Virus record (IMG/VR): IMGVR_UViG_3300030098_005334
Span: 1-62,765 of that record
Origin: a virus
Reading direction: 5' to 3' (one strand)
DNA: 62,765 nt
The translations under genes were made by a program, and so were the position numbers. Shown here one piece after another: positions 1 to 62,765 of the stretch (positions within the stretch are counted from its first letter, which is position 1; each line of letters begins with the position of its first letter). A model generated the notes under the pieces. That model did not search any database. It saw only the letters and a program-made list of their open reading frames with translations, and was not told the origin of the DNA.

Positions 1-578
1 TTATGTTCCGCTTGGAAGACAAACATAAAGTTGAACGTGCCTGAAATGCCGAGAGGCATACCGTCACTGAATGATCCTTGTCCGAAAGGATAGACGAGGA
101 ATACAGCAAACGCGGCAGATACTGGTGCAGAGTAAGCAACACAGATCCAAGGGCGCATGCCTAATCTATAACTAAGTTCCCATTGGCGTCCCATGTAAGC
201 TGAGATACCGATAAGGAAGTGGAAGATAACAAGCTGATATGGTCCACCATTGTAGAGCCATTCGTCGATGGTTGCTGCTTCCCAGATTGGGTAGAAGTGG
301 AGTCCAATTGCGTTGGAGCTGGGAACAACGGCTCCTGAGATGATGTTGTTTCCATACATGAATGAACCAGCTACTGGCTCACGGATACCGTCGATATCAA
401 CGGGTGGAGCTGCAATAAATGCAACGATGAAACAAGTTGTAGCTGCAAGAAGGCAAGGGATCATTAAGATTCCGAACCAACCTACATAGATGCGATTGTT
501 GGTAGATGTTACCCACTCGCAAAACTCGTCCCAACCTTGCAAAGGACTGCGGCTCCTCACTAAAGATGAGGTAGTCAT
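1..578 (-). CDS. psbA: Photosystem II D1 protein (partial, 3' end cut by window edge)
   Basis: Encodes the first 192 residues of D1, the reaction-centre subunit of photosystem II in the thylakoid membrane. Reading leftward from the ATG at 578, the protein opens with [20 protein letters not shown] and contains the D1 hallmarks [20 protein letters not shown] and [20 protein letters not shown]. The window ends just after the FQAEH motif, whose His is D1 His190, the partner of TyrZ; about 165 residues are missing. Cyanophage psbA genes replace the fast-turning-over host D1 so that photosynthesis continues during infection. The gene faces away from the early genes. No clear Shine-Dalgarno precedes the start. 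Identity is certain; the truncation is the sequence edge, not a mutation that can be seen. Confidence 0.97.
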
Positions 579-668
579 TTAAAAAGTAAGAGTACGATGA
601 ACTTGTATGATGAGAGACTTTACCCCATGGTCTCGGTTTGGGGGTATTTAGCCAAACGGCTTAACATA

Positions 669-674
669 AGTATA
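669..674 (-). promoter_or_regulatory. Possible -10 element of the psbA promoter
   Basis: On the minus strand TATACT lies within a self-complementary AAGTATACTT at 668-677, about 90 bases upstream of the psbA start. No convincing -35 hexamer sits 16-18 bases upstream, so the call rests on the -10 alone and on the need for a promoter between psbA and the small gene at 710-847. Low confidence. Confidence 0.3.
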
Positions 675-709
675 CTTCGTTTTGATTTACACAAATATGT
701 AGATTTTTC

Positions 710-847
710 TTAAAATTTTTCAGGCTCAAAATATTTCATAACTTTTATATATTTTCTCTGATTTGGTTGAATAATTGAGATCAATTGTGCTTGATGTAGA
801 CGTTCCTTTTTCTTAATCTGTTGACGGATTTCATTCAATCTGTTCAT
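710..847 (-). CDS. Small basic protein of unknown function (45 aa)
   Basis: A 45-codon reading frame starting MNRLNEIRQQIKKKE and ending EPEKF. It has a textbook ribosome binding site (AGGAGG seven bases before the ATG), and its ATG overlaps the stop of the DUF4278-like gene upstream (ATGA), so the two are translationally coupled. The protein is Lys/Gln-rich and helical, with no recognisable domain. It lies between that gene and psbA, all on the minus strand, so a shared transcript into psbA is possible. Real gene likely because of the RBS and coupling; function unknown. Confidence 0.6.
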   Translation of the reverse strand: MNRLNEIRQQIKKKERLHQAQLISIIQPNQRKYIKVMKYFEPEKF

Positions 848-990
848 GATACTTCCTCCTTTTTTGGAATTTCGTAGTGATAGACAGCACCGCGATAAGT
901 ATGTGGAAGTCCCTGCACTCTTTTCAAAGTTTGTTTAGCAGAAGCTTCTCCTTTGTTGTATACGATGCCGCGATAAGTGAGTTGCTTCAT
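844..990 (-). CDS. DUF4278-like small protein (48 aa)
   Basis: Short protein starting MKQLTYRGIVYNK with a second TYRGAVYHYE motif near residue 32. Paired YRG-x-x-Y motifs are the signature of the small DUF4278 family, common in cyanobacteria and their phages and of unknown function. The ATG is preceded by a GAGGAT ribosome binding site. Its TGA stop overlaps the ATG of the next minus-strand gene. The family assignment is from memory of the motif; length and motif spacing fit. Confidence 0.65.
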   Translation of the reverse strand: MKQLTYRGIVYNKGEASAKQTLKRVQGLPHTYRGAVYHYEIPKKEEVS

Positions 991-1085
991 AGTGATCCTC
1001 TGGGCTATTGATACTACTATACGATTTCAGTAACAATTTATACCGTTTACAGTGATACACCCAACCTTAAGAAATTGTTAAGAAT

Positions 1086-1166
1086 TAAGGGGGAGTCCCA
1101 CCGCTGTCTCTCGGCAAGACTCTCGGTTGCTAGATGTACGAAACAGTAAAAAGTACATCCCCCTTA
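1086..1166. other. Three-way-junction-like inverted repeats (possible structured RNA or cis element)
   Basis: In the gene-free stretch 991-1229, TAAGGGG (1086-1092) pairs with CCCCTTA (1160-1166), enclosing two further stems: GTCT (1106-1109) with AGAC (1117-1120) and the perfect 7-bp GATGTAC (1133-1139) with GTACATC (1153-1159), which stacks directly on the outer stem. It could be a small RNA, a leader of the gene at 1230, or a DNA element. It is not a tRNA that I can fold, and I do not recognise a riboswitch class. Confidence 0.45.
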
Positions 1167-1197
1167 GGGCGTGACACTGTTCTTCTACAGCCCAGCG

Positions 1198-1203
1198 TAT
1201 AAT
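1198..1203 (+). promoter_or_regulatory. Consensus -10 box upstream of the first plus-strand gene
   Basis: A perfect TATAAT lies 27 bases before the GTG at 1230. The best -35 candidate, TGACAC at 1172-1177, is 20 bases upstream, which is longer than ideal, so a phage or alternative-sigma promoter is possible. Position at the head of the early plus-strand genes supports a promoter. Confidence 0.45.
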
Positions 1204-1229
1204 AATCAAAGTCTTCGTAAATTTCATTA

Positions 1230-1460
1230 GTGTCCACCAAGCCTCAAGCAAAACTAATAGGTAAGGTATCTACTGATTCGGGAGAGTTATCTGTCTTAGA
1301 TCCATCGCATTTGGAGGCTTCCCACACTGGTGATGTAAAATTACCTCAGTACGATTTGTTTACTTCTTTTGAAACTGAAGTAGGCGATGGTGAATTTGAA
1401 ATCTATGAACTCCGAGATAGAGCAGGCAAACTCAGAAGGATTGTCATCACAATCGACTAG
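1230..1460 (+). CDS. Hypothetical protein (76 aa)
   Basis: Starts with GTG (residues MSTKPQAKLIG). The protein is acidic in the middle (DLFTSFETEVGDGEFEIYELRD) and ends RRIVITID, suggesting a small beta-rich fold. No family recognised. It is the first gene after the non-coding region and a TATAAT box. The next gene starts inside it in another frame. Confidence 0.55.
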   Translation: MSTKPQAKLIGKVSTDSGELSVLDPSHLEASHTGDVKLPQYDLFTSFETEVGDGEFEIYELRDRAGKLRRIVITID

Positions 1461-1683
1461 AATTTTAGATCCAAGACCAGAGCCGAACAATTGGTTATCC
1501 GCAACTCTTTTAGATTTATTAGAAAGAAGTAAAGATGAACCTGACACTATGGAAGCTTTGAAATGGGCAATACCACAGCTGTGTCACAGTATTGAGCCTG
1601 GTTATGTTGATCAAATTTTTGCTGATTGGATTGAACATTATGTTGAGCTTTTGGTGAATAATCAAAACAAAGTAAATAATTAG
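1405..1683 (+). CDS. Hypothetical helical protein (92 aa)
   Basis: The chosen start is ATG 1405 (MNSEIEQANSEG); an in-frame ATG at 1387 would add six residues. The start lies inside the preceding gene in a different frame, a 56-base overlap. The product is acidic and predicted helical, with WLSATLLDLLERSKDEPDTM and FADWIEHYVELL. No family recognised. Its last 137 bases are antisense to the 3' end of the minus-strand gene at 1547-2182. Confidence 0.55.
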   Translation: MNSEIEQANSEGLSSQSTRILDPRPEPNNWLSATLLDLLERSKDEPDTMEALKWAIPQLCHSIEPGYVDQIFADWIEHYVELLVNNQNKVNN

Positions 1684-2182
1684 AACCCTGTGCAATTAGG
1701 AAAGGATCATCAGGAATCCTTTTAGTTACGTTGCAATATTTATAAATATCTTCATGAGGATATGGTGGTCGGTACCACATAATCTCGTTGTCTTTTTCAT
1801 TAACCATCCAATCAGAATATTGACGTTGCCATCTCAACAACGCTTTAAATTCTTTTTCTGGATTTAAGGATTGACATTTAATTACTAAAGCATCTCCAGG
1901 TTCCATGAACCATCTGAGTTTCATCATCTTTCTAAAAGCAATACTCAGAGGTTTTATTCCTGATCTACCTGTTAATCGGTTACGAATTTTCTCTGCTCTT
2001 TTGTTTTTCTTCTGTTTATACCAATCATTTAACTGTCGATTCGACTTGCCAATTGCAAAGCCTACATTCCAAAAATAAAAACCTGGTAAGTATTCTTCTT
2101 TCGGTTCCAAGAAAAATTTACATAACTGACCATTTACACAAAATGTACTGCTTGTAAACTTTCGGCGTACTCTTTTATACAT
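1547..2182 (-). CDS. Conserved-looking hypothetical protein (211 aa)
   Basis: Read from ATG 2182 (MYKRVRRKFTSS); an upstream in-frame ATG at 2248 would run into the divergent gene and gives an unlikely N-terminus. The protein is basic and rich in Trp/Tyr (WNVGFAIGKSNRQLNDWYKQ, KALLRWQRQYSDWM, MWYRPPYPHEDIYKY). No enzyme motif recognised. It is the only minus-strand gene in the early plus-strand block. Its last 137 bases are antisense to the preceding plus-strand gene, and its start lies one base from the GTG of the divergent gene at 2184. Confidence 0.6.
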   Translation of the reverse strand: MYKRVRRKFTSSTFCVNGQLCKFFLEPKEEYLPGFYFWNVGFAIGKSNRQLNDWYKQKKNKRAEKIRNRLTGRSGIKPLSIAFRKMMKLRWFMEPGDALVIKCQSLNPEKEFKALLRWQRQYSDWMVNEKDNEIMWYRPPYPHEDIYKYCNVTKRIPDDPFLIAQGSNYLLCFDYSPKAQHNVQSNQQKFDQHNQAQYCDTAVVLPISKLP

Positions 2183-2183
2183 C

Positions 2184-2468
2184 GTGGAAGAATTACTCCG
2201 TCTAATCCAAACTGATCCCGAGCTATGGGAAATAGTTGAACAACTCAAAGGCCAAGATCAAGAGCCAGAGGATTTCTTTTTAAATGTAGCAGCAATGCTG
2301 GCTGTTGAATTTGAAGAACTACGTAGAACAGATCTCAATGACAAATTAGCTGCCCTCTTTGGTGGTCTTCCAGAACCTGCTTTTAAAATGGTTCCTCTAC
2401 TTGTTCATGTAGCATTAGATATTTTCTTGTTCAAATCTATTCCTAACAAAGATTCTATTCAAGATTAA
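2184..2468 (+). CDS. Hypothetical acidic protein (94 aa)
   Basis: GTG start (MEELLRLIQTDPELWEIVEQL). Strongly acidic and helical (LKGQDQEPEDFFLNVAAML). No family recognised. Only one base separates its start from the ATG of the minus-strand gene, so any ribosome binding site must lie inside that gene's coding sequence. It is followed within three bases by the gene at 2471, so it probably heads the polymerase operon. Confidence 0.6.
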   Translation: MEELLRLIQTDPELWEIVEQLKGQDQEPEDFFLNVAAMLAVEFEELRRTDLNDKLAALFGGLPEPAFKMVPLLVHVALDIFLFKSIPNKDSIQD

Positions 2469-2470
2469 AA

Positions 2471-2704
2471 ATGAAAGTAGGCTTCGTACTTTGTAATCTT
2501 GAGACTAATAAAGTCTTATGTATTAACAAAAGTGGAAATGGGATTGAACTCATTCCAATCAACACGACTGAACAATTAAACAAAGCCTTGTGCTTGAAGA
2601 ATTTAACCTCTTTAAAATCAATTCATGAACGTTTTAAGGAGAAGGGGTTGACAGAACCCTTAACCATAGAGAACATATCAAAGCTATACAAGCAGTGCGA
2701 ATGA
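2471..2704 (+). CDS. Hypothetical protein (77 aa)
   Basis: ATG start three bases after the preceding stop; the next gene (DNA polymerase) begins four bases after its own stop. Starts MKVGFVLCNLETNKVL; the C-terminal half is helical with alternating charges. No family recognised. Tight packing upstream of the polymerase suggests a shared early transcript and a possible accessory role in replication, by position only. Confidence 0.55.
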   Translation: MKVGFVLCNLETNKVLCINKSGNGIELIPINTTEQLNKALCLKNLTSLKSIHERFKEKGLTEPLTIENISKLYKQCE

Positions 2705-2707
2705 TCC

Positions 2708-4552
2708 ATGGAGAAACCTCTACAGCTTGTATTTGACCTTGAAACAGATGGTCTCCTCCACGAGTTGACCAAGATACATTCAATGGTTTTACGAGATGTT
2801 GAGACGGATGATGTTTGTAGTTGTGCTGAAGCAGACGGATATGAAGCCATAGAAAGTGGTTTATATATGTTGTCTCAAGCAGATTTAATAATTGGTCACA
2901 ACATAATTAACTTCGACATTCGAGCAATCAAAAAGATATATCCAAATTTTAAATTTAAAAAGACTTGTAAAGCATATGACACTCTTTTAGTAAGCAGAGT
3001 TTTATGGCCTGAACTAGAACCAGTTGATGAACAAAAATTTTCCTACATTCCAAAAAAATATAAAGGTAGGCATTCTTTAGGGGCTTGGGGTGAAAGATTA
3101 AATACTAAGAAAATTGATTTTGGTAAAGATAAAAAAGTTGAAGAGGTATGGGATGTATGGTCAGAAGAGATGCAAGTTTATTGTGAAAATGATGTATTAG
3201 TTTCACTAGAGCTTTACAAATATTTTCTTACGCAAGAAATTGATAAACGTTGCTTTGAACTTGAGCATAAATTTGCTTTGATAATGGCAAAGCAAGAAAG
3301 CTTTGGTTTTCCCTTCAATGAAAGATCAGCCTATGCTCTTATTAATAAGCTCAAAAATAGACGTGAACAGATTGATGAACAACTTCAAGAGATTTTTCCG
3401 GCGGTTACAGAAGAGAGGATCTCGGAGAAAACTGGCAAGAGGCTTAAGGATAAAGTTACCGTTTTCAACCCAGCCTCACGTAAACAAACTGCGGAGAGAC
3501 TTAAGGAGAAGTATCCGTCGATAAAATTTAGTTCAACAGAAAAAGGAAATGTAAAAGTTGATGATGATGTTTTAGATAAATTAGGTAAGAAATATCCTGA
3601 AGCTGCTCTTTTATCTGAATATCAATTACTTAATAAAAGACTAGGACAAATCTGTGATGGCAAAGAGGCTTGGATAAAACATAGTCAGAAATATAAAGAT
3701 GGGAGAATACATGGATCAATCATTACCAACGCCTGTGTGTCAGGCCGGTGCAGTCACCGAGGTCCCAACACCTCACAGATTCCAAGTGTAGGTCAGCCTT
3801 ATGGTTCAGAATGTCGTGCTCTTTTCTATGCTCCAAATGGATGGGTGTTGGTTGGTGCAGATGCAAGTGGACTAGAACTTAGGGCATTAGGTGCGTGGTT
3901 AGCCCACTTTGATGGTGGAGAGTATGCCAAGTTAGTCAGCACCCCAGGCTTTGATATTCATACACATAATGCAAAACTATTTGGTATCTACGATGGTCAA
4001 GGTGAGATAGCTAAAAAAACAAGAGATCTAAGCAAAAGATTAATTTATGCACTTTTATATGGAGCTGGACAAAAAAAGGTAGGTTCAGTAATGGATATCA
4101 AATTAAGTGAACAAGAACAAATTGAATTAGGTAAAAAAACTATTGATACTTTTTACAGAAATTTACCTGCTATTAAACAGCTAAAAGACAAAATTGATGA
4201 AAGAATAACGACAAGAGGTTACTTAACTGGCATAGACGGTAGACACTTACAAATCCGATCTAGACACTCTGCATTGAATCAATTATTACAATCCACTGGT
4301 GCTATCTCTGTAAAAAAAGCAACTTGTATTTTATACGATGATTTATATAAAGCTGGTCTTAGATGGGGCTGTCACTACGGTTTCGTGGCTCATGTTCATG
4401 ATGAGATACAAGCTTTAGTAAAACCTCAACACGTTTCTGTTTATAAAGATGCAGCAATAAAATGTTTTGAAAAGGCTGGTGAGTATTTTCACTTACGTTG
4501 TCCCCTGACAGGAGAAGCTAAAGAAGGAAAAAATTGGATGGAAACACATTAA
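2708..4552 (+). CDS. polA: Family A DNA polymerase with 3'-5' exonuclease domain
   Basis: Replicative T7-like DNA polymerase, 614 aa. The N-terminal proofreading exonuclease shows Exo I DLETDG (D10, E12), Exo II GHNIINFD (about residue 70) and Exo III YCENDVLVSLELY (about 160). The polymerase domain shows motif A VGADASGLELRALG (about 383-396), motif B RDLSKRLIYALLYGAG (about 439-454) and motif C HVHDE (about 563-567). The O-helix position equivalent to E. coli Phe762 is Tyr (RLIY), as in T7. No 5'-3' exonuclease domain is present, as usual for phage enzymes. It is the key enzyme of the early replication module, with SSB and the primase/helicase downstream. Confidence 0.95.
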   Translation: MEKPLQLVFDLETDGLLHELTKIHSMVLRDVETDDVCSCAEADGYEAIESGLYMLSQADLIIGHNIINFDIRAIKKIYPNFKFKKTCKAYDTLLVSRVLWPELEPVDEQKFSYIPKKYKGRHSLGAWGERLNTKKIDFGKDKKVEEVWDVWSEEMQVYCENDVLVSLELYKYFLTQEIDKRCFELEHKFALIMAKQESFGFPFNERSAYALINKLKNRREQIDEQLQEIFPAVTEERISEKTGKRLKDKVTVFNPASRKQTAERLKEKYPSIKFSSTEKGNVKVDDDVLDKLGKKYPEAALLSEYQLLNKRLGQICDGKEAWIKHSQKYKDGRIHGSIITNACVSGRCSHRGPNTSQIPSVGQPYGSECRALFYAPNGWVLVGADASGLELRALGAWLAHFDGGEYAKLVSTPGFDIHTHNAKLFGIYDGQGEIAKKTRDLSKRLIYALLYGAGQKKVGSVMDIKLSEQEQIELGKKTIDTFYRNLPAIKQLKDKIDERITTRGYLTGIDGRHLQIRSRHSALNQLLQSTGAISVKKATCILYDDLYKAGLRWGCHYGFVAHVHDEIQALVKPQHVSVYKDAAIKCFEKAGEYFHLRCPLTGEAKEGKNWMETH

Positions 4553-4596
4553 TTAACAAGTTATAATTGATAATTAAAATTAAAAAAATATAAAAG

Positions 4597-4824
4597 ATGG
4601 GCCTTTCTGAGGGTGAAATTCAAGATATGATTGATGAATCTATCCGTATAGCGATTGCAAGACACAATAGAAATGCAACATTAATCAGTATGGCATTAGG
4701 TTTTACTTTCATGGCTTTATTTGTAGATGGTCTCTTGAGAGTGTTAGGTGTCATACCACCTTTCATGGATATTGACATCAATGTTATTGATAAAATCGTA
4801 AGCCAAGTACAAGCAGAAATTTAA
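4597..4824 (+). CDS. Small membrane protein (75 aa)
   Basis: Starts MGLSEGEIQDMIDESI, then a basic stretch (IARHNRN), then one hydrophobic segment at about residues 27-52 (LISMALGFTFMALFVDGLLRVLGV) and a short polar tail. This predicts a single-pass membrane protein with a cytoplasmic N-terminus. A TATAAT at 4562-4567 lies upstream but without a -35. Function unknown; its position between polymerase and SSB genes suggests early expression. Confidence 0.55.
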   Translation: MGLSEGEIQDMIDESIRIAIARHNRNATLISMALGFTFMALFVDGLLRVLGVIPPFMDIDINVIDKIVSQVQAEI

Positions 4825-4896
4825 TTATTAAAGAAGATATCTGATACTTGCCATTTTCAATGGACTGTCTACAGTAGCTTTGCTGCTGCTTGAAAC

Positions 4897-5064
4897 ATGA
4901 AAACAAAAACATTGATTGAGAATATGTCGAATGAAGAACTGATCAGTCTTCAAGAGGGTCACATAACTCTCATACAAAATTCACAAAAAAAGCTTGATCA
5001 AATTGCCAAAGTAATGGAAGCAAGATTAAAGCAACCAGAACTTCTTAAAACTTACGACTTTTAA
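4897..5064 (+). CDS. Small helical protein upstream of SSB (55 aa)
   Basis: Begins MKTKTLIENMSNEELISLQE and ends LKTYDF. Heptad-like hydrophobics (ITLIQNSQKKLDQIAKVMEARL) suggest a short coiled coil. It ends two bases before the SSB start, so it is probably co-translated with it. No family recognised. The upstream stretch 4825-4896 holds no other gene. Confidence 0.5.
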   Translation: MKTKTLIENMSNEELISLQEGHITLIQNSQKKLDQIAKVMEARLKQPELLKTYDF

Positions 5065-5066
5065 AC

Positions 5067-5828
5067 ATGAATCTAATTACAGCAACAGCAATCTACGTGG
5101 GAGATACAGCCACTGAAAGTGGTACTCGCACCATGCAATTCCATATAAAAGGCACTGGCAATAAACCTGTAGACATTCCTGTAAATTTGGTACCCAGTTT
5201 CGCAGCGGGGGATACCTGTGTGCCAGGAGCTTTTGAAACTGGGAAAACCATACTAATAAATGGAAGGCTATATCCGCAAGAAAACGGGCCAATGTATGTG
5301 GTTCCAACACAACCTCTTCAAGCTGTACCAGCTAGTACAAAACTTAATCAAATATTAATTGCTGGTGGTTGTTGGCTTCCTAATGAGCAACGCAGAGAAG
5401 ATGCACTTAATTTCTTATTACTTGTAGGTACCGCTCCTCCACAAAAGGCTATCGGCCACACATGGCAAGATACTTTGGTCTTTCGCATGGAATCATGGAA
5501 AGATGATGCAGAACGTCTTAAGAAATTTCTATATAAAGGTAGACAATTATGTTTAGGTGGCTCACTTAGATTTGAAAACTGGACAGGTAAAGATGGTAAT
5601 CAACATGTGGGTTACAAAGTTCGTGTAAGATCTAATCAATATTCATTCTTTGGTAAAAATAAAAAAGTTGAGGGTGAGGCTAAATCACCTCCTATCTCTG
5701 ATTTCAAAGATAGAGAAGTATTTGAATCGCCTCATCAACAAGCTATAGCTAAACCGAAAACTAATGTTGTGGAATTTCCCACTACAGGAAAGGCTTCGGA
5801 AGAGCATGACGATGGCATTCCCTTCTAG
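5067..5828 (+). CDS. ssb: Single-stranded DNA-binding protein
   Basis: 253 aa. The N-terminal two-thirds is beta-rich with two OB-fold-like stretches (about 1-90, TILINGRLYPQENGPMYVVP; and about 93-190, LFLLL-type strands followed by RQLCLGGSLRFENWTGKDGN). The C-terminus is low-complexity and ends in the acidic tip DDGIPF, matching the DDDIPF tail by which bacterial and phage SSBs recruit replication partners. It coats single-stranded DNA at the fork. Neighbours are DNA polymerase upstream and a gene of unknown function downstream. Confidence 0.8.
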   Translation: MNLITATAIYVGDTATESGTRTMQFHIKGTGNKPVDIPVNLVPSFAAGDTCVPGAFETGKTILINGRLYPQENGPMYVVPTQPLQAVPASTKLNQILIAGGCWLPNEQRREDALNFLLLVGTAPPQKAIGHTWQDTLVFRMESWKDDAERLKKFLYKGRQLCLGGSLRFENWTGKDGNQHVGYKVRVRSNQYSFFGKNKKVEGEAKSPPISDFKDREVFESPHQQAIAKPKTNVVEFPTTGKASEEHDDGIPF

Positions 5829-5864
5829 CTATGGCCTTTAACTCTCTAAACTTCTAGACCTATT

Positions 5865-6782
5865 ATGTCTGTATTAGACCGCTTTAAGGATACAACTAAG
5901 TATCCTCGGCAAATGCGTGAGCTTGGTATGCTCATAGTCCTCAACAGGAGAAAAGATCCTGGCATCTTTCTAAAAGATACTGACGCAGATAGATGCGGTT
6001 GGTTCGGAAAAGTTAATCAATTCCCTGATGCTGAAGAAACAGAAGAGGAATTCGGTGACGACAAAATTGAATCTGGAATCTTATTCCGCACTCCACGTCT
6101 GGTAATAGTTCGTGGTGGATTCAAAAATGATCCTACCTTCGTAGAAAATAGTGCTGAGAAAGGTGCAATTGAAGGCTTATATGCCGACATGAATCATCTT
6201 TGGGACACATGGAAGGATAAAAATCCTGACAAGGCACCACCTTATCGTCGTAGACGTTTGGTTCTTTGCTATTTAGTTGATGCAAAAGGCACCCCTGTAC
6301 ACAAAAAACCTTTGATCCTCTCCATACATGGCGGAGCGTCAAGATATTTCTGTCAGAGATACGCCCAGTTCTTAGAACAACTTGAATCAGCGTACGCAAC
6401 TGCTACAAATGACAGAGCTGCACAAGGCTTTGGGGAAAAGATGTGTTCTTCCGTCATATGGACACCTACCTTTGGTAGTGAAAAATATGGTGATAAACGT
6501 AAATCTGATATCTGTGTTCCTGAATCATGGGATATTCCAGATGAGAAGAGCATTCTAAACTTCTGGCCTAAGAAAGAGGCTGACATCGATCATCTTGAAG
6601 ATACTTGGGAAAGCTGCCCTCCAGAGGTTTATGCTGCTAAGTACTTCAAACAGTTGGAAGCCGAAGTAGGCTACCACGCGATTAAGCCTGGAGTTGACAT
6701 CGCAAACTGTTCTCTACCCGCAGCAGATTCTACTGTTGGAGCAAGGGATGAGGATGGTGCTCTTGTTGGTGGGCTTACATAA
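5865..6782 (+). CDS. Conserved cyanophage/cyanobacterial protein, DUF5895-like (305 aa)
   Basis: Starts MSVLDRFKDTTKYPRQMREL. Contains GWFGKVNQFPDAEETEE, ILFRTPRLVIVRGG and a basic PPYRRRRLVLCYLVD stretch. I believe it belongs to the uncharacterised DUF5895 family, but this is from memory. It lies directly after ssb (36-base gap) and ends at a strong terminator, so it closes the ssb transcription unit. A role in DNA binding or recombination is suggested only by that position. No catalytic motif seen. Confidence 0.6.
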   Translation: MSVLDRFKDTTKYPRQMRELGMLIVLNRRKDPGIFLKDTDADRCGWFGKVNQFPDAEETEEEFGDDKIESGILFRTPRLVIVRGGFKNDPTFVENSAEKGAIEGLYADMNHLWDTWKDKNPDKAPPYRRRRLVLCYLVDAKGTPVHKKPLILSIHGGASRYFCQRYAQFLEQLESAYATATNDRAAQGFGEKMCSSVIWTPTFGSEKYGDKRKSDICVPESWDIPDEKSILNFWPKKEADIDHLEDTWESCPPEVYAAKYFKQLEAEVGYHAIKPGVDIANCSLPAADSTVGARDEDGALVGGLT

Positions 6783-6802
6783 ACCCTGATCAAAACTGAT
6801 TA

Positions 6803-6931
6803 TTAAGCGGAGAGTTTGGCGTTTGCCTTCTCCGCTTTTTTTATGATCTTTTGAGCTTGCTCTCTGGTCGTACAGTTTTCTGCTTTGCTCACCAATCTCA
6901 TTAATTTTTTAAATTGCTTTGCTTTTCCCAA
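6803..6931 (-). CDS. Small basic protein (42 aa), TTG start
   Basis: Reading leftward from TTG 6931, directly abutting the stop of the gene at 6932-7189, it encodes a Lys-rich helical peptide (start MGKAKQFKKLM, end KANAKLSA). An internal ATG at 6901 gives a 32-residue alternative. An AGGT sits just before the TTG. Its stop codon lies in the stem of the terminator shared with the convergent plus-strand gene. No family recognised. Confidence 0.4.
   Translation of the reverse strand: MGKAKQFKKLMRLVSKAENCTTREQAQKIIKKAEKANAKLSA
6805..6842 (+). terminator. Rho-independent terminator after the ssb operon
   Basis: AAGCGGAGA (6805-6813) pairs perfectly with TCTCCGCTT (6829-6837), giving a nine-base-pair stem with a 15-base loop, followed by a T tract to 6842. 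It lies 23 bases after the stop of the gene at 5865-6782. The stem also contains the 3' end of the convergent minus-strand gene. Confidence 0.85.
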
Positions 6932-7189
6932 TTACCTACCTTTGTGATCAGTTGTAATAACGTTATCGCTTGACTCTTCAGACTTTGCTAAACGTTTGCA
7001 TAGACCTCTGATTATAGCTTGTCTCTGTAAGTTAATCATTAGAAGATTTATAGCCGCTATCTTCAATTGTTGTGGATCATTTATCGATTCAATCTCCCTA
7101 ACAATAGTTACCATTGTAAACTCATCTTCAATGGTAGGTTCTGTATCTTTGGGATCAAAGGCAATTTCTGTAATTTTAAAATTCTTCAT
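6932..7189 (-). CDS. Hypothetical protein (85 aa)
   Basis: Begins MKNFKITEIAFDPKDTEP. The central part is helical (EFTMVTIVREIESINDPQQL), then LLMINLQRQAIIRGLCKRLA and a polar C-terminus. No family recognised. It is transcribed leftward, divergent from the gene at 7279, with an 89-base intergenic region holding a good plus-strand promoter. Confidence 0.55.
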   Translation of the reverse strand: MKNFKITEIAFDPKDTEPTIEDEFTMVTIVREIESINDPQQLKIAAINLLMINLQRQAIIRGLCKRLAKSEESSDNVITTDHKGR

Positions 7190-7226
7190 CTGTTACCCCA
7201 TACATTACTTAGTCTATAGCTTCTGA

Positions 7227-7254
7227 TTGACACTACCCGTACTTTGTATAAAAT
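7227..7254 (+). promoter_or_regulatory. Sigma-70-type promoter for the gp157-like operon
   Basis: A perfect TTGACA (7227-7232) is followed after 16 bases by TAAAAT (7249-7254); an overlapping TATAAA at 7247 gives a shorter spacing. The gene at 7279 starts 24 bases downstream. This is the best -35/-10 pair noticed in the window and implies use of host RNA polymerase. Confidence 0.6.
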
Positions 7255-7278
7255 CAAGCCATAATGTGAAAGGTATAA

Positions 7279-7881
7279 ATGCCAGATCCCGCTTCATATA
7301 TAGATTTATTAGAGCAAAGTCAACAATTAGAATATCTAATCAGTTCACCCCACGTGACAGAAGATGAAAAAGAAGAATTAGAAATGGCTTGGAAATTTAT
7401 TACTTCAAGATCAGAATCAAAATTTGATTGCATCATTGGAGTAATTAAGGAATGTGACAAATGTATAGAGCAAAATGCAAAAGAAATAAAAGAACTAAAA
7501 GAAAATCAAGAACATTGGGAAAGAAAGAGAACACGCATTATTAACATAATTAAGTTTGCCTTTCAAAGAAATTTAATAAGCTCTACCCCTACTGGAAATA
7601 AATATCAAGCAACCATTAAACCAGTGAAATCTAGACTCGTGGACAATTTTATGAAGTGGACAGAGATAGAAAAAACAAAATATGGTTTGAAAAAAGAAAC
7701 CACAATAAAACGTATGGCCGATGGCGATATAGTTTACTCCAATGAAGAGGTGATGCCTGATAAACAGCAGGTCAGAAAAACACTTGAAGACGTACCCAAG
7801 AACGCCCCTACAGATGCCAAATTAGTACGTAGAGTTTCTCTAGCCTATAGACTAAGAAAACGTCTTAAAAAGGGTATCTAG
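7279..7881 (+). CDS. Siphovirus Gp157-like protein
   Basis: 200 aa, dominated by an N-terminal coiled coil (about residues 30-90, with ECDKCIEQNAKEIKELKENQ) followed by HWERKRTRIINIIKFAF and a beta-rich segment (KYQATIKPVKSRLVD). This order, a long helical hairpin then a short strand-rich tail, matches the Gp157 family found next to SSB and recombination genes in many phages. Exact function is not established. The last 40 residues are basic (VRRVSLAYRLRKRLKKGI), consistent with nucleic-acid binding. It has its own upstream promoter. Confidence 0.65.
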   Translation: MPDPASYIDLLEQSQQLEYLISSPHVTEDEKEELEMAWKFITSRSESKFDCIIGVIKECDKCIEQNAKEIKELKENQEHWERKRTRIINIIKFAFQRNLISSTPTGNKYQATIKPVKSRLVDNFMKWTEIEKTKYGLKKETTIKRMADGDIVYSNEEVMPDKQQVRKTLEDVPKNAPTDAKLVRRVSLAYRLRKRLKKGI

Positions 7882-7911
7882 TAAAATCAAAAGGCTAATT
7901 GAGGAAGAAAA

Positions 7912-8058
7912 ATGCCTACATGTGCAGTGGCAGAGGTGCCTCGTGAGAAATGCCAATTATGCGGTGCTGTTTTTAGATCAGACGGAAGCTGCGAATGTAA
8001 AGTAGTTATGGATTTCGATGATACGGATATCTACAACATAAATCCATTTGATTTGTAA
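7912..8058 (+). CDS. Small cysteine-rich protein (48 aa), zinc-ribbon-like
   Basis: Starts MPTCAVAEVPREKCQLCGAV after a GAGGAAG ribosome binding site. Four cysteines form C-x2-C (residues 14 and 17) and C-x-C (residues 27 and 29), compatible with one zinc site. The C-terminus is acidic (DFDDTDIYNINPFDL). Function unknown; it lies in the replication operon between the Gp157-like gene and several small genes. Confidence 0.55.
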   Translation: MPTCAVAEVPREKCQLCGAVFRSDGSCECKVVMDFDDTDIYNINPFDL

Positions 8059-8105
8059 TCCTCGGATTAGGGCAGATATTGTAGATACACTGTTGCAGTA
8101 AAAAG

Positions 8106-8345
8106 GTGAAGCAAACTAAGAAAATTCGACGTCGCTGGGAACCTTCAGAACCCTTGGAAGACATTGAATTTAACGGCTACACTATCAAATCTATTAAGCA
8201 TGGCAATACTGGTCATGTACTCTACCGCTTCCCAAGTAAGGCTCATAACTGGGAAAATTGTTGGACAATGGATTTAACTACTGCTAAAAGCAATATCAGT
8301 AAATACAAACTACAAGTGAAGTCCAAGGAAAAAAAGAACACTTAA
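8106..8345 (+). CDS. Hypothetical basic protein (79 aa)
   Basis: GTG start (MKQTKKIRRRWEPSEPLEDI) close behind AAAAAGG. The core is beta-rich (GYTIKSIKHGNTGHVLYRF) and the C-terminus is Lys-rich. No family recognised. It is followed six bases later by the winged-helix gene, so the two are probably co-expressed. Confidence 0.55.
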   Translation: MKQTKKIRRRWEPSEPLEDIEFNGYTIKSIKHGNTGHVLYRFPSKAHNWENCWTMDLTTAKSNISKYKLQVKSKEKKNT

Positions 8346-8351
8346 AACTAC

Positions 8352-8603
8352 ATGGAAATAAAGATGACTAATCTCATGGATGATCTAGCGTATGACATCC
8401 ACAAACATCTCATGGACGTCTCCACAGATTTCAAAGGTCAGCACCTTGTAATGCTTCCAATTACTAAAGTTGTTGAAAAATTTAAAAGAAATCACAGGAC
8501 TATACAAAGACGCATAAGTGCTCTGAAAGATGAAGGGCTTATTTGTCCCATAATAAAAACAAACAGTTTTACTCTTTACCACATTAAAAATCTTGAGGAT
8601 TAA
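8352..8603 (+). CDS. Putative winged-helix DNA-binding protein (83 aa)
   Basis: Residues about 30-80 read as a winged helix: a helix around VVEKFKRNHRTIQRRISALK that would be the recognition helix-turn-helix (TIQRRISALKDEGLI is typical of MarR/GntR-like folds), then a wing (CPIIKTNSFTLYHI). An internal ATG at 8364 (MTNLMDD) is an alternative start. It is a candidate transcription regulator of the early region, by fold only. It sits two bases upstream of the next gene. Confidence 0.6.
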   Translation: MEIKMTNLMDDLAYDIHKHLMDVSTDFKGQHLVMLPITKVVEKFKRNHRTIQRRISALKDEGLICPIIKTNSFTLYHIKNLED

Positions 8604-8605
8604 TT

Positions 8606-8911
8606 ATGGCTGAATATGATCGTTCACAGGCCACACTAGAACATATTGATTTTTTGTTGTCCTCCTTTACGGATAACGGAAAATCTTTAAGGGGTTTTGA
8701 GGTAAACCCACAAGAACTATGTATAAGCATTCTTACAGCTGGGCTTTTGGCTAATTCAAAATTAGGTATTGATCCTGAAGATGCTATAAAATCTGCCTTT
8801 AATATTCATGCAAGAATACAAGCACATGTAGGACGGTACCAACAAATGCAATTCGCAGAGAAGATAGAGAATTGTTTCACAGAGAGACCTCCAGAGGTGG
8901 AGCACGATTAG
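8606..8911 (+). CDS. Hypothetical protein (101 aa)
   Basis: Starts MAEYDRSQATLEHIDFLLSS. Predicted helical, with LCISILTAGLLANSKLGIDP followed by an amphipathic helix (ARIQAHVGRYQQMQF). No family recognised. It is tightly packed behind the winged-helix gene in the replication operon. Confidence 0.55.
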   Translation: MAEYDRSQATLEHIDFLLSSFTDNGKSLRGFEVNPQELCISILTAGLLANSKLGIDPEDAIKSAFNIHARIQAHVGRYQQMQFAEKIENCFTERPPEVEHD

Positions 8912-8936
8912 ATTATTTTGAAGCCGTATAAATTTA

Positions 8937-9119
8937 ATGAACAAAAAGCCTGAACTGATCCTTACAACTCCTAGTGGTGGCACTGTTCATACCTATCCAT
9001 TGTCCGGTGGTAAGACTACATTCGTTAGATATTTAAGTTGCTACGTAGGTAGTTGTGTATTTTGTAATGACATGGATGAGGCTAAAAAACATCTATCTGA
9101 AGTAGAGCCAAGTAATTAG
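8937..9119 (+). CDS. Hypothetical small protein (60 aa)
   Basis: Starts MNKKPELILTTPSGGTVHTY. Two cysteines in the middle (CYVGSCVFC) could bind metal or form a disulfide. The region GGKTTFVRYL looks superficially like a P-loop, but the protein is too short to be an ATPase. A related opening (KSDGRTIYLVCSPSGD) occurs in the small gene at 22247. No family recognised. Confidence 0.5.
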   Translation: MNKKPELILTTPSGGTVHTYPLSGGKTTFVRYLSCYVGSCVFCNDMDEAKKHLSEVEPSN

Positions 9120-9163
9120 CAAGATTAAGTAAGGTTATTCTCCTATGAGCCGATTTCAAATTT

Positions 9164-9982
9164 TTGGATTATCGATCTCATGGTGATACAAGGCTAACTA
9201 TAAATGGATCTAGACATTACAAAACTCCATATGGTTCTTTACCTTCAGTAACGACTATCTTGTCGGCTACTTCAGGTAATAAAGCTGCACTTGAAAGATG
9301 GGCTAAAAAAAATCCAGGTGGTAGAGAAGCTGCTGCACGTCGAGGCACAAAAGTACATGCCTTGATGGAAGACTACTTATTAGGAGTAGAAAAAAACCCT
9401 GTCATCGATGATCCTGAGATTGCATCTTTCTGGGATGGGCTACCTTCTAATCTCGATAAGTTGGAAAATATCTTGTGGGCTGAGAATCCTGTAAGTCCAG
9501 GAGATTACGCATGGACTATTGGAGGGGATGGTGTTTCAAGAGTATGGCATCCGGGGCTCAATGAATCTGGTAATGGATGGGCTGGAACTCCAGACATTGT
9601 TGGTGAATATAAAGGGAAGGTAATACTGGGTGATTTAAAGACTAGTAATGGTCCCTATTATTCTCGTTGGCCTGATAAAAATACCCCTAAAAAATTTTAT
9701 GGGATGAAACGAGCAGGGTTTATGAAATATTCAAAATGTCAAATGCAAATGGCTGCTTACTCTTTAGCACTTGAGCATACGATTAATGTCAAACCAGAAA
9801 TGTGCATAACATTGGTCACAACAAAAGAAAAAGTACAGGTATTCGTCATACAAGAGCACACCTTAAATAAATATAAAGAAAAGTGGTTAGCTACAGTAGA
9901 TAAATACTATAAGGAAATCCTTCCTGCTCAACAAGAAGAGCTAGAAATGGAAGGATTAGATGCAGATAAAAAGGCAAGTTGA
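9164..9982 (+). CDS. PD-(D/E)XK nuclease (RecB/Cas4-like exonuclease)
   Basis: 272 aa. The nuclease core shows GTPDIVGEYKGK followed by VILGDLKTS (about residues 143-163), giving the acidic residue of PDIV and the D-x-K of GDLKT, then a helix with QMQMAAYSLA matching the Q motif of RecB-type nucleases. An N-terminal helix RRGTKVHALMEDYLLG is typical of the group. It probably degrades or processes DNA ends for recombination or supplies nucleotides. The only start in this frame is TTG 9164, because a TGA lies just upstream; an ATG at 9145 in another frame would join smoothly if one T of the T5 run at 9161-9165 were absent. Confidence 0.8.
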   Translation: MDYRSHGDTRLTINGSRHYKTPYGSLPSVTTILSATSGNKAALERWAKKNPGGREAAARRGTKVHALMEDYLLGVEKNPVIDDPEIASFWDGLPSNLDKLENILWAENPVSPGDYAWTIGGDGVSRVWHPGLNESGNGWAGTPDIVGEYKGKVILGDLKTSNGPYYSRWPDKNTPKKFYGMKRAGFMKYSKCQMQMAAYSLALEHTINVKPEMCITLVTTKEKVQVFVIQEHTLNKYKEKWLATVDKYYKEILPAQQEELEMEGLDADKKAS

Positions 9983-10113
9983 TGCCCTATAAATTAAAAG
10001 AACAATTTCAAGTACAAAAAACACACAAAATCTTTACAAATTTGACTGGCACTTAATTTAATAAGCAGTACTCTCAGATTGGTTTTGAATTTAAAAAATT
10101 ATACGAGGAATCC

Positions 10114-12684
10114 GTGTCCAAAGAGTCCAACGACAAAAAAAATAATCAGCTCAGGTTAGAACCTGGTGAGATAAATCTTGACTATATACCGTCAGACTGG
10201 CCTCTTACTCCATTAAAAGAAAAAAGAGCTTACGTTGTTAATTGGACAGATCAACCATACACAAAAGAAAGGATAAAATGCGAGCTTGATGAGGGAAGAG
10301 CAACAGGTGTAGGTCTTTTAACTGGACAATGGTCTAATTCTGGTGGATTAGTTTGGGTAGATATAGACGGTCCAGAGGGTCTAAAGGCTCTTGAAAATCT
10401 GGCAGGAAGTCCAATGCCAGAAAGTTTGCCACCTACCCTCACAATCTCATCTGGTAAGGCTGGAAGGCACAGATTGCTTTACTTTATACCTGCATCAAAA
10501 CTTCATACGATCCCTGATAAAGCGACAATAAAAATCGGGCTACCAAACTTTGAAATTCTTTTTAGAAGACGTCAAGGAGCAATCATGGGATTGCATCCAG
10601 AAACAGAGGGATACTTTACAACTACACATGGTGGATTTGAATTTGCTAAAAATCCTCCAGAATTACCTCAATTTTTATATGACGCAATAGCTAAAGCTTT
10701 TCCCACCACTCGTTTTAAAAAACAACCGAAAGCCGGAATTGTTACCCAACAAATAAATCTCTCATATGAAGAGGGCTCTGAGTTCGCAAAAACAGATGAA
10801 ATAAATCAAGCAAAAATTTACCTAGATCATCTCAATCTTGAGAGAGCCGTTGAATACGACGAGTGGCTTACCATAGGAATGGCTTTACATCAAGTAGATG
10901 ATTGTTTATTAAAAGAGTGGGTTGAATGGTCAGCACAAGCAGAGAATTTTCAAGAGGGAGTATGTGAACAAAAGTGGTCTACCTTTGAGAGAATTGATGG
11001 CACTTCTGCCCCTGAAGGATCTGCTGGACTCCACACCCTCAGAGCAAAAGCTAAAGAAGATGGATTTTTAGAGCTAGGTAGCTTTGTAGTTGATTCTCCC
11101 GAAGACTTAGCCGAAAAAGCCAAAAAATATTTGAAAGATAATGATACTGATCTTACTGGCAGCACTGTGAGAAATACCTTAGCAGCATTGATGGGTGAGC
11201 CTACACAAGCAGAATCACAAAATATTCGTGAGAGAGCCTCTGGTAGAGGACGTCCGAGAACCCCACCTGCTAATGAACTAGCAGAAATGGTCTTTCAATT
11301 AGTAGTGGAATGTGGATGGAGATATGATCCCAAATTTGACACCTTTATGTTCTATCAAAAAACCAAAGGTACTTGGCGTAGAGAGGAATATAAAGATGAG
11401 TATAGATATTTCGTTCAAGATCTATTTGTACGTGAAAATATTCCAACACCTGGCGGTTTTACTTCTCATCTAATTTCTGACGTAGTGAATCTAACTAAGG
11501 CATACATCACCCACACATATTGGGACGATGATCCTGACAGACTAGCCTTTAATAATGGTGTACTTGAAATGAGCACTGGGGAGTTTCATGAACATAATCT
11601 AGAGCATTACTTGACATGGGGTCTTGATTTTGATTACACCCCAGATGCAAATCCAGGGCCAATTATTGATTGGATTAAACGTACTCAATACGGAGATGAG
11701 GATCGGGTACAAGTTTTAAGAGCTTGGTTGAAAGCTTGTTTAGTAGGTCAAGGTCATGAATTACAGCGATTCTTGGAAGTCATAGGACCTGGTGGTAGAG
11801 GTAAATCAACTTTTGCAAATCTCTGCTGTGCGTTGGTAGGTCATGGTAATTATGCTAGCTCCACATTAAACCAACTTGAACAAAGTAGATTTGAAATTGC
11901 TTCCATTAAAGGTAAAAGACTTACTCTTATAAATGATTCTGAAAGATATGGTGGCTCAGCTCAGATTTTTAAAGCTCTTACTGGAGGCGACAATCTCAGA
12001 TACGAGGAAAAAAATAAAAACGTAGGAGAACCTTTTGTTTACACAGGAATGGTTATGGTCTGTGCAAATGAACCAATTCAAACCACTGACAACACATCTG
12101 GTCTTACACGTAGAAGATTGACCATTGAATTTAATAGACCTCTTTATGACAAGAGTTCAGAAGCAAAAGAGATGATAAAACTTGATAATGGCATTGTAAG
12201 AGGGTTATGGAAGTATTATTTACCAGGCTTAGTTAACTGGGTACTAGAGATGAGCACTGAGGAAATGAGACAATATCTTCTTGATACTTATGAAAAAGTT
12301 CCGTCACTAAAAAAAGTAAGGAATGAAATCTTACTAAATAGTAATAATTTAGTTGAGTGGTTACAGTCTGAAATTATTCAAGAAGATGAAGCTGTTTCTT
12401 CCGTAGGAAAAAAGATACCCGCACCAAAAGATGCAAAAGAAAGATACTGTAATAGCAATTACCATTTATACCCTAGTTATTGTTCCTACTGTGAAGATAC
12501 TGGTTCCAAGCCAGTTGGTCAAAAAAGATTTATATCTTTACTTTTAGATTGCTGTAAAAACCAACTAGAGATGAAACAGATAAAAACATTCTCTAAAAAT
12601 GGAAGACCCTTTATCAAAGGACTAGCAGTACGTGCATCAGATCAAAAGTACATGAAAATAGCTACAATTCTGCCTGAAAGATAA
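10114..12684 (+). CDS. Bifunctional primase-polymerase / SF3 helicase
   Basis: 856 aa. The N-terminal prim-pol domain carries GVGLLTGQWSNSGGLVWVDI followed by DG, the metal-binding D-x-D at about 83-85, and a SSGKAGRHRLLYF motif (about 110-122). A PriCT-2-like region follows (about 228-300, EYDEWLTIGMALHQ). The C-terminal D5/SF3 helicase has Walker A GPGGRGKST (about 559-567), Walker B-like LTLINDSE (about 602-609) and the asparagine sensor VMVCANEP (about 647-654). It would prime and unwind phage DNA for the family A polymerase. GTG start, chosen because it precedes the conserved prim-pol segment. It is the largest early gene; the hli cluster follows 100 bases later. Confidence 0.88.
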   Translation: MSKESNDKKNNQLRLEPGEINLDYIPSDWPLTPLKEKRAYVVNWTDQPYTKERIKCELDEGRATGVGLLTGQWSNSGGLVWVDIDGPEGLKALENLAGSPMPESLPPTLTISSGKAGRHRLLYFIPASKLHTIPDKATIKIGLPNFEILFRRRQGAIMGLHPETEGYFTTTHGGFEFAKNPPELPQFLYDAIAKAFPTTRFKKQPKAGIVTQQINLSYEEGSEFAKTDEINQAKIYLDHLNLERAVEYDEWLTIGMALHQVDDCLLKEWVEWSAQAENFQEGVCEQKWSTFERIDGTSAPEGSAGLHTLRAKAKEDGFLELGSFVVDSPEDLAEKAKKYLKDNDTDLTGSTVRNTLAALMGEPTQAESQNIRERASGRGRPRTPPANELAEMVFQLVVECGWRYDPKFDTFMFYQKTKGTWRREEYKDEYRYFVQDLFVRENIPTPGGFTSHLISDVVNLTKAYITHTYWDDDPDRLAFNNGVLEMSTGEFHEHNLEHYLTWGLDFDYTPDANPGPIIDWIKRTQYGDEDRVQVLRAWLKACLVGQGHELQRFLEVIGPGGRGKSTFANLCCALVGHGNYASSTLNQLEQSRFEIASIKGKRLTLINDSERYGGSAQIFKALTGGDNLRYEEKNKNVGEPFVYTGMVMVCANEPIQTTDNTSGLTRRRLTIEFNRPLYDKSSEAKEMIKLDNGIVRGLWKYYLPGLVNWVLEMSTEEMRQYLLDTYEKVPSLKKVRNEILLNSNNLVEWLQSEIIQEDEAVSSVGKKIPAPKDAKERYCNSNYHLYPSYCSYCEDTGSKPVGQKRFISLLLDCCKNQLEMKQIKTFSKNGRPFIKGLAVRASDQKYMKIATILPER

Positions 12685-12784
12685 AAAATACTGATATCAA
12701 ATATAAAGAATTTATTACAGTTTACCGAATGTAACGAAGTGTAACAAACGTAAAATAGGTTATAACAAAAAAATTTAGGTAATT

Positions 12785-12937
12785 ATGACTAACAAGTCAC
12801 AAGCCAAAGCAATTGCACAAGAGCAAAACTTAACTGAAGAAGCTGAGTTAGCTAATGGTCGTTTTGCAATGATCGGAATTATTGCTGCTTTAGGTGCATA
12901 TGTAACAACAGGCAACATAATCCCCGGTATTTTTTAA
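12785..12937 (+). CDS. hli: High-light-inducible protein (Hli), copy 1
   Basis: 50 aa. Contains the one-helix chlorophyll-binding motif of Hli/SCP proteins, ELANGRFAMIG, followed by the hydrophobic helix IIAALGAYVTTG and the conserved end NIIPGIF. Hli proteins bind chlorophyll in the thylakoid and protect photosystem II assembly and repair, here supporting viral D1. An AGGT ribosome binding site precedes the ATG. Its TAA overlaps the next hli start (TAATG). Upstream, TGTAAC is repeated within 12740-12755 and TTATAAC at 12759 may be part of a promoter. Confidence 0.93.
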   Translation: MTNKSQAKAIAQEQNLTEEAELANGRFAMIGIIAALGAYVTTGNIIPGIF

Positions 12938-13137
12938 TGACAAGCTCAAGCCACGTCATTACTGAATACGGTAAGCAAAACATCTTTGGAAAAGAAACAA
13001 AACCTGTATTAGTTGAAAACTATACTAATTATCCAGAAGAAGCTGAAAAAGCTAACGGACGCTGGGCAATGATCGGTTTTGTTGCTTTATTAGGTGCGTA
13101 TCTAACTACAGGTCAAGTTATCCCTGGTATCTTCTAA
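12937..13137 (+). CDS. hli: High-light-inducible protein (Hli), copy 2
   Basis: 66 aa. A 36-residue variable N-terminus (MTSSSHVITEYGKQNIFGKE) precedes the conserved KANGRWAMIGFVALLGAYLT core and the PGIF end. Same role as copy 1. It overlaps both neighbouring hli genes by a TAATG junction, indicating translational coupling in one transcript. Confidence 0.93.
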   Translation: MTSSSHVITEYGKQNIFGKETKPVLVENYTNYPEEAEKANGRWAMIGFVALLGAYLTTGQVIPGIF

Positions 13138-13226
13138 TGTTTTTAAAAACATTGATATCCCTTTATTTAACAAACCTCAAGAGAAACGGTCTCTTACATC
13201 TTCTACTCCACAATCTAAGAAAATGA
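13137..13226 (+). other. Start region of hli copy 3 with canonical -1 slippery heptamer
   Basis: ATG 13137 overlaps the preceding TAA exactly as at the other hli junctions, but its frame gives only 29 codons, ending at a TGA (13224-13226) that overlaps the internal ATG 13223. In-phase T TTA AAA lies at 13142-13148, a canonical -1 frameshift heptamer. Slipping there joins MFLK to NIDIPLFNKPQ and continues into the Hli core, giving a 64-residue protein. A six-base-pair hairpin (AAGAGA 13179-13184 with TCTCTT 13190-13195) follows, though farther downstream than usual. Confidence 0.55.
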
Positions 13227-13330
13227 CTCCTGAAGCAGAAAAATTTAATGGCTGGATGGCAATGCTTGGCTTTGTCGCAGCTCTTGGTGCATACGCCACA
13301 ACTGGTCAAATTATCCCTGGTATTTTCTAA
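13223..13330 (+). CDS. hli: High-light-inducible protein (Hli), copy 3 (core frame)
   Basis: Read from the internal ATG 13223 this gives 35 residues, MTPEAEKFNGWMAMLGFVAA onward to PGIF, a complete Hli helix. The conserved Arg of the NGR motif is Trp here (FNGWMAML). The frame stays open upstream to about 13140, encoding NIDIPLFNKPQEKRS, but has no ATG/GTG/TTG; full-length translation would need a -1 frameshift from ATG 13137, or the sequence has a one-base error in the T5A5 run. Its stop overlaps the start of copy 4. Confidence 0.8.
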   Translation: MTPEAEKFNGWMAMLGFVAALGAYATTGQIIPGIF

Positions 13331-13434
13331 TGTCTAAAAACTTCTTAATCTGGCAAAAAGCCAACGGACGTTTTGCAATGGTAGCTTTCTGGGCTATCAT
13401 GGGAGCATATACATACTCTAAATACGTCGTTTAG
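13330..13434 (+). CDS. hli: High-light-inducible protein (Hli), copy 4 (divergent)
   Basis: 34 aa: MSKNFLIWQKANGRFAMVAF then WAIMGAYTYSKYVV. It keeps the KANGRFAM chlorophyll-binding motif but lacks the IIPGIF end of copies 1-3, so it is the most divergent member. Start overlaps the preceding TAA (TAATG); its TAG overlaps the GTG start of the next gene (TAGTG). Confidence 0.88.
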   Translation: MSKNFLIWQKANGRFAMVAFWAIMGAYTYSKYVV

Positions 13435-13628
13435 TGATTCTCGGAATTATTAATTTTGTTGAGGCATGGAATGCTATTAGCTGGGCTGATGCCATTCCAT
13501 TTTGCCTCTTTCTTTATGGAGCTTATTGGTTAAAAGTTAGGATCGATACTAACGCTGGTCTAGGTAAAAAAAAGAAAAATGAATTAAAAAGAATTATTGT
13601 TGAAGCAATAAAAGAAGCTAATAACTAA
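13434..13628 (+). CDS. Small membrane protein coupled to the hli cluster (64 aa)
   Basis: GTG start overlapping the stop of hli copy 4. A hydrophobic segment covers about residues 1-33 (IINFVEAWNAISWADAIPFC then LFLYGAYWL), followed by a Lys-rich amphipathic tail (KKKKNELKRIIVEAIKEANN). Predicted single-pass membrane protein. Co-transcription suggests a thylakoid or plasma-membrane role, but no family was recognised. It converges with the minus-strand gene at 13625, overlapping by four bases. Confidence 0.6.
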   Translation: MILGIINFVEAWNAISWADAIPFCLFLYGAYWLKVRIDTNAGLGKKKKNELKRIIVEAIKEANN

Positions 13629-13807
13629 TCTTCTAAAATTTTTTCAAAAATATCAGATACTTCTATTAATGAATCTATGCGTAATAACATCTCGGCAATA
13701 TGCTTACTGACGTAAGGTTTTTCTGCTCTAGCTGAGAAAGCTAAGGCACTTCTTAAATCTGCTTGAGAATCACGTAAAGCTTCCTCTACTTGTTTACTTA
13801 ATGTCAT
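13625..13807 (-). CDS. Hypothetical protein (60 aa)
   Basis: Starts MTLSKQVEEALRDSQADLRS; entirely helical and acidic, probably a coiled coil. Its ATG overlaps the stop of the gene at 13804-14025. It closes the minus-strand tail-fibre transcript. Function unknown. Confidence 0.55.
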   Translation of the reverse strand: MTLSKQVEEALRDSQADLRSALAFSARAEKPYVSKHIAEMLLRIDSLIEVSDIFEKILED

Positions 13808-14025
13808 TTCACATACTTCTTGATGACTTCAATTCTATGATCCCAACCAGCAATTTTATCTATTTCAGATTGAATAGCCTCAGTAACATTTGAATGATCT
13901 CCTATCCCCACTGGGTTATTTAAAAATACGTCTACATTTGCTAGATGTACTTCTATTTCACCCTTTGCATGGGCGATAATTGCATTCTTCAATTTATCTC
14001 GTAGATTAATCATCCTTAAAGACAA
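13804..14025 (-). CDS. Hypothetical protein (73 aa)
   Basis: Starts MSLRMINLRDKLKNAIIAHA. Helical, with AHAKGEIEVHLANVDVFLNN and a basic end (HRIEVIKKYVK). Overlaps the downstream gene by four bases and so probably belongs with it. Similar short helical proteins often follow tail-fibre genes in cyanophages; no family assigned. Confidence 0.55.
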   Translation of the reverse strand: MSLRMINLRDKLKNAIIAHAKGEIEVHLANVDVFLNNPVGIGDHSNVTEAIQSEIDKIAGWDHRIEVIKKYVK

Positions 14026-14045
14026 TCTTTATCTACAGGATAGGC

Positions 14046-14315
14046 TTATTTTAATTTTTTACCATTATGTCCATGAGCTATGCCTAATTCATGCATTTTT
14101 GCATGTTCATCTATTGCATCTTTTAAATCTTCTTTACCAGCACCAAATGTTAAGTAGATTCCATAACCTACTAAAAACAATAATAAACCTAATATGATGG
14201 CTATTAACTGTCCTTGAGGTGGGAGTCCTTCATAAGTACCATGAGGTATTAAAGGTTTTTCCCAAGTCTCAGGATGAAAATATAAAGAAGGAAAAGAAAT
14301 AAATAAATCCATCAT
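14046..14315 (-). CDS. Small membrane protein next to the tail fibre (89 aa)
   Basis: Starts MMDLFISFPSLYFHPETWEK; one hydrophobic segment (about residues 37-60, LIAIILGLLLFLVGYGIYLT) is followed by an acidic/His-rich tail (DEHAKMHELGIAHGHNGKKL). Single-pass membrane topology is clear. Position could suit a holin or fibre-associated factor, but there is no firm support. Its start overlaps the stop of the 943-residue fibre gene. Confidence 0.6.
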   Translation of the reverse strand: MMDLFISFPSLYFHPETWEKPLIPHGTYEGLPPQGQLIAIILGLLLFLVGYGIYLTFGAGKEDLKDAIDEHAKMHELGIAHGHNGKKLK

Positions 14316-17143
14316 GCAGGTGTTATCAATAAGGAAGTACTTGTAAGTGCTTTCCCTGCTATAACGTCAAATGTATCCTTAGAAGTACCTAATGTTGCAT
14401 TATCTTGAACAAAGTATTTTTCACCTGGAGTAAGACCTGACTGTGTTGTTGTATTTCCTACTACATTTATAGTAGCTGTTTGACCATTAGTATATCCTGC
14501 TGAACTAAACCCAATAAAATTATCTTGATTTAAATCAGTAGATGCCATTTGCCTTATTCTTGTTTGGGCTTTCTGAGAAGCACTTCCATTTTGATACATT
14601 ATTGCAACTTTTCCACTTTCCATTCGAGAAAAGTGTACTAAGTTAGTGATTCCAGTACTGAAGTAAGCTTCACTATCAAAAGTAAAGTCTGTTTTTGCAG
14701 CATTATACGTGGCAGTTCTATACTTACCAGCATTTGCAGCATCTTTATAACCTATAAGCAATTGTCCAGAATCTGAGAACTCTGCAGCGTGATACAGTGT
14801 ATTATTACTTGAGAATTGAATTGCACTTCCCCAACTAATAGTTGTACCAGAAATTGTACCTATTTTTAAATAGTTGCGGTAAACAGCTACAAGCTGATCA
14901 TTAAGTGAATCATAAGCAATAGTGGGTTGTTCTCCGTGGGTACCACTTACAACTGTAGATCTTGTACCAAACGATACAGAGGTTCCGCTTCTTGTCCCAA
15001 TTTTGGCGTAAACAGCGTTATTAGTACCTGAAGACCAAAGAATTACAAATTTAGTACCACTTATCTTTGCCAAGGCGAAGTTGTAAGGGTCATCAGCTTC
15101 ACCTCCTCCTGAAAAGGCAGTCACTGATCCCATTGTGAAAGAAGTCGAAGTACCACTACCTCGTTGACAAATTCTACATCTTCCTTCATCGGGACTAGGG
15201 TTCTCGTCATTGTAAACAGCTGCAAAATATGCACCCTCAAGATGAAGAACAGCAGGAACTTCACACTGAGAACTATTATCTTGAATTTGTGTTTCAGAAC
15301 CCATTGTTTGAGAGGTTCCTTGAAATCTAATAATTCTTCCATGACATTGACTATTTTTATATACCAACAACGCATAGCCGTTTCCATCAGAAGCTATAAC
15401 TGGATAATATCGATTACTACCAGTACTTGATGCGCCAGAAGTTTGCCAAGAAGTATCTGTACCTGAAACAGTTCCACCATAAATATATATTGTTGTGCTA
15501 TATCTTACGCCTGCAATTAAGAGATCTTGTGAAGCATCATAACTAATAGGACTAGTACCACCATAAAAATATGCATTACTACTAGTATCAATGTCATCAA
15601 CACTTCCTAAAGAAGCAGAAGTTTGAGTAATCGCTTTTACTTGACCACTGCTGTTTATTATGACAGGTGCATTTGCTGATATTGAACCTGATGCAGTAGC
15701 CGTTATGGTTGGAGCAGTAGATAAAGCTGCACCGTTAACATTAATTGCACCCGTTACGTTTATTCCACCAGACTGTATTTCTAATTTAGTTGAACCACCT
15801 GTCTGTAGCTGAAGAGTACCAGTTCCTGAATCATTAAGAATACTATTTGAACCATCATGTACAATTTCAAGTCCATCAGTTGTTCCTGATGCACCACCAA
15901 CAAATAACTTCTTACTGTCGATTAGATGTAAATGTTCAGAAGAAGTCCATGCATCTGTAGCATTAACCCAGTTAAATGTGTGGTCGGAGCTGCCTTTTAA
16001 AGTTATACCTCCTCCATCGGCAGTCGTATCACTAGGGGATGAAACCTTACCTATAACTATATTTTTGTCTTCTACGTCAAGTGTTTGAGTGTTAATCGTA
16101 GTTGTAGTGCCATTAACAGTAAGATCACCAGTAATAACTGCATTACTAGAAACCGTTAAATTAGTTACAGCCCCAGAAGAAACATTACTGTTTGTTTGTA
16201 CTGCGTTACCCATATAGCCGTGGGCACTACATTGATAGTGCAGCACCTGTGGAGTTGTGTCTGAAACGACTATCTGTGTATATGCTCCAGAAGATCCTGG
16301 TGTTCCATTAGTGGTAACACCTGTTGTATAAGCAGTAGTTTTATCAGCTTCTAAATAAAAACGAAATGGATGTCCTGAGTTTGAGCCATCTGATTGATCA
16401 AATTTATATGTCCTACCTGGAGTCAAGGTTAAAAAAGGTGCTTCCTTGCCGTTTATTTTGTAACCAAGTCCACTACCCTGACCGTTATACCTATGTGCAG
16501 CAGTTTTACTTGCAACTATAACCGTGTATGTTTTTACACTTCCTGTATAAGTTCCATGTAAACTTGAAAATCCTACAATCGAACCGTCATTAGTTAATGT
16601 TACGTCTCCAGTAAATGATGGACTTGAATTATTACCTGCTTGTACCCAAGATAAATTTCCCGATCCGTCACTAGCAAGAACATATCCACTAACTGAAGTA
16701 TCTGTTGCTGGCAAAGTCCATACGACGTTATTACTTACTGTAGAAGGAGCTTGAAAACCTAAATAATGTGAACCATCTGCATCTTTTAAACGAATGTCAG
16801 CGGGGAATGCAAAGTCACCACTGCCTGAAATTTTACTTGGAGTTACTGACGCATCTGATATAGCAGCCGAATCAATCGTGTCTCCCTGCATCATGATCCA
16901 GCAAGAAAGACCAGCAGCTGGTGCAGTAGTAAATGTTATCTGATTACCTGCAGTCGTAAAGTCTGTATTCGGCTTCTGCATTACACCACCAAGACTCACA
17001 AAGAGTTGGAATGGCGTAGCAGTTGAAGTGGCGACTGACGAGATTGTTAAGTTGAAAGTTGTTGTACTTCCGTTAAAGCTACCTGATATATCATCGAAGA
17101 GTCTGTTCTCTCCTCGTGCCAGCTGTCTTCCAATGTAAGCCAT
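14312..17143 (-). CDS. Large tail-fibre protein with cupredoxin-like domain
   Basis: 943 aa. The N-terminus (MAYIGRQLARGENRLFDDIS then GSFNGSTTTFNL) is the attachment domain also seen in the fibre at 37015. A DGSHYLGFQAPSTVSNNVVW repeat is shared with the fibre at 19686. Residues about 257-311 contain HPFRF and YQCSAHGYMG, spacing His, then C-x2-H-x2-M as in type-1 copper (amicyanin-like) proteins. The C-terminal half has repeated beta strands like a propeller or receptor-binding head (about 480-900). It is likely a receptor-binding virion protein; copper binding is not shown. Confidence 0.78.
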   Translation of the reverse strand: MAYIGRQLARGENRLFDDISGSFNGSTTTFNLTISSVATSTATPFQLFVSLGGVMQKPNTDFTTAGNQITFTTAPAAGLSCWIMMQGDTIDSAAISDASVTPSKISGSGDFAFPADIRLKDADGSHYLGFQAPSTVSNNVVWTLPATDTSVSGYVLASDGSGNLSWVQAGNNSSPSFTGDVTLTNDGSIVGFSSLHGTYTGSVKTYTVIVASKTAAHRYNGQGSGLGYKINGKEAPFLTLTPGRTYKFDQSDGSNSGHPFRFYLEADKTTAYTTGVTTNGTPGSSGAYTQIVVSDTTPQVLHYQCSAHGYMGNAVQTNSNVSSGAVTNLTVSSNAVITGDLTVNGTTTTINTQTLDVEDKNIVIGKVSSPSDTTADGGGITLKGSSDHTFNWVNATDAWTSSEHLHLIDSKKLFVGGASGTTDGLEIVHDGSNSILNDSGTGTLQLQTGGSTKLEIQSGGINVTGAINVNGAALSTAPTITATASGSISANAPVIINSSGQVKAITQTSASLGSVDDIDTSSNAYFYGGTSPISYDASQDLLIAGVRYSTTIYIYGGTVSGTDTSWQTSGASSTGSNRYYPVIASDGNGYALLVYKNSQCHGRIIRFQGTSQTMGSETQIQDNSSQCEVPAVLHLEGAYFAAVYNDENPSPDEGRCRICQRGSGTSTSFTMGSVTAFSGGGEADDPYNFALAKISGTKFVILWSSGTNNAVYAKIGTRSGTSVSFGTRSTVVSGTHGEQPTIAYDSLNDQLVAVYRNYLKIGTISGTTISWGSAIQFSSNNTLYHAAEFSDSGQLLIGYKDAANAGKYRTATYNAAKTDFTFDSEAYFSTGITNLVHFSRMESGKVAIMYQNGSASQKAQTRIRQMASTDLNQDNFIGFSSAGYTNGQTATINVVGNTTTQSGLTPGEKYFVQDNATLGTSKDTFDVIAGKALTSTSLLITPA

Positions 17144-17200
17144 TTAGGTATAAGACTACTAATTATTTTTTCTATTCTAAAGTGGCTAATCTATAGAGCC

Positions 17201-17665
17201 TTAACTAGGTTTTGTTGGAAGGGTATGTGTATGAGGCCAGCCACTTGCAGTAGGTAAATCACGAAGGCTTTGACGATAAGTTGCCCACTCTGTAACTTTG
17301 GAATCAGATAATCCACCTTTATCAGCTAATTGTGTCCAATCACTATCTTTTAATAGTTGATTACGTTCATTTCTTTTTCCTACAGCAGCATTATTGTCTA
17401 TTGCAGTTTTTCCATCAGCGTCAGCGGTTACTACTTTAAATTTTGTTTGCCATCTACCAGAAACTTGTTCTACTCCATCACGAGCAACACTTTCGTAAGG
17501 AGGTGTTACAGATGGTTGAGCACCATCATAAACCCAATCGTAACCAAGACTATTAACTAAAGTTTCATCAAGTACTCTTGGAAAACTTGTATTAGGAAAT
17601 AAATTTTTAAAAGCAGAAGGACCAACTACTATTGTTCCGTCTGATTGTTTACGATATTCAGTCAT
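17201..17665 (-). CDS. Tail-fibre assembly chaperone-like protein (copy 1)
   Basis: 154 aa. The C-terminal part, RNQLLKDSDWTQLADK then WATYRQSLRDLP and a WPHTH-x-LPTKP end, matches the short Phage_tail_APC/assembly chaperone motif (R-x2-LL-x-SDW ... W-x-YRQ-x-LRD-P). Such proteins help trimeric fibres fold. The N-terminus (EYRKQSDGTIVVGPSAFKNL) is variable. It lies between two large fibre genes; a paralogue at 38854 sits in fibre module 2. Confidence 0.72.
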   Translation of the reverse strand: MTEYRKQSDGTIVVGPSAFKNLFPNTSFPRVLDETLVNSLGYDWVYDGAQPSVTPPYESVARDGVEQVSGRWQTKFKVVTADADGKTAIDNNAAVGKRNERNQLLKDSDWTQLADKGGLSDSKVTEWATYRQSLRDLPTASGWPHTHTLPTKPS

Positions 17666-17718
17666 GTTTTCAAATTAGATACATTGATTCTAAACGGTGT
17701 TTATTATTCAACAGTAAA

Positions 17719-19683
17719 TTAGGCATGAGCGTAGTAGATATATACATCATTTGCATAGTTAGTCCAAATACCTGTTTCATCTAAAGTAAATCCAGTTGAT
17801 GTTGGTGCTCCATAATCATAAGTTTCTTGAGCGTTATTATCATTTAATTCAAGACTTTTATCATCACCTGATCCCCATCCTCTAGTAGTATCTAATACAA
17901 CCCAACTCGTGCTTGCACGAGAAGTGTTTTTAATTATTACAAATCTTGGTTGAAAGCCTACTGTTATTGTATTTCCAGACGATCCAGTTCCTGTATAGCT
18001 ACCAACCTTGCTGACATCAGTGCTGGCGAAAAGAATGGCTATTACATTGCTAGTAGTATCGACTATACCTGTATAATATCTAAACGAATTTTCATTAATA
18101 TCAGAATCACTTTGACCCCACATATTTCCGCTATTTGTTTCAGCAGCATTTGTGTTTAGCACTATGTATCGACTGTTTAGAGCATTGTTCATTGGTGTTA
18201 AACCAGAATGCCAAACTTTCCATTTTTGGTAAAAATCAGTCGATGTATTGTCACGATCTTTGAGCCATATCATTTCAGGTTTTTTCCCAAGGCTATGAGG
18301 AATAGATTTATATGTACTATTTGTGTCATTTTTCCAAGCCACCACATCAAACCCAGCGTGGCGTTTAAATAACCATGCAAACCTACTTCCATCACCTCCT
18401 GTATAACTACTCCATCCATTTTGATAATCACCTACTTGGTATATATTTGCTGACTCTGCATCAGTTGTATTAGTTTCTAGTCTAAAACCTTGCGTTAATC
18501 TACTTACTGCAGTCCAATCTGCTGTTCCTGATTGATAGCTACTTTTTTGTAAAGCAAAATCAACTATATGATTTGGAGATGGGTATAAAGGAGCACCAGA
18601 AGTTCCTGCTGTCATTGTTAATACATCCGTACCAAGTTCAACGGGTTTGCCAACGTATCCATCTGGACGGCGAATTGCCATATATAAAATCTCTTCGCCA
18701 TTTGCATTAATCGCTGCATCAGTACTTTTAATCTGGAACCCTGTCGCAGATACATCTACAAAATCATAGGAACTACTTTCAGAAGTAGCATTCTCAGGTT
18801 TTAATCTAGGGTCATTTCCTCCAGTAACAAGACCTCGCATTGAGTCCAATATTAGCCAATCTTGGTTTCGGTCTTTATTTTTAGTCAGTATATATTGTGG
18901 TTCAAAACCTAAATTAATAGTTGGTCCATTACTATTTCCATTTCCTGTAAAACTATCACACTTAATTACGCTTTGGTTACCTGCATCTCCAAACGATTGA
19001 TTGTCATGTGCAAAAACATAAGCTACATAACTATCACCATTATTATTAGTGGCGTCATCGCTTCCTACTGTAAAATATGAGCTAGTCATAGATGGATTAC
19101 TACCAAATTTAGTGCTATTTGATGCCACACCTTCTACAGTAAATTCTATAAATTGAGCACCAGTAAATGTTCTATGCCAAAGACACCAATTCTCAGATGA
19201 ACCATTTCTTCTCTTTACCCAAAGGAATCCTATAGACGATCCTAATGAATGGCTTATTTGTCTACCAGCTACACCATTTCCCGTCCACGTAACAATATCA
19301 AAAAATCCTGGAGTTTTTCTAAAATTCCAAGAACAATATCTTTTACTACTTTGGTTTAGATCTCCAAAATCACAATTTAGAGTAAATCCTGTAGAAGTAA
19401 AAGTTTGATTGGCATTGAAAGTATTTTCAGCTCCACTTGAATCAGTTTTCAGTCGTTGATTAACACCTCTTTCGGTATCAAAAAGAGTATTATTCCTACC
19501 ACTATCAGTCCTATTCTTAATCCACAGCAATCCACCTTCTCCACTCATATCTAGACCTGTGTTTGCTGATAGAGACCCATTAGTTCCATCATACAAAAAA
19601 GTCGAAAACACATCGTCAATATAAAGTTTATCGCCACCAGCTCCAGCGGCTCCTTGCATTAGGCGTTGTGTTGCTAAATCCAT
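17719..19683 (-). CDS. Tail-fibre protein with DUF7483-like beta repeats
   Basis: 654 aa. Opens MDLATQRLMQGAAGAGGDKL. Internal repeats of the form SLG-x2-(I/P)-x3-W(V/L)K-R/D, each followed by VIKCDSFTGNG or VGSYTGTGSSG and then LGFEP/VGFQP and DWLILDSMRG or SWVVLDTTRG, recur at about residues 145-285 and 465-620. This repeated beta-sandwich pattern is typical of cyanophage fibre proteins (DUF7483-like, from memory). Probably a receptor-binding fibre. It starts two bases before the stop of the fibre upstream. Confidence 0.72.
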   Translation of the reverse strand: MDLATQRLMQGAAGAGGDKLYIDDVFSTFLYDGTNGSLSANTGLDMSGEGGLLWIKNRTDSGRNNTLFDTERGVNQRLKTDSSGAENTFNANQTFTSTGFTLNCDFGDLNQSSKRYCSWNFRKTPGFFDIVTWTGNGVAGRQISHSLGSSIGFLWVKRRNGSSENWCLWHRTFTGAQFIEFTVEGVASNSTKFGSNPSMTSSYFTVGSDDATNNNGDSYVAYVFAHDNQSFGDAGNQSVIKCDSFTGNGNSNGPTINLGFEPQYILTKNKDRNQDWLILDSMRGLVTGGNDPRLKPENATSESSSYDFVDVSATGFQIKSTDAAINANGEEILYMAIRRPDGYVGKPVELGTDVLTMTAGTSGAPLYPSPNHIVDFALQKSSYQSGTADWTAVSRLTQGFRLETNTTDAESANIYQVGDYQNGWSSYTGGDGSRFAWLFKRHAGFDVVAWKNDTNSTYKSIPHSLGKKPEMIWLKDRDNTSTDFYQKWKVWHSGLTPMNNALNSRYIVLNTNAAETNSGNMWGQSDSDINENSFRYYTGIVDTTSNVIAILFASTDVSKVGSYTGTGSSGNTITVGFQPRFVIIKNTSRASTSWVVLDTTRGWGSGDDKSLELNDNNAQETYDYGAPTSTGFTLDETGIWTNYANDVYIYYAHA

Positions 19684-19685
19684 AG

Positions 19686-21053
19686 TTAGTTTACGTAATC
19701 AACAAGTGCTGAACCTCTATACCTACTTCCACCGTCGTCAGTAACAAACATAAATAGATGTGTCTTACCAGTCGTCAACGTTGGTGCGGTATCTGCGTTC
19801 CATTTTACACTGGAAGGCCATGTGACGGTACCACTTGAGTGTGTTAATTCCAAAGTGAAGGCTGAAACAGTACCAGATGCAGCTGGATTACTAAAAGTAA
19901 ATGTGCTGTTACCTGATATTGTTTTTGTAAAGTAGTTAGATGTATTTAAGTCTAAGTCTAAAGCTGCTGCTGCAGTAGCAACTTGACTAACACCACCAGT
20001 AAATTTTGAGACAGACGAAGTTATGCGTAATTTTTCTGCAATTCCTGTTCCATTTCCCTTAACAGATATAACTAAAAAGCCTCCAGAATCATCACCAGCA
20101 TTAGTATCATCAGTTGCTATATAAGATTGTATGCTTGCAATTTGTTTTGAATTAGCGCTACTAGCACTGCTACTTGCTGAGTTTTCCCTGTTTATAAATC
20201 TAAGAGTACCAACCCCCGTATTATTAGTATTTTGATTACCACTGATGTTAATAACACCATATTCACCAACCGTTCCATCCCCTGTTACTTCTAGTATTTT
20301 TGCACTAGCAGTATCATTGTTAAAGGATGTACCTGTTAAACCTTGAGTTACTATATGTCTACCAGTAGTTAAAGTTAGAAGAGCAATTGAATTACAATCA
20401 AAAATTAAATCGTGAGTACTTGTGGTTCCTATGTGTGCATTACTATTTTGTGCATAACATTTTAAACTACAGTTATTAGTTGTATCTTTAAAATGAACCC
20501 CAGGACTACTAACTGATTCTAGATGCAGAAGAGAATCAGGACTTGTTGTTCCAATACCAACATTTCCCGAACTATCAATCCGCATCCGTTCGGTTCCAGC
20601 AGTTTGGAATAAATGTTTTCCGTGTGTGTTGTTATCTACTGCGTTATAAACACTCTGCCCACTACTATTTTGAAAAGTTGAATAATCGTTTGTTCCATCT
20701 GTATCAACCGATTTAAATTGAGGTGTAGCATGAGATATCTGTAAGATATTACCGTCAAAAGTAAGGGCAGCTTCACCTTGAAGAGCATTAGCTCCTGTAA
20801 CTGTTGCAATCGTATTATTTGTACTACCACTTAAAGAAACTCCTGAATTATCAGCCGTCCATGCAAGGTTCCCAGAACCGTCAGTTTTGAGAAGGTAATT
20901 TGCAGTCCCGTCAGCCGCAGGAAGAGTCCAAACTAAACTACTACTTACAGTAGCTGGAGCTTTAAAGCCTACGTAATGTGAGGAGTTAGCATCACCAAGT
21001 CGTAACTCACCTTGATGTTTAGTTTGTAATAATTCTGCTTTTGTTTGTGACAT
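19686..21053 (-). CDS. Tail-fibre protein
   Basis: 455 aa. The N-terminus MSQTKAELLQTKHQGELRLG leads into ANSSHYVGFKAPATVSSSLV, paralogous to the segment at about residue 120 of the 943-residue fibre. The middle holds MRIDSSGNVGIGTTSPDSLL, the classic short fibre repeat of cyanophages, and the end is a thin beta-rich head (TFTLELTHSSG-like, WPSSVKWN, YRGSALVDY). Function: adsorption. Confidence 0.75.
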   Translation of the reverse strand: MSQTKAELLQTKHQGELRLGDANSSHYVGFKAPATVSSSLVWTLPAADGTANYLLKTDGSGNLAWTADNSGVSLSGSTNNTIATVTGANALQGEAALTFDGNILQISHATPQFKSVDTDGTNDYSTFQNSSGQSVYNAVDNNTHGKHLFQTAGTERMRIDSSGNVGIGTTSPDSLLHLESVSSPGVHFKDTTNNCSLKCYAQNSNAHIGTTSTHDLIFDCNSIALLTLTTGRHIVTQGLTGTSFNNDTASAKILEVTGDGTVGEYGVINISGNQNTNNTGVGTLRFINRENSASSSASSANSKQIASIQSYIATDDTNAGDDSGGFLVISVKGNGTGIAEKLRITSSVSKFTGGVSQVATAAAALDLDLNTSNYFTKTISGNSTFTFSNPAASGTVSAFTLELTHSSGTVTWPSSVKWNADTAPTLTTGKTHLFMFVTDDGGSRYRGSALVDYVN

Positions 21054-21104
21054 CTAACCTAATTAATTCAATCACTTTTATTAATTTTACAACCAGAAGA
21101 CCTA

Positions 21105-21314
21105 CTACCTAATAGGACCTTGTCTAATAACTATGTATGGTTTCTGATCAGAACCTGCTTCAGAAATATAATCTTGATATTCTCCAGTGGTTGGTATTCC
21201 TACACCGCTTTGCATATATGTCGAACTACCAGTAGATTTACTTCTCCACTTTTCTGCTCTATCTTTTGCCATTCCGTAATTTGCCATTACAGCTGGAAAA
21301 TCAGTGTCTCCCAT
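21105..21314 (-). CDS. Hypothetical virion-associated protein (69 aa)
   Basis: Starts MGDTDFPAVMANYGMAKDRA and ends YIVIRQGPIR. Low-complexity Ser/Gly/Tyr middle. Overlaps the stop of the gene at 21314-21547 by one base (ATG/TAA). It lies between fibre genes and short proline/glycine-rich genes; probably structural. Family unknown. Confidence 0.5.
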   Translation of the reverse strand: MGDTDFPAVMANYGMAKDRAEKWRSKSTGSSTYMQSGVGIPTTGEYQDYISEAGSDQKPYIVIRQGPIR

Positions 21315-21547
21315 TACCTACCCATGCGACCTAGAAAGTCATCAACTCTTGAAGTAATACTTGGCTCTTGTGAAGCTGCGTTCATCGGATTAGTTTTCTC
21401 AGCCGCCTTCATATTTGCTTCTGCATAAGGAGCACTTACTGCTTGACCTTGTGTTGCGTAACCACCAGGAAGTTTTGATTGCCTACGTGGATCACCAAGA
21501 TCCGCTGACATTCCTAAACCAGCTGGATCAAAACCTGCTCCGCCCAT
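21314..21547 (-). CDS. Hypothetical Gly/Ala-rich protein (77 aa)
   Basis: Starts MGGAGFDPAGLGMSADLGDP and ends VDDFLGRMGR. Composition (Gly, Ala, Met, Pro) resembles small virion proteins encoded next to the capsid genes of this phage. Coupled to the gene downstream by a one-base overlap. Function unknown. Confidence 0.5.
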   Translation of the reverse strand: MGGAGFDPAGLGMSADLGDPRRQSKLPGGYATQGQAVSAPYAEANMKAAEKTNPMNAASQEPSITSRVDDFLGRMGR

Positions 21548-21594
21548 CTATTTATTAAGTATTTCTATTAATTATAACTTTAAAAAATCAGTCT

Positions 21595-22194
21595 CTACTC
21601 CAAATCCATGGGCATTGTGATCCTTACCCTTTCCCCTGCCATTCTGTCTTTCTTTAATTTACCAGATTTACGATCAGCTTGAAATTGTTGATTTGCTTTG
21701 TATGTCTCAAACAATTCTCTAGGATCAAAAGCACCTGATTGCATTGCTGGGCTGTTTCTTGTCCTTTCAATAAACTGTTCATATGTATCTGCTCCTTTTA
21801 TCTTGCTTCTACCACCAGATGTTCCATCCTCATATTGATTATCAATTGTGTAGTCATAAAAAGGATTAGCTACCTTAATTGCTTCAGTAATACCGAACTC
21901 AGGGAAAAAACCACTTTGATCTTGTCTTGCATCTCTAGCTTCCTGACTTCCTAAACCAAATAAAAAAGGAACCCCAGGAGGTGCGACTAACTTACCTGCA
22001 AACATACCAAAATCTCTAGAAGGTCTCAATGCACGTAAACCTTCACCTATACCTAATTCTGGAAATAGTCCACTTTGATCTTTTCTTGCTTCTTGAGCTT
22101 CGGGAGTAAACATTGATACGCCTACTCTAGTTGCAGGAACAAGACCTAATAAAGCTTTTCCAAAGTCTTTAAGGAAACGATTTTCCTTTTCCAT
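21595..22194 (-). CDS. Hypothetical protein with an internal duplication (199 aa)
   Basis: The chosen start is ATG 22194 (MEKENRFLKDFGKALL). Two copies of a motif, EAQEARKDQSGLFPELGIGE and EARDARQDQSGFFPEFGITE, lie about 53 residues apart, so the protein arose by internal duplication. The C-terminus is basic. It heads the minus-strand tail-fibre module 1 and borders the inverted-repeat control region. No family recognised; a virion role is likely from context. Confidence 0.55.
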   Translation of the reverse strand: MEKENRFLKDFGKALLGLVPATRVGVSMFTPEAQEARKDQSGLFPELGIGEGLRALRPSRDFGMFAGKLVAPPGVPFLFGLGSQEARDARQDQSGFFPEFGITEAIKVANPFYDYTIDNQYEDGTSGGRSKIKGADTYEQFIERTRNSPAMQSGAFDPRELFETYKANQQFQADRKSGKLKKDRMAGERVRITMPMDLE

Positions 22195-22246
22195 ATTTAT
22201 AAGACACTTTTTATAATAATAACATCGCGAAATAGACGATATTGAC

Positions 22247-22393
22247 ATGAAATCAGCTATCACTACTACAAAATCCGACGGCAGAACAATTTATCTTGTT
22301 TGTTCTCCTAGCGGTGATATGTGTCATTACACACCCTGCTACTACGAAGCCATTCATTTTGCAACTATATATAACGAATATTGTCTATCTTGA
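22247..22393 (+). CDS. Small protein (48 aa)
   Basis: ATG 22247, 52 bases from the divergent minus-strand start. Reads MKSAITTTKSDGRTIYLVCS then PSGDMCHYTPCYYEAIHFAT. Four cysteines; the opening resembles the small early protein at 8937 (LTTPSGGTVHTYPLSG). AT-rich TTATAATAATAAC at 22211-22223 may be its promoter. Function unknown. Confidence 0.5.
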   Translation: MKSAITTTKSDGRTIYLVCSPSGDMCHYTPCYYEAIHFATIYNEYCLS

Positions 22394-22466
22394 AACATTT
22401 ATTAGGGGGAAAGATTTTAAAAGGTAAAAAATTACACTAAATCGATTGCGGTGACTAGATTCTTGA

Positions 22467-22622
22467 TTGAACAGCCAAATCTGTGGTTTTTTTTGCTATT
22501 TTTATCGGAGTAGTGTATGGAAGGGGTAGGGTTGTGAGTGTAATGTTACTATCAGATACCTACCCCCATCCGATATAGAAGTAAATATAAATGGTAAAAA
22601 AATAAGAAATTTGGTTGTTCAA
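22467..22622. repeat. Concentric inverted repeats in a gene-free control region
   Basis: Outer arms TTGAACAGCCAAATCT (22467-22482) and AAATTTGGTTGTTCAA (22607-22622) pair at 14 of 16 positions. Inner arms GGGGTAGG (22523-22530) and CCTACCCC (22559-22566) pair perfectly. Both pairs share the same centre, 22544.5. A T8 tract (22487-22494) and an A7 tract (22596-22602) flank nearly symmetrically. The stretch 22394-22686 holds no gene otherwise. It separates leftward fibre genes from rightward accessory genes, so a bidirectional operator or promoter, or a replication or packaging element, are the likely roles. Confidence 0.65.
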
Positions 22623-22686
22623 CGATTGCTATTGCGACAGAAGGGGTTTACCCTAGTTCGACATTGTTTCCCCTAACAGATCATTC

Positions 22687-23784
22687 ATGGATGAATTTAT
22701 ATACGCAGGTCTAACTCCTTACGATCACTTGGTTTTCGCAAAAACTATACAAATAGGGCTGGAAAATTTTGGGGCAAATCGTTGTTGGGATGCGGCAGAA
22801 TATGCTAATTCAATATTTGAAGGGTTTAATACTTCTAAAAAAACTCACCTAATCTACAAAAATGTAGATGCTCGACCTCTGATACTGGCTATAAGTGGTA
22901 GAGAAAAGGAAGATGATGAATCAATTGTTGTAAGAAAAGCTTGTTGTTCCTCTCCACACTGTCTGAATCCTTGCCACTATTACTGGGGAGGACGTCAGGA
23001 TGTTGCATTTGAGAAAGCACAGAAGAATAAAAAGTTAAATATTGATGTTATCAAGCGACTTAGAGTGGCTTATGAAAGCGGCTTAAGCTGTAGAAGAATA
23101 TCAAGAATATATAAATTACCTTATCAAACTGTGCGTCGGATATGTAGCGGAGAAACATATGAGTCTATTAATAAATTTTCGTCTACTATTGATGAAAAGG
23201 AGGTATTACATCAATCCTCACTTGTTTGTAAAAAAGTAATCATGGCAAATCCTGAAGAAGCAAAAAAATTACAGCTTAAATATCATGAAATGAATGAAAT
23301 GGAATGTCCTTGGCACAGGAAGGGTGAGTCAAAACATAAGGGTAATTTTGGATTAATGGGTGAATGTTTGGACTGTATGGAAAAAATAAAAGAAGGATAT
23401 TGTAGTGTTGATGTAAGAAATTTTGATCTTAGGTGGTACTGGCAAGTAAAAAGATTTTGGGAACAAGTTGATGTTAAAGATAAAGATAGTTGCTGGCCTT
23501 GGTTAGGTGCCATAAAAGAAAAGAAAAAAGAATCAATCGCATGTTTCCCTAGTCCCTGCCACTCTAGTAAAACACAATCAGCTCACAGGGTGGCATTTTG
23601 GCTCAGTCGTGGCTATACAGGTAAATACCGCGTCTTTACCGGCAAGAATTGCAAACCTTATTGTTGCAACCCATCTCATCTAACGATTAGAGAATTGTCT
23701 GAAGACGCCCAAAACCCTGAATTAAAAGAGGTAAAACTGCACCATGACAACATCTTCGAGCATTTCAAGAACAGAAAGGCATAA
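22687..23784 (+). CDS. HNH-type endonuclease with helix-turn-helix (365 aa)
   Basis: Two Cys/His modules flank a DNA-binding helix-turn-helix. Module 1 (about 87-105) reads CCSSPHCLNPCHYYWGGRQD, an HNH-like C-x2-NPCH. The HTH (about 120-156) is SGLSCRRISRIYKLPYQTVR. Module 2 (about 255-340) has FWEQVDVKDKDSCWPWLGA, HRVAFWLSRG and CCNPSHLTI, the N-x2-H end of an HNH fold. This matches free-standing homing endonucleases in phages, although a regulatory role is possible. It heads the accessory region after the inverted-repeat region. Confidence 0.65.
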   Translation: MDEFIYAGLTPYDHLVFAKTIQIGLENFGANRCWDAAEYANSIFEGFNTSKKTHLIYKNVDARPLILAISGREKEDDESIVVRKACCSSPHCLNPCHYYWGGRQDVAFEKAQKNKKLNIDVIKRLRVAYESGLSCRRISRIYKLPYQTVRRICSGETYESINKFSSTIDEKEVLHQSSLVCKKVIMANPEEAKKLQLKYHEMNEMECPWHRKGESKHKGNFGLMGECLDCMEKIKEGYCSVDVRNFDLRWYWQVKRFWEQVDVKDKDSCWPWLGAIKEKKKESIACFPSPCHSSKTQSAHRVAFWLSRGYTGKYRVFTGKNCKPYCCNPSHLTIRELSEDAQNPELKEVKLHHDNIFEHFKNRKA

Positions 23785-24121
23785 AGTTACTTCAAAAAGT
23801 AGCCAGTTGATGCCCAGTAATTTTCATTTAGAAGAAAAACAATATGCACCTATGGTTGTTATAAATGGTGAAACAACTTTTGGTGCTTGGTGTGACACAA
23901 AAGATGAAGCAAAAGCTAGACTATGTCATTTAGAAATAGCGTTAGATTATTTTTCATACCCCACAAAAGAATCAGAGTGCAAAGGAAGAGAAGGAGTAAG
24001 AATTCAAGCTGAACGGGCTGCTAATATGGAAAGATGGTACCAAGAATCAGGAAGAACCAATTCCATCTTTACGGGCTTAGCACAAGAACATGTCAAGATT
24101 TCTAACGACAATTCCGAGTAA
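23744..24121 (+). CDS. Hypothetical protein (125 aa)
   Basis: Start MTTSSSISRTERHKVTSKSS lies 41 bases inside the end of the HNH gene; a later in-frame start at MPSNFHLEEKQ (23810) would remove the overlap. Contains VVINGETTFGAWCDTKDEAK followed by a helix. No family recognised. It overlaps the next gene by 32 bases. Confidence 0.5.
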   Translation: MTTSSSISRTERHKVTSKSSQLMPSNFHLEEKQYAPMVVINGETTFGAWCDTKDEAKARLCHLEIALDYFSYPTKESECKGREGVRIQAERAANMERWYQESGRTNSIFTGLAQEHVKISNDNSE

Positions 24122-24767
24122 CACAGGATTTTTTAATCTAGGAACAGTTGAATCATACCCAACAGGAGGTGGAGGTCCGACTGCATATGGACCTACCTCT
24201 TATTTCGGCTCAGATCCCTTACCAGCACAAAGTGGGGACAACATCTATAATCCGATAGATTTGGGGGACTTTTCACCTATTTTTAGAAGTGTTCCCATCA
24301 AAAATAGTCATGGTGGATTATCAAGAAAACAAACTACTTTTTATAGAATTGTTTTAAGACAACCAAGATCTGTTCAATTCACTCAAAATCTAAGTCAATT
24401 TTCATATGAAAAAGAAACTAATAGAAATACATTAATTGCTTTTTATGAAATATTTGAGGGTAATAGAAGAGAAGAGATGCCTATCAATGATCTTGGTTAT
24501 GTAGCTAAAGAAGCAGCAATAGATTACTTAGTTGATGATACAGGCTTAAAACTAGATGATTATCCAACAACTTTACTAAACCCTGGTGAATATTTATTTC
24601 TAATAACAAATGATATTAGATATCAAGAAACAGAATACTCCATAACAGTCAACGTTAATAAAGTTGATTTTGAATTTATTAATCAGGCTGCCATTGAAAA
24701 TATTGACTTTGGACAAATTGCAAATGCTGCAGGAAGTGACATCAATTTTGGCAATATAGTAATTTGA
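24090..24767 (+). CDS. Beta-rich protein, possibly virion-associated (225 aa)
   Basis: Starts MSRFLTTIPSNTGFFNLGTV. Residues about 75-195 look like a beta sandwich (TTFYRIVLRQPRSVQF, LIAFYEIFEG, GEYLFLITNDIRYQETEYSI), reminiscent of bacterial PPC-type domains. The C-terminus ENIDFGQIANAAGSDINFGN resembles short repeats in cyanophage structural proteins. No exact family assigned. Confidence 0.5.
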   Translation: MSRFLTTIPSNTGFFNLGTVESYPTGGGGPTAYGPTSYFGSDPLPAQSGDNIYNPIDLGDFSPIFRSVPIKNSHGGLSRKQTTFYRIVLRQPRSVQFTQNLSQFSYEKETNRNTLIAFYEIFEGNRREEMPINDLGYVAKEAAIDYLVDDTGLKLDDYPTTLLNPGEYLFLITNDIRYQETEYSITVNVNKVDFEFINQAAIENIDFGQIANAAGSDINFGNIVI

Positions 24768-24788
24768 TACAAGCTCTGTTATTATTAA

Positions 24789-25016
24789 ATGGGTGATCTG
24801 TCTATCATGAAGAATGATGAACGTCCCTTTACAGGTAGATTGATTACAAAGAAAAACCTGCAAAACAATCTTGATGAGATACTACAAGAAGTATCTAAAA
24901 CCAATAATACTTATCGTTTAAAAGATTCAGAAGAGGATGTTGTAATTATTTCATTTAGAGAATATTTATTTTTAAAACAAATTTATTACGATTATTTATC
25001 AGAAACTTCTTTATAA
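24789..25016 (+). CDS. Phd/YefM-like antitoxin fold protein (75 aa)
   Basis: Residues about 18-66 read LITKKNLQNNLDEILQEVSK followed by a short beta hairpin (YRLKDSEEDVVIISFREYLF), the order helix-helix-hairpin-helix with 'vviis..ey..L' seen in Phd/YefM antitoxins. No toxin gene is adjacent: the preceding gene is a beta-rich protein and the next gene is on the other strand. It could be an orphan antitoxin that blocks a host toxin, or simply a repressor. Its stop overlaps the end of the minus-strand gene by six bases. Confidence 0.5.
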   Translation: MGDLSIMKNDERPFTGRLITKKNLQNNLDEILQEVSKTNNTYRLKDSEEDVVIISFREYLFLKQIYYDYLSETSL

Positions 25017-25751
25017 ATTTTGTAGATAATTCTTTAAAAAATCATAAGTGCTACCCTCATCATCTTCGTCTAAGTAATCATTATAAGCATCACTTAAAGA
25101 TTTTAAATTTAATGTGCCTCCAGCATCACCTGTATCTACAACACTGTCCAGATCATCTTTATCTTGTAGATAATCACCATATTTAACACCCGATCCAGTT
25201 TTCTTAAACTTATCAATGAAATCATCTGATATGAACGCGGATGCTCCTCCAATTCTTGCTTTTTCTTTCCGCTGTCCCTCTATGCTTGAAAGAATGTCTT
25301 GCTCAACTTTAGCTCTAGAATCACCAGCGGCTAAACGATTTTTAAAATACTCTGCTCCACCAGCATCAGGTTCCCTACCTAAATATTTGTTGTACAAAGT
25401 TGTGATGTAATTATCATCCGTTCCTTGGCTCTTATCAACAGGACCTCTGTAAGTGAACTTCTCTCTTTCCAAAATGTTTGCCTCGCCTTCAGCAAGTCCA
25501 GAAGGTCTGTTGCCTAAAGATCCTTTTGTTAGGAAAGGATTAGCAATATCACCTCTTGTATCTGCTCTATCTAATGTTTGTCTTTGTGTCCTACGCAAAT
25601 CTGGAACATCTGCCTCCCTCCTTGACTGCAGCATTGCCTGCTCAACAGCTTTATCTTGTAAATATTGTGCAATAAAATCTTTAGATTCTTTAGTTGGTTC
25701 AGTAGTGACTACAAAACCTCTAGTTCCTTTTACTTCGTTATCGTCCGACAT
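25011..25751 (-). CDS. Virion-type protein with DUF4214-like segment (246 aa)
   Basis: An Arg/Gln-rich helical first half (RREADVPDLRRTQRQTLDRA) is followed by YITTLYNKYLGREPDAGGAE then YFKNRLAAGD, the LY-x3-LGR-x-PD-x2-G motif of DUF4214, a domain common in cyanobacterial and phage surface or adsorption proteins. The C-terminus is acidic. The sole minus-strand gene between plus-strand accessory genes; probably structural. Confidence 0.6.
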   Translation of the reverse strand: MSDDNEVKGTRGFVVTTEPTKESKDFIAQYLQDKAVEQAMLQSRREADVPDLRRTQRQTLDRADTRGDIANPFLTKGSLGNRPSGLAEGEANILEREKFTYRGPVDKSQGTDDNYITTLYNKYLGREPDAGGAEYFKNRLAAGDSRAKVEQDILSSIEGQRKEKARIGGASAFISDDFIDKFKKTGSGVKYGDYLQDKDDLDSVVDTGDAGGTLNLKSLSDAYNDYLDEDDEGSTYDFLKNYLQNL

Positions 25752-25932
25752 TTGCTGGTTTTACTTTTATTTCTATACTGATTCTATCGGTGACAAACTC
25801 GTGTAAATGCTGAACGCCCACAACACCGAAAGGCAACAAAATCAAAACCAAAAGGAGTTCGGCGTATGTGATAGGTCGGCGCATGAGAATCAGTATCCTT
25901 TCCTTCACGATTTTAGCGAACTTATCTCAACC

Positions 25933-26157
25933 ATGTCCATAAAAAATTTAAAAAATGATCTCTTAACAGAGGAACAAATACAATTAGCTACCACTTTGTG
26001 GGAAGCTACAAGATCAAAACGTCAATGTGATCCTGATTTTAAACCTAAAATTAAAAAACTTAGAGACTTCTATGAAAAAGTTCTTATAGTTGATCATAAG
26101 AAACAATGGGACGATTACTGGAAATCGGCTAGTATTCGTAAAGACAAGTCCTCCTAA
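25933..26157 (+). CDS. Hypothetical protein (74 aa)
   Basis: ATG 25933 chosen (MSIKNLKNDLLTEEQIQLAT); the frame is open back to 25807 but that extension is Asn/Gln-rich and unlike a protein start. Basic and helical, Trp-rich near the C-terminus (KKQWDDYWKSASIRK). The next gene's ATG overlaps its TAA (TAATG). Confidence 0.5.
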   Translation: MSIKNLKNDLLTEEQIQLATTLWEATRSKRQCDPDFKPKIKKLRDFYEKVLIVDHKKQWDDYWKSASIRKDKSS

Positions 26158-26750
26158 TGACAGTAATTAAAAGTGAGGATTGGTTAGATATTCTTCAGAA
26201 TACTGACTATGAGCCTATAGAACAAGAAGATAATTTATATCAAAGTTATAGATTTATAGATTTAGATTTAGAAAAAGTCACTATTGAAAACTTTAAGGAG
26301 ACGTTATCTGAGTCATTAATAGAACAAGTAGAGATGTTTATACCACCTTCAGGAAGCTTCTCTACACCAGACTTGAAACGTTATTTAGATCTCGTAAGGA
26401 ACTATGAAACAAGCACGACTGACCTAATGCTGGGTCTATCTCTTGCAGATCAAATAAGAATTACTTTTAGTGATATGAGAACTAGCACAATATGTGATCG
26501 TTATCCTGACATTAACTTAGCTGAGAAACGTAGATATAGATGCGTTGCTGAATATTTGATACGGCAAGGTGAATTGACTAAGCTACGTGACGAAAATGGC
26601 AAGCTTATTAAAAAAATAGGGAACATGCAAAAAGCGGTAGTTTTATACCAACCACTACCAAAATTACTAGAAACACTAAAAAAATCTGGTTTAGATCATT
26701 TAATAAAATCAGTTCCTAAAGTAAAAAATGAAAATAAATCTGAAAGTTGA
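26157..26750 (+). CDS. Hypothetical protein with possible winged helix (197 aa)
   Basis: Acidic N-terminal half (MTVIKSEDWLDILQNTDYEP). Residues about 120-160 contain TICDRYPDINLAEKRRYRCV and AEYLIRQGELTKLRDENGKL, which could be a winged helix with the Arg-rich helix contacting DNA. Start overlaps the preceding stop. A regulatory role is only a suggestion. Confidence 0.5.
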   Translation: MTVIKSEDWLDILQNTDYEPIEQEDNLYQSYRFIDLDLEKVTIENFKETLSESLIEQVEMFIPPSGSFSTPDLKRYLDLVRNYETSTTDLMLGLSLADQIRITFSDMRTSTICDRYPDINLAEKRRYRCVAEYLIRQGELTKLRDENGKLIKKIGNMQKAVVLYQPLPKLLETLKKSGLDHLIKSVPKVKNENKSES

Positions 26751-26775
26751 TAGACTAAAGCATCGATAAAATTTC

Positions 26776-27174
26776 ATGACTAACAGACGTAACCAACTCC
26801 TTTTAAAACTTTTTAAAAATACGACAGGAGAAGATGAAGATAAATTATTACAATTATCAATAGAGAGAATATTGGCAGATCAACTTGATTATTACAAGAA
26901 ATTTTATGCTAACGAAGGACCAGGTGTAATAGTGTTTAGACCTGATTTTCCTGAGAAAGAACAGATGCAATATGTAAGTGTAAACAGATTAATAAGTATT
27001 TTAGAAAAGGCAAGAGAAGCAGAACAAGACTGTGAAATTATTAGTAAAGCTATCAACATAGCTGAGTCGATAGATGGAGAAAAAGAAGGTTTATTTATTA
27101 TTGAAGATGAAAGAGACACTCAATTATTTCGTATAAATCCTGAAAGAATGATTGGATCAATTGTTCAATCTTGA
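26776..27174 (+). CDS. Hypothetical protein (132 aa)
   Basis: Starts MTNRRNQLLLKLFKNTTGED. Helical N-terminus, then GPGVIVFRPDFPEKEQMQYV and an acidic helix (LEKAREAEQDCEIISKAINI). No family recognised. It overlaps the methyltransferase-like gene by four bases (TTGA), so the two are co-translated; a role as partner of that protein is possible. Confidence 0.5.
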   Translation: MTNRRNQLLLKLFKNTTGEDEDKLLQLSIERILADQLDYYKKFYANEGPGVIVFRPDFPEKEQMQYVSVNRLISILEKAREAEQDCEIISKAINIAESIDGEKEGLFIIEDERDTQLFRINPERMIGSIVQS

Positions 27175-27803
27175 AAAGGGGTAAAAGATCTTGGGCTGAC
27201 TTTAAACGCTTTGTCAGTTCGATACATAATATAACTGAAGATTGGCTGACACCTGTCGAATATTTACCTTACATTTATGCAGTTCTTGGTGATATAGATC
27301 TTGATCCCTGCTCCACTCATAAAGCAAACGCAGAATTTTTGAAGGCCAGAAAAATATATACTTTAGAAGAAGATGGTTTGAATATAGATGATCCATGGAC
27401 AGGTAAAACATATCTTTTCCCTCCTACATATGGGCGTTGTTCTTATAGTCAGGCCAGAGGTACTTGGCGATGGGGAAAAAGAGCTGGAGCAAACTCCATG
27501 GCACCTTCGATTGCATGGTTCAAAAGGCTGGTAAGAGAATGGAAATTAAGAAATATTCCTGAAGCAATATTTTTTACAACTTATCCAGAAATGATGCGTT
27601 TACACCCCGAAATGTGGGATTACCCAGTATGTATACCTGAAAAAAGAGCAAATTTAATGCATGGTAAAAATTTTTATAGGTTCAAAGCTCCTATGCATTG
27701 GGGCTATTTTATTTATTTACCTAAGTTGGAATATGGCTTTACACAGACAGAAAACTTTGTCGATGTTTTTTCTAATATAGGTAACGTAATACTTAATCAA
27801 TAA
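27171..27803 (+). CDS. DNA N6-adenine methyltransferase (Dam)-family protein with altered catalytic motif
   Basis: 210 aa, TTG start overlapping the preceding TGA. The Dam-family core is recognisable: DIDLDPCSTHKANAEFLKAR, YTLEEDGL and DDPW-x-GKTYL, followed by a C-terminal FFTTYPEMMRLHPEMWDYPV block. The catalytic tetrapeptide normally reads NPPYG; here it is FPPTYG (about residue 83), so the amide residue that receives the target adenine is Phe. It may be inactive, use another base or rely on another residue. Phage methyltransferases protect viral DNA from host restriction. Confidence 0.62.
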   Translation: MKRGKRSWADFKRFVSSIHNITEDWLTPVEYLPYIYAVLGDIDLDPCSTHKANAEFLKARKIYTLEEDGLNIDDPWTGKTYLFPPTYGRCSYSQARGTWRWGKRAGANSMAPSIAWFKRLVREWKLRNIPEAIFFTTYPEMMRLHPEMWDYPVCIPEKRANLMHGKNFYRFKAPMHWGYFIYLPKLEYGFTQTENFVDVFSNIGNVILNQ

Positions 27804-27951
27804 AGGGTCTAGGAAAGTTTTCTTCACGTAATCCCTCTATATATCTTTCCAAAAAATTCAAACCAGTATCGTTATCTACTGTGTGACGATGCCCACGCAG
27901 ACCTTTATATCTTTCGTCAACAGTATAATCTTGGCTAAGCTTAGGAATCAT
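27793..27951 (-). CDS. Small hypothetical protein on the opposite strand (52 aa)
   Basis: Reads MIPKLSQDYTVDERYKGLRG then HRHTVDNDTGLNFLERYIEG and ends PRPFID. It fits precisely between the convergent end of the methyltransferase-like gene (11-base overlap) and the divergent start at 27976, and the codon pattern looks protein-like. No ribosome binding site seen and no family recognised. Confidence 0.5.
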   Translation of the reverse strand: MIPKLSQDYTVDERYKGLRGHRHTVDNDTGLNFLERYIEGLREENFPRPFID

Positions 27952-27975
27952 AGGACTATTCTATTTGATAAAAAC

Positions 27976-28260
27976 ATGACTGAAACTCAGATGGAGATAG
28001 CGAAAGTATGCGAAGATGTCAAAGAACTTCTTCTATATAAGAATTTAAAATATGGTAATTCTGCAATTGATCCAATAAGAATTTTTAGTAAGTGTGATAA
28101 CACCGAACAATTATTAGTCAGAATTGATGACAAACTTAACAGAATAAAGCATGGTGAAAATATCCTTTATGATGATGAAGATGTTATTCAAGATTTAATT
28201 GGCTATTTAATTCTCTTGAAAATATCTTTAAATAAAAGCTCAAAGAACAATGAAGTATGA
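27976..28260 (+). CDS. DUF1599 / Nmad1-like protein (94 aa)
   Basis: Chosen start MTETQMEIAKVCEDVKELLL (27976); an earlier GTG at 27883 would overlap the opposite-strand gene at 27793. Residues about 20-80 read LYKNLKYGNSAIDPIRIFSK, then VRIDDKLNRIKHGE and DEDVIQDLIGYLILLK, which matches the KN-x2-YGNSA-x2-P-x-RIFS ... RIDDKL-x-RI pattern of DUF1599 (Nmad1), a family linked by gene context to modified-nucleotide metabolism. It lies next to a methyltransferase homologue, consistent with DNA modification. Confidence 0.68.
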   Translation: MTETQMEIAKVCEDVKELLLYKNLKYGNSAIDPIRIFSKCDNTEQLLVRIDDKLNRIKHGENILYDDEDVIQDLIGYLILLKISLNKSSKNNEV

Positions 28261-28423
28261 AGAAATCATAGAAGGTTATACACCAGAGTTACAACTCATG
28301 GATGCTCTTGATCTTTTAAAACATTACCATCCCGACGCTGCGGAGATCCTAAACTCTTGGGCGGTTGACTCCAAGACCGATGAAACCATCGAAGAGCTTC
28401 CCCAGAGGGATCCCACTCTTTAA
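28250..28423 (+). CDS. Small acidic protein (57 aa)
   Basis: MKYEEIIEGYTPELQLMDAL then LDLLKHYHPDAAEILNSWAV; its ATG lies inside the end of the preceding gene (11-base overlap). Helical and acidic, plausible as a real product. Its last 128 bases are antisense to the end of the lysozyme-like gene, so one of the two C-termini may be non-essential. Confidence 0.5.
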   Translation: MKYEEIIEGYTPELQLMDALDLLKHYHPDAAEILNSWAVDSKTDETIEELPQRDPTL

Positions 28424-29048
28424 ATTTACGCTCTAGATATTCAATAGCTTTAATCTGCTCTGGCGTTCCTCTGTAAGTTTCTACTAAATTTAAAAGACAA
28501 TATTTTGCTTTACATTTATGTGGGTATAAAGTAGGTATTTCTTTGTCTGGTGATAAATATAAATCAAGTTCGGTACGACGTAAATCTCTTATGCCATCAC
28601 CCCCTGATAACCAATATCTATTTATATATGGACTCCATTCTCTAATAATTTCTGTCTTTGTTGAATAGCTATTAATTAAATCTAATAATCTACAATTCTT
28701 AAAAGCAGGTAAACCAAGACTAAAAGCAAAGCTCAAAAGTGCAGCTCTACGATTTTTATTGGTCTGTACAAGAACATACTCAGATACTTGTTTAGAAAAT
28801 ATTTTTAAATCCTCTATTAGTTGTTCAACTATCTCCTCTTCTGAAGCTTTATCTCTCGCTCCTAAAATTCTACCTTTAAGAGTTTTACTTTCGTAACCTA
28901 TTCTCCATATATTTTCTCCAAAGTTTTTATAAGACGCAAACATCCCCATACCTATAGCGGTATGAGGTGTGCTGTACATGCGTATTAAATTAATACCTTT
29001 TTGAGTTAAAAAAGGATAGTCTTTCCAATCTCTATTATGGGACGACAA
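28296..29048 (-). CDS. Lysozyme (GH24)-like endolysin, catalytic residues altered
   Basis: 250 aa. The pattern LTQKGINLIRMYSTPHTAIG ... NIWRIGYES resembles the GH24 phage lysozyme start (G-x2-LI-x3-E ... TIGYG), then SEEEIVEQLIEDLKIFSKQV and NRRAALLSFAFSLGLPAF match its helical core. The GH24 catalytic Glu and Thr positions appear to be Tyr/Met and Arg here, so activity is doubtful by eye. It may be a diverged endolysin or a structural lysozyme-like protein. Its last 128 bases overlap a plus-strand gene. Confidence 0.55.
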   Translation of the reverse strand: MSSHNRDWKDYPFLTQKGINLIRMYSTPHTAIGMGMFASYKNFGENIWRIGYESKTLKGRILGARDKASEEEIVEQLIEDLKIFSKQVSEYVLVQTNKNRRAALLSFAFSLGLPAFKNCRLLDLINSYSTKTEIIREWSPYINRYWLSGGDGIRDLRRTELDLYLSPDKEIPTLYPHKCKAKYCLLNLVETYRGTPEQIKAIEYLERKFKEWDPSGEALRWFHRSWSQPPKSLGSPQRRDGNVLKDQEHP

Positions 29049-29418
29049 CAGAGCCGTTGTAGCTCACTTCAGAATAACCGTCTGTCCTGAGTAAGACAAC
29101 ATAATCTTTACCAGCGTTAGAGACCGTTACACCTACTGCTCCTTTACCCTTTCCATCTTTAACAATGTTGGAGAATTTAGTATAGCCAGTTGGTGCGTTT
29201 CCTCCTGTAAAATCATCTTCTTGAAAAATTTCGATATTATTTATACCACTAGATTTATCAATAGTGACAACAATATCTCCTGTGTTACCAGGATTAACAC
29301 GAAATCCTCTCAAAGCTTCCCCAGGGTTACCTGCAGATGTAGCCCCTAGATATGTGACTTCAGAACCTGCGTCAACAGTGAATGTATCTAAAGTTCCTGT
29401 AATGGTGCGAGTAGGCAT
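29035..29418 (-). CDS. Hypothetical beta-rich protein (127 aa)
   Basis: Starts MPTRTITGTLDTFTVDAGSE. Repeated hydrophobic strands (VVTIDKSSGINNIEIFQEDD, GVTVSNAGKDYVVLLRTDG) suggest an Ig-like or capsid-decoration fold. It overlaps the lysozyme-like gene start by 14 bases, so the two are co-expressed. No family assigned. Confidence 0.5.
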   Translation of the reverse strand: MPTRTITGTLDTFTVDAGSEVTYLGATSAGNPGEALRGFRVNPGNTGDIVVTIDKSSGINNIEIFQEDDFTGGNAPTGYTKFSNIVKDGKGKGAVGVTVSNAGKDYVVLLRTDGYSEVSYNGSVVVP

Positions 29419-29423
29419 AATAT

Positions 29424-29639
29424 TTAAGAGAGCTGTTCCGTGGAGGTGAGTTTAAGTTTAATGTCGGCATCAATGCCGTGATCTTTTAAAATGCCAAAAA
29501 ACATTTGGCGATCTAGAGCTTTCTGATGAAGGACTTCAATAAAAGCCTCTTCTAATTCGTCACGCTCTAAACTTTGGATAGCAATTGCAGACGCATGGAT
29601 TGCAAACTCGGCATCCATTGATAATTCGATTGCATCCAT
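29424..29639 (-). CDS. nblA: NblA-like phycobilisome degradation adaptor
   Basis: 71 aa. Residues 4-41 onward align with cyanobacterial NblA without gaps: IELSMDAEF corresponds to IELSLEQQF, and the 41-position stretch from that Phe to the conserved LK keeps I3, A7, Q11, D16, Q28, L40 and K41 (ILKDHGI versus LLKHQWG). Hydrophobic positions on both helices are kept. NblA is a two-helix adaptor that marks phycobiliproteins for Clp proteolysis during starvation; cyanophages such as Ma-LMM01 are known to encode it. The C-terminal 20 residues are an extra tail. Neighbours are small exported and virion-type genes. Confidence 0.75.
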   Translation of the reverse strand: MDAIELSMDAEFAIHASAIAIQSLERDELEEAFIEVLHQKALDRQMFFGILKDHGIDADIKLKLTSTEQLS

Positions 29640-29685
29640 ATATAATTAAAAACTTATTTGTATCTTAACAGCGGTAAATTAAAAT

Positions 29686-29835
29686 TCAATCGATTATCGT
29701 CTTCTCGTACACCCTGCATTTCAAGCATTTATAGGTTGTCTCATCATGTAGATGAGCGTTTTTTTTCAATAAAATCGAACTGACACCAAAAGAACTGCCG
29801 AAGAAAACAACAAAAGTAATTACGACTCCTTCCAT
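29686..29835 (-). CDS. Small membrane protein with CxxC (49 aa)
   Basis: MEGVVITFVVFFGSSFGVSS forms one hydrophobic N-terminal segment, followed by KKNAHLHDETTYKCLKCRVY with a C-x2-C. A membrane anchor plus a small metal- or disulfide-type tail. It sits between the nblA-like gene and a basic protein. Function unknown. Confidence 0.5.
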   Translation of the reverse strand: MEGVVITFVVFFGSSFGVSSILLKKNAHLHDETTYKCLKCRVYEKTIID

Positions 29836-29853
29836 ATTCTTATCCTAATGGCT

Positions 29854-30141
29854 CTACCACTTGACTTTATGTGACCAATATCGTGCTGACATCTTACTTG
29901 GATTCTTATCTTGTGCATTATGCCTTGCGTAGTAAGACTTTTTACGTGCTTTTTCTTTAGCAGTTTTTGGATTCTTACCAGCACCTTTAACACCTTGTTG
30001 TCCAAATCTTATTATTTTTTCTTTGCCTTTATCACAGGCTTTTACAACATGTGATTTAGTTTTATGATCGGGTGTTCTTTTTGGCTTATTGCATTTTAAA
30101 TGCTTTGTAGCCAACCGTTTTGCTTTAGCTCTATCAGCCAT
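29854..30141 (-). CDS. Conserved basic phage protein, DUF5872-like (95 aa)
   Basis: Lys-rich. Contains CNKPKRTPDHKTKSHVVKAC, KEKIIRFGQQGVKGAGKNPK and the end YYARHNAQDKNPSKMSARYW plus SHKVKW. This combination of KARH and KMSA-x-YWx-KVKW is familiar from many cyanophage and bacterial phage genomes (DUF5872, recalled from memory). Function unknown; probably binds nucleic acid. Confidence 0.68.
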   Translation of the reverse strand: MADRAKAKRLATKHLKCNKPKRTPDHKTKSHVVKACDKGKEKIIRFGQQGVKGAGKNPKTAKEKARKKSYYARHNAQDKNPSKMSARYWSHKVKW

Positions 30142-30143
30142 AG

Positions 30144-30332
30144 CTACACCTTAATTACGCCATCTCTAAGCTTTTGTTTAATATTATTACTGACTTTTCC
30201 TTTCATAGTTTTATCTCCCGGAGCATTGACATTCGCTCTTATTTGATCTCCCATGTATAGCTCAGGATTAGAAGCTAAATAAGATGCTAGAAAATTTTTT
30301 TCAGGTTGAGAGCCATCCGACGGTGAATTCAT
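30144..30332 (-). CDS. Hypothetical protein (62 aa)
   Basis: Starts MNSPSDGSQPEKNFLASYLA and ends KLRDGVIKV; basic C-terminus. Its start overlaps the end of the HNH gene by 32 bases in another frame. No family recognised. Confidence 0.45.
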   Translation of the reverse strand: MNSPSDGSQPEKNFLASYLASNPELYMGDQIRANVNAPGDKTMKGKVSNNIKQKLRDGVIKV

Positions 30333-30711
30333 TTGCTACAACTGGTTTTGAGCTATCTATGGATGTAATTTTAAAAGATGTTGATTTAACATCCATCCAA
30401 GTTTTTATTTTACCAAGTCTTTTCTCGCAGTAGTTGTCATTATCAATTTGATACCAATCTTCAAGTTGATCAGATCCTTTTTCTCTATTACATGATGAAC
30501 AGCAGCAACACATATTTGATTTAACATTATGACCACCCTTTGATTTAGGTACAATGTGGTCAATGGTTGCTGTATTACATGTCAACTCCTTTCCGCAATA
30601 GGCACAAGCCCAATCCCACTCTTCAAATATTTGTATTCTAAATTGTTTTCGAGCATTACTTGGTGATAGAACAATTAAGTTAGTTAAAAGATCTTGCTCG
30701 CAATAAAACAC
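30301..30711 (-). CDS. HNH endonuclease (136 aa)
   Basis: Full HNH/zinc motif: CAYCGKELTCNTATIDHIVP then KSKGGHNVKSNMCCCCSSCN and REKG. Both CxxC pairs, the DH of the active site and the final N-R-E-K are present (residues about 36-80). Probably a free-standing homing endonuclease or nicking enzyme. It lies in the small-gene cluster between the nblA-like gene and the exported proteins. Confidence 0.85.
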   Translation of the reverse strand: MFYCEQDLLTNLIVLSPSNARKQFRIQIFEEWDWACAYCGKELTCNTATIDHIVPKSKGGHNVKSNMCCCCSSCNREKGSDQLEDWYQIDNDNYCEKRLGKIKTWMDVKSTSFKITSIDSSKPVVANEFTVGWLST

Positions 30712-30751
30712 TTTAATTTATCGCATTAAAAAAACTTTATGCTGCATAAAC

Positions 30752-30985
30752 TTACGTTTCGTATGAATCAATTATTTCTAAAGATTCTGTTTCATTAGTA
30801 TCAGGCTCAGAATCCTCTAATAACCGTAATAAATAATAGTGAATCTTTTCAGTTACCCATTTCATATCATCTTCTTTTATATCATAAATGACCGACTGAA
30901 GAGATAACTGAGTTGAAGAAAAACGTATGTGCTCTGCTAATAACTGTAAAGCTTTACGTCTATCTTTTGTCAACTCAGTAAACAT
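30752..30985 (-). CDS. Hypothetical helical protein (77 aa)
   Basis: Starts MFTELTKDRRKALQLLAEHI; helical, with an acidic C-terminus (EDSEPDTNETESLEIIDSYE). Coupled in order with the coiled-coil gene upstream (four-base gap). No family recognised. Confidence 0.5.
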   Translation of the reverse strand: MFTELTKDRRKALQLLAEHIRFSSTQLSLQSVIYDIKEDDMKWVTEKIHYYLLRLLEDSEPDTNETESLEIIDSYET

Positions 30986-30989
30986 TGTT

Positions 30990-31208
30990 CTAAGAATTCA
31001 TTACGGTTGTTGCCACAGGATCATCAGTGTTTTTTTCTGCTTCTTGTTTTTGTATAGCGGCAAACTCAAGAGCACCTAAAACTTTTAAATACTGTTCTTT
31101 AAGAGTAGCAATCTGTCTCTCAGATTCTCTAATATTATTTTCTAAATTACTTTTTTGATCTTGTAATTGCTCCTCTAACGATTTAGGAGTCTCTTGATGA
31201 TCAGTCAT
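30990..31208 (-). CDS. Coiled-coil protein (72 aa)
   Basis: Residues about 10-60 form one coiled coil (LEEQLQDQKSNLENNIRESE continuing RQIATLKEQYLKVLGALEFA). Acidic and soluble. Similar short coiled-coil proteins are common near cyanophage lysis genes. Function unknown. Confidence 0.5.
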   Translation of the reverse strand: MTDHQETPKSLEEQLQDQKSNLENNIRESERQIATLKEQYLKVLGALEFAAIQKQEAEKNTDDPVATTVMNS

Positions 31209-31247
31209 TGAACATTATTAGTTATTACTAAGAGTATAACGAATAAA

Positions 31248-31793
31248 TCAACAACCTTCAATAGCTTTTGCGATGTCGCCACCAATATCAGCTCCTTTCT
31301 TCTGCCCAAACATTGTTACCCATCCTCCAGCAAGCCAACCGATTATAGGTATGTTAGATAAAGCAGGTGCAGCCTGTGCTCCTACAGAGGCACCTACTAG
31401 CCCTCCTGTAGATTCACCAGAGCCTTCTGCCTTGATACAAGCTATTTCCTTTGCTGTAAGTCCTACCGCATCGTCTCCTCCATCTAAATGTACTTTCCCG
31501 TTCATCGTATATTCTTCATAAAGTTTTATAGTCTGTTTTTGTTTACTAAATACACCAGTAGGTTTAACAATATCTTTTGTCTTTATCATTACTTTGGGAT
31601 CATTGGCATTATATCTAATTCGATATCCATCTTTTGTTGCCTCCATTTCGTATGAGGTGTAACTACCTACAGGTAAATCAACTGTAGGTAGATTTCCTTT
31701 GCCTATTAAGGCACCCATTAAGCCTATATTTGAGACTCCTAAGATGGCGCCTAATCCAAGAGCTGTCCAGTTCATGTTGCTCTGTCTGTACAT
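31248..31793 (-). CDS. Membrane/secreted protein (181 aa)
   Basis: The N-terminal hydrophobic segment MNWTALGLGAILGVSNIGLM (ATG 31775 is an alternative start) acts as signal or anchor. The middle is beta-rich (YTSYEMEATKDGYRIRY, LYEEYTMNGKVHLDGG), and a second glycine-rich hydrophobic stretch lies at about 130-165 (GGLVGASVGAQAAPALSNIP). The family seems widespread in cyanophages but unnamed. Possible lysis role from its neighbours. Confidence 0.5.
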   Translation of the reverse strand: MYRQSNMNWTALGLGAILGVSNIGLMGALIGKGNLPTVDLPVGSYTSYEMEATKDGYRIRYNANDPKVMIKTKDIVKPTGVFSKQKQTIKLYEEYTMNGKVHLDGGDDAVGLTAKEIACIKAEGSGESTGGLVGASVGAQAAPALSNIPIIGWLAGGWVTMFGQKKGADIGGDIAKAIEGC

Positions 31794-31800
31794 CTAGAAA

Positions 31801-32268
31801 CTAGGAATTAAGAGAGGTCTTGTTATCCACTGTAGTAATTTTAATAGGCGCTTGCTCAATTCGCAAGGTTTGAGTTGGACCTACTTGAGACATCTTTTCA
31901 ATAAGACGTTCAAAGTCAGCTTTACTTATATCGCCTAAACCACCCTTTTTCTGGTTGTCCATCTTCATCGTGCCATCTCCTTTTTTAGATGCAGTCTGGA
32001 GTCCAAAACTTGCCAACGCCCCAGTAAAAACAGATGCTACAAAAGTTATGTCCTTGGGAGACTGCTGTCCCATTCCTGGAATTTCAATGTAATTTAAAGA
32101 AATGATAAACCCGGACCAAACGACAACTCCAAGCCGCACAAATGTAGACAAGATAGCTAATTGCTCCTCTTTATCGTCAATACCCTCCTTCAATTTGGTG
32201 AAAACACTTTTCTTTTTTGAGTCTTTTTCAGGGGGTGTCGCTGACGACTTCTTCACATCTTCAGTCAT
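31801..32268 (-). CDS. Membrane protein (155 aa)
   Basis: Start at ATG 32268 (MTEDVKKSSATPPEKDSKKK); a longer frame to 32304 exists but runs into the divergent gene region. One hydrophobic segment at about residues 45-70 (STFVRLGVVVWSGFIISLNY), a second weaker one near SVFTGALASFGLQTA, and a charged tail. Pairs with the gene at 31248 in a probable membrane complex. Function unknown. Confidence 0.5.
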   Translation of the reverse strand: MTEDVKKSSATPPEKDSKKKSVFTKLKEGIDDKEEQLAILSTFVRLGVVVWSGFIISLNYIEIPGMGQQSPKDITFVASVFTGALASFGLQTASKKGDGTMKMDNQKKGGLGDISKADFERLIEKMSQVGPTQTLRIEQAPIKITTVDNKTSLNS

Positions 32269-32315
32269 CGTATAGTAAGTGATAATAACTAAGTTTACCC
32301 CCATGTAAGCTTAAG

Positions 32316-32843
32316 ATGATGTCTTTCAATCCTATGAAAAAATTATTACCATTATTGCTGTTATTTAGTGCTCCAATAGCTCGTGCAGATTTGACGCATC
32401 GTCTTAGTACGTCAACTCAATTACAAGTAAATGGTGCAGCAACAGTTTCAGAAAGAATTGGTAGCACGTATACAGTCTCTGGAACAAACATCAAAGTAGG
32501 TACAGGAAACAGTGATGTTTTTGGAGGTTTAACTGCAGGATCTGCTACAGCTTCAGCAACAATGAAAGCTGGTACATATGAGATAAGCACTCCGGGATCG
32601 GCTTTCTCATTCTCAGAAAGCTGGCTTCAAGGGGACGGAATCCCAGCCATAGGAAGCGGTGTGGACGTCACCAGTGGGGTTGTGGCGGATATGCCGGCAT
32701 TTGGAGAAACCACGACCCAATCCGGAGGTGTCGCAGGTACTTTGGCGGGAACGATTACCTCTGCAGGTATAATGACCCTGACCGCTGGTGGCGCTGGTAC
32801 TACGGCTACTGGTCAATTTGTCTCAGAAATAGTAGTTGACTAA
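32316..32843 (+). CDS. Exported protein with signal peptide (175 aa)
   Basis: MKKLLPLLLLFSAPIARADL is a typical Sec signal with a likely cleavage after ARA. The mature part is Gly/Ser/Thr/Ala-rich and beta-type (VSERIGSTYTVSGTNIKVGT, GVAGTLAGTITSAGIMTLTA). First of three plus-strand exported genes between minus-strand blocks, with two bases to the next. Exported proteins of this kind might alter the host surface or form part of the lysis machinery. Confidence 0.55.
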   Translation: MMSFNPMKKLLPLLLLFSAPIARADLTHRLSTSTQLQVNGAATVSERIGSTYTVSGTNIKVGTGNSDVFGGLTAGSATASATMKAGTYEISTPGSAFSFSESWLQGDGIPAIGSGVDVTSGVVADMPAFGETTTQSGGVAGTLAGTITSAGIMTLTAGGAGTTATGQFVSEIVVD

Positions 32844-32845
32844 TT

Positions 32846-33271
32846 ATGAAACGGCTTATTTGGCTGTTTTTATTAATACCTACGGGAGCTAATGCAGTTC
32901 CCGTCGTCCCAAATTTCCAAAGCGGATCTATGACGTCTCATACTGAGACAACTACAAAAGTTACGGAGGTCATAAATTCTGTAGACTATCAAACTGGATG
33001 GGAATATACAGTTACAGGAACGAATATTAAAGCTGATGGTGCTACGCTATTACCGCCATCTACTTCAATAAGTAATACAGTAGATGGTGTGACGTCAACT
33101 TGGAGTTCGTTAGACGCAAATAATGTGCCTGAGTTCTCTATAAAGAATCCTGACCAATCATGGCAATTCACAACCACACTATCTCAACCTGGGCTCGTCA
33201 ATCAAACCATAATAAATCGCACCACAGAAATGACAAGTGTCACAGATACGGTTTCAACTTTCAGTCAATAA
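32846..33271 (+). CDS. Exported protein with signal peptide (141 aa)
   Basis: Signal peptide MKRLIWLFLLIPTGANAVPV, then a beta-rich mature region containing WEYTVTGTNIKADGATLLPP, a motif shared with the preceding gene (YTVSGTNIKVGTG), so the two are paralogues. Ends SVTDTVSTFSQ. It is followed by a third exported gene overlapping its stop. Confidence 0.55.
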   Translation: MKRLIWLFLLIPTGANAVPVVPNFQSGSMTSHTETTTKVTEVINSVDYQTGWEYTVTGTNIKADGATLLPPSTSISNTVDGVTSTWSSLDANNVPEFSIKNPDQSWQFTTTLSQPGLVNQTIINRTTEMTSVTDTVSTFSQ

Positions 33272-34122
33272 AGTATTTATTAATAGTATTAATTGGAGCT
33301 AATAATCTTTTTAATGTCTCAAAAGCAGAGACAGTAGGAGGTGTATCGGCCACTGCTAACCCGGTAGCCAACTCATCTGGCAGTGTAACAAATCAAGCTA
33401 TTCAGGTTCTTCAGGGTCCATACATAACCAATACTTATGGTGGAGGCGTATCTTGTCAAGGACCTACCCTTAATTTTACTCCCTTCTTGACCGGACTGCA
33501 TTCTTTTAAAACACCCTATGAGGCTTACTATAATGACCCCGTATATGACACATCTACCGACGCTGATGGTAACTTAGCAAACCCTGGACAGGTTCTTTAC
33601 TATATGCCTACAAGAACAGGTCAAAAACAAAACAGCAATGTATCTTTAGGGCTATCTGCTACTCTTTCTGTCCCACTTGATAGACGTTTACAAAAAGGAT
33701 GTATAAAAGCAGCAACAACACAAACAAAATTAAATGAACAACTATTGGCTAATAAACGTTTAGATTTTGAAATGGCGAGACTCAAGCATTGCGGAGAGCA
33801 GACGAAATTAGGTGTAACCTTTCACCCCGAGTCACCTTATGCTTCAATCTGTGCCGATATTATTGTCCAAAATGTAACTGTCGTTAAACAGCATAAACAT
33901 ACTATTTCTTCTTCTTCTTTGGCTCCTTCAAAGCAGGAAGCCCCTTCTTCTCTCGATACTGATTTGCAACAATCTCAGCCTGAGTCAACTTCCTCGGTTT
34001 CTTCCCAAGAAGTTTCTGAAGCTTCTTCATTAAAGTCTTTATCGTCGGCTTTATCACCTTCAGAAGAATCTCCGCTAGGGGTTTGGCAAGTAGGGCGGAT
34101 GAAGTTGCAACAACCGCAATAG
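33268..34122 (+). CDS. Exported protein, third of a set (about 284 aa), start codon unclear
   Basis: After the stop of the preceding gene the frame continues with IKYLLIVLIGANNLFNVSKA, a convincing signal peptide, but it begins at ATA (33268-33270) overlapping the TAA; no ATG/GTG/TTG is nearby. An ATG at 33160 exists but lies well inside the preceding gene and gives a non-secretory N-terminus. The mature protein contains NTYGGGVSCQGPTLNFTPFL and NSNVSLGLSATLSVPLDRRL. The last 74 residues (Ser/Gln-rich) are antisense to the gene at 33902. Confidence 0.5.
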   Translation: MKYLLIVLIGANNLFNVSKAETVGGVSATANPVANSSGSVTNQAIQVLQGPYITNTYGGGVSCQGPTLNFTPFLTGLHSFKTPYEAYYNDPVYDTSTDADGNLANPGQVLYYMPTRTGQKQNSNVSLGLSATLSVPLDRRLQKGCIKAATTQTKLNEQLLANKRLDFEMARLKHCGEQTKLGVTFHPESPYASICADIIVQNVTVVKQHKHTISSSSLAPSKQEAPSSLDTDLQQSQPESTSSVSSQEVSEASSLKSLSSALSPSEESPLGVWQVGRMKLQQPQ

Positions 34123-34717
34123 AAGCTGTGGTAGTGACTGCACCAGCACTTGGTAACGCAGCCACAACTTGATTAATAATAGGTACGTCCTCATAAAGAG
34201 TTATACATCTATTGTTTTTTATCTCATATCCACTAATTTCTTTTTTACCTCCTTCAACTTTTGTACCGACTATAGGAGCCTCTCTTGGAGGACAAATAAT
34301 ATTAGATGTATTGGTAGGAATTTCTGTCGCAGGTAATGCACTTGCCTCTACATTTTCATCCTTATCTTTTTCTTTTTTTGCAGTTTCAGTACTAGGAATA
34401 ATTGGGACTTCTGCTGGTTTAGTTTCTAATATCTGCTCAGGCTCAAAATCGATTGGATTAAAGCTAGGCATAGAGCCATCGCATAAAACGACGTTTCCAC
34501 GCTCATCATCCTCTACAAGATTTGTTGATTTTTTATTAGCTTTATTAAACTCGACACAACCAGGAAGATCAATAATCGGTGCTCCAATATTTAAAGATAC
34601 TGGAGAAGCTTCTGGAGTGGGATAAGTAGACGGAAACGAAAAATCAGGAATTCTATAAACGTTAGCTACTTGTATATCTAAATCGTTCCTGATTCCTATA
34701 TCAGGAATTTGTTCCAT
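33902..34717 (-). CDS. Membrane-associated structural-type protein (271 aa)
   Basis: Starts MEQIPDIGIRNDLDIQVANV. Polar proline-rich first half, then DVPIINQVVAALPSAGAVTT and IAVVATSSALLAKPLAEILL (about residues 180-215), hydrophobic, followed by a Lys-rich tail ending KEPKKKKK. The 'DVPII-QVV-ALP' to 'SALLAKPLAEILLK' arrangement recalls a protein conserved in T4-like cyanophages, of unknown function. The 3' 221 bases overlap a plus-strand gene. Confidence 0.55.
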   Translation of the reverse strand: MEQIPDIGIRNDLDIQVANVYRIPDFSFPSTYPTPEASPVSLNIGAPIIDLPGCVEFNKANKKSTNLVEDDERGNVVLCDGSMPSFNPIDFEPEQILETKPAEVPIIPSTETAKKEKDKDENVEASALPATEIPTNTSNIICPPREAPIVGTKVEGGKKEISGYEIKNNRCITLYEDVPIINQVVAALPSAGAVTTTASIAVVATSSALLAKPLAEILLKVIKPTIKTLMKKLQKLLGKKPRKLTQAEIVANQYREKKGLPALKEPKKKKK

Positions 34718-34938
34718 CAGAGAGGAGGTATAGCTAATCCAGTTTTAGATGGTAAAGAAGGTGTAGGCAAATCTTTTGTTATAGAACTACCAATAGATTT
34801 TGTAAGTTCCTTTTGAATCTTTTCTTTAGCTCCTTCTATGAGTGCATCCTTATTCGCATATACGTATACACCAGCACCAGCAATGGAACCAGATATAACG
34901 AAAGACGCAATAGAAAGTACATTGATTATCTTTTGCAT
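34717..34938 (-). CDS. Small membrane protein (73 aa)
   Basis: N-terminal hydrophobic segment MQKIINVLSIASFVISGSIA extending to GAGVYVYANK, then a helix (LIEGAKEKIQKELTKSIGSS) and a proline-rich end. Overlaps the following gene by one base. Probably works with that membrane-type protein. Function unknown. Confidence 0.5.
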   Translation of the reverse strand: MQKIINVLSIASFVISGSIAGAGVYVYANKDALIEGAKEKIQKELTKSIGSSITKDLPTPSLPSKTGLAIPPL

Positions 34939-35016
34939 TTTGAGACCATTAGATTCTGTCTAATTGTATGAGTCCTTAACTTTTCTTTTGTCTAGACCTA
35001 TTTACTTCAGCAAATA

Positions 35017-35286
35017 TTAAACAATAGTAAGCATTAAATTTTTCCCTAAAACAATTGAAGAATCAATAGAAGTAAAATTTTCTGTTGTCCAAATAGAAGT
35101 AGTTCCATCAAGTTTTTTATACTCTTTTATAGTTTCTAAGTGATCAACTTTATTTTTTATTCGTTCTTTCCATTCTTCTTCAGTTTCATCTATCCACTTT
35201 GTTGAATCTGTCTTTAGTAAAACAGCCTTCGCACCAGCATCATTAAAGATTTGAGCAATCTCTTCAACTGTTCTTTCTTCTGCCAT
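35017..35286 (-). CDS. Hypothetical protein (89 aa)
   Basis: Starts MAEERTVEEIAQIFNDAGAK; contains the acidic helix WIDETEEEWKERIKNKVDHL and a beta-rich C-terminus (SIWTTENFTSIDSSIVLGKN). It directly follows the 550-residue fibre gene, a position often held by fibre chaperones. No family recognised. Confidence 0.5.
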   Translation of the reverse strand: MAEERTVEEIAQIFNDAGAKAVLLKTDSTKWIDETEEEWKERIKNKVDHLETIKEYKKLDGTTSIWTTENFTSIDSSIVLGKNLMLTIV

Positions 35287-35318
35287 TTATATTTTATATA
35301 ATTTAGTTTTATTCTAAT

Positions 35319-36971
35319 CTAACCAGTAGCTTGAACAGTTTTAGTTGCACCAGTATAATCAACTCCATTATTTCCATTTTGTAGATTATCCCAATTATTA
35401 AAAGTTGGATTTCCAGTATCTGCTGGCATAGTTGAATCTCCTCCTTTATTAGTTTGTTTGTTGCCTGGGTTTACATCTAGAACATTTGTGTTTTCTTGAG
35501 CGATAATAAAATCTCCATAAGTACCAGAATCGGTTAATTTCTTATTTATTTTAAAAACCATTCCTACTCTTCGAGGGAGAGTTGTGCCTGAAGTCGGTAC
35601 TCTACTAGAAAGATAAAGAAAATCACCTTTTATTTCCATTGCATTTCTATTACTATAATCATCACTAGGCCAATATAATTCTTGACTACCAAATGTAGTG
35701 CGTACGCTCATTATTTTATTTACTGACCAATCAGAACTAACGCTACCTCTTGTTAATTTTATAAGGTAAAAACCATATCTACCACTGGAATCATTTACGC
35801 CCCAACCACACATATACAGTATATTATTATCATCAGGATCAAATTTCAATCCTCTAGGACTTATGCCGTACCAAGCACTAGGGTTAGCATTAGTTTTGTT
35901 TAATCCAAAATATAGATTTTTTCTAAATGCATACTGTGTTCCATGATCGTTACCATTCCATGTATCTAACACCATGTACGATCCCCAACCTGGATCATTA
36001 CTACCCGAAATATTTGCGTACCATAAACTTAAGTTAGCAATCTCTCCGTTCCCATTAACAGTAACCATGCCTGAATCAGCTGAATCTGAATTACTAGCAT
36101 GAAGCTGGAAATCAGCATATCTACTTCTTAAGTTTGAAAAACTTCCACTATGACTGAAATGTTGAATTTGATTACTTGCCTTTGTTGCACCTGGACTAGA
36201 ACCACCTGAACCATTATTTCCATTATCAGTAGACATATAAGAAACAATTAAATTATTTCCATCTTGTGCTAAACCACAACTTTGTAATCCATAAAAATTT
36301 CTATAATGTGAAGCGGTACCACCTGTATAAGTTCTTCCACAATACCTAGATGTTATCTCTGCACCAGTGCTAGGGTTTACTTTTGTTATCCATACTTTTC
36401 GACCAAGAGTACCTTGGCTGTTATTATTATTGTTTTGATAACACATAGCAAAGAGATTATCATTACTGTCAACAAAAACTTCTACTCCTAATGAATTTTG
36501 GTTGTTACTCTTTATCCTTATTTGTTTACCCCACTGTCTAACACCTGAACTATTTCGTTTCTCAAGATAATTAGTGTCATATGAAATAGAATGTCCACGA
36601 CGAGTGTATAGAATATAAATATTACCACTTGAATCGCAATCAATTGAAGGGCCATGTACAGGAGTGTGATTCCCACTGGCTGTAAATTGAGGCATTTGAT
36701 GTCTAACTAATTTACACCATTGAAAAGTTCCTTCTTTATCTAGTTTTGTTATATAAGTTATACGTTTACTAAAATTAGTCGTACCACTTAGGAGTATTTG
36801 AGCAACAGCAGCATAATAAACATTTTCATTTGAATCGATTGCGACGCTACATGCACTTTCCCATTGACCTCCAACCATATTAGTTGTATCACTTGCTCCA
36901 AGAGTGTTTTTAAATATCCATCCTTTTTCCGCAGCAGAACCTGCACCAAGAAATAGCTGTTGTATAGGCAT
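35319..36971 (-). CDS. Beta-propeller-like tail protein (550 aa)
   Basis: Starts MPIQQLFLGAGSAAEKGWIF. Repeated motifs of the form IDSNENVYYAA, CDSSGNIYILYTRRG and VDSNDNLFAMCYQ, each followed by KLDKEGTFQWCK- or KRNSSGVRQWGK-type strands, are the signature of beta-propeller (SBBP-like) repeats. Position in fibre module 2 suggests a receptor-binding or carbohydrate-recognising head. Confidence 0.65.
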   Translation of the reverse strand: MPIQQLFLGAGSAAEKGWIFKNTLGASDTTNMVGGQWESACSVAIDSNENVYYAAVAQILLSGTTNFSKRITYITKLDKEGTFQWCKLVRHQMPQFTASGNHTPVHGPSIDCDSSGNIYILYTRRGHSISYDTNYLEKRNSSGVRQWGKQIRIKSNNQNSLGVEVFVDSNDNLFAMCYQNNNNNSQGTLGRKVWITKVNPSTGAEITSRYCGRTYTGGTASHYRNFYGLQSCGLAQDGNNLIVSYMSTDNGNNGSGGSSPGATKASNQIQHFSHSGSFSNLRSRYADFQLHASNSDSADSGMVTVNGNGEIANLSLWYANISGSNDPGWGSYMVLDTWNGNDHGTQYAFRKNLYFGLNKTNANPSAWYGISPRGLKFDPDDNNILYMCGWGVNDSSGRYGFYLIKLTRGSVSSDWSVNKIMSVRTTFGSQELYWPSDDYSNRNAMEIKGDFLYLSSRVPTSGTTLPRRVGMVFKINKKLTDSGTYGDFIIAQENTNVLDVNPGNKQTNKGGDSTMPADTGNPTFNNWDNLQNGNNGVDYTGATKTVQATG

Positions 36972-37014
36972 GATTAACTAACCTCCTTTGTTATAAAGTA
37001 GATATAATGGCGCA

Positions 37015-38802
37015 TTACGACAACCCTGCACCTGAGATGTAAGCTTGAGTTGCATCAGTAAACCACAAAGTACACATTCCTCTTCCTGCAAGAATTCTAT
37101 TACCTGTAGATGCATCAGCAGTGTTATATATGGTTACGCCTGAACCTTGAGTTATCGTTTGATCTGAACCGCTTGCATTGATTATAGTTACTGCATCTCC
37201 AGCCGACATAACATTATTGGCTACAGTCACACCACCTGTTTGCATCATTAAGGTCTTTCCAGCATCACTAGCAGCTAAGGTATGTGCTGATGATATTACG
37301 ACTTTAGGTATAGAACGCAGGTTGCCTTTGCTGTCTGATACCGTTCCAGCAAACGTGGCATTTCCAGAAGAGTCTGCTATAAGAACATCATGAGTAACTG
37401 ATGTACCATTGTGTGAAGTGTGAAGAGTAATTCTTCCTGCTCTTCCATCAATAGTTATTGCTGCTCCCTTCTTTGAATCATCTACTTTATCAGTATTTCC
37501 ATTGCTATCTAAGCCTAAATTTGAATTAATCCTCCAGTAATCTCCGCTTGAATCCCCCCAGTTGTGAACCCTTAAATCACCATAAGTTGCTCCTGACTGA
37601 GAACCGTATAACTGGAATAATGGAGTTGAAAGAGTACTAGTACCAACTTTTGCACCTATAATCCTTCCAGCAAACGTGGCGTTTTGTGAGCTATCTAAAG
37701 TTAGGGCTGTTACAGCGTTAGAAGAAAGATTGAAAGAATTACTACTATGGCTATAACTAATTATTCCTCTATATTCATCATCCCCTGATGTTCCATCAGA
37801 GAAAAATATATTTCCATTACTACTTGTTCCAGACCTTATTGTTATTCCTGTAATACCTGAAGTTGCAATTGTTAAATCATCAGCTTCATCTTGACCTTCT
37901 GTAGTCGTTCCTAAAAGTAGCCTTCCCGAAGTATCTATCCTAGCTTTTTCATTTTGATTAACTGCAAATACTAAGGGATGATTACTAGCTGTTCTAACAA
38001 GACCTTCACTTGTTGTTGCTCTAACATCAACAAAAACATTATTTGATGTATTACCAATACGCATTGAAGCTATACCAGCCCTTTCAAGAGTTAAATCGAA
38101 CCCTGGGCTTGTAGTTCCCATGCCAACCCGATTAGTTGAAGCTTCAACGAAAAGTGTATTTGTATCGACTGTTAAGTTTCCACTAATACCAAGTGAAGTA
38201 AGCGTTCCAACAGAAGTTAAAGAACTTGCCGTTACTCCACTAGCTAATGTTGTTCCAGTTAAGCCACTAGCAGCAGCTGACGTAGCTGTTATATTTGTCA
38301 GCCCAGACCCATTACCACTAAATGATGTAGCTGTACAAGTACCAGTAACAGTTAAACCGTTACCATCAAATAAAGCTTTTTGTACACCATTAGCACTATA
38401 TCCAACCGCACCAGATCCACTTCTAAAGAATCCACTATCTAAATCACTTTCAAATGTGAAACTAGGTGCTGTAACAGTTCCATCAGGAAACTCTGAACCA
38501 GCAGTTACATAATCAGCACCAGCTAAAATTACACCGAAAAAAGCATTACCATTTGCTGGGGCAGAACTAAAGACTATATTTGATCCTAATAATTTAAAAC
38601 CAGCACTACCAGTGGCATCAGGCTCCTGTATAACTCCATTAACAGATATCATTACCTGTTGTTCATTTATTGGAAAAGGTACTGGAGTTGCTCCTTTTAC
38701 CTGTAGAGCAAACGATGTCGCACTGCCATTGAAACTTGAACTTATATCGTCAATTACTTTGTAGCTAGGATTTGCAATCTGCAGATCGTTCCCAATATAC
38801 AT
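37015..38802 (-). CDS. Tail-fibre protein (595 aa)
   Basis: The N-terminus MYIGNDLQIANPSYKVIDDI then SSSFNGSATSFALQ and MISVNGVIQEP matches the N-terminal attachment domain of the 943-residue fibre at 14312. The shaft carries repeats such as NRVGMGTTSPGFDLTLERAG and SLTSVGTLTSLGISGNLTVD, common in cyanophage fibres. The C-terminal head ends in GRGMCTLWFTDATQAYISGA. Confidence 0.78.
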   Translation of the reverse strand: MYIGNDLQIANPSYKVIDDISSSFNGSATSFALQVKGATPVPFPINEQQVMISVNGVIQEPDATGSAGFKLLGSNIVFSSAPANGNAFFGVILAGADYVTAGSEFPDGTVTAPSFTFESDLDSGFFRSGSGAVGYSANGVQKALFDGNGLTVTGTCTATSFSGNGSGLTNITATSAAASGLTGTTLASGVTASSLTSVGTLTSLGISGNLTVDTNTLFVEASTNRVGMGTTSPGFDLTLERAGIASMRIGNTSNNVFVDVRATTSEGLVRTASNHPLVFAVNQNEKARIDTSGRLLLGTTTEGQDEADDLTIATSGITGITIRSGTSSNGNIFFSDGTSGDDEYRGIISYSHSSNSFNLSSNAVTALTLDSSQNATFAGRIIGAKVGTSTLSTPLFQLYGSQSGATYGDLRVHNWGDSSGDYWRINSNLGLDSNGNTDKVDDSKKGAAITIDGRAGRITLHTSHNGTSVTHDVLIADSSGNATFAGTVSDSKGNLRSIPKVVISSAHTLAASDAGKTLMMQTGGVTVANNVMSAGDAVTIINASGSDQTITQGSGVTIYNTADASTGNRILAGRGMCTLWFTDATQAYISGAGLS

Positions 38803-38853
38803 CTTTAGTATTTAGTAACTTATTATCTTCTATTGTATTCTGCCCTTATATAG

Positions 38854-39165
38854 CTACTCAGTTGTGTTAGGTCCTTTTGTTGATGGAGCAGTAGGCCAAG
38901 TTACTTTTGTATAATCTGTAAATGTTTGTGGTATGTCTCTAAGAGTTTGACGATAGGCTGCCCAAGCTCCTTGATCTACAGTACAACCTGGTGTCATCGT
39001 CCAATCACTTGTACGTAATAAAAAATCTCTTTTCTTACGAATAATCGCCCAACTTGTTTCTTCTAAATTCAATATTGTTTTATCAAATTGTTTATCAATC
39101 TCCTCCTTAATCGCTGTAAACTGCGTCTGAAGAGCAGCAATGTCCCCAACAAGTGTTAATCCCAT
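38854..39165 (-). CDS. Tail-fibre assembly chaperone-like protein (copy 2)
   Basis: 103 aa, the short paralogue of the protein at 17201. The helical N-terminus LQTQFTAIKEEIDKQFDKTI is followed by RDFLLRTSDWTMTPGC, WAAYRQTLRDIPQTF and VTWPTAPS, the R-x2-LL-x-SDW / W-x2-YRQ-x-LRDIP / WP-x2-P chaperone motif. It lies directly downstream of nothing but fibre genes, supporting this role. Confidence 0.78.
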   Translation of the reverse strand: MGLTLVGDIAALQTQFTAIKEEIDKQFDKTILNLEETSWAIIRKKRDFLLRTSDWTMTPGCTVDQGAWAAYRQTLRDIPQTFTDYTKVTWPTAPSTKGPNTTE

Positions 39166-39169
39166 AATC

Positions 39170-39511
39170 TTAAGTTTGATCTAAGAAGCTAACAGCAATG
39201 TCTGCAGCAGAGCCTGTATTGCATCTAGCTCGTAAAACATCGCCAGATTCTAAAATAATCTTACTTCCACTAATAAGTTCAAGTGAAGATCCAGCAGGTA
39301 CTGGTACATCTTTTAAAAGATGTACTTCATCACCACTACTGGGCTTTATATAGAGATCTATATTTACGCTCGTCGATGTCTTATTAGCGACCATAGCACT
39401 AAGAAGAATAAGCGTAGAAGAGCCTCCAGCAGTAAGAATATTCGTATTAGTCGAACTAATAGCATCAGTTACAAGACTCTGTTTAGTGGCGTTCTTGAAA
39501 GTATTAGCCAT
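39170..39511 (-). CDS. Hypothetical tail-associated beta protein (113 aa)
   Basis: Starts MANTFKNATKQSLVTDAISS. Beta sandwich-like (LILLSAMVANKTSTSVNIDL, KDVPVPAGSSLELISGSKII), ending ADIAVSFLDQT. Such small beta proteins between fibre genes often serve as adaptors or decoration. Tight packing (1-2 base gap) with its neighbours. Confidence 0.5.
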   Translation of the reverse strand: MANTFKNATKQSLVTDAISSTNTNILTAGGSSTLILLSAMVANKTSTSVNIDLYIKPSSGDEVHLLKDVPVPAGSSLELISGSKIILESGDVLRARCNTGSAADIAVSFLDQT

Positions 39512-39512
39512 A

Positions 39513-39908
39513 TTAACTTAGAGCAACAATAAGAGCGAGGTTGTCTGGGGATGAACCAGTTACGGTTAAGTCTCCATTAATAGAGACATTTCCATTAAAA
39601 GATAAAGCACCCGATGAATCTATTGTAAGCTGACCACTTCCTGCAACTAGAGATACTTGATCGGCTCCTGGCGAAAACAATCCCGTATTAGGATCTCCTG
39701 CAAATTGTAAAGCACAATTACCTGCGGAACCTCTACTTAGTCCTGAATTACTACCATCACTTCTTAATAAAGAAAAACCACCTTGAGTAGCACCATCATG
39801 AATAATGGCTGTACTTAAATCTGTATCTACTGTTATTTCACCAAGAGCACCAATAAAAGTCTCAGTTTGGTTTGTTGTGCCTCTACGGAACTGTACTTGT
39901 GTTGCCAT
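39513..39908 (-). CDS. Tail-fibre attachment protein, RGTT-type (131 aa)
   Basis: Starts MATQVQFRRGTTNQTETFIG then ALGEITVDTDLSTAIIHDGA: the QFRRGTT ... F-x-GA-x-GEI-x-VDTD-x2-T-x3-HDG motif that opens many phage and cyanophage tail-fibre and tropism-determinant proteins. The rest (NTGLFSPGADQVSLVAGSGQ) is a short fibre segment. Confidence 0.72.
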   Translation of the reverse strand: MATQVQFRRGTTNQTETFIGALGEITVDTDLSTAIIHDGATQGGFSLLRSDGSNSGLSRGSAGNCALQFAGDPNTGLFSPGADQVSLVAGSGQLTIDSSGALSFNGNVSINGDLTVTGSSPDNLALIVALS

Positions 39909-39912
39909 AATA

Positions 39913-41148
39913 CTATCCTAATGCAACTGCGATTGCGGTAGCAAAACTTTCCGTAGAAACAGTTCCTGAATCATCAGGAGCCGTCAACGTTCGAGTTGTA
40001 CCTGAGCTTATACCAGAACACTCAAAAGCTAATTGCTTTGTAGCGTCTGCATTATCCTGTATTCTAAATCCACTGTCTTTAGTAGTTATTGTGTCACAAC
40101 TAAACGAACTTATACCTGAAAGAGTACTTAAAGTACCACCCAAAGCTACTGAAGAACTTCCTAATGTAATTGTGTTGTTTTGTAATTGTGCGTTAGGTAT
40201 GTTGCTTGTACCAAAAGCTCCTGTTGAACTGTTATAAGTTAAACCTGATCCACTAGCAACACTTAAAGAAGTAAGTAAAGCAATAGTACCACTAGCATTT
40301 GGAAGGTTTATTGCTCTATCCGCTGTGGCATCAACAATACTTAATGTAGTCTCATGATCATTAGCAGTCGATCCTTCAAAGACAATACCTGTGCTTCCTA
40401 TACTTATCGCATTAGCAGCTCCAGCGGCTCCAGCATTTAAAGTTGTTGCCGTTAATGCTGTAAGACCTGCAACTGAAGAAGTTGTAGATCCTAGTTGGAT
40501 GCTTGTGCTACCTAATGTAAAAGTATCAACTGTAGGAATTATATTTGACGCTGTTGTTAAAACCGTACCTGTCTCATCAGGAAAGGTAATAGTACGGTCA
40601 GCAGTTGCATCTGCTGCTGTAACAGTTATTTCAAATCCATTTGCAGTTGAACCTTCAAAAACTATATTTCCACTGCCTATTGATATAGAGTTTGCTGCAT
40701 CAGCAACACCAGAAATTAATGTTGTTGCTGCTAAAGATGTAAGTCCAGCAATTGTTGAAGCTGTAGCACCTAAATCAATTGATGTACTACCAACAGTTAA
40801 CGAACTATTAGCTAATTGACTATTAGGTATTGAACTTGTTCCTAATTCACCAGTAGATGAGTTGTAGCTGAGTCCAGATCCACTAGCAACACTAATTAAT
40901 CCTCTAACATCAGAGTTAGCTGGACCAGTATATGTAATAACTCCTGTTGATGAGTTATATGCAAGACTTCCTAAACCACCTGCATCTGTTACAGATACAG
41001 CACCACGACCACGTGCATTAGTAAAATACAAATTCGTATTTTCTGCTAAATCTGCCGTTGTATTTCCTGCCAGATCTAATTTATCTGACGAGGTATCTAT
41101 CTCGCTAAACAGACCATTAATAATGGTAATTGATTTACGTGTTGCCAT
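39913..41148 (-). CDS. Tail-fibre protein with internal repeats (411 aa)
   Basis: Starts MATRKSITIINGLFSEIDTS. Contains NTNLYFTNARGRGAVSVTDA and three or four copies of a block LTVGSTSIDLGATASTIAGL/ FTLGSTSIQLGSTTSSVAGL, each followed by ISIGSG-NIVFEGSTAN. The repetition indicates recent duplication of a beta-helix segment. Virion fibre. Confidence 0.74.
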   Translation of the reverse strand: MATRKSITIINGLFSEIDTSSDKLDLAGNTTADLAENTNLYFTNARGRGAVSVTDAGGLGSLAYNSSTGVITYTGPANSDVRGLISVASGSGLSYNSSTGELGTSSIPNSQLANSSLTVGSTSIDLGATASTIAGLTSLAATTLISGVADAANSISIGSGNIVFEGSTANGFEITVTAADATADRTITFPDETGTVLTTASNIIPTVDTFTLGSTSIQLGSTTSSVAGLTALTATTLNAGAAGAANAISIGSTGIVFEGSTANDHETTLSIVDATADRAINLPNASGTIALLTSLSVASGSGLTYNSSTGAFGTSNIPNAQLQNNTITLGSSSVALGGTLSTLSGISSFSCDTITTKDSGFRIQDNADATKQLAFECSGISSGTTRTLTAPDDSGTVSTESFATAIAVALG

Positions 41149-41152
41149 TTAC

Positions 41153-41680
41153 TTAAGCGAGCTTAATTGGAGGTTCTGGTCTAATAATTAATTGGTTAGA
41201 AGCAGCTACTTCACCAACCCTTACAACAAACCGACCAGATGTTGTGGGTGCTGTTGCAGTGATAGCTCCAGCTCCTGTATCAGATAAAAACATTAAAACT
41301 CCGGGGCTTAATCCAGAGACACCAAGTATTCCTGCTATTTGTACATCAATAGGATTATCTGCAAATTTAGTTTCTTTCGCAAAACCAATTACAGTTGCCT
41401 CATCTTCTGTGGCGTTACCCACAGCTTTCTTTACTTTTCCTGTTCCTGTATCAAGATAAAGTGCGTCTCCTTGAGTAATATTTTCACCACTAGTTAAAGA
41501 TACTTCTAAACGTCCTGTAACTCTAGTAGGAAAACCCTCTTTAAGATCTATTAAGGCATCAACTAATCCTCTAAAGTTAGGTGCATAGGGTTCTCGTGCC
41601 ATCGTTACACTTTCTGCGAGCATGATGTCAACGAGAATCTCAATGGCACCTTCTATATTTGCTTCATATAAAGAAGGCAT
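41153..41680 (-). CDS. Virion-associated beta protein (175 aa)
   Basis: Starts MPSLYEANIEGAIEILVDIM. Helical N-terminal part, then a beta-rich domain (GRLEVSLTSGENITQGDALY, SGLSPGVLMFLSDTGAGAIT, RFVVRVGEVAASNQLIIRPE) resembling the DUF2190-like or tropism-associated beta fold of phage fibre modules. Closes fibre module 2. No exact family. Confidence 0.55.
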   Translation of the reverse strand: MPSLYEANIEGAIEILVDIMLAESVTMAREPYAPNFRGLVDALIDLKEGFPTRVTGRLEVSLTSGENITQGDALYLDTGTGKVKKAVGNATEDEATVIGFAKETKFADNPIDVQIAGILGVSGLSPGVLMFLSDTGAGAITATAPTTSGRFVVRVGEVAASNQLIIRPEPPIKLA

Positions 41681-41750
41681 ACATATCTCATTGATTATCT
41701 TTTATTCTAAATTGTAAAAACCCTTTAGAATAAAGAAAAAGGGTATTACC

Positions 41751-41999
41751 GTGTCACCCGAACTCATTGCCGCAATCATCTCAGGAAGTGTTGGAGCTTT
41801 TGCAGGTTTGACGCGAGCCTTATCAAATTTCAATCGCAAATTAGATAAACGTTTTGAAGTTATAGAAAGAGATATTTATGACTTAAGAAATGAAATAGTA
41901 AGAGATTATGTCCTTAAAGAAGATTTCTTAAGAGAGATGCAAGCTGTACACACAAAATTAGATAGAATATTAGATCATCTACTATCACATACTAAATAG
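41751..41999 (+). CDS. Small membrane-anchored coiled-coil protein (82 aa)
   Basis: GTG start (MSPELIAAIISGSVGAFAGL): one hydrophobic N-terminal segment then a coiled coil (RKLDKRFEVIERDIYDLRNE ... LREMQAVHTKLDRILDHLL). This layout, a membrane anchor followed by paired helices, resembles the short membrane proteins in podoviral lysis regions. It is a lone plus-strand gene in the structural block and overlaps the convergent gene by eight bases. Confidence 0.55.
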   Translation: MSPELIAAIISGSVGAFAGLTRALSNFNRKLDKRFEVIERDIYDLRNEIVRDYVLKEDFLREMQAVHTKLDRILDHLLSHTK

Positions 42000-42417
42000 C
42001 TATCCATGCTGTAGTGGCTTGATTCCACATGTACAAAGCATTAGCTGTTTGATTGTAATGTAATTGACCATCTGCAGCATTAGATGGGAATCCTGCAAAA
42101 TTTGAAACTACTGCTTTTACTGTTTTAAAATTTGTGCCATCAAATATTTTTAAAACCTGTGTACTACTCGTGTCTAACCATGATTCGCCTTTACTAAAAG
42201 AGGCAAATCCAACAGGATTACTATTCGGACTTGTAGAACCAACAAACGTTGGTCCTGCTTTTATTAGGCCGGTAGAAGGAGAAGCTGTGTCATCAGCAAA
42301 AAAAAGTCCGGGCTCCGCTGCGTTGTTGTTAACAGCAAGCTCAGCGACGCCAAGACGTATAGGAAAAGGTCTGTCATGAAGAACACTCGAACGTCTGGTC
42401 AGAATCTGAACAGCCAT
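41992..42417 (-). CDS. Virion-associated protein, fibre-like (141 aa)
   Basis: Starts MAVQILTRRSSVLHDRPFPI. Contains RLGVAELAVNNNAAEPGLFF, ASFSKGESWLDTSSTQVLKI and DGTNFKTVKAVVSNF; the GE-x-W-x-D-T-x3-LK pattern is common in fibre-linked cyanophage proteins. It lies two bases from the large tail protein, so the two are co-expressed. Confidence 0.55.
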   Translation of the reverse strand: MAVQILTRRSSVLHDRPFPIRLGVAELAVNNNAAEPGLFFADDTASPSTGLIKAGPTFVGSTSPNSNPVGFASFSKGESWLDTSSTQVLKIFDGTNFKTVKAVVSNFAGFPSNAADGQLHYNQTANALYMWNQATTAWIAI

Positions 42418-42419
42418 AG

Positions 42420-44723
42420 TTAAGCGTTGATATAAAGATCAGCGTCTACGACTGTATCCTGATCGGTTAATGGGTTGTATGTCCCACAATCTATTGTACT
42501 CAAGGTATCAGATTTTTCAGTAGGTATACCTGCTGCAAACTCACCACAATTTATTAAACCTGATTCAAACTCGTCTGCATATTCATTTAAAGGCTTATCT
42601 ATAATTCCAAGTTTTATATCTTCAATTTGTGTAGGTACTTTATTAAATAATTTATTGATCAACATTGTCATCCTGTTCGTGACATTTAATTGTTGACCAC
42701 TTCTGGTTAAATTTCCATCTTTATCTCTACGAATACTATCTGTGAGAGTCATACCTATTGTTGAAGGATCAAAATCTGCAACAGATTGTGGTTGATTTCT
42801 ATTACCAACAATTGTTTTTTGACCACTCCACTGTGTATTTTGTTTTGCTAATAAAACATTTCTAAAAGCTTCTTGGATATTTACTTTTTCTTTTTCAAAG
42901 TTTTTATTAAACCTTTCTAAACCTTTATCAAGAGGTTTATCACTTGGTTCTAATAACCAAGAACCAACAAATTCATGTTTTTTTAAATTACTTATTGTGC
43001 AATATCCATTTGATTGATTAGAAAAAGGATAAACAATTATAAAAGTATCTTTATCTTGTACATCTGATACCGTAAATTCTCCTGATATGGCATTACCACT
43101 TGTAAAAGTAATTTGTATTTTTGTATTTTGTTCAAGATTATGATCAGCTGAAGTTATAACAATGTTTGGTCCGTTCTGCTCATAAGTTGCAGTCAAATTT
43201 ATAGGCTCATTACCTTCATCATGGAGCAAAGCCCACATTGCCGCATAAATATGTTTACACCAACGTAGCTGATAGTATGCAAGGTTTTGTACAGCATTCT
43301 CAGCATTATCTTCATATTCAGGAAGTTCATAAAAATTATTAATTGTAACAAATCCTAGATCTCTAAATACACCGGGAATATCATTTTCTTTAGATAATGT
43401 TCCGTCAGGATTTAAAACTTGTCCTTCTCTTGTCTTCCCCACAGAAGTAGTAGGAAACTTATCACTTAGCAAATCACTATATAAATTATAACTATCTCTC
43501 CTAGAAAAGTCTTGACATGAGCATTGCCAACGTAAATCAGTGCTTAAAAATCTACCAACTTCAAAACCTCTGTGTGCTGGTACAGTTGTTACAGCTTTAT
43601 TATTTATTGTTTGTGCTCCATAACTATCTTTTTTTTGAAAGATAACTTCATTAGTACTTGAATCAGTTCCTGTACATGTATATGCAACATAGTTATCATA
43701 TCTGCGTCCTCTAATTAAACGACTTAGTTTTAAATTACCGCTAGTGGCACCACTAGTAATTGTTGATAATGTAAATTGAGTACTGGAAGTAACTGTTATT
43801 TTATATCTACCAGATGCTACTGCACCTGTAGAAACATCAATAAAAACAGTATTACCCGTCGCCAATCCATGAGCTGTGACACAAGTTACTGTTACGGTTG
43901 AAGCATTTCTGGCATATGTACAATTTATCCCAGGATCTTTTTCAACAATACGATCTCCTAAGCGTTCGCCTGTAAGGAAAGTAACGTCTGTAGGCAAACT
44001 ACGAATGCGAACTCTAGAAGTAGTCCAACGCGAATCCCCAAAAGTAGTCGATAGAAAATAATTAACATTGCCACTGGTGTTTGCAGAATTAGTAACCGTT
44101 ACGGTAAATGTATTTTGTGTAGTGCTTGTAATAGTTGCAGTTTCATCTACAGCACCACCAGTTTGAAAATCTAAGAATACATTTTCACCTGGAAAAAGAC
44201 CGTGATCTTGTTTAGCAACAACTACAGAATTACTTGATTGATTATATGTGGAATTAACCACATTACCCAAATATCTGACGCCTAATATAGGTAATCCTTG
44301 TTCATAGAAGCTAAAAGCATCAGTATCACGCATACCTACAATATGTTCACCTAAATCTTCTTTAGCAGATGGATAAAGATATATTCGAGCAGGTATAAAT
44401 ACGCCTGGAAACTGTTGAAAAGTAAAATATAAACGATAATCTCCTCTAATACCTCTTTCTTTAGCAGTAGAGCCCATCATGCTCTGTGTTGTTACATATA
44501 ATTCGTACCCTCTTCTCCATCTAGACCATAAAGAATCACTATTATAGAAATCAACCTCACTAGCACCATAATCACGCTTTAATCTATCAACTTTATAAGG
44601 ATCTTTTGTAATTTTGAAGCCTTTATCGTTATTGAATTGTTTATCCTTCTCAAAACTCTTATCAAACTTTGTTTCAAAGCCTATCTTTGATGGATTCTTA
44701 AAAGAATTTACTCCGAAAGGCAT
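42420..44723 (-). CDS. Large tail protein with split SWIM-like zinc motif (767 aa)
   Basis: Starts MPFGVNSFKNPSKIGFETKF. Contains two Ig-like repeat units (about 175-225 and 275-325: FPGENVFLDFQTGGAVDETA, LATGNTVFIDVSTGAVASGR). Residues about 400-402 read CSC, followed by QDFSRR, and at about 489-491 CKH followed by IYAAMW: the C-x-C ... C-x-H of SWIM zinc motifs, separated by an unusual ~85-residue insert. Probably the tail nozzle or hub by size and position after the adaptor genes; the zinc motif's role is unknown. Confidence 0.6.
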   Translation of the reverse strand: MPFGVNSFKNPSKIGFETKFDKSFEKDKQFNNDKGFKITKDPYKVDRLKRDYGASEVDFYNSDSLWSRWRRGYELYVTTQSMMGSTAKERGIRGDYRLYFTFQQFPGVFIPARIYLYPSAKEDLGEHIVGMRDTDAFSFYEQGLPILGVRYLGNVVNSTYNQSSNSVVVAKQDHGLFPGENVFLDFQTGGAVDETATITSTTQNTFTVTVTNSANTSGNVNYFLSTTFGDSRWTTSRVRIRSLPTDVTFLTGERLGDRIVEKDPGINCTYARNASTVTVTCVTAHGLATGNTVFIDVSTGAVASGRYKITVTSSTQFTLSTITSGATSGNLKLSRLIRGRRYDNYVAYTCTGTDSSTNEVIFQKKDSYGAQTINNKAVTTVPAHRGFEVGRFLSTDLRWQCSCQDFSRRDSYNLYSDLLSDKFPTTSVGKTREGQVLNPDGTLSKENDIPGVFRDLGFVTINNFYELPEYEDNAENAVQNLAYYQLRWCKHIYAAMWALLHDEGNEPINLTATYEQNGPNIVITSADHNLEQNTKIQITFTSGNAISGEFTVSDVQDKDTFIIVYPFSNQSNGYCTISNLKKHEFVGSWLLEPSDKPLDKGLERFNKNFEKEKVNIQEAFRNVLLAKQNTQWSGQKTIVGNRNQPQSVADFDPSTIGMTLTDSIRRDKDGNLTRSGQQLNVTNRMTMLINKLFNKVPTQIEDIKLGIIDKPLNEYADEFESGLINCGEFAAGIPTEKSDTLSTIDCGTYNPLTDQDTVVDADLYINA

Positions 44724-44728
44724 TTTTT

Positions 44729-45511
44729 TTAATAGAAACCACCTTGAATGTTGCAGTAGAAGGCATTTGTTAAAGCAGTTGAACCACTTGTAGCTACAAA
44801 TAAAGCCTGACCTCTTCTTAACATCAATCCTCTATGCTTTGGTATCGTCAAACTGTTTGCACTATTTATATTTGCACCAGATTGTGCTACTGGGTGATTT
44901 ATATAAGGCAAAATACCTTGTTCAGTTAAACTGAAATACTCTTTAGAAACAACAGAATCAATACTTAAAGTGAAAAGTGGGAAAAATTGGTTGATATTAG
45001 TAACTGTAGAAGCTTGAACTAGATAAAAACAAAAATCTGTTGGCAATTGTGCTGTACAGTTACCATTTGTATTACCTTGTGCAGCTATTGTGATAGTAAA
45101 TGTTGTAGCTGTTGCTGCTGTAACTGAATAAACACCATCAGCAGGTAAAGTCCCTCCTGTAGAAGTGAAATCTACAAAAACTTCTTGTCCTACTCTGGCA
45201 TTATTTCCACCTGTAGGAGTGATTACACAAACAGTTCCTGTGTTTGCCCATGTACTGGTAACAGCTGATTTTGGACTTATTATCTGAGTTTCTTTTCTAC
45301 TATATTGAAACCATATCTCATCAATATATGCACCACTAATTGATGTATCTGTTAAGGCAGAATCAGCATCAAACACTTTAGTAGCGTTACCAACTGATGT
45401 AGGGATCAAACTCGTAGAAAAAGATTGACCTGATGCAACTGTTAAAAGAGTGGAGGTATTCGCTGGGCGATCCACCATTAACGGTTGCTTATTGGAGCTA
45501 CTACTTGACAC
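44729..45511 (-). CDS. Tail-associated protein with the same repeat unit (260 aa)
   Basis: Starts MSSSSSNKQPLMVDRPANTS. Residues about 92-155 (VCVITPTGGNNARVGQEVFV ... GVYSVTAATATTFTITIAAQ) repeat the Ig-like unit seen twice in the 767-residue tail protein downstream. C-terminus NAFYCNIQGGFY. Likely part of the tail next to that protein, with a shared domain arising by duplication. Confidence 0.6.
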   Translation of the reverse strand: MSSSSSNKQPLMVDRPANTSTLLTVASGQSFSTSLIPTSVGNATKVFDADSALTDTSISGAYIDEIWFQYSRKETQIISPKSAVTSTWANTGTVCVITPTGGNNARVGQEVFVDFTSTGGTLPADGVYSVTAATATTFTITIAAQGNTNGNCTAQLPTDFCFYLVQASTVTNINQFFPLFTLSIDSVVSKEYFSLTEQGILPYINHPVAQSGANINSANSLTIPKHRGLMLRRGQALFVATSGSTALTNAFYCNIQGGFY

Positions 45512-45555
45512 GTCTATCTATGAGTAAATTTAATAATAATTATAGCTAAAGGATA

Positions 45556-45717
45556 TTATCCTTTTTCTTTTTGTTTTTTTGCCTTAGACATTGCCTCTTT
45601 TCTCTTTTCATCTTTACTACCCTTGTCTTCTGACTTAGGATCTTCCTTGCCGTCTTTTTTAGCCTGTTTCTTCTTAAAATATTCAAGAAGTTGAGGAGGC
45701 ATTTTTTTCTTAGCCAT
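45556..45717 (-). CDS. Small very basic/acidic protein (53 aa)
   Basis: MAKKKMPPQLLEYFKKKQAK followed by a Lys/Glu/Asp-rich low-complexity tail. The MPPQLLEYFKKK start is a familiar cyanophage small-protein opening next to tail genes. Overlaps the gene at 45710 by eight bases. Possibly assembly-related. Confidence 0.6.
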   Translation of the reverse strand: MAKKKMPPQLLEYFKKKQAKKDGKEDPKSEDKGSKDEKRKEAMSKAKKQKEKG

Positions 45718-45997
45718 ATTCTTTGGGGTCGAGGTTGTCAGGATCTAATCTCTTACTCTGGAAATCTATTTCATCCTGCGTAAGATATTGATCACCTTTA
45801 ACAAAAGGTGCAGGTAATGAATCAGGTTCAACTAATTCAGCATTTATTCTAGACCCTGCCATACGTCTAGGTTCTCTTGATCTTAAAAACTTTTCTAAAT
45901 TAGTACTACCTGCTCTATCTAATAACTCTCTAGTACGCCATTTATGAGGACGTGCTCCTAATCTGTATCCGACTCTAGTGGTAGGACGGATTGACAT
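45710..45997 (-). CDS. Hypothetical protein (95 aa)
   Basis: Starts MSIRPTTRVGYRLGARPHKW. Arg-rich N-terminal half (RTRELLDRAGSTNLEKFLRS), acidic C-terminus (DFQSKRLDPDNLDPKEYG). It directly abuts the next gene upstream. In head-to-tail order it lies among adaptor-type genes; no family recognised. Confidence 0.52.
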   Translation of the reverse strand: MSIRPTTRVGYRLGARPHKWRTRELLDRAGSTNLEKFLRSREPRRMAGSRINAELVEPDSLPAPFVKGDQYLTQDEIDFQSKRLDPDNLDPKEYG

Positions 45998-46342
45998 TTA
46001 TACAGCTGCTATTGCGAAGGTTACCGTGGCATCTGTTCCACCATCTTCACTTACAAAAACTGGTTTTAAGAATTTTACAGGATGATCTGCTACTTTATAC
46101 GTGCTTGTACCATTACTAGTTATTGTTTGATTACTAATTAAGGTTGCAAAATTTGTACCATCAATACTGCCATCAAGTCGAACAACAACATTATTATTTT
46201 TACTTGCTACTGTGACAAATAAAGAATATGTCCTTGTAGAAAAAGTATTGTTTACAGCTACCTGTAGACTATCCGTTCCCCCTGGTGCAGATAAAGTATC
46301 AAAGGTATTAAATATAGTGTCCTGAAAGTAAGTAATCGCCAT
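45998..46342 (-). CDS. Beta-rich virion protein (114 aa)
   Basis: Starts MAITYFQDTIFNTFDTLSAP; strands SYSLFVTVASKNNNVVVRLDG-type sequence, FLKPVFVSEDGGTDATVTFA. Resembles the small beta fold at 39170 (AMVANKTSTSVNIDLYIKPS), so a decoration or tail-adaptor role is likely. No exact family. Confidence 0.5.
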   Translation of the reverse strand: MAITYFQDTIFNTFDTLSAPGGTDSLQVAVNNTFSTRTYSLFVTVASKNNNVVVRLDGSIDGTNFATLISNQTITSNGTSTYKVADHPVKFLKPVFVSEDGGTDATVTFAIAAV

Positions 46343-46391
46343 TGTTGAAGATAAGTCTTAAGTATAAGAATAACAGGAAAAAACGTGACGA

Positions 46392-46871
46392 CTATCGATG
46401 AATCGTCTCAAGTAAAAGTCTGGTACCAACAGCTACGTCAGCTGGACCTGGTAAAGCTTGTATGAATTCTGCACCCTCTCTATTGAATCTATATCGTGCT
46501 TGCTCTGGGTTTCTATAGTTTGGCACATATAGATGCGTTGCTAAACGATCTGTTTCATAAATATAAATTTGAGTCCATGTTTTTAAAGTTGCACTAAAGT
46601 CAGAAGTTGAAACTGTACGATCAACATCACCAGCAATACTCTCAATCCTGTTCTTAGGTGCTAGATCATTATTCACGCTACCTGTCATATCAGTTCTTTT
46701 CTCGGCTTCATCGCATCTTCCTATCTGTTCAACTATTTTACTGAACCAAAAGGAGTCTTGGATATTATTCATCGCTTCTTCTAAACGACCTTGGTCGCCA
46801 GCAGGAACCGAAGTTAAGTTGTAACCTAAGTGCCACCGCACTTTAGATTGCGTAAAGTTATCAAGCTTCAT
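46392..46871 (-). CDS. Putative head-tail adaptor/connector protein (159 aa)
   Basis: Starts MKLDNFTQSKVRWHLGYNLT. Helical N-terminus (GRLEEAMNNIQDSFWFSKIV), then TWTQIYIYETDRLATHLYVP. Small helical proteins placed after the capsid genes and before the tail genes are commonly connector components. No motif confirms it. Confidence 0.5.
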   Translation of the reverse strand: MKLDNFTQSKVRWHLGYNLTSVPAGDQGRLEEAMNNIQDSFWFSKIVEQIGRCDEAEKRTDMTGSVNNDLAPKNRIESIAGDVDRTVSTSDFSATLKTWTQIYIYETDRLATHLYVPNYRNPEQARYRFNREGAEFIQALPGPADVAVGTRLLLETIHR

Positions 46872-46894
46872 TAACTACTTAACAAGTCGTATAG

Positions 46895-47335
46895 CTAGTC
46901 TACTCGAACCAAGTTCTCTTTAAATATCTCATCCCAATCAACTCTTTTAATTGCTTTTAATTGTTCTAATTTTTGAAATCTTTCTCCAGAACAAGAAGTT
47001 TGTAAATCTTTTATATCTCTAGCAGTCTTCAAACCAACGCCAGGTAAAGCATCTGCAATTTGTCTTGCACTTGCATTATTGATATTTATTCTATGATCTA
47101 TGGGGAAAGTATCTTTTGCTGACAGTGTTGGAGGGTTGACACCATCTGCTTTCAATTCAGCCGTATATTTCTCTTCATTTTTTGCTTTTTCATTTGTGGC
47201 ACCTACATGAGGCATTAGATCTTCTTCATCAGCATAAATAACTTCTTCATTAGCATCAAGGCACATTTTTATACCTTCACCATGCTGAGATATAACTTCG
47301 ACTAAACCACCCGTTGGTTTGTACTGATACAACAT
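46895..47335 (-). CDS. Virion-block protein with helix-hairpin-helix DNA-binding motif (146 aa)
   Basis: The C-terminal half reads RININNASARQIADALPGVG followed by LKTARDIKD and KLEQLKAIKRVDWDEIF, the INxASxxELxxLPGIG helix-hairpin-helix of ComEA and related DNA-binding proteins. The N-terminus (GGLVEVISQHGEGIKMCLDA) is a small beta domain. It lies between capsid and adaptor genes, unusual for this motif; it may contact packaged DNA at the portal vertex. Confidence 0.7.
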   Translation of the reverse strand: MLYQYKPTGGLVEVISQHGEGIKMCLDANEEVIYADEEDLMPHVGATNEKAKNEEKYTAELKADGVNPPTLSAKDTFPIDHRININNASARQIADALPGVGLKTARDIKDLQTSCSGERFQKLEQLKAIKRVDWDEIFKENLVRVD

Positions 47336-47390
47336 AACTTAATTGTTTAACCTTTGCTTAGCATACCAGTGTCCACCTTTGATTACAACT

Positions 47391-47489
47391 TCATTGTGGA
47401 TGGTTAGGATGTGAGTTACCCATAAACATCCCGATAAAAGCCAAAGTAATACCAGTAATTAACAAAACAGTGATTAGTTGCATGCCCAT
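47391..47489 (-). CDS. Small membrane protein (32 aa)
   Basis: MGMQLITVLLITGITLAFIG then MFMGNSHPNHPQ: one transmembrane segment with a short polar tail. A second reading frame, shifted by one base, starts CTG 47455 and encodes (M)VLLWLLSGCLWVTHIL onward to a stop at 47339, including an LSGC lipobox-like motif. Either may be translated; the sequence alone cannot decide. Confidence 0.4.
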   Translation of the reverse strand: MGMQLITVLLITGITLAFIGMFMGNSHPNHPQ

Positions 47490-47509
47490 AATTTATTCAA
47501 ATGAATTAT

Positions 47510-47544
47510 AGGCAAAATAAAAAGCGAGCCACAAGGACCCGCTT
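47510..47544 (-). terminator. Rho-independent terminator downstream of the capsid genes
   Basis: On the minus strand AAGCGGGTCC (from 47544) pairs with GGCTCGCTT (ending 47522) through nine base pairs, two of them G-U, with a TTGT loop, followed by TTTTTATTTT. It lies 23 bases after the stop of the gene at 47567, a usual place for termination after abundant capsid products. Confidence 0.75.
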
Positions 47545-47566
47545 AATATTTGTTATGAATACAGAA

Positions 47567-48382
47567 TCAGCTATCAGTTCCGCCTACTTGAGAAGCAAAA
47601 TCAATAAATGTCTGAATATCACCCCATGACACACTAGCTGCAGGACGGATGTAGTTTACACGTGCAAGCAAGTATGCAGCACGACCAGCATCAGAGTCGT
47701 CTTGGCTAATGTTTACGCCATCACCAGTAATTGTGGTGTTAGCAACAGCATTCAAGTTGTAGATCTTAAATGTTGTGTCAGCTGTAACTTTATACAGCAT
47801 GGAGTTAGCAGCATCACCAGCAGCAATTGTGCTAGTAACACTTGACCAGAAAGGAATCTTAGCAGCTGTTACAGCACCTGTTCCTTGAGCAACACCTGAA
47901 GCACCAATTGAAAGGCTTGATGACGCAGCCGCCAAACCATTTAATTGAGTACTAGGAATACCAAGAGGAGCACCACCGTTGTCAGGCCCTAAAAGAAGAA
48001 CCTCACCGTTAGTACCTTCAAGGTTTGCAGTAACAGGAGATGCAGGGAAGGATGGCTCTCCACCAGCAGGGATGTCTTGAGCTAATGCAATAGATGCACC
48101 ATAGACATATGCAGGACGGTCAGAAGAGGCTTGAACTACCAAGCTTGTACGATCATCACGTACACGATCATCAGGGCGGCGATCAGGAGAAGGCACAGTC
48201 AAGCTGAAACTCTTGAAATTAGCCTTATCAGCTGCCAAGTTGCTAACTTTTGCAAACCCTATGAGTTCAAAAGCCTCAACACCAGGCCAGCCGAATACAC
48301 CCTCATCGTTGTAACCAGAAAGATTCTTTGTCTGATTACCTGGCTGAAGAATAGCTCCAGCGGAAGATTTGTAAGTTGCCAT
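47567..48382 (-). CDS. Head decoration/structural protein (271 aa)
   Basis: Starts MATYKSSAGAILQPGNQTKN. Codons look optimised and the next gene is the capsid gene, 15 bases upstream. Contains FSLTVPSPDRRPDDRVRDDR, PAYVYGASIALAQDIPAGGE and a long Ala/Gly/Ser stretch. A similar short head protein follows the coat gene of several podoviruses. Decoration or second head protein is the best reading; a terminator follows. Confidence 0.6.
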   Translation of the reverse strand: MATYKSSAGAILQPGNQTKNLSGYNDEGVFGWPGVEAFELIGFAKVSNLAADKANFKSFSLTVPSPDRRPDDRVRDDRTSLVVQASSDRPAYVYGASIALAQDIPAGGEPSFPASPVTANLEGTNGEVLLLGPDNGGAPLGIPSTQLNGLAAASSSLSIGASGVAQGTGAVTAAKIPFWSSVTSTIAAGDAANSMLYKVTADTTFKIYNLNAVANTTITGDGVNISQDDSDAGRAAYLLARVNYIRPAASVSWGDIQTFIDFASQVGGTDS

Positions 48383-48397
48383 TAGTTATTTACCTCC

Positions 48398-49543
48398 TTA
48401 CTCAGTTATGGTGAAGGCGGTTGTGATGAAGTCCTTGTTCAAGTTCGCAAAGCCAGCGTATAGCTGCCATATGAGAATAATGAACCGGCTAAAATCATCA
48501 TTATTATTAATGAGGACTTGAGCGTTTGGACCACCAATACCTACACCGATAGCCTGAGGACCGAAAAATAATCCAGCAGGAGTAGTCTTAGATACAGCAC
48601 CTGCACCGTCTCCGATGTTCGCTGTAATTGATTTGGCAGGGAAGTTGGTTGATTCGAAGAATCTTACTCCCTCGAACACGAATCCGGAGGGCATCACCGG
48701 CTCTCCAGCTACAAACTGGGCTTGGCCGTATTGACCACCTGCATATAGAGCTTGGTTAGGACCACCAGCACCCATTAGAGGGCTGCCTTGTCCCATGCCA
48801 GGGTAACGTGCAACTTCACGGAATCCTTGATCTGCTCTTAGATCCTTCATGAATGAAGGGTCAGCGATACAGCGATAGTATCCGTCACCAAATACTGGTA
48901 CATGACGCTTACGTAAACTCTTAACTACTTCAAGTAGGTCAGTTTTTACGTTGAACTTAAATCGTTCAGATGCGTACTCTGTAGCAGAATATGTTGCTAG
49001 TGTTGTGGCGTTAGTCTTAGCTTTACCGTTTGGATAGTAGTAACCACCCTGAGTATCGCTACTCTGACCACGCGATTCACTCTTGAATAGTTCATCAAGG
49101 AAGACTCTGTCTCTCCAACGACGATAATCATCTAAAAGAGTGAGCGATCCAATGCTCTGATGGAACATATTTAAGTTCCCAGTATCGAGCAAAAGTCGCT
49201 GTGCTGTCATCAAAGTCTCACGAGCAATCTTAAATGTGCTTGGGAGATTTGTGTTGTTTGGATCGGCTGGACCTGTGTACTCACGAAGAGATACAAGAAC
49301 CTTGTCCTTGACAATAGATCTGCTGTTTGCTGTACCTATGGTTTGATCCTGAGTACGCTCACGGCTAGTCTTTGTTCCAGGATTGCCGAAGAACCTGTAG
49401 CGGTCAAGTTGAACCGTCTGTCCAGGTTGTTTAGTGAAGTCATGTACAACTACTGGTTCAGTAGCCATCTCCACTACATACGCTGGATGGGGGCGATATA
49501 ATTCGGCTCCCAGCAGCTTCGGAAAATCGTTATCAATAAACAT
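48398..49543 (-). CDS. Major capsid protein (N4 gp56-like)
   Basis: 381 aa. The segment FGDGYYRCIADPSFMKDLRA then DQGFREVARYPGMG and GFVFEGVRFFESTNFPAKSI resembles the conserved core of N4 gp56-like major capsid proteins (Y-x2-IADP...DLR...F.GVRF.E). Size and place after portal and scaffold genes agree. It forms the shell around the DNA. An extended -10 promoter (49623-49631) and an AGAGGA/TCCTCT hairpin (49577-49593) precede the gene. Confidence 0.82.
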   Translation of the reverse strand: MFIDNDFPKLLGAELYRPHPAYVVEMATEPVVVHDFTKQPGQTVQLDRYRFFGNPGTKTSRERTQDQTIGTANSRSIVKDKVLVSLREYTGPADPNNTNLPSTFKIARETLMTAQRLLLDTGNLNMFHQSIGSLTLLDDYRRWRDRVFLDELFKSESRGQSSDTQGGYYYPNGKAKTNATTLATYSATEYASERFKFNVKTDLLEVVKSLRKRHVPVFGDGYYRCIADPSFMKDLRADQGFREVARYPGMGQGSPLMGAGGPNQALYAGGQYGQAQFVAGEPVMPSGFVFEGVRFFESTNFPAKSITANIGDGAGAVSKTTPAGLFFGPQAIGVGIGGPNAQVLINNNDDFSRFIILIWQLYAGFANLNKDFITTAFTITE

Positions 49544-49576
49544 GTTGGTTTTTCAGCGCAAGAATTTGCTGATACC

Positions 49577-49593
49577 AGAGGAGCAAGTCCTCT
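49577..49593 (-). promoter_or_regulatory. Leader hairpin before the capsid gene
   Basis: AGAGGA (49577-49582) pairs perfectly with TCCTCT (49588-49593) around a 5-base loop, between the promoter and the capsid start. There is no T tract, so it is not a terminator; it may stabilise or mark processing of the late mRNA leader. Confidence 0.4.
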
Positions 49594-49622
49594 ACAGATG
49601 GAAAAAATATTCCATTGTAAAA

Positions 49623-49631
49623 ATTATACCA
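49623..49631 (-). promoter_or_regulatory. Extended -10 promoter of the capsid gene
   Basis: On the minus strand TGGTATAAT, a perfect extended -10 (TGnTATAAT), lies 80 bases upstream of the capsid start. No good -35 accompanies it, as is common for extended -10 promoters. It would give the capsid gene its own late transcript in addition to the long structural-block transcript. Confidence 0.6.
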
Positions 49632-49667
49632 AGGGTTTATCAATCTACTTATATAAGTCTACCTAAT

Positions 49668-49832
49668 TTATACGACGTTATATGGAGAATAATTAGTTGG
49701 AGGAACAGTGCCAATTCTGCCATAAGGATTTATATAGCCATCCTCTGGTTGTAAATCTGGTGTCTTACCTAGTTGATCTTCTTTCATCAACATAGATAAA
49801 ATGACTGCTTGTTTTGCTTTTGCAACGTCCAT
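49668..49832 (-). CDS. Small protein between scaffold and capsid genes (54 aa)
   Basis: MDVAKAKQAVILSMLMKEDQ then LGKTPDLQPEDGYINPYGRI and ending PYNVV. Helical start and proline-rich end; short proteins of this type between scaffold and coat genes can be assembly factors. No family recognised. Confidence 0.5.
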   Translation of the reverse strand: MDVAKAKQAVILSMLMKEDQLGKTPDLQPEDGYINPYGRIGTVPPTNYSPYNVV

Positions 49833-49890
49833 TTAATTAAAAAAAATAAAATGGGGGTGGAGGTTTTTATTCCACTCACCCCCTTCTTTA

Positions 49891-50895
49891 TTACTCCATC
49901 ACAAGGAGCTTTTGACGGAAGATCTCTGGGCTCTGCTGAGCTGCATTTAGATACTTCCAAGCATTCTGAGGATCTCTGTCAGCTAAGTTGCCAAAGCTAT
50001 TCCAGAACTCTTCAGGATTACCTTGCTGAGCTTGAGGCTGTGGAGGTGCAGGCATCTCTGGACGTGTTGGTGCAGGAGCTTGCTGTTGGAATTGCTGACC
50101 TACAAATCTTCCTTGTGGTGCTGGCTCTTCCATTTTGTCCACAGGATGAGGACCTTCTGGACCAAAGAACTCACAAGTGTAATCAGCTAATACGTCTGGA
50201 TTAGTAAGAATTTTTTCATAAGCTTTATGCTCATTAACTAATTCTCGTAGTAAACCAGTTGCTTCTTGTAATTGACTATTAGTATTTACTAATGAATCTT
50301 CAATCTGACAAGCATAGTTATTAAGTAATGCTGGAGCATCTGCACCAAAATGATTAATTACTTCAAGACTTGCTTCGCTTACCCCGTTTTGTCTTAGCTG
50401 ATCCGCTGTCACTTCCGTAGACATTTGGGAAGAGGCGTTGGAGTAACCCTGGCTGTTCCCGCTCGAAGGCATATATGTCTGCGCTGCCGGGTCGCTGTAC
50501 TGGGTTGTCGCTTGGGAACCGTAATTGGCCTGAACGCCTGAGGGGGTCGTTGTCGATTGTTGACCCTGGAACGGGAATTGGACTGGTGAACTCAGCAGGT
50601 TCACTACCTTGTCGAATGCGTCCCTGTATGGATTCTCCGCCTGCTGTGGCTGCGGCGCTTGCGGTGCCTGGTAGCCCGATGGAGTAGGGCTGTATTGGAT
50701 TCCCTGAACCCCCATCTGGGCTGGCGCTTGTGGAGCTGGTGCCGCCATCGGCTGGGCGCCCGCTGTCCACTGTGGTGTTGTTGCCACTGTTGGTGCCTGC
50801 GCTGCCGTTTGTGCTACCGGAGCCCCGGAGCTGATCGGCTGGGTCGGGGATACTTGGGGTGCCGATTGGATCGGCGCTGCGGTATCGGCCTGCAT
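49891..50895 (-). CDS. Scaffold-like protein (334 aa), N-terminal half overlaps portal gene
   Basis: Good start: ATG 50895 preceded by AGAGGT six bases away. The first half is Pro/Gln/Ala-rich (TAAPIQSAPQVSPTQPISSG), followed by an acidic helical part (VTADQLRQNGVSEASLEVIN ... LLRELVNEHKAYEKILTNPD) and a C-terminus PQNAWKYLNAAQQSPEIFRQ typical of scaffold tails. Position between portal and major capsid genes fits a scaffold. Bases 50363-50895 also encode the portal C-terminus in another frame. The region is far GC-richer than its surroundings (63% at 50641-50700). Confidence 0.75.
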   Translation of the reverse strand: MQADTAAPIQSAPQVSPTQPISSGAPVAQTAAQAPTVATTPQWTAGAQPMAAPAPQAPAQMGVQGIQYSPTPSGYQAPQAPQPQQAENPYRDAFDKVVNLLSSPVQFPFQGQQSTTTPSGVQANYGSQATTQYSDPAAQTYMPSSGNSQGYSNASSQMSTEVTADQLRQNGVSEASLEVINHFGADAPALLNNYACQIEDSLVNTNSQLQEATGLLRELVNEHKAYEKILTNPDVLADYTCEFFGPEGPHPVDKMEEPAPQGRFVGQQFQQQAPAPTRPEMPAPPQPQAQQGNPEEFWNSFGNLADRDPQNAWKYLNAAQQSPEIFRQKLLVME

Positions 50896-52636
50896 AGGTT
50901 ACCTCTTTTTGTAAACTTTCGAGTGTACGATATAAAAATGGAGTGAGATTTAATCTCGGATCTGCAGCAATCGGTAAATTCGGCTGCTGCGGATGAGGCG
51001 TTCTCATTTCTTGATTGACTAAGTCAATAAGACCTGAGTAAGCCCTCTGTAGTTCCCCAACAACTCTGAACGGAAATCCTGATAACATACCAGCAATTTC
51101 GTCGTCAGTTTTAGATGGGAATAAATACTTCAGTGCTTCTATGCTATCAACGCCTAATTCTTGTAGGTTTCTTACGAAGATAGATTGATTCAATTTATCT
51201 TGTGCAGTATCCTCATAAACTGGACCCATCCAACGCCATAAAACAGTTCTATCTCCATCTGGAGCTAATCCTAAAACACCGACAGGAACCTCTCCTGATC
51301 TAATAACTTCTTCAATTGTTTGATCTAATTTTTGCTCATACTTTGCTTTTGCCTCTTCATATTTTTTCATCGCTTTATCTTTATCTTCCTCATCAAGAGG
51401 AAATTCTGGATATTTTATACCTGTGGAAAACGCAAGTGATTTTCTAAATATTTGCTCTTCTTGGAAAATTATTAACTCGAAGCATTTACATACTCCATAT
51501 TGATATAACTGAAGACATTTCTTTTTAGCAGTAGCACTAACTCTTCCATAAGCAGATTTTATTTCAGTTGCAGTAACGTTCGTGATACTTAAATCATCAA
51601 TACCACCTAGAGCTAAACGTATCTCACTTCTTAATTGTTCTGAATATCTTGCTTGGTCTGTACTTACAGCATTAGGTGTAATAAAACCAACACGATCAGA
51701 TGGCTCTAAGTTTGCAATAACTCTCGGTACACGCATACCACTACCAGGTTTACCTAAATAACCTGGCTGCTGCCTTGTTATAGGGTCTTGTTTATATGTG
51801 GAGCTGGAGAGTAATGATTCAGAACCAAACCCTGATTGACTCGATATGCTAGGACGTTGTACTGCCCCATCAGAATCATTTTCTACAATATCCTGTTTTG
51901 GTCTAGATGATAAAAGAGTTGGGTTACCGAAGAAAGATAAGTTAGCTCTTATATTTTTAACCATCTCGTCATGAGCGATGATCTGATTAGCTAACATCTC
52001 AAATTCACCTGCTCCATCAGTTCCAAATGCGTCAGGGTTATTAAATACCTCAACACATGGAATGAATTGCATTGTATTTTTCACCACCGTCTTATTTAAC
52101 GTGGCTACTTCCATAACATCCTGATCAAAATTAATTTCTTGTTCAGTATGTGTTTCTTCTATTTCAAGAGGAGTGATCCTCAAACGCATGTATCTCTTAT
52201 CTGTATTTAAGCCTGTACCTCTAATACCTTTGTTGGATTTTACTTTGTAAGGATAAATTAGGATTACCTCTTCAAGTTCACCCTCTGGTGAATAATATGT
52301 TCTATAAGAATCCTTATCGAACCAGTAAATCCTGTAAGTCTTCTTAGTAGGTCTTATGTAGAACAGTCCTTTTCCATAGGCTAAAAATCTATCCCAAATT
52401 GAATCTAATCTTGCATCTAATTTATTGAATTTGATTACCTGTTGTATGAAATCAAATCTTTGTGTTCCAAAATTATCTTGTTGAGGGAAGAACTCCACAC
52501 CTTGGCGTATCCCAAACATTTTCATCTGGGATAAATGAGCATTAACCAGCATGGTGTCAGCTGGTCCTGTCCCATCTCTAGTTATGACCGAATTTAAAAT
52601 TCGATCCAGAACAGTTTTACTATTGCTGTCACTCAT
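50363..52636 (-). CDS. Portal protein (757 aa), C-terminal tail overlaps scaffold gene
   Basis: The core (about 1-570) reads as a podoviral portal: FGIRQGVEFFPQQDNFGTQR, YRTYYSPEGELEEVILIYPY, AALGGIDDLSITNVTATEIK-type region and helical clip. The portal ring feeds DNA into the head. The last ~177 residues are Gly/Ser/Thr/Pro-rich (SGSTNGSAGTNSGNNTTVDS) and share DNA with the scaffold-like gene in another frame. Such a tail is longer than in usual podoviral portals, suggesting it was added by overprinting. It starts 16 bases after a MazE-like gene. Confidence 0.85.
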   Translation of the reverse strand: MSDSNSKTVLDRILNSVITRDGTGPADTMLVNAHLSQMKMFGIRQGVEFFPQQDNFGTQRFDFIQQVIKFNKLDARLDSIWDRFLAYGKGLFYIRPTKKTYRIYWFDKDSYRTYYSPEGELEEVILIYPYKVKSNKGIRGTGLNTDKRYMRLRITPLEIEETHTEQEINFDQDVMEVATLNKTVVKNTMQFIPCVEVFNNPDAFGTDGAGEFEMLANQIIAHDEMVKNIRANLSFFGNPTLLSSRPKQDIVENDSDGAVQRPSISSQSGFGSESLLSSSTYKQDPITRQQPGYLGKPGSGMRVPRVIANLEPSDRVGFITPNAVSTDQARYSEQLRSEIRLALGGIDDLSITNVTATEIKSAYGRVSATAKKKCLQLYQYGVCKCFELIIFQEEQIFRKSLAFSTGIKYPEFPLDEEDKDKAMKKYEEAKAKYEQKLDQTIEEVIRSGEVPVGVLGLAPDGDRTVLWRWMGPVYEDTAQDKLNQSIFVRNLQELGVDSIEALKYLFPSKTDDEIAGMLSGFPFRVVGELQRAYSGLIDLVNQEMRTPHPQQPNLPIAADPRLNLTPFLYRTLESLQKEVTYAGRYRSADPIGTPSIPDPADQLRGSGSTNGSAGTNSGNNTTVDSGRPADGGTSSTSASPDGGSGNPIQPYSIGLPGTASAAATAGGESIQGRIRQGSEPAEFTSPIPVPGSTIDNDPLRRSGQLRFPSDNPVQRPGSADIYAFEREQPGLLQRLFPNVYGSDSGSAKTKRGKRSKS

Positions 52637-52652
52637 TGTTTTTAATTAAGAC

Positions 52653-52835
52653 TTATTCTTCAATGTTGTATCCAGCATGTATTCGTTTGAGGGTAATAAC
52701 TTCATCCTCGACTTCGCATTCAAACCTTTCATTTGGTTGGATAGATAAGTCGTGGCAAAGTTCATCGGGTAGAGGGATGACTACTGAACCGTAAGCATCT
52801 TGCTCGATCTCTAGCGTGTGGTAGCTGGTTGACAT
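52653..52835 (-). CDS. SpoVT/AbrB-like (MazE-type) DNA-binding protein (60 aa)
   Basis: GSVVIPLPDELCHDLSIQPN then ERFECEVEDEVITLKRI is the swapped-hairpin AbrB/MazE fold (V-I-PLP-x2-L...LGIxPGDxVEVEVEDGxLxLxP pattern). Usually an antitoxin or transition-state regulator. No toxin gene adjoins it; it lies between the terminase and portal genes, so late-gene autoregulation or a host-directed role are both possible. Confidence 0.65.
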   Translation of the reverse strand: MSTSYHTLEIEQDAYGSVVIPLPDELCHDLSIQPNERFECEVEDEVITLKRIHAGYNIEE

Positions 52836-52863
52836 TGGGTAGTGTTCTTTCCAGTTTAAATCG

Positions 52864-54387
52864 TCAATACTCTAACTCTAGTTTTCCTCGGGTCATTAAT
52901 CCATTGCATAGCCATACCAGAGCATCTACACAATCATCATGTGAACTAACTCCAAAATTTACAATCTCATCTGTCAAAGGACCAAATTTTCTGTACTTAT
53001 TAAATATGATTTTACGTTGCTCAAAAAGACCCATTATGCCTCTAAAACGTGCAACTTTATCTCCTTTAAAACCTTTGACTGGATGCCAAATTAAGTTGTA
53101 TAAACCATGATCTCCTTGACATATTCTTCTAAAGTCGGCTTCCAAAGAAGCCTGATATGCCACAGCTTCTGACCAGATATCTACATTGCTACCAGTAGGA
53201 AAATAATTTTTTCCATCTGTATGAACTACCCCCCACTCCTCCATCATTTCCATTAATGCTTCTAATTTTTCAAGGTTACCCATAATTCTTAATCTCTTAC
53301 AATCAACGACATGTATCTTGTTCCCTATCCTCCCTCCCATAACAAAAACTGTGAAATCATTTTGTTCACGCACACCAGCAGACAAATCAACACCAACTCC
53401 TAATCTTTCAAAATCTGTTGATATATTTCCCTTTACAATTAAATCTGGTGATAAAGATAACTCACTAGTTTGTACAATTTGATTTTGATATTGAAAGCTA
53501 AAAGCAACTGGAGCTTGTCTTCTTCTATCTCTTAAATAATCTAAAGACCACATCTCAGGCCAGTATGAAATCTCATCACCTTCCTTATCTACCGTTATAG
53601 CTGATTGAACAATTTGAACCCAATCATTTGAAGGTATAAAAGTACTGTTATGAATGTCATCATGTCTGAAACGTGTACCTAAACAAATAGCTCTCGCACC
53701 TTCAAACATGGTTGGAACAATAACAGAGTTCCAGTTATCTTCCATAGCTTGGCGAATATCTTTATTTTTAATATCATCCGCACTCTTGATTGCGTCATCA
53801 ATTATGCAAAGATGAGATCTCTTAGAAGTAACAGCACCTTTTAAACCTGCACAACAAACCGTGAACTCCTCTTCACCAGTTGATTTAATACCTGCAAACT
53901 TCCAATCTATACTCCAATATTCATTAGAATTAATTCCTTTTGCTATCTTTACCGTTGGAAAAATTTCTCGATATATCTTGCTGTCTTCAATAATTCTTTT
54001 TATTGCAGCACTCTTAGGTCTTGCAACATCTACTGTGTAAGAAATATACAAAACCTTCAAAGGTTTTTTAGCTAAAGCATGTATTCCTACTGACCAAGCT
54101 GTATACAACCCTAGAATTGTGGATTTAGCACTTCCACGTGGGGCAAGAATATCTATATTCGGACCACCAATACCCACTAAACATTCACTATCCTCACCTG
54201 TACATAAATATTTGTGCCATTCAATGTGATGTCTTGCAGGCGGTTTGTCTCCAACAACCTCACAAAAATATGCGAAATCAGTTCTAGCTCGTTCAACATC
54301 TACAGAAGATGTTTTCTTAACTACTTGTTGTTTAGCTGCTGCTCTCGCAGTACGACGATAAACACTGTAGATACTTGTTCCTGCCAT
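52864..54387 (-). CDS. terL: Terminase large subunit (packaging ATPase/nuclease)
   Basis: 507 aa. The ATPase has Walker A APRGSAKST (about 80-88) and Walker B LCIIDD (about 192-197), with TSKR and LGTRFRHDDIH afterwards as the coupling region. The RNase H-like nuclease follows with VGVDLSAG (about 333) and SSHDDCVDAL (about 483-492) supplying acidic residues. It drives DNA into the portal and cuts concatemers. The small gene at 54425 separates it from the TerS-like gene. Confidence 0.93.
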   Translation of the reverse strand: MAGTSIYSVYRRTARAAAKQQVVKKTSSVDVERARTDFAYFCEVVGDKPPARHHIEWHKYLCTGEDSECLVGIGGPNIDILAPRGSAKSTILGLYTAWSVGIHALAKKPLKVLYISYTVDVARPKSAAIKRIIEDSKIYREIFPTVKIAKGINSNEYWSIDWKFAGIKSTGEEEFTVCCAGLKGAVTSKRSHLCIIDDAIKSADDIKNKDIRQAMEDNWNSVIVPTMFEGARAICLGTRFRHDDIHNSTFIPSNDWVQIVQSAITVDKEGDEISYWPEMWSLDYLRDRRRQAPVAFSFQYQNQIVQTSELSLSPDLIVKGNISTDFERLGVGVDLSAGVREQNDFTVFVMGGRIGNKIHVVDCKRLRIMGNLEKLEALMEMMEEWGVVHTDGKNYFPTGSNVDIWSEAVAYQASLEADFRRICQGDHGLYNLIWHPVKGFKGDKVARFRGIMGLFEQRKIIFNKYRKFGPLTDEIVNFGVSSHDDCVDALVWLCNGLMTRGKLELEY

Positions 54388-54424
54388 GCACGTAGCATAG
54401 CCGAAGAATTTTTATTTACTTAAA

Positions 54425-54736
54425 TTAAGTAAGTAAATTGAGTATGTCTCCTGCATATTGAAGAGGTTTTAAACCGGGTACTAAACTACCTGCAACATTA
54501 CCTGCCAAATTAACAAGAGCACCATATTTGGCTAACTCTTCTTGTCTTTTTTGTATAGGTGTTCTTCTATCTGTAGGAGCAGTTGTCGGATTAAATACTA
54601 TTGCACCACGTGGTATGGGTCGCACAGGGTTAAAAATTATTGCCCCAGGAGGAGGTCCTTGTGGTGCAGGACCAAATGTTGTAGGAGTTGTTAACGATGA
54701 TATTGTTTGATTTAACAAATTCGATGTATTATACAT
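54425..54736 (-). CDS. Proline-rich protein (103 aa) with internal repeat
   Basis: Starts MYNTSNLLNQTISSLTTPTT. A duplicated unit GAIIFNPVRPIP / GAIVFNPTTAPT follows a GPAPQGPPP stretch; the C-terminal half is hydrophobic/helical (YGALVNLAGNVAGSLVPGLK). Adjacent to the terminase; possibly a virion or packaging accessory protein. Confidence 0.5.
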   Translation of the reverse strand: MYNTSNLLNQTISSLTTPTTFGPAPQGPPPGAIIFNPVRPIPRGAIVFNPTTAPTDRRTPIQKRQEELAKYGALVNLAGNVAGSLVPGLKPLQYAGDILNLLT

Positions 54737-54762
54737 CTTTCAAAATGTAATTAATAATTATT

Positions 54763-55248
54763 CTAACTCTCCTCTTGCAATATCTTTGTCCAAACTCCCA
54801 TTGATGCTTCTTGTAAAGGTCCTTCAATAGGATCATCACGAAAAATAGAAAGCATTTCTCTCAATGCCCTATCTGCTCCAGCTAATATCAATCCTTGTTT
54901 ATCCATCAATACCTTTTCGTCATTTAATTGTTTTATAGATCCACGTAATTCTTTTTGAAGCATTGCAATTCTTGCAGCTCCCATATCTTGTTTAACCATT
55001 CCCATATCTATTGCTTCCCGTAACTTTGATATATCTATCTGCATTGAATCTATTTCAGTTTCTAATACAGAAGTAAAATTCCTTTTTTTAAACTTTTTAG
55101 TAGACCAATCATCACATTCCACTATCGTCCCTTGGAACCCAAGAAAACGGGAATATAAATATATTTGAATAGGTGATGAAGTTTTTTTACAAAAAGCAGT
55201 GAAGGATTCTCTATCTTTGTCAGTTAGAGATTTGATCCATTCATTCAT
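54763..55248 (-). CDS. Putative terminase small subunit (161 aa)
   Basis: Starts MNEWIKSLTDKDRESFTAFC. Helix-rich; residues about 10-40 (DKDRESFTAFCKKTSSPIQI then YLYSRFLGFQG) could be a DNA-binding helical domain and about 60-120 a coiled coil (ISKLREAIDMGMVKQDMGAA). Size and position one gene upstream of the large terminase fit TerS, but no motif proves it. Confidence 0.5.
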   Translation of the reverse strand: MNEWIKSLTDKDRESFTAFCKKTSSPIQIYLYSRFLGFQGTIVECDDWSTKKFKKRNFTSVLETEIDSMQIDISKLREAIDMGMVKQDMGAARIAMLQKELRGSIKQLNDEKVLMDKQGLILAGADRALREMLSIFRDDPIEGPLQEASMGVWTKILQEES

Positions 55249-55925
55249 GCGCGATAGGCACTTTGAGCTTGTGCGTAGTCTCTAGCTTCTTTATACCTAC
55301 GGAACTGCTCTTTTTGCAAGTCTGTTGCTCGTACTTCCTGACCTTCAACTCGACGTGTTGCTCTTGTCTCCGCACCAGTTGTGGAAATTCGTCCTCTATC
55401 TTCCTGACCTTCAACTCGACGTGTTGCTCTTGTCTCCGCGCCAGTTGTGGAAATTCGGCCTCTATCTTCTTGCCCTTTAACTCTTTCTTTTGCCATATCA
55501 AAAAGACCACCTACAGCTTGACCTGCTCTTGCTTCTTGACCTTCGACTCGACGTGTTGCTCTTAGTTGTGATCCTTCTTCAGCAGCCTCTGATCTACGTT
55601 CTTGACCCTCGACTCTTCTAAGTGCTCTTTGTTGGTTACCTGTCTCCGCTAATGTAGCTCTTTCCTCTTGACCTTCAGTTCTTTGTGTTAAACGTGTCTC
55701 ATCACCTAAACTTTGTTGTTTTCTAATATCTTCTGTAGTGTAGAATTGCTTATTATAACGATCTAATTCTGCTGCATATTCTGAATTTATCTGAGCTTGT
55801 TTTGCTGCAGCTTCATTTAAAACTACCTGACCTGTAGCACTCTCATCAGGGATGATTACCTGCTTTGGAGGTAATGTATTTTGTAAGTTCTCCATGGTTT
55901 GAGAACTGCTTCCACCGCCACCCAT
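55245..55925 (-). CDS. Internal virion-type protein with Arg/Glu repeats (226 aa)
   Basis: Glycine/serine-rich start MGGGGSSSQTMENLQNTLPP, then tandem 22-residue repeats (RATRRVEGQEDRGRISTTGA-type) in highly charged helices. The DNA repeat is listed separately. Such charged helical proteins encoded near podoviral terminases often form ejected or internal core proteins. The end overlaps the next gene by four bases. Confidence 0.6.
   Translation of the reverse strand: MGGGGSSSQTMENLQNTLPPKQVIIPDESATGQVVLNEAAAKQAQINSEYAAELDRYNKQFYTTEDIRKQQSLGDETRLTQRTEGQEERATLAETGNQQRALRRVEGQERRSEAAEEGSQLRATRRVEGQEARAGQAVGGLFDMAKERVKGQEDRGRISTTGAETRATRRVEGQEDRGRISTTGAETRATRRVEGQEVRATDLQKEQFRRYKEARDYAQAQSAYRA
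55334..55465. repeat. 66-bp tandem repeat (two full copies, 64/66 identical)
   Basis: Copies at 55334-55399 and 55400-55465 begin CTTCCTGACC and differ at two positions (A/G after TCTCCGC and T/G before the final CCTCTAT). Degenerate copies continue to about 55620. They encode the 22-residue repeats of the gene at 55245-55925. Recent duplication with one unit gain is implied. Confidence 0.85.
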
Positions 55926-55937
55926 AATTAAAACCTC

Positions 55938-56435
55938 CTAAACAATGTTACTTTGTAATTGCAAAGCACCAAATTGGTTAGCAGCTTGTTGTGCTGCTGC
56001 TTGTGCAAGTTTCATATCAGCACCTGCTTTTAAAGCGGAATTTATTTGTTTTTGTCTATTTGGATCTAGATTTTGAGAAAATAACATGCCCTCTCTTGTT
56101 CTTTGTAAATTTCTTTCTATAAATGGATCTAAAGCTTGTGCTGTCATTGCTATCTGTTGTCCCTGATTAAAAAGACTTTGATTTCTCATATCCTGAGTGA
56201 ATCCCATAATATTTTGTCCAGTATCATAAAAACTTCCTAATGGAGATTGAGCAGAAGCTCCAGCTCCTGTATAAACAACAGGTGCAGCAACAGTTCCGCC
56301 TAGTATCGAATCTGGTGCAAAGACTTGTGAATAACTAGGTAAACCCACAGTCGAAGATCTCACAGGACCCCTGTTTTGCAGGGTATTGAAAGCTCTTGCA
56401 AATTCAATCGCGTTTTGTGGAGTAAAACTTGCCAT
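55938..56435 (-). CDS. Hypothetical virion protein (165 aa)
   Basis: Starts MASFTPQNAIEFARAFNTLQ. Ala/Gln-rich helical C-terminus (KLAQAAAQQAANQFGALQLQ) typical of internal core proteins. It lies in the block of genes encoding ejection-type proteins, three bases from the next gene. Confidence 0.55.
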   Translation of the reverse strand: MASFTPQNAIEFARAFNTLQNRGPVRSSTVGLPSYSQVFAPDSILGGTVAAPVVYTGAGASAQSPLGSFYDTGQNIMGFTQDMRNQSLFNQGQQIAMTAQALDPFIERNLQRTREGMLFSQNLDPNRQKQINSALKAGADMKLAQAAAQQAANQFGALQLQSNIV

Positions 56436-56438
56436 TGA

Positions 56439-57275
56439 TTAGTAATTGTACTGAGTCTGTAGAGCATTAGTTGCACCCACCATACCTTGGGTAGCCAATG
56501 CATTTACAGCATTCTGTGCTCTAATAAGCTGTTCTACATTTGCTTGTATATTAGCTTTAACACCTTCTGCTGCCAATCCTCTTTGTAAATCTCTTTGCTT
56601 GGCTCTATCTGAGAATTTCTCAACAGTTGGGAGTATCGTATTTAAATTATCCCTTAAAGTTTCTCCTTCTTTTCTCTGCATTAGGCGTCGAGCTGAATCT
56701 CTACCTCTTGGATCAATAACACCTAATGGATCAGAGCCGATAGGTGCAATTCCACCATACTGACCTATGCCTTGTGCAACAGGTTGTAAATATCCTGTCT
56801 CACCACTAGGCATACCATATCCAATAGTTCCTGCTAAAGCTTGTGGTATTCCAGCACCACTCACACCTCGTTGTGCTCCCATTGAACCAGCACCCATCGT
56901 CTGAGGAACTCCGACATTACCTGAAAGAAGAGCACCACCGCCTAATAAACCTGCTCCTAGACTTGGAAGAGCAGGCGCTATATTAGCAATACCTTGTTTG
57001 GCTAAAAGTGCTTGAGCTGCTGTGTTTCCCCCAGCTGCTGCATTTCTTAATTGCATTAGCATTTGAGGATTGAGTCCAGTACCTAATTTTGCGGCTTGCC
57101 CTGCTGCGAGACTTCCTGCAAATCTACCTGCTTGTCCAAGACCTGAGGCACCTAAAGCACCCATTCCAGCACCTAAGGCTGCTTCGCCTAAATTTCCACC
57201 GCTTCTACGATATCCTTGTATTCCACCTAAAACGGAACCACCAACAGCTAAGGCAGGTAATATAGGGAGTGGCAT
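56439..57275 (-). CDS. Glycine-rich internal virion protein (278 aa)
   Basis: Very Gly/Ala-rich, with hydrophobic stretches (LPILPALAVGGSVLGGIQGY; LGAGLLGGGALLSGNVGVPQ) in the first 130 residues and a charged helical end. This composition suggests a membrane-penetrating ejection protein of podoviral type. No family named. Confidence 0.55.
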   Translation of the reverse strand: MPLPILPALAVGGSVLGGIQGYRRSGGNLGEAALGAGMGALGASGLGQAGRFAGSLAAGQAAKLGTGLNPQMLMQLRNAAAGGNTAAQALLAKQGIANIAPALPSLGAGLLGGGALLSGNVGVPQTMGAGSMGAQRGVSGAGIPQALAGTIGYGMPSGETGYLQPVAQGIGQYGGIAPIGSDPLGVIDPRGRDSARRLMQRKEGETLRDNLNTILPTVEKFSDRAKQRDLQRGLAAEGVKANIQANVEQLIRAQNAVNALATQGMVGATNALQTQYNY

Positions 57276-57328
57276 CTTTAATTACACCTAAAAATCTTAT
57301 ATAACTTTTATTTTAAATTGTCTACTTC

Positions 57329-57838
57329 TTAGCTAAGGAAACCACTTAAGAAACCAAGACCAGCACCAACCGCAGCTCCATGTGGACCAAGAGCACCTCC
57401 AGCTTGAGCACCAGCTAACGCACCACTTGCGGCACCGCCTAACCCACTCCTGAATCTGTCTCCTGAACTCCTCTTCCCCCCATATCCCCCAACACCTCCA
57501 TAACCACCTGCACCTGGCGGCAAAATAAATGTAGAACCACCGTACCCTGGAGTTCCACCTAAGGCTTGTGAAAAACCAGCACTACCCGCAAAATCTGAAC
57601 CACCGTAACCACCAAATCCCCTTGATTGTGGATAACCACGATCTCTATTTACAATCATATCTGCTGCGCCTAAAAATTTACCAAAAGTATCTAAACCATT
57701 TCCATCTTTATCTCCCCCTCTTCCTCTATTGAAAAGACTTAAAAAATCTGGACCTTTTGATTTTTTAGGGGCAAAAGCACCTGTTCCAAAAGGAGATCCT
57801 GCCATTCGAGCTGCATTGACTGTTGAATCATATGCCAT
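57329..57838 (-). CDS. Glycine/tyrosine-rich virion protein (169 aa)
   Basis: Starts MAYDSTVNAARMAGSPFGTG. The middle is a GGYGG-rich low-complexity tract (FGGYGGSDFAGS, PPGAGGYGGVGGYGGKRSSG) and the end is a Gly/Ala hydrophobic segment (LGGAASGALAGAQAGGALGP). Probably an internal or ejected protein. Confidence 0.5.
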   Translation of the reverse strand: MAYDSTVNAARMAGSPFGTGAFAPKKSKGPDFLSLFNRGRGGDKDGNGLDTFGKFLGAADMIVNRDRGYPQSRGFGGYGGSDFAGSAGFSQALGGTPGYGGSTFILPPGAGGYGGVGGYGGKRSSGDRFRSGLGGAASGALAGAQAGGALGPHGAAVGAGLGFLSGFLS

Positions 57839-57840
57839 GA

Positions 57841-58542
57841 TTACAACCTGACTCCTGTTCCGAAGATTGATCTAGCTATATCTTTCTCTATACCTAACAT
57901 CCCTTGTCTATCTAACGCTTCAGCCTGAAGTATGTCTAAATAATTTTGAGCAGGGCTTGCTACATTAGCTGCTTGAGCTGCTTGCTTACGTTCAAAATCG
58001 AATTCAGCAGCCATCTGCTTACGTCTAAAATCTGCGTTGTTTTGATATTCGCGAGTCTTAGCTTTCTGTATCTCTAAATCTATTGCATGTTGATATTTCA
58101 TCCTCTCTATTGATTCATCGTTTCTAGCTTTAGTATTAGCCGCTAAAACATTTTGATTTACAACTGGGACTTTATACTTGCTACTTGGTTTCCCTCCAAA
58201 AATATAATCTAGTGTGGTACCACCAACAGCCAATCCTGCAAAGGGCGCAATTGCTTTTGCGTAAATTGCAGCTTGTGAAGGATCTTCAACAAGCGGACCA
58301 ACAACTGATTGTACTCCAAAACCTTCGGGTAAATCTTCACGACTAAATCTAGGTGTTAAATTTTTTGTTGCTTCTTTATACTCTTGCTTAGATTGATCCT
58401 CTTTCATTCTTGTGTCTTCACGTGGTCCTATAAAATCGTCTTGTCCTTCTTTTGTAAGTGAATCTAAAAGGTAATCTCCTGCTAAACGTCCAACAAGATC
58501 AATTCCTGTTTTCGTTAATATTTTTTGTAATTCTTTATTCAT
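57841..58542 (-). CDS. Internal virion-type protein (233 aa)
   Basis: Starts MNKELQKILTKTGIDLVGRL. A hydrophobic segment (AKAIAPFAGLAVGGTTLDYI) near residue 105 separates a charged N-terminal part from a long charged helix (AIDLEIQKAKTREYQNNADF). This plan recurs in podoviral ejection proteins. No family named. Confidence 0.52.
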   Translation of the reverse strand: MNKELQKILTKTGIDLVGRLAGDYLLDSLTKEGQDDFIGPREDTRMKEDQSKQEYKEATKNLTPRFSREDLPEGFGVQSVVGPLVEDPSQAAIYAKAIAPFAGLAVGGTTLDYIFGGKPSSKYKVPVVNQNVLAANTKARNDESIERMKYQHAIDLEIQKAKTREYQNNADFRRKQMAAEFDFERKQAAQAANVASPAQNYLDILQAEALDRQGMLGIEKDIARSIFGTGVRL

Positions 58543-58544
58543 AG

Positions 58545-58976
58545 TTAGACGCTAACTCCTTTTGAGGGCGTAATACCAGCCACATCATCCATTTTACCTG
58601 CACTGTTTTCAGTAGCAGATTCAAAAGCTATCCTTGGCACTGTTAAATTACTTATCTTCTTTTCTTGGTCTACAAAGTTAGAAAAAGCATACTTACTCAT
58701 CCAGTTATCTACTTGAATATTATCAAATGGAAGATCAAATTTTGCAAAGGGAGTAGCCGCTAAATCATTAAACTTTAATTCAGAATTTAAAGCAGTTTCA
58801 TCATTAAAACTTCTTGCAGTATCTAAAAACGCCTCATCTTGAAAATCAGTCTGTGCAGCCTCGAAAGGATTCTTTTCGACTGGATCAAAAGGACTCTTTG
58901 GCCTAAGAGTATTGACATTTGCATTCGGCGTACCGAGCTTGTCTTTTATGTCCTTTAGACGTCTAATTTGTACCAT
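58545..58976 (-). CDS. Hypothetical virion-block protein (143 aa)
   Basis: Starts MVQIRRLKDIKDKLGTPNAN. Phe/Asp-rich middle (FDPVEKNPFEAAQTDFQDEA, LKFNDLAATPFAKFDLPFDN). No membrane segment. Tightly packed between ejection-type genes. Confidence 0.5.
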   Translation of the reverse strand: MVQIRRLKDIKDKLGTPNANVNTLRPKSPFDPVEKNPFEAAQTDFQDEAFLDTARSFNDETALNSELKFNDLAATPFAKFDLPFDNIQVDNWMSKYAFSNFVDQEKKISNLTVPRIAFESATENSAGKMDDVAGITPSKGVSV

Positions 58977-58978
58977 GC

Positions 58979-59371
58979 TTATGCGTTATCTAAAACTCCT
59001 TTCACAATTATAGAAACCTTCCTCTTTAGTTCTGGAGGAAAAATAGTATTTTCTAATTGTCTCACTTTCTCCGCCGCCACCGTAGGCTTCCAAGCATCCG
59101 ACATATGTTTTGCGATCTTCTTAATCTCTTCTTGAGTTAGTTTGCCGTCAGACACTGCTTCGACACTTAACTCGAACGCTTTCTCCACCTGAGATCCATT
59201 CCACATCTGGATGTTCTTATCCAAGACCGGATCAATTAAATCAAAGGCTTTCTTTACAAGATCACCATTAGCAATTAGGGCTCTACCAGCAAGAGTCGCT
59301 TTTAAAGCAACTGCTAAGGCAGTAACAGCTGAACCAATGACGGCAGCAATTGCAGCTTCTAAAAAAGACAT
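58979..59371 (-). CDS. Hypothetical protein with N-terminal membrane segment (130 aa)
   Basis: MSFLEAAIAAVIGSAVTALA continuing VALKATLAGRAL is hydrophobic, followed by a soluble helical domain (VEKAFELSVEAVSDGKLTQE then EIKKIAKHMSDAW). Could be a small core or lysis component. No family recognised. Confidence 0.5.
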   Translation of the reverse strand: MSFLEAAIAAVIGSAVTALAVALKATLAGRALIANGDLVKKAFDLIDPVLDKNIQMWNGSQVEKAFELSVEAVSDGKLTQEEIKKIAKHMSDAWKPTVAAEKVRQLENTIFPPELKRKVSIIVKGVLDNA

Positions 59372-59406
59372 TGTTAAAAATTACTTAAATATAATTTATT
59401 ACTTCT

Positions 59407-60831
59407 TCACTCAGGATCTTTAGTACTTTCACGCTCATCTGCTATATCTTTAAACGCCTTTGCTTTTCTTATTGTTTCCTTGTATTTTGCAAATTTGCGA
59501 CGATCCTCTTGTCCTTTATCTGCAATCTCTTCAACGGCACGTCTTCCAAGTTTATCTGCAGTACGGGCGACTTTACCTATCGCTTGTAAACCACCAACTA
59601 TGGGATTATCTGATTGTTTTTCGGAAATAATGTCCCCTATAGCCCCTAAGTCAGTCTTTTTCATAGTGCCAGATCTATCAGGAGGAATCACCCCTCTTGG
59701 AGAGCGATCTTTAGGTTCTTCTCTCATACCTATTTCTTTTAAAGCTGGATCATTCTCAATCTCGGAAAGATCAACATCTGGGGTTTGCAAAATGGCTTGT
59801 TTATCCTCTTCTTCACCAGCGGCTATTAACGTCTTCATGCTGACAAGAGCATTATCATCTCTTCTCTGCCCTATATCACTTATCTCTGGGGTTTTTTTTT
59901 CTGGTAAATTTTTCTTTGTCTTATTAACGAATGAAACTATCTTATCAGTTAAAGGAGTATCATCACTCATCATATCCATCAATGTTGTTTCTTCAGGAGG
60001 ATTAGTTTTTCCTCCAAAAGTTGCTCTTAATGGTGAATCATAAGGGAGCATCTGAGAGTTCTCAATATGCTGTTGTTGACGCATCTTTCTTGCGGTTTCA
60101 TCTGCCTGAACCGTTGGAGAAGCAGGCATATTTTCAGCGGCGGCAATATCTGCAGCATCTTTATCAGATATTTGATATTCAGGAGTATTATCAGCCTTCG
60201 CAGCTGCAAGATTAGCTGCTTGATCGCCATACCTTAAAGCTTGTGAAAACTCACTGCCCCCAAGCCTAGCCATTCTTGGTTTTCTACCTATTCCTGTTGC
60301 ACTTGCTAATGAGTGTGGTCCAATAGTCGCATCATATTGATTGTATTCTGTAGGATTTGGTCCTATTCCTGCTAAATATTGATCAGTTTGTGTAGTAATT
60401 GATGGAGCAACACTCTTACTTACTGGTGCTGACCCCTCATCTGGATCTTGACCCGTATAATTTTCACCTCCGGTGGTATATGCATCGTCAAAAGTGGTTT
60501 GAGTTGTTTTTCTAGACTCTTTTCCAACTGTAGTTTGGTTATTTGTAACGGCTTGACGGTAATTATCGGAAGGTTTGTTAAATAAACTGTTCGCAACACC
60601 AACTGCTACGCCTGCACCACCCAAAACAGCTAATCCACGACCTACCGCACTCAATCCTTGGCGTATTCCACTAGGTCTACCTCCTATTTGACGGGTAAAA
60701 GTATAAACTTCAGGTGCCATTTGCATCCTTTCCTGTGCATTTCTTGGCAAAGGTGCTCCAGTTGCTTGAGAATATAGAACAAAGTCCTGATATGAGACGG
60801 GCATATCCCTAGTTTTCGCAGATATATTCAT
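59407..60831 (-). CDS. Large virion-block protein, possible ejected core protein (474 aa)
   Basis: First gene of the rightmost minus-strand block. Starts MNISAKTRDMPVSYQDFVLY. A glycine-rich hydrophobic stretch at about 65-90 (VGRGLAVLGGAGVAVGVANS) is followed by long charged, disordered-looking regions. This composition fits an internal/ejected protein. It borders the putative origin region, which would hold its promoter. Confidence 0.5.
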   Translation of the reverse strand: MNISAKTRDMPVSYQDFVLYSQATGAPLPRNAQERMQMAPEVYTFTRQIGGRPSGIRQGLSAVGRGLAVLGGAGVAVGVANSLFNKPSDNYRQAVTNNQTTVGKESRKTTQTTFDDAYTTGGENYTGQDPDEGSAPVSKSVAPSITTQTDQYLAGIGPNPTEYNQYDATIGPHSLASATGIGRKPRMARLGGSEFSQALRYGDQAANLAAAKADNTPEYQISDKDAADIAAAENMPASPTVQADETARKMRQQQHIENSQMLPYDSPLRATFGGKTNPPEETTLMDMMSDDTPLTDKIVSFVNKTKKNLPEKKTPEISDIGQRRDDNALVSMKTLIAAGEEEDKQAILQTPDVDLSEIENDPALKEIGMREEPKDRSPRGVIPPDRSGTMKKTDLGAIGDIISEKQSDNPIVGGLQAIGKVARTADKLGRRAVEEIADKGQEDRRKFAKYKETIRKAKAFKDIADERESTKDPE

Positions 60832-61643
60832 TTAATTTTAAATTCTCTATATTTACAAGGGTGTTCGTCCCCTAAAACGCCTTAAAAAAGGCCAAAATGG
60901 GGCAAAAAAAAATGGTAGGTATCTGGCGCCGCCTGTCCTCAGTTCTTCGCGGAAACAAAAAAAAGAAATGTGACATATGATACATATTTAGGTCAAATTA
61001 TATACATTTAGCAGCCTTTTTCCACAGAAAATGTGGATAAAATGAACCTTTTTTTCACATAGTTTTACACATGTGGATAACTTTTCCACAAGCCTGGAAT
61101 TGTCTACTACTTGTAGTTATATGTATTGAATACGTCTCGACTCAGTTGCTATGACGTTTTAAAACGATTACCTACTAATAGTTGCCGTTAAATTAAGCCG
61201 CTTTGTCCAAATTTTGTGTCCAGTTCTTTTATATATCGCTTAAATCCATTGCTATGACTGACTTATTTTTCTTTGCGTAACTGTGTGTCAGACAGTTATG
61301 CAGTATATTTTCTCCAAATTGTTTCAATTTATGTAAATTAGTTGTATTTTTGCTCAAAATGTGGTTTTTTATATAGCTTTTTCTCCCCTTATTCTTTCCC
61401 ATATCTATATATAAAGAACACTCAAGCAAGGCCAGAAGGCCAAATATTCAGTAAACGTAGTTATAGCAAGCGATGGAGAGGACGTGGAAAACTCCCAGAA
61501 AACCATTTGTGACGTTTTATACATCAATACAACAGTATGTAACAAACTTATTAATTCTCTCACTACTTACATAAGTCCGATGATATATTATTCACATCGG
61601 CAAACAAGCCGCACTTTAAACCTTCTATTAAAGGTCAACAAAC
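60832..61643. other. Long intergenic region (812 bases) with DnaA-box cluster and palindromes
   Basis: No convincing gene lies here. From left: GGTAGGTATCTG (60914-60925), also found inverted at 22553-22564; the DnaA-box cluster (61018-61090); CGTTTTAAAACG, a perfect 12-bp palindrome (61155-61166); AACTGT/ACAGTT (61279-61284 / 61292-61297); CCGATG/CATCGG (61577-61582 / 61595-61600). AT-rich around 61300-61400, where duplex opening could occur. Leader of the genes at 61644 onward. Confidence 0.6.
61018..61090. other. DnaA-box cluster, putative replication origin
   Basis: Six 9-mers matching TTWTNCACA lie in 73 bases: TTTTCCACA at 61018-61026 and 61082-61090, TTTTTCACA at 61051-61059 and TTTTACACA at 61063-61071 (plus strand); TTATCCACA at 61032-61040 and 61072-61080 (minus strand). 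TTTTCCACA is the usual cyanobacterial DnaA box and TTATCCACA the strongest enterobacterial one. Alternating orientation forms palindromes. An initiation or DnaA-titration role is likely. Confidence 0.75.
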
Positions 61644-61862
61644 ATGAGTAAAAAGATTAAGCACGAGGCCGATTGGGTCAACAAAGCTTTAGACCTGACA
61701 CTTTATCCAGTTAACGAACAGGGTAGACACTGGACTATTTTTAAGGATGAAACAAGAACGTCAAGGGTAGCGAGTATGCTTACAGCATCGGAGGTATTAG
61801 CTACTTTACAAACTATCTATAAGCTACAAAGCTGCGGTCTTATTCAAGGGGTAGAGGTGTAA
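61644..61862 (+). CDS. Hypothetical protein downstream of the origin region (72 aa)
   Basis: Starts MSKKIKHEADWVNKALDLTL after AAAGG; contains GRHWTIFKDETRTSRVASML then an amphipathic helix (SEVLATLQTIYKLQSCGLI). No family recognised. First gene after the origin; three bases from the next gene, so it is likely early. Confidence 0.5.
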   Translation: MSKKIKHEADWVNKALDLTLYPVNEQGRHWTIFKDETRTSRVASMLTASEVLATLQTIYKLQSCGLIQGVEV

Positions 61863-61864
61863 TC

Positions 61865-62167
61865 ATGGCTAATGACTTAGTAAAAACCTACGCTGACCAG
61901 TTGGTGGAGGCGTTAAACAATCACCCAAAATCTTACCGTAAATTTGGTTTAACTATAGGTAGGAGGTACATAAAGATAGGTGAATTATACGAGGGCAAGT
62001 TGGGAAGTGCTGAAGCCTTTGTAGATAAAACTACGGGTGACGTTTACAAGCCTGCCTCGTGGTCTAAGCCTGCCGAGCATGTACGCTATAACTTATTAGA
62101 TCAAAAATCTAGAGAACTATGCATGAAAAATGCTGACCCTTACGGTTCTTATCTTTACCTAAGGTAA
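61865..62167 (+). CDS. Conserved phage protein of unknown function (100 aa)
   Basis: Residues about 25-75 read RKFGLTIGRRYIKIGELYEG then AFVDKTTGDVYKPASWSKPA and HVRYNLLDQ. The AFVD-x3-GDVYKPASW-x2-PA-x2-RYNL pattern occurs in small proteins of many tailed phages, always of unknown function. Basic and soluble. Co-expressed with its neighbours. Confidence 0.6.
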   Translation: MANDLVKTYADQLVEALNNHPKSYRKFGLTIGRRYIKIGELYEGKLGSAEAFVDKTTGDVYKPASWSKPAEHVRYNLLDQKSRELCMKNADPYGSYLYLR

Positions 62168-62203
62168 GACCACACCCTAAAAATTTATTTCATCATTCTA
62201 TCT

Positions 62204-62765
62204 AATGACTAATCTAGCAAGGGACTTGAGCCTATTCCGTAAGGAATACAAGTTCAACAGTTCTAATCTACTAACTCTCACAAATCCTAAGGTCTTAAAG
62301 TCCGAGAGTATCGCACCAACTGCGGTGTTACATATGTTACCAACTAAAGCGGCCTGTCCTGCGGCTGGTACATGTGCACTAGTGTGCTTGAATACTGCGG
62401 GTAACCCTGCCTATTTAAAAGGTAAGCTTGCATGTAGAGCACGTAGGGATAAAGCTTTTAGGGACTCCCCTAACAAGTTTTTAAGACTGCTAACTATCGA
62501 AGTGATGCGATTCTACTCCAAAAATAGAGCCCATGACCTACTAGGGTTACGGCTCAATGGGACTAGTGACTATCATTGGGAGTCTATTGCGGTCACTATT
62601 ACAGAGGATGACAGTAAATTTATCCTCAAAAAATTCAATATCAATGTTAATTCAGGTCGCTATGACTCAATCTTATTAGCTATTACTAACGCCTATGACT
62701 ATCTCAAAGAGTCAAGGGTAGGGGATACGCTTAAGCCCTATGACTACACAAAGAGAATTGATAGG
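62204..62765 (+). CDS. Gp88-like protein (partial at window edge)
   Basis: 187 codons visible. Starts MTNLARDLSLFRKEYKFNSS. Contains KAACPAAGTCALVCLNTAGN, which resembles the C-P-x-A-x-C...C cysteine cluster of the phage Gp88-like family, and later RDKAFRDSPNKFLRLLTIEV. Function of the family is unknown; the cysteines may bind metal. The reading frame is still open at the right window end. Confidence 0.6.

Follow-up and report, generated by a model that had tools for sequence, protein, structure and literature searches.

A gene-free region of an S-EIV1-like cyanophage contig carries a predicted host-DnaA origin and a dif-like site

Does a tight cluster of DnaA boxes in a cyanophage mark a site at which the initiator of the host would start phage replication? 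The question is raised by an 812-bp gene-free region in IMG/VR record IMGVR_UViG_3300030098_005334, a 62,765-bp sequence (incomplete at both ends) that was analysed over its whole length and is referred to here as the window. On balance, we favour reading this region as a plasmid-like replication and multimer-resolution module that would borrow both DnaA and a Xer-type recombinase from the host.

The contig is assigned by its genes to the S-EIV1-like cyanophages, and its host, as judged from psbA, is probably Prochlorococcus. The psbA fragment at the contig start has its best phage matches in Prochlorococcus phages (P-TIM40, 85%), and the encoded protein is 92-94% identical to the Prochlorococcus protein. 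The portal-like protein has a single match among isolates, Synechococcus phage S-EIV1 (KJ410740) at 52% identity, plus 418 viral stretches. The label of cyanophage given in the preliminary description is thus supported by both genes. The main landmarks are as follows:

1-578, minus strand: psbA fragment, truncated by the contig end
2708-4552, plus strand: family A DNA polymerase (PolA)
5067-5828, plus strand: single-strand DNA-binding protein (SSB)
10114-12684, plus strand: PrimPol - PriCT_2 - D5_N - DUF5906 primase/helicase, a possible helicase or co-initiator for an origin at 60832-61643
60832-61643 (812 bp), no strand assigned: gene-free region in the ORF list, flanked by the structural operon (running leftward) and the early operon (running rightward)

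Replication genes (encoding PolA, SSB, the PrimPol/D5 primase-helicase, a Gam-like protein and an exonuclease) lie on the plus strand at the start of the contig, and structural genes (TerL, portal-like, major head) lie on the minus strand, with transcription directed away from the 60832-61643 region. The S-EIV1 primase and PolA are 35% and 40% identical to those of the contig, but S-EIV1 has neither a DnaA cluster nor a dif-like site of the contig's type, and a nucleotide search of isolated phages with the 60832-61643 region returned no meaningful match. A small ORF at 12937-13137 has a weak, below-threshold match to chlorophyll-binding proteins of the high-light-inducible type. A metagenome-assembled genome (MAG) labelled Euryarchaeota (G599; L225, L564-L566) includes three or more contigs that encode S-EIV1-like portals and are phage contamination.

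The description of the 812 bases as gene-free agrees with the ORF list, apart from a single ORF of at least 60 aa (66 aa, TTG-started) that is not a credible gene. The region aligns over its full length with the syntenic region of IMGVR_UViG_3300030107_004314 (hereafter the relative), which has the same gene order on both flanks, indicating that the box block is no assembly artefact. Features in and beside this block are:

60868-60968, no strand assigned: conserved element A (CCCC..CCTTAAAAA..GGGG, an A-run and GGTATCTGGCG), matched by blastn to L108, L111, L087, L078 and L131
61018-61026, plus strand: DnaA box 1, TTTTCCACA, identical in the relative
61032-61040, minus strand: DnaA box 2, TTATCCACA, identical in the relative
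61051-61059, plus strand: DnaA box 3, TTTTTCACA (TTTTGCACA in the relative)
61063-61071, plus strand: DnaA box 4, TTTTACACA (TTTTACACC in the relative)
61072-61080, minus strand: DnaA box 5, TTATCCACA, identical in the relative
61082-61090, plus strand: DnaA box 6, TTTTCCACA, adjoining the trios
61091-61103, plus strand: 13-bp spacer AGCCTGGAATTGT, identical in the relative at 9/13 positions, with its length kept
61104-61121, plus strand: DnaA-trio-like run CTA CTA CTT GTA GTT ATA, six NTN triplets (NAN on the other strand)
61104-61190, plus strand: iteron-like repeats with cores TAGTTAT, TTGCTATGAC and TAGTTGCCGT, three units here and four in the relative
61316-61375, no strand assigned: 60-bp stretch with the highest AT content in the region (82%, above the 99th percentile of the window)

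The AT-rich stretch is a possible unwinding element; positions 61332-61381 are 94% identical in the relative. Element A is hairpin-like, precedes the structural operon and is common to many S-EIV1-like phages.

All six matches to TTWTNCACA that had been reported at 61018-61090 are present at the correct coordinates; TTATCCACA and TTTTCCACA account for two each. The window holds 14 such matches against 9.2 expected, a total that is ordinary (12 of 100 shuffles reach 14); it is the clustering alone that is unusual. Six boxes fall within 73 bp, whereas no more than two occurred in the same span in any of 300 third-order Markov genomes, which bears out the earlier statement that six together are not random. 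A cluster beyond chance in non-coding DNA is what is looked for in an origin.

In the relative, 52/54 box bases are identical, compared with 222/285 fourfold-degenerate portal sites (Fisher p=0.0006) and 530/649 of the remaining bases of the region (p=0.004), these statistics being one comparison between moderately close phages (portal 94% identical in amino acids). The relative is the only close one to cover the region, so that the block is known from two genomes. Approximately 46 other non-redundant relatives with a homologous region have no box cluster, making the DnaA block lineage-specific; the expectation that the boxes would be conserved in related phages therefore holds for one close relative and fails for the others. 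Among the latter, several of low GC show TGTAAC/GTTACA motifs in their stead, which indicates that the family can do without DnaA boxes. In L108, L087, L078, L186 and L188 such motifs are repeated where the boxes would lie and may mark the site of a different initiator. Another viral contig family (L015, L017, L036, L048, L054) shares a four-box DnaA cluster without trios.

What follows box 6 bears on how the site might open. In the Basal Unwinding System of bacterial origins, a DnaA box is followed by a spacer of at most 16 bp (13 being the commonest) and at least three trios with a central adenine, 3'-GAT-5' being preferred; distal boxes supply more DnaA, and a tandem second box beside the proximal one, present in 57% of predicted systems, is optional (PMC8287927, PMC6669920). 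In the window, TTTTCCACA is followed after 13 bp by CTACTACTTGTAGTTATA, and in the relative TTTTCCACA is followed after 13 bp by CTCCTACTTGTAGTTATA; the trio-like run, the only such match in the window, is identical between the two at 17/18 positions. Consensus box, spacer and six NAN trios thus all agree with the published definition. The spacer AGCCTGGAATTGT contains no recognisable second box, so the architecture fits this sequence definition except for the optional tandem box. The chance of such a run beside any of the six boxes is 8e-5 at a spacing of 13 and 8e-4 at 10-16, figures that are optimistic because the motif was noticed after the sequence had been seen.

The same geometry is found at the host origin. 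Upstream of dnaN in Prochlorococcus, ..CCACA is followed after 13 bp by CTACTACTACTAA in nearly all genomes examined, and the phage TTTTCCACA-13 bp-CTACTACTT repeats this box-13 bp-CTACTA arrangement. The likeness to bacterial oriC (B. subtilis incC and the Prochlorococcus site) extends to the box array, the proximal box, the 13-bp spacer and CTACTA-type trios in the same orientation. The phage block differs in lying in a phage and away from dnaN, in having a spacer that lacks the weak tandem box, in packing its boxes into 73 bp and in overlapping iteron-like repeats; a search for extended homology between the region and host oriC gave nothing. The box-13 bp-trio arrangement is absent from all of 58 further viral loci selected for a box pair. 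Across the viral collection, the spacing from box to CTACTA is flat among the matches listed, with no peak at 13, so that motif and spacing alone are not diagnostic. An unrelated tailed-phage contig encoding a tape measure and Dit (L466, 1800-2100) carries several DnaA boxes and TTATCCACA-13 bp-CTACTACTGCTACTAAC, and is putatively a second phage with an oriC-like unwinding motif.

Taken with the clustering and the conservation in one relative, this box-13 bp-CTACTA geometry makes an origin recognised by host DnaA the best-supported reading of the block, which is a predicted and not a proven origin. Host DnaA (dnaA is present in 8/9 host genomes) would bind the six-box array, and a DnaA filament would grow from box 6 (61082-61090) across the 13-bp spacer onto the trio-like strand at 61104-61121. 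The duplex would then open as at Prochlorococcus oriC, a helicase would be loaded, and the phage primase-helicase, SSB and polymerase would take over in what may be theta-type replication of a circular genome. The earlier proposal of a host-dependent origin accordingly gains from the clustering, the one-relative conservation and the oriC-like geometry, and loses from the approximately 46 relatives without boxes and from the restriction of the block to two genomes; GC skew proved uninformative. An inflection, the cumulative GC-skew minimum, does lie near the region, but skew at third codon positions is approximately zero in every gene block and the raw skew follows gene orientation; it was set aside as evidence for an origin.

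The most serious alternative, though an unlikely one, is an iteron-type origin at which a phage protein (the PrimPol/D5 primase-helicase or another) binds the 61104-61190 repeats and DnaA is only a helper, as in many theta plasmids. Three to four iteron-like repeats adjoin the boxes, the first of them overlapping the trio-like run, which could itself be part of a repeat; a PrimPol-D5 primase-helicase is encoded; and the box-less relatives keep the region with other repeats. Against this, the repeats in the window are few and degenerate, and the TTGCTATGAC form also occurs by the host dif-like site described below, so that the repeats may serve as accessory sites of recombination instead of as replication iterons. 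Repeats of the TAGTTATGAC/TTGCTATGAC type are present at 61104-61190 of the window and in L003, with single copies by the dif-like site of the host. Among the phage ORFs scanned (a set that excludes some small ORFs, from a contig incomplete at both ends), nothing matched a DnaA- or Rep-type initiator, the latter being the mark of a theta plasmid iteron origin. The statement that the phage has no recognisable initiator is nevertheless weakened, because the primase-helicase at 10114-12684 could act as an origin-recognising protein in the manner of P4 alpha. DnaA-assisted origins are familiar from theta plasmids and phage-plasmids, such as P1 oriR, RK2 oriV and pSC101. The phage region resembles these in grouping DnaA boxes with repeats and an AT-rich stretch close to a resolution site, and differs in that no Rep initiator was found and in belonging to an S-EIV1-like cyanophage with structural genes and its own polymerase.

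Next in rank, and less probable, is control of the divergent promoters by DnaA acting as a transcription regulator. The boxes do lie between divergent operons, and box 1 shares bases with a promoter-like site at 61024-60997 of the minus strand. The relative, however, has lost most of this promoter-like stretch while keeping the boxes, and promoter-like sites are no commoner than expected (2 found, shuffles giving 3.8). We give slightly less credence again to a sink, in which amplified phage DNA would titrate DnaA and stall host oriC: the many strong boxes, including two perfect TTATCCACA, would suit it, but a sink needs neither a 13-bp spacer with a trio-like run nor a place at a divergent operon junction beside a dif-like site.

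That neighbouring site, of Xer type, lies in the same gene-free region and is an addition to the preliminary description. Its elements are:

61205-61221, plus strand: paired GTCC motif GTCCAAATTTTGTGTCC, the accessory motif of the dif-like site
61249-61258, plus strand: TTGCTATGAC, seen as well at several host sites, where it separates the GTCC pair from the core
61275-61301, plus strand: dif-like core GCGTAACTG TGTGTCAGA CAGTTATGC, with a 9-bp centre and one arm mismatch to the host site

The core is 185 bp from the DnaA-box block. When the whole region was searched against 400 Prochlorococcus-family genomes, intergenic matches to 61202-61302 of the window were obtained. The host site reads GCATAACTG CTTTATAGA CAGTTATGC, with GTCCA..TGTCCA approximately 75 bp before it, and the phage core differs from it at one of 18 arm bases. 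The host site occurs in 32/41 genomes of one Prochlorococcus-like genus, almost always singly under the strict pattern (looser extra copies exist in some genomes), and in the examples examined it is flanked by a DnaJ-domain gene and pheT. Its distance from dnaN is 0.46-0.49 of the circumference in six complete genomes. A single-copy site lying opposite the origin behaves as a dif site, and we propose it as a candidate dif. A 2011 survey failed to predict dif in any of the cyanobacteria tested (PMC3025954). The candidate sites, at L575 (G434:C1:336876), L571-L582 and others, are not among the predictions of that survey.

Nine low-GC S-EIV1-like phages, including the window, have a core with at most three arm mismatches; it lies without exception in this region, and 1.56 Mb of sequence contain no other. 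Chance would give 0.5 cores at up to three mismatches and 0.001 at one. The GTCC pair accompanies the core in 8/9 of these phages. With the GTCC motif, the site at 61275-61301 could allow a host Xer-type recombinase to resolve multimers of the phage genome; a less likely role would be to link the phage with the terminus of the host chromosome. The host site has a different central 9 bp, which would favour self-resolution over recombination with the chromosome. The hosts have a conserved tyrosine recombinase of approximately 390 aa, a possible candidate for acting at the site.

Integration at host dif is disfavoured, as a search of 266 Prochlorococcus genomes gave no S-EIV1-like portal gene, the same query having matched the phage-contaminated MAG. 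Other identities for the core were rejected: an RNA gene (Rfam gave no family in the 60832-61643 region or in host loci), a tRNA attachment site (no tRNA is nearby) and a terminator, as which it was listed for its likeness, since the position opposite dnaN in hosts favours dif. It is possible that in the phage the core is also a terminator.

Pseudo-dif sites in phages are known (PMC3025954). The phage site, like Xer sites on other mobile elements, has host dif-type arms, a variable central region and an accessory motif nearby, and differs from them in that its cyanobacterial arms are unlike classic dif. Such sites include plasmid cer, psi and pdif and those of integrative phages such as CTXphi. 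From the integrative phages it is further set apart, no integrated copy of this phage type having been found in the 266 Prochlorococcus genomes. Extra dif-like cores with GTCC pairs were also observed in host islands (L622, 8573 and 18027, at ~1.03-1.05 Mb of G434; L623, 7809, at G323:C1:759808). The islands contain tyrosine recombinases together with genes for phage-type RNA polymerase, the latter full-length in G323 and short in G434. We read such islands as mobile and phage-derived, and the dif-like signal seems common to several mobile elements of these hosts.

Neutral capture of a fragment derived from host oriC and dif, without present function, is very improbable: the motifs resemble those of the host and the DnaA block is lineage-restricted, but the boxes are better conserved than synonymous sites, the spacer has drifted in sequence without changing in length, and extended homology to host oriC was not found.

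Host-DnaA origins and Xer-exploiting elements are each already known. No marine tailed phage that combines the two, with host-like trio geometry, was found in the open literature (subscription journals lying outside this search). As predicted from sequence, the region mimics both ends of the host chromosome cycle, the start site and the terminus recombination site. More tentatively, we suggest that S-EIV1-like Prochlorococcus phages may at some stage be circular mini-chromosomes, started through host DnaA and trios and resolved through host dif/Xer from one 800-bp module, with the same signal revealing the first candidate dif of marine picocyanobacteria. If so, an abundant and mostly uncultured group of cyanophages would start replication via host DnaA and resolve its genomes via a host recombinase, and infection would be coupled to the cell cycle of the host. 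For cyanobacterial dif prediction, the candidate in Prochlorococcus would close a recognised gap (PMC3025954), and it offers a way of testing directly how chromosome dimers are resolved in the most numerous photosynthetic cells.
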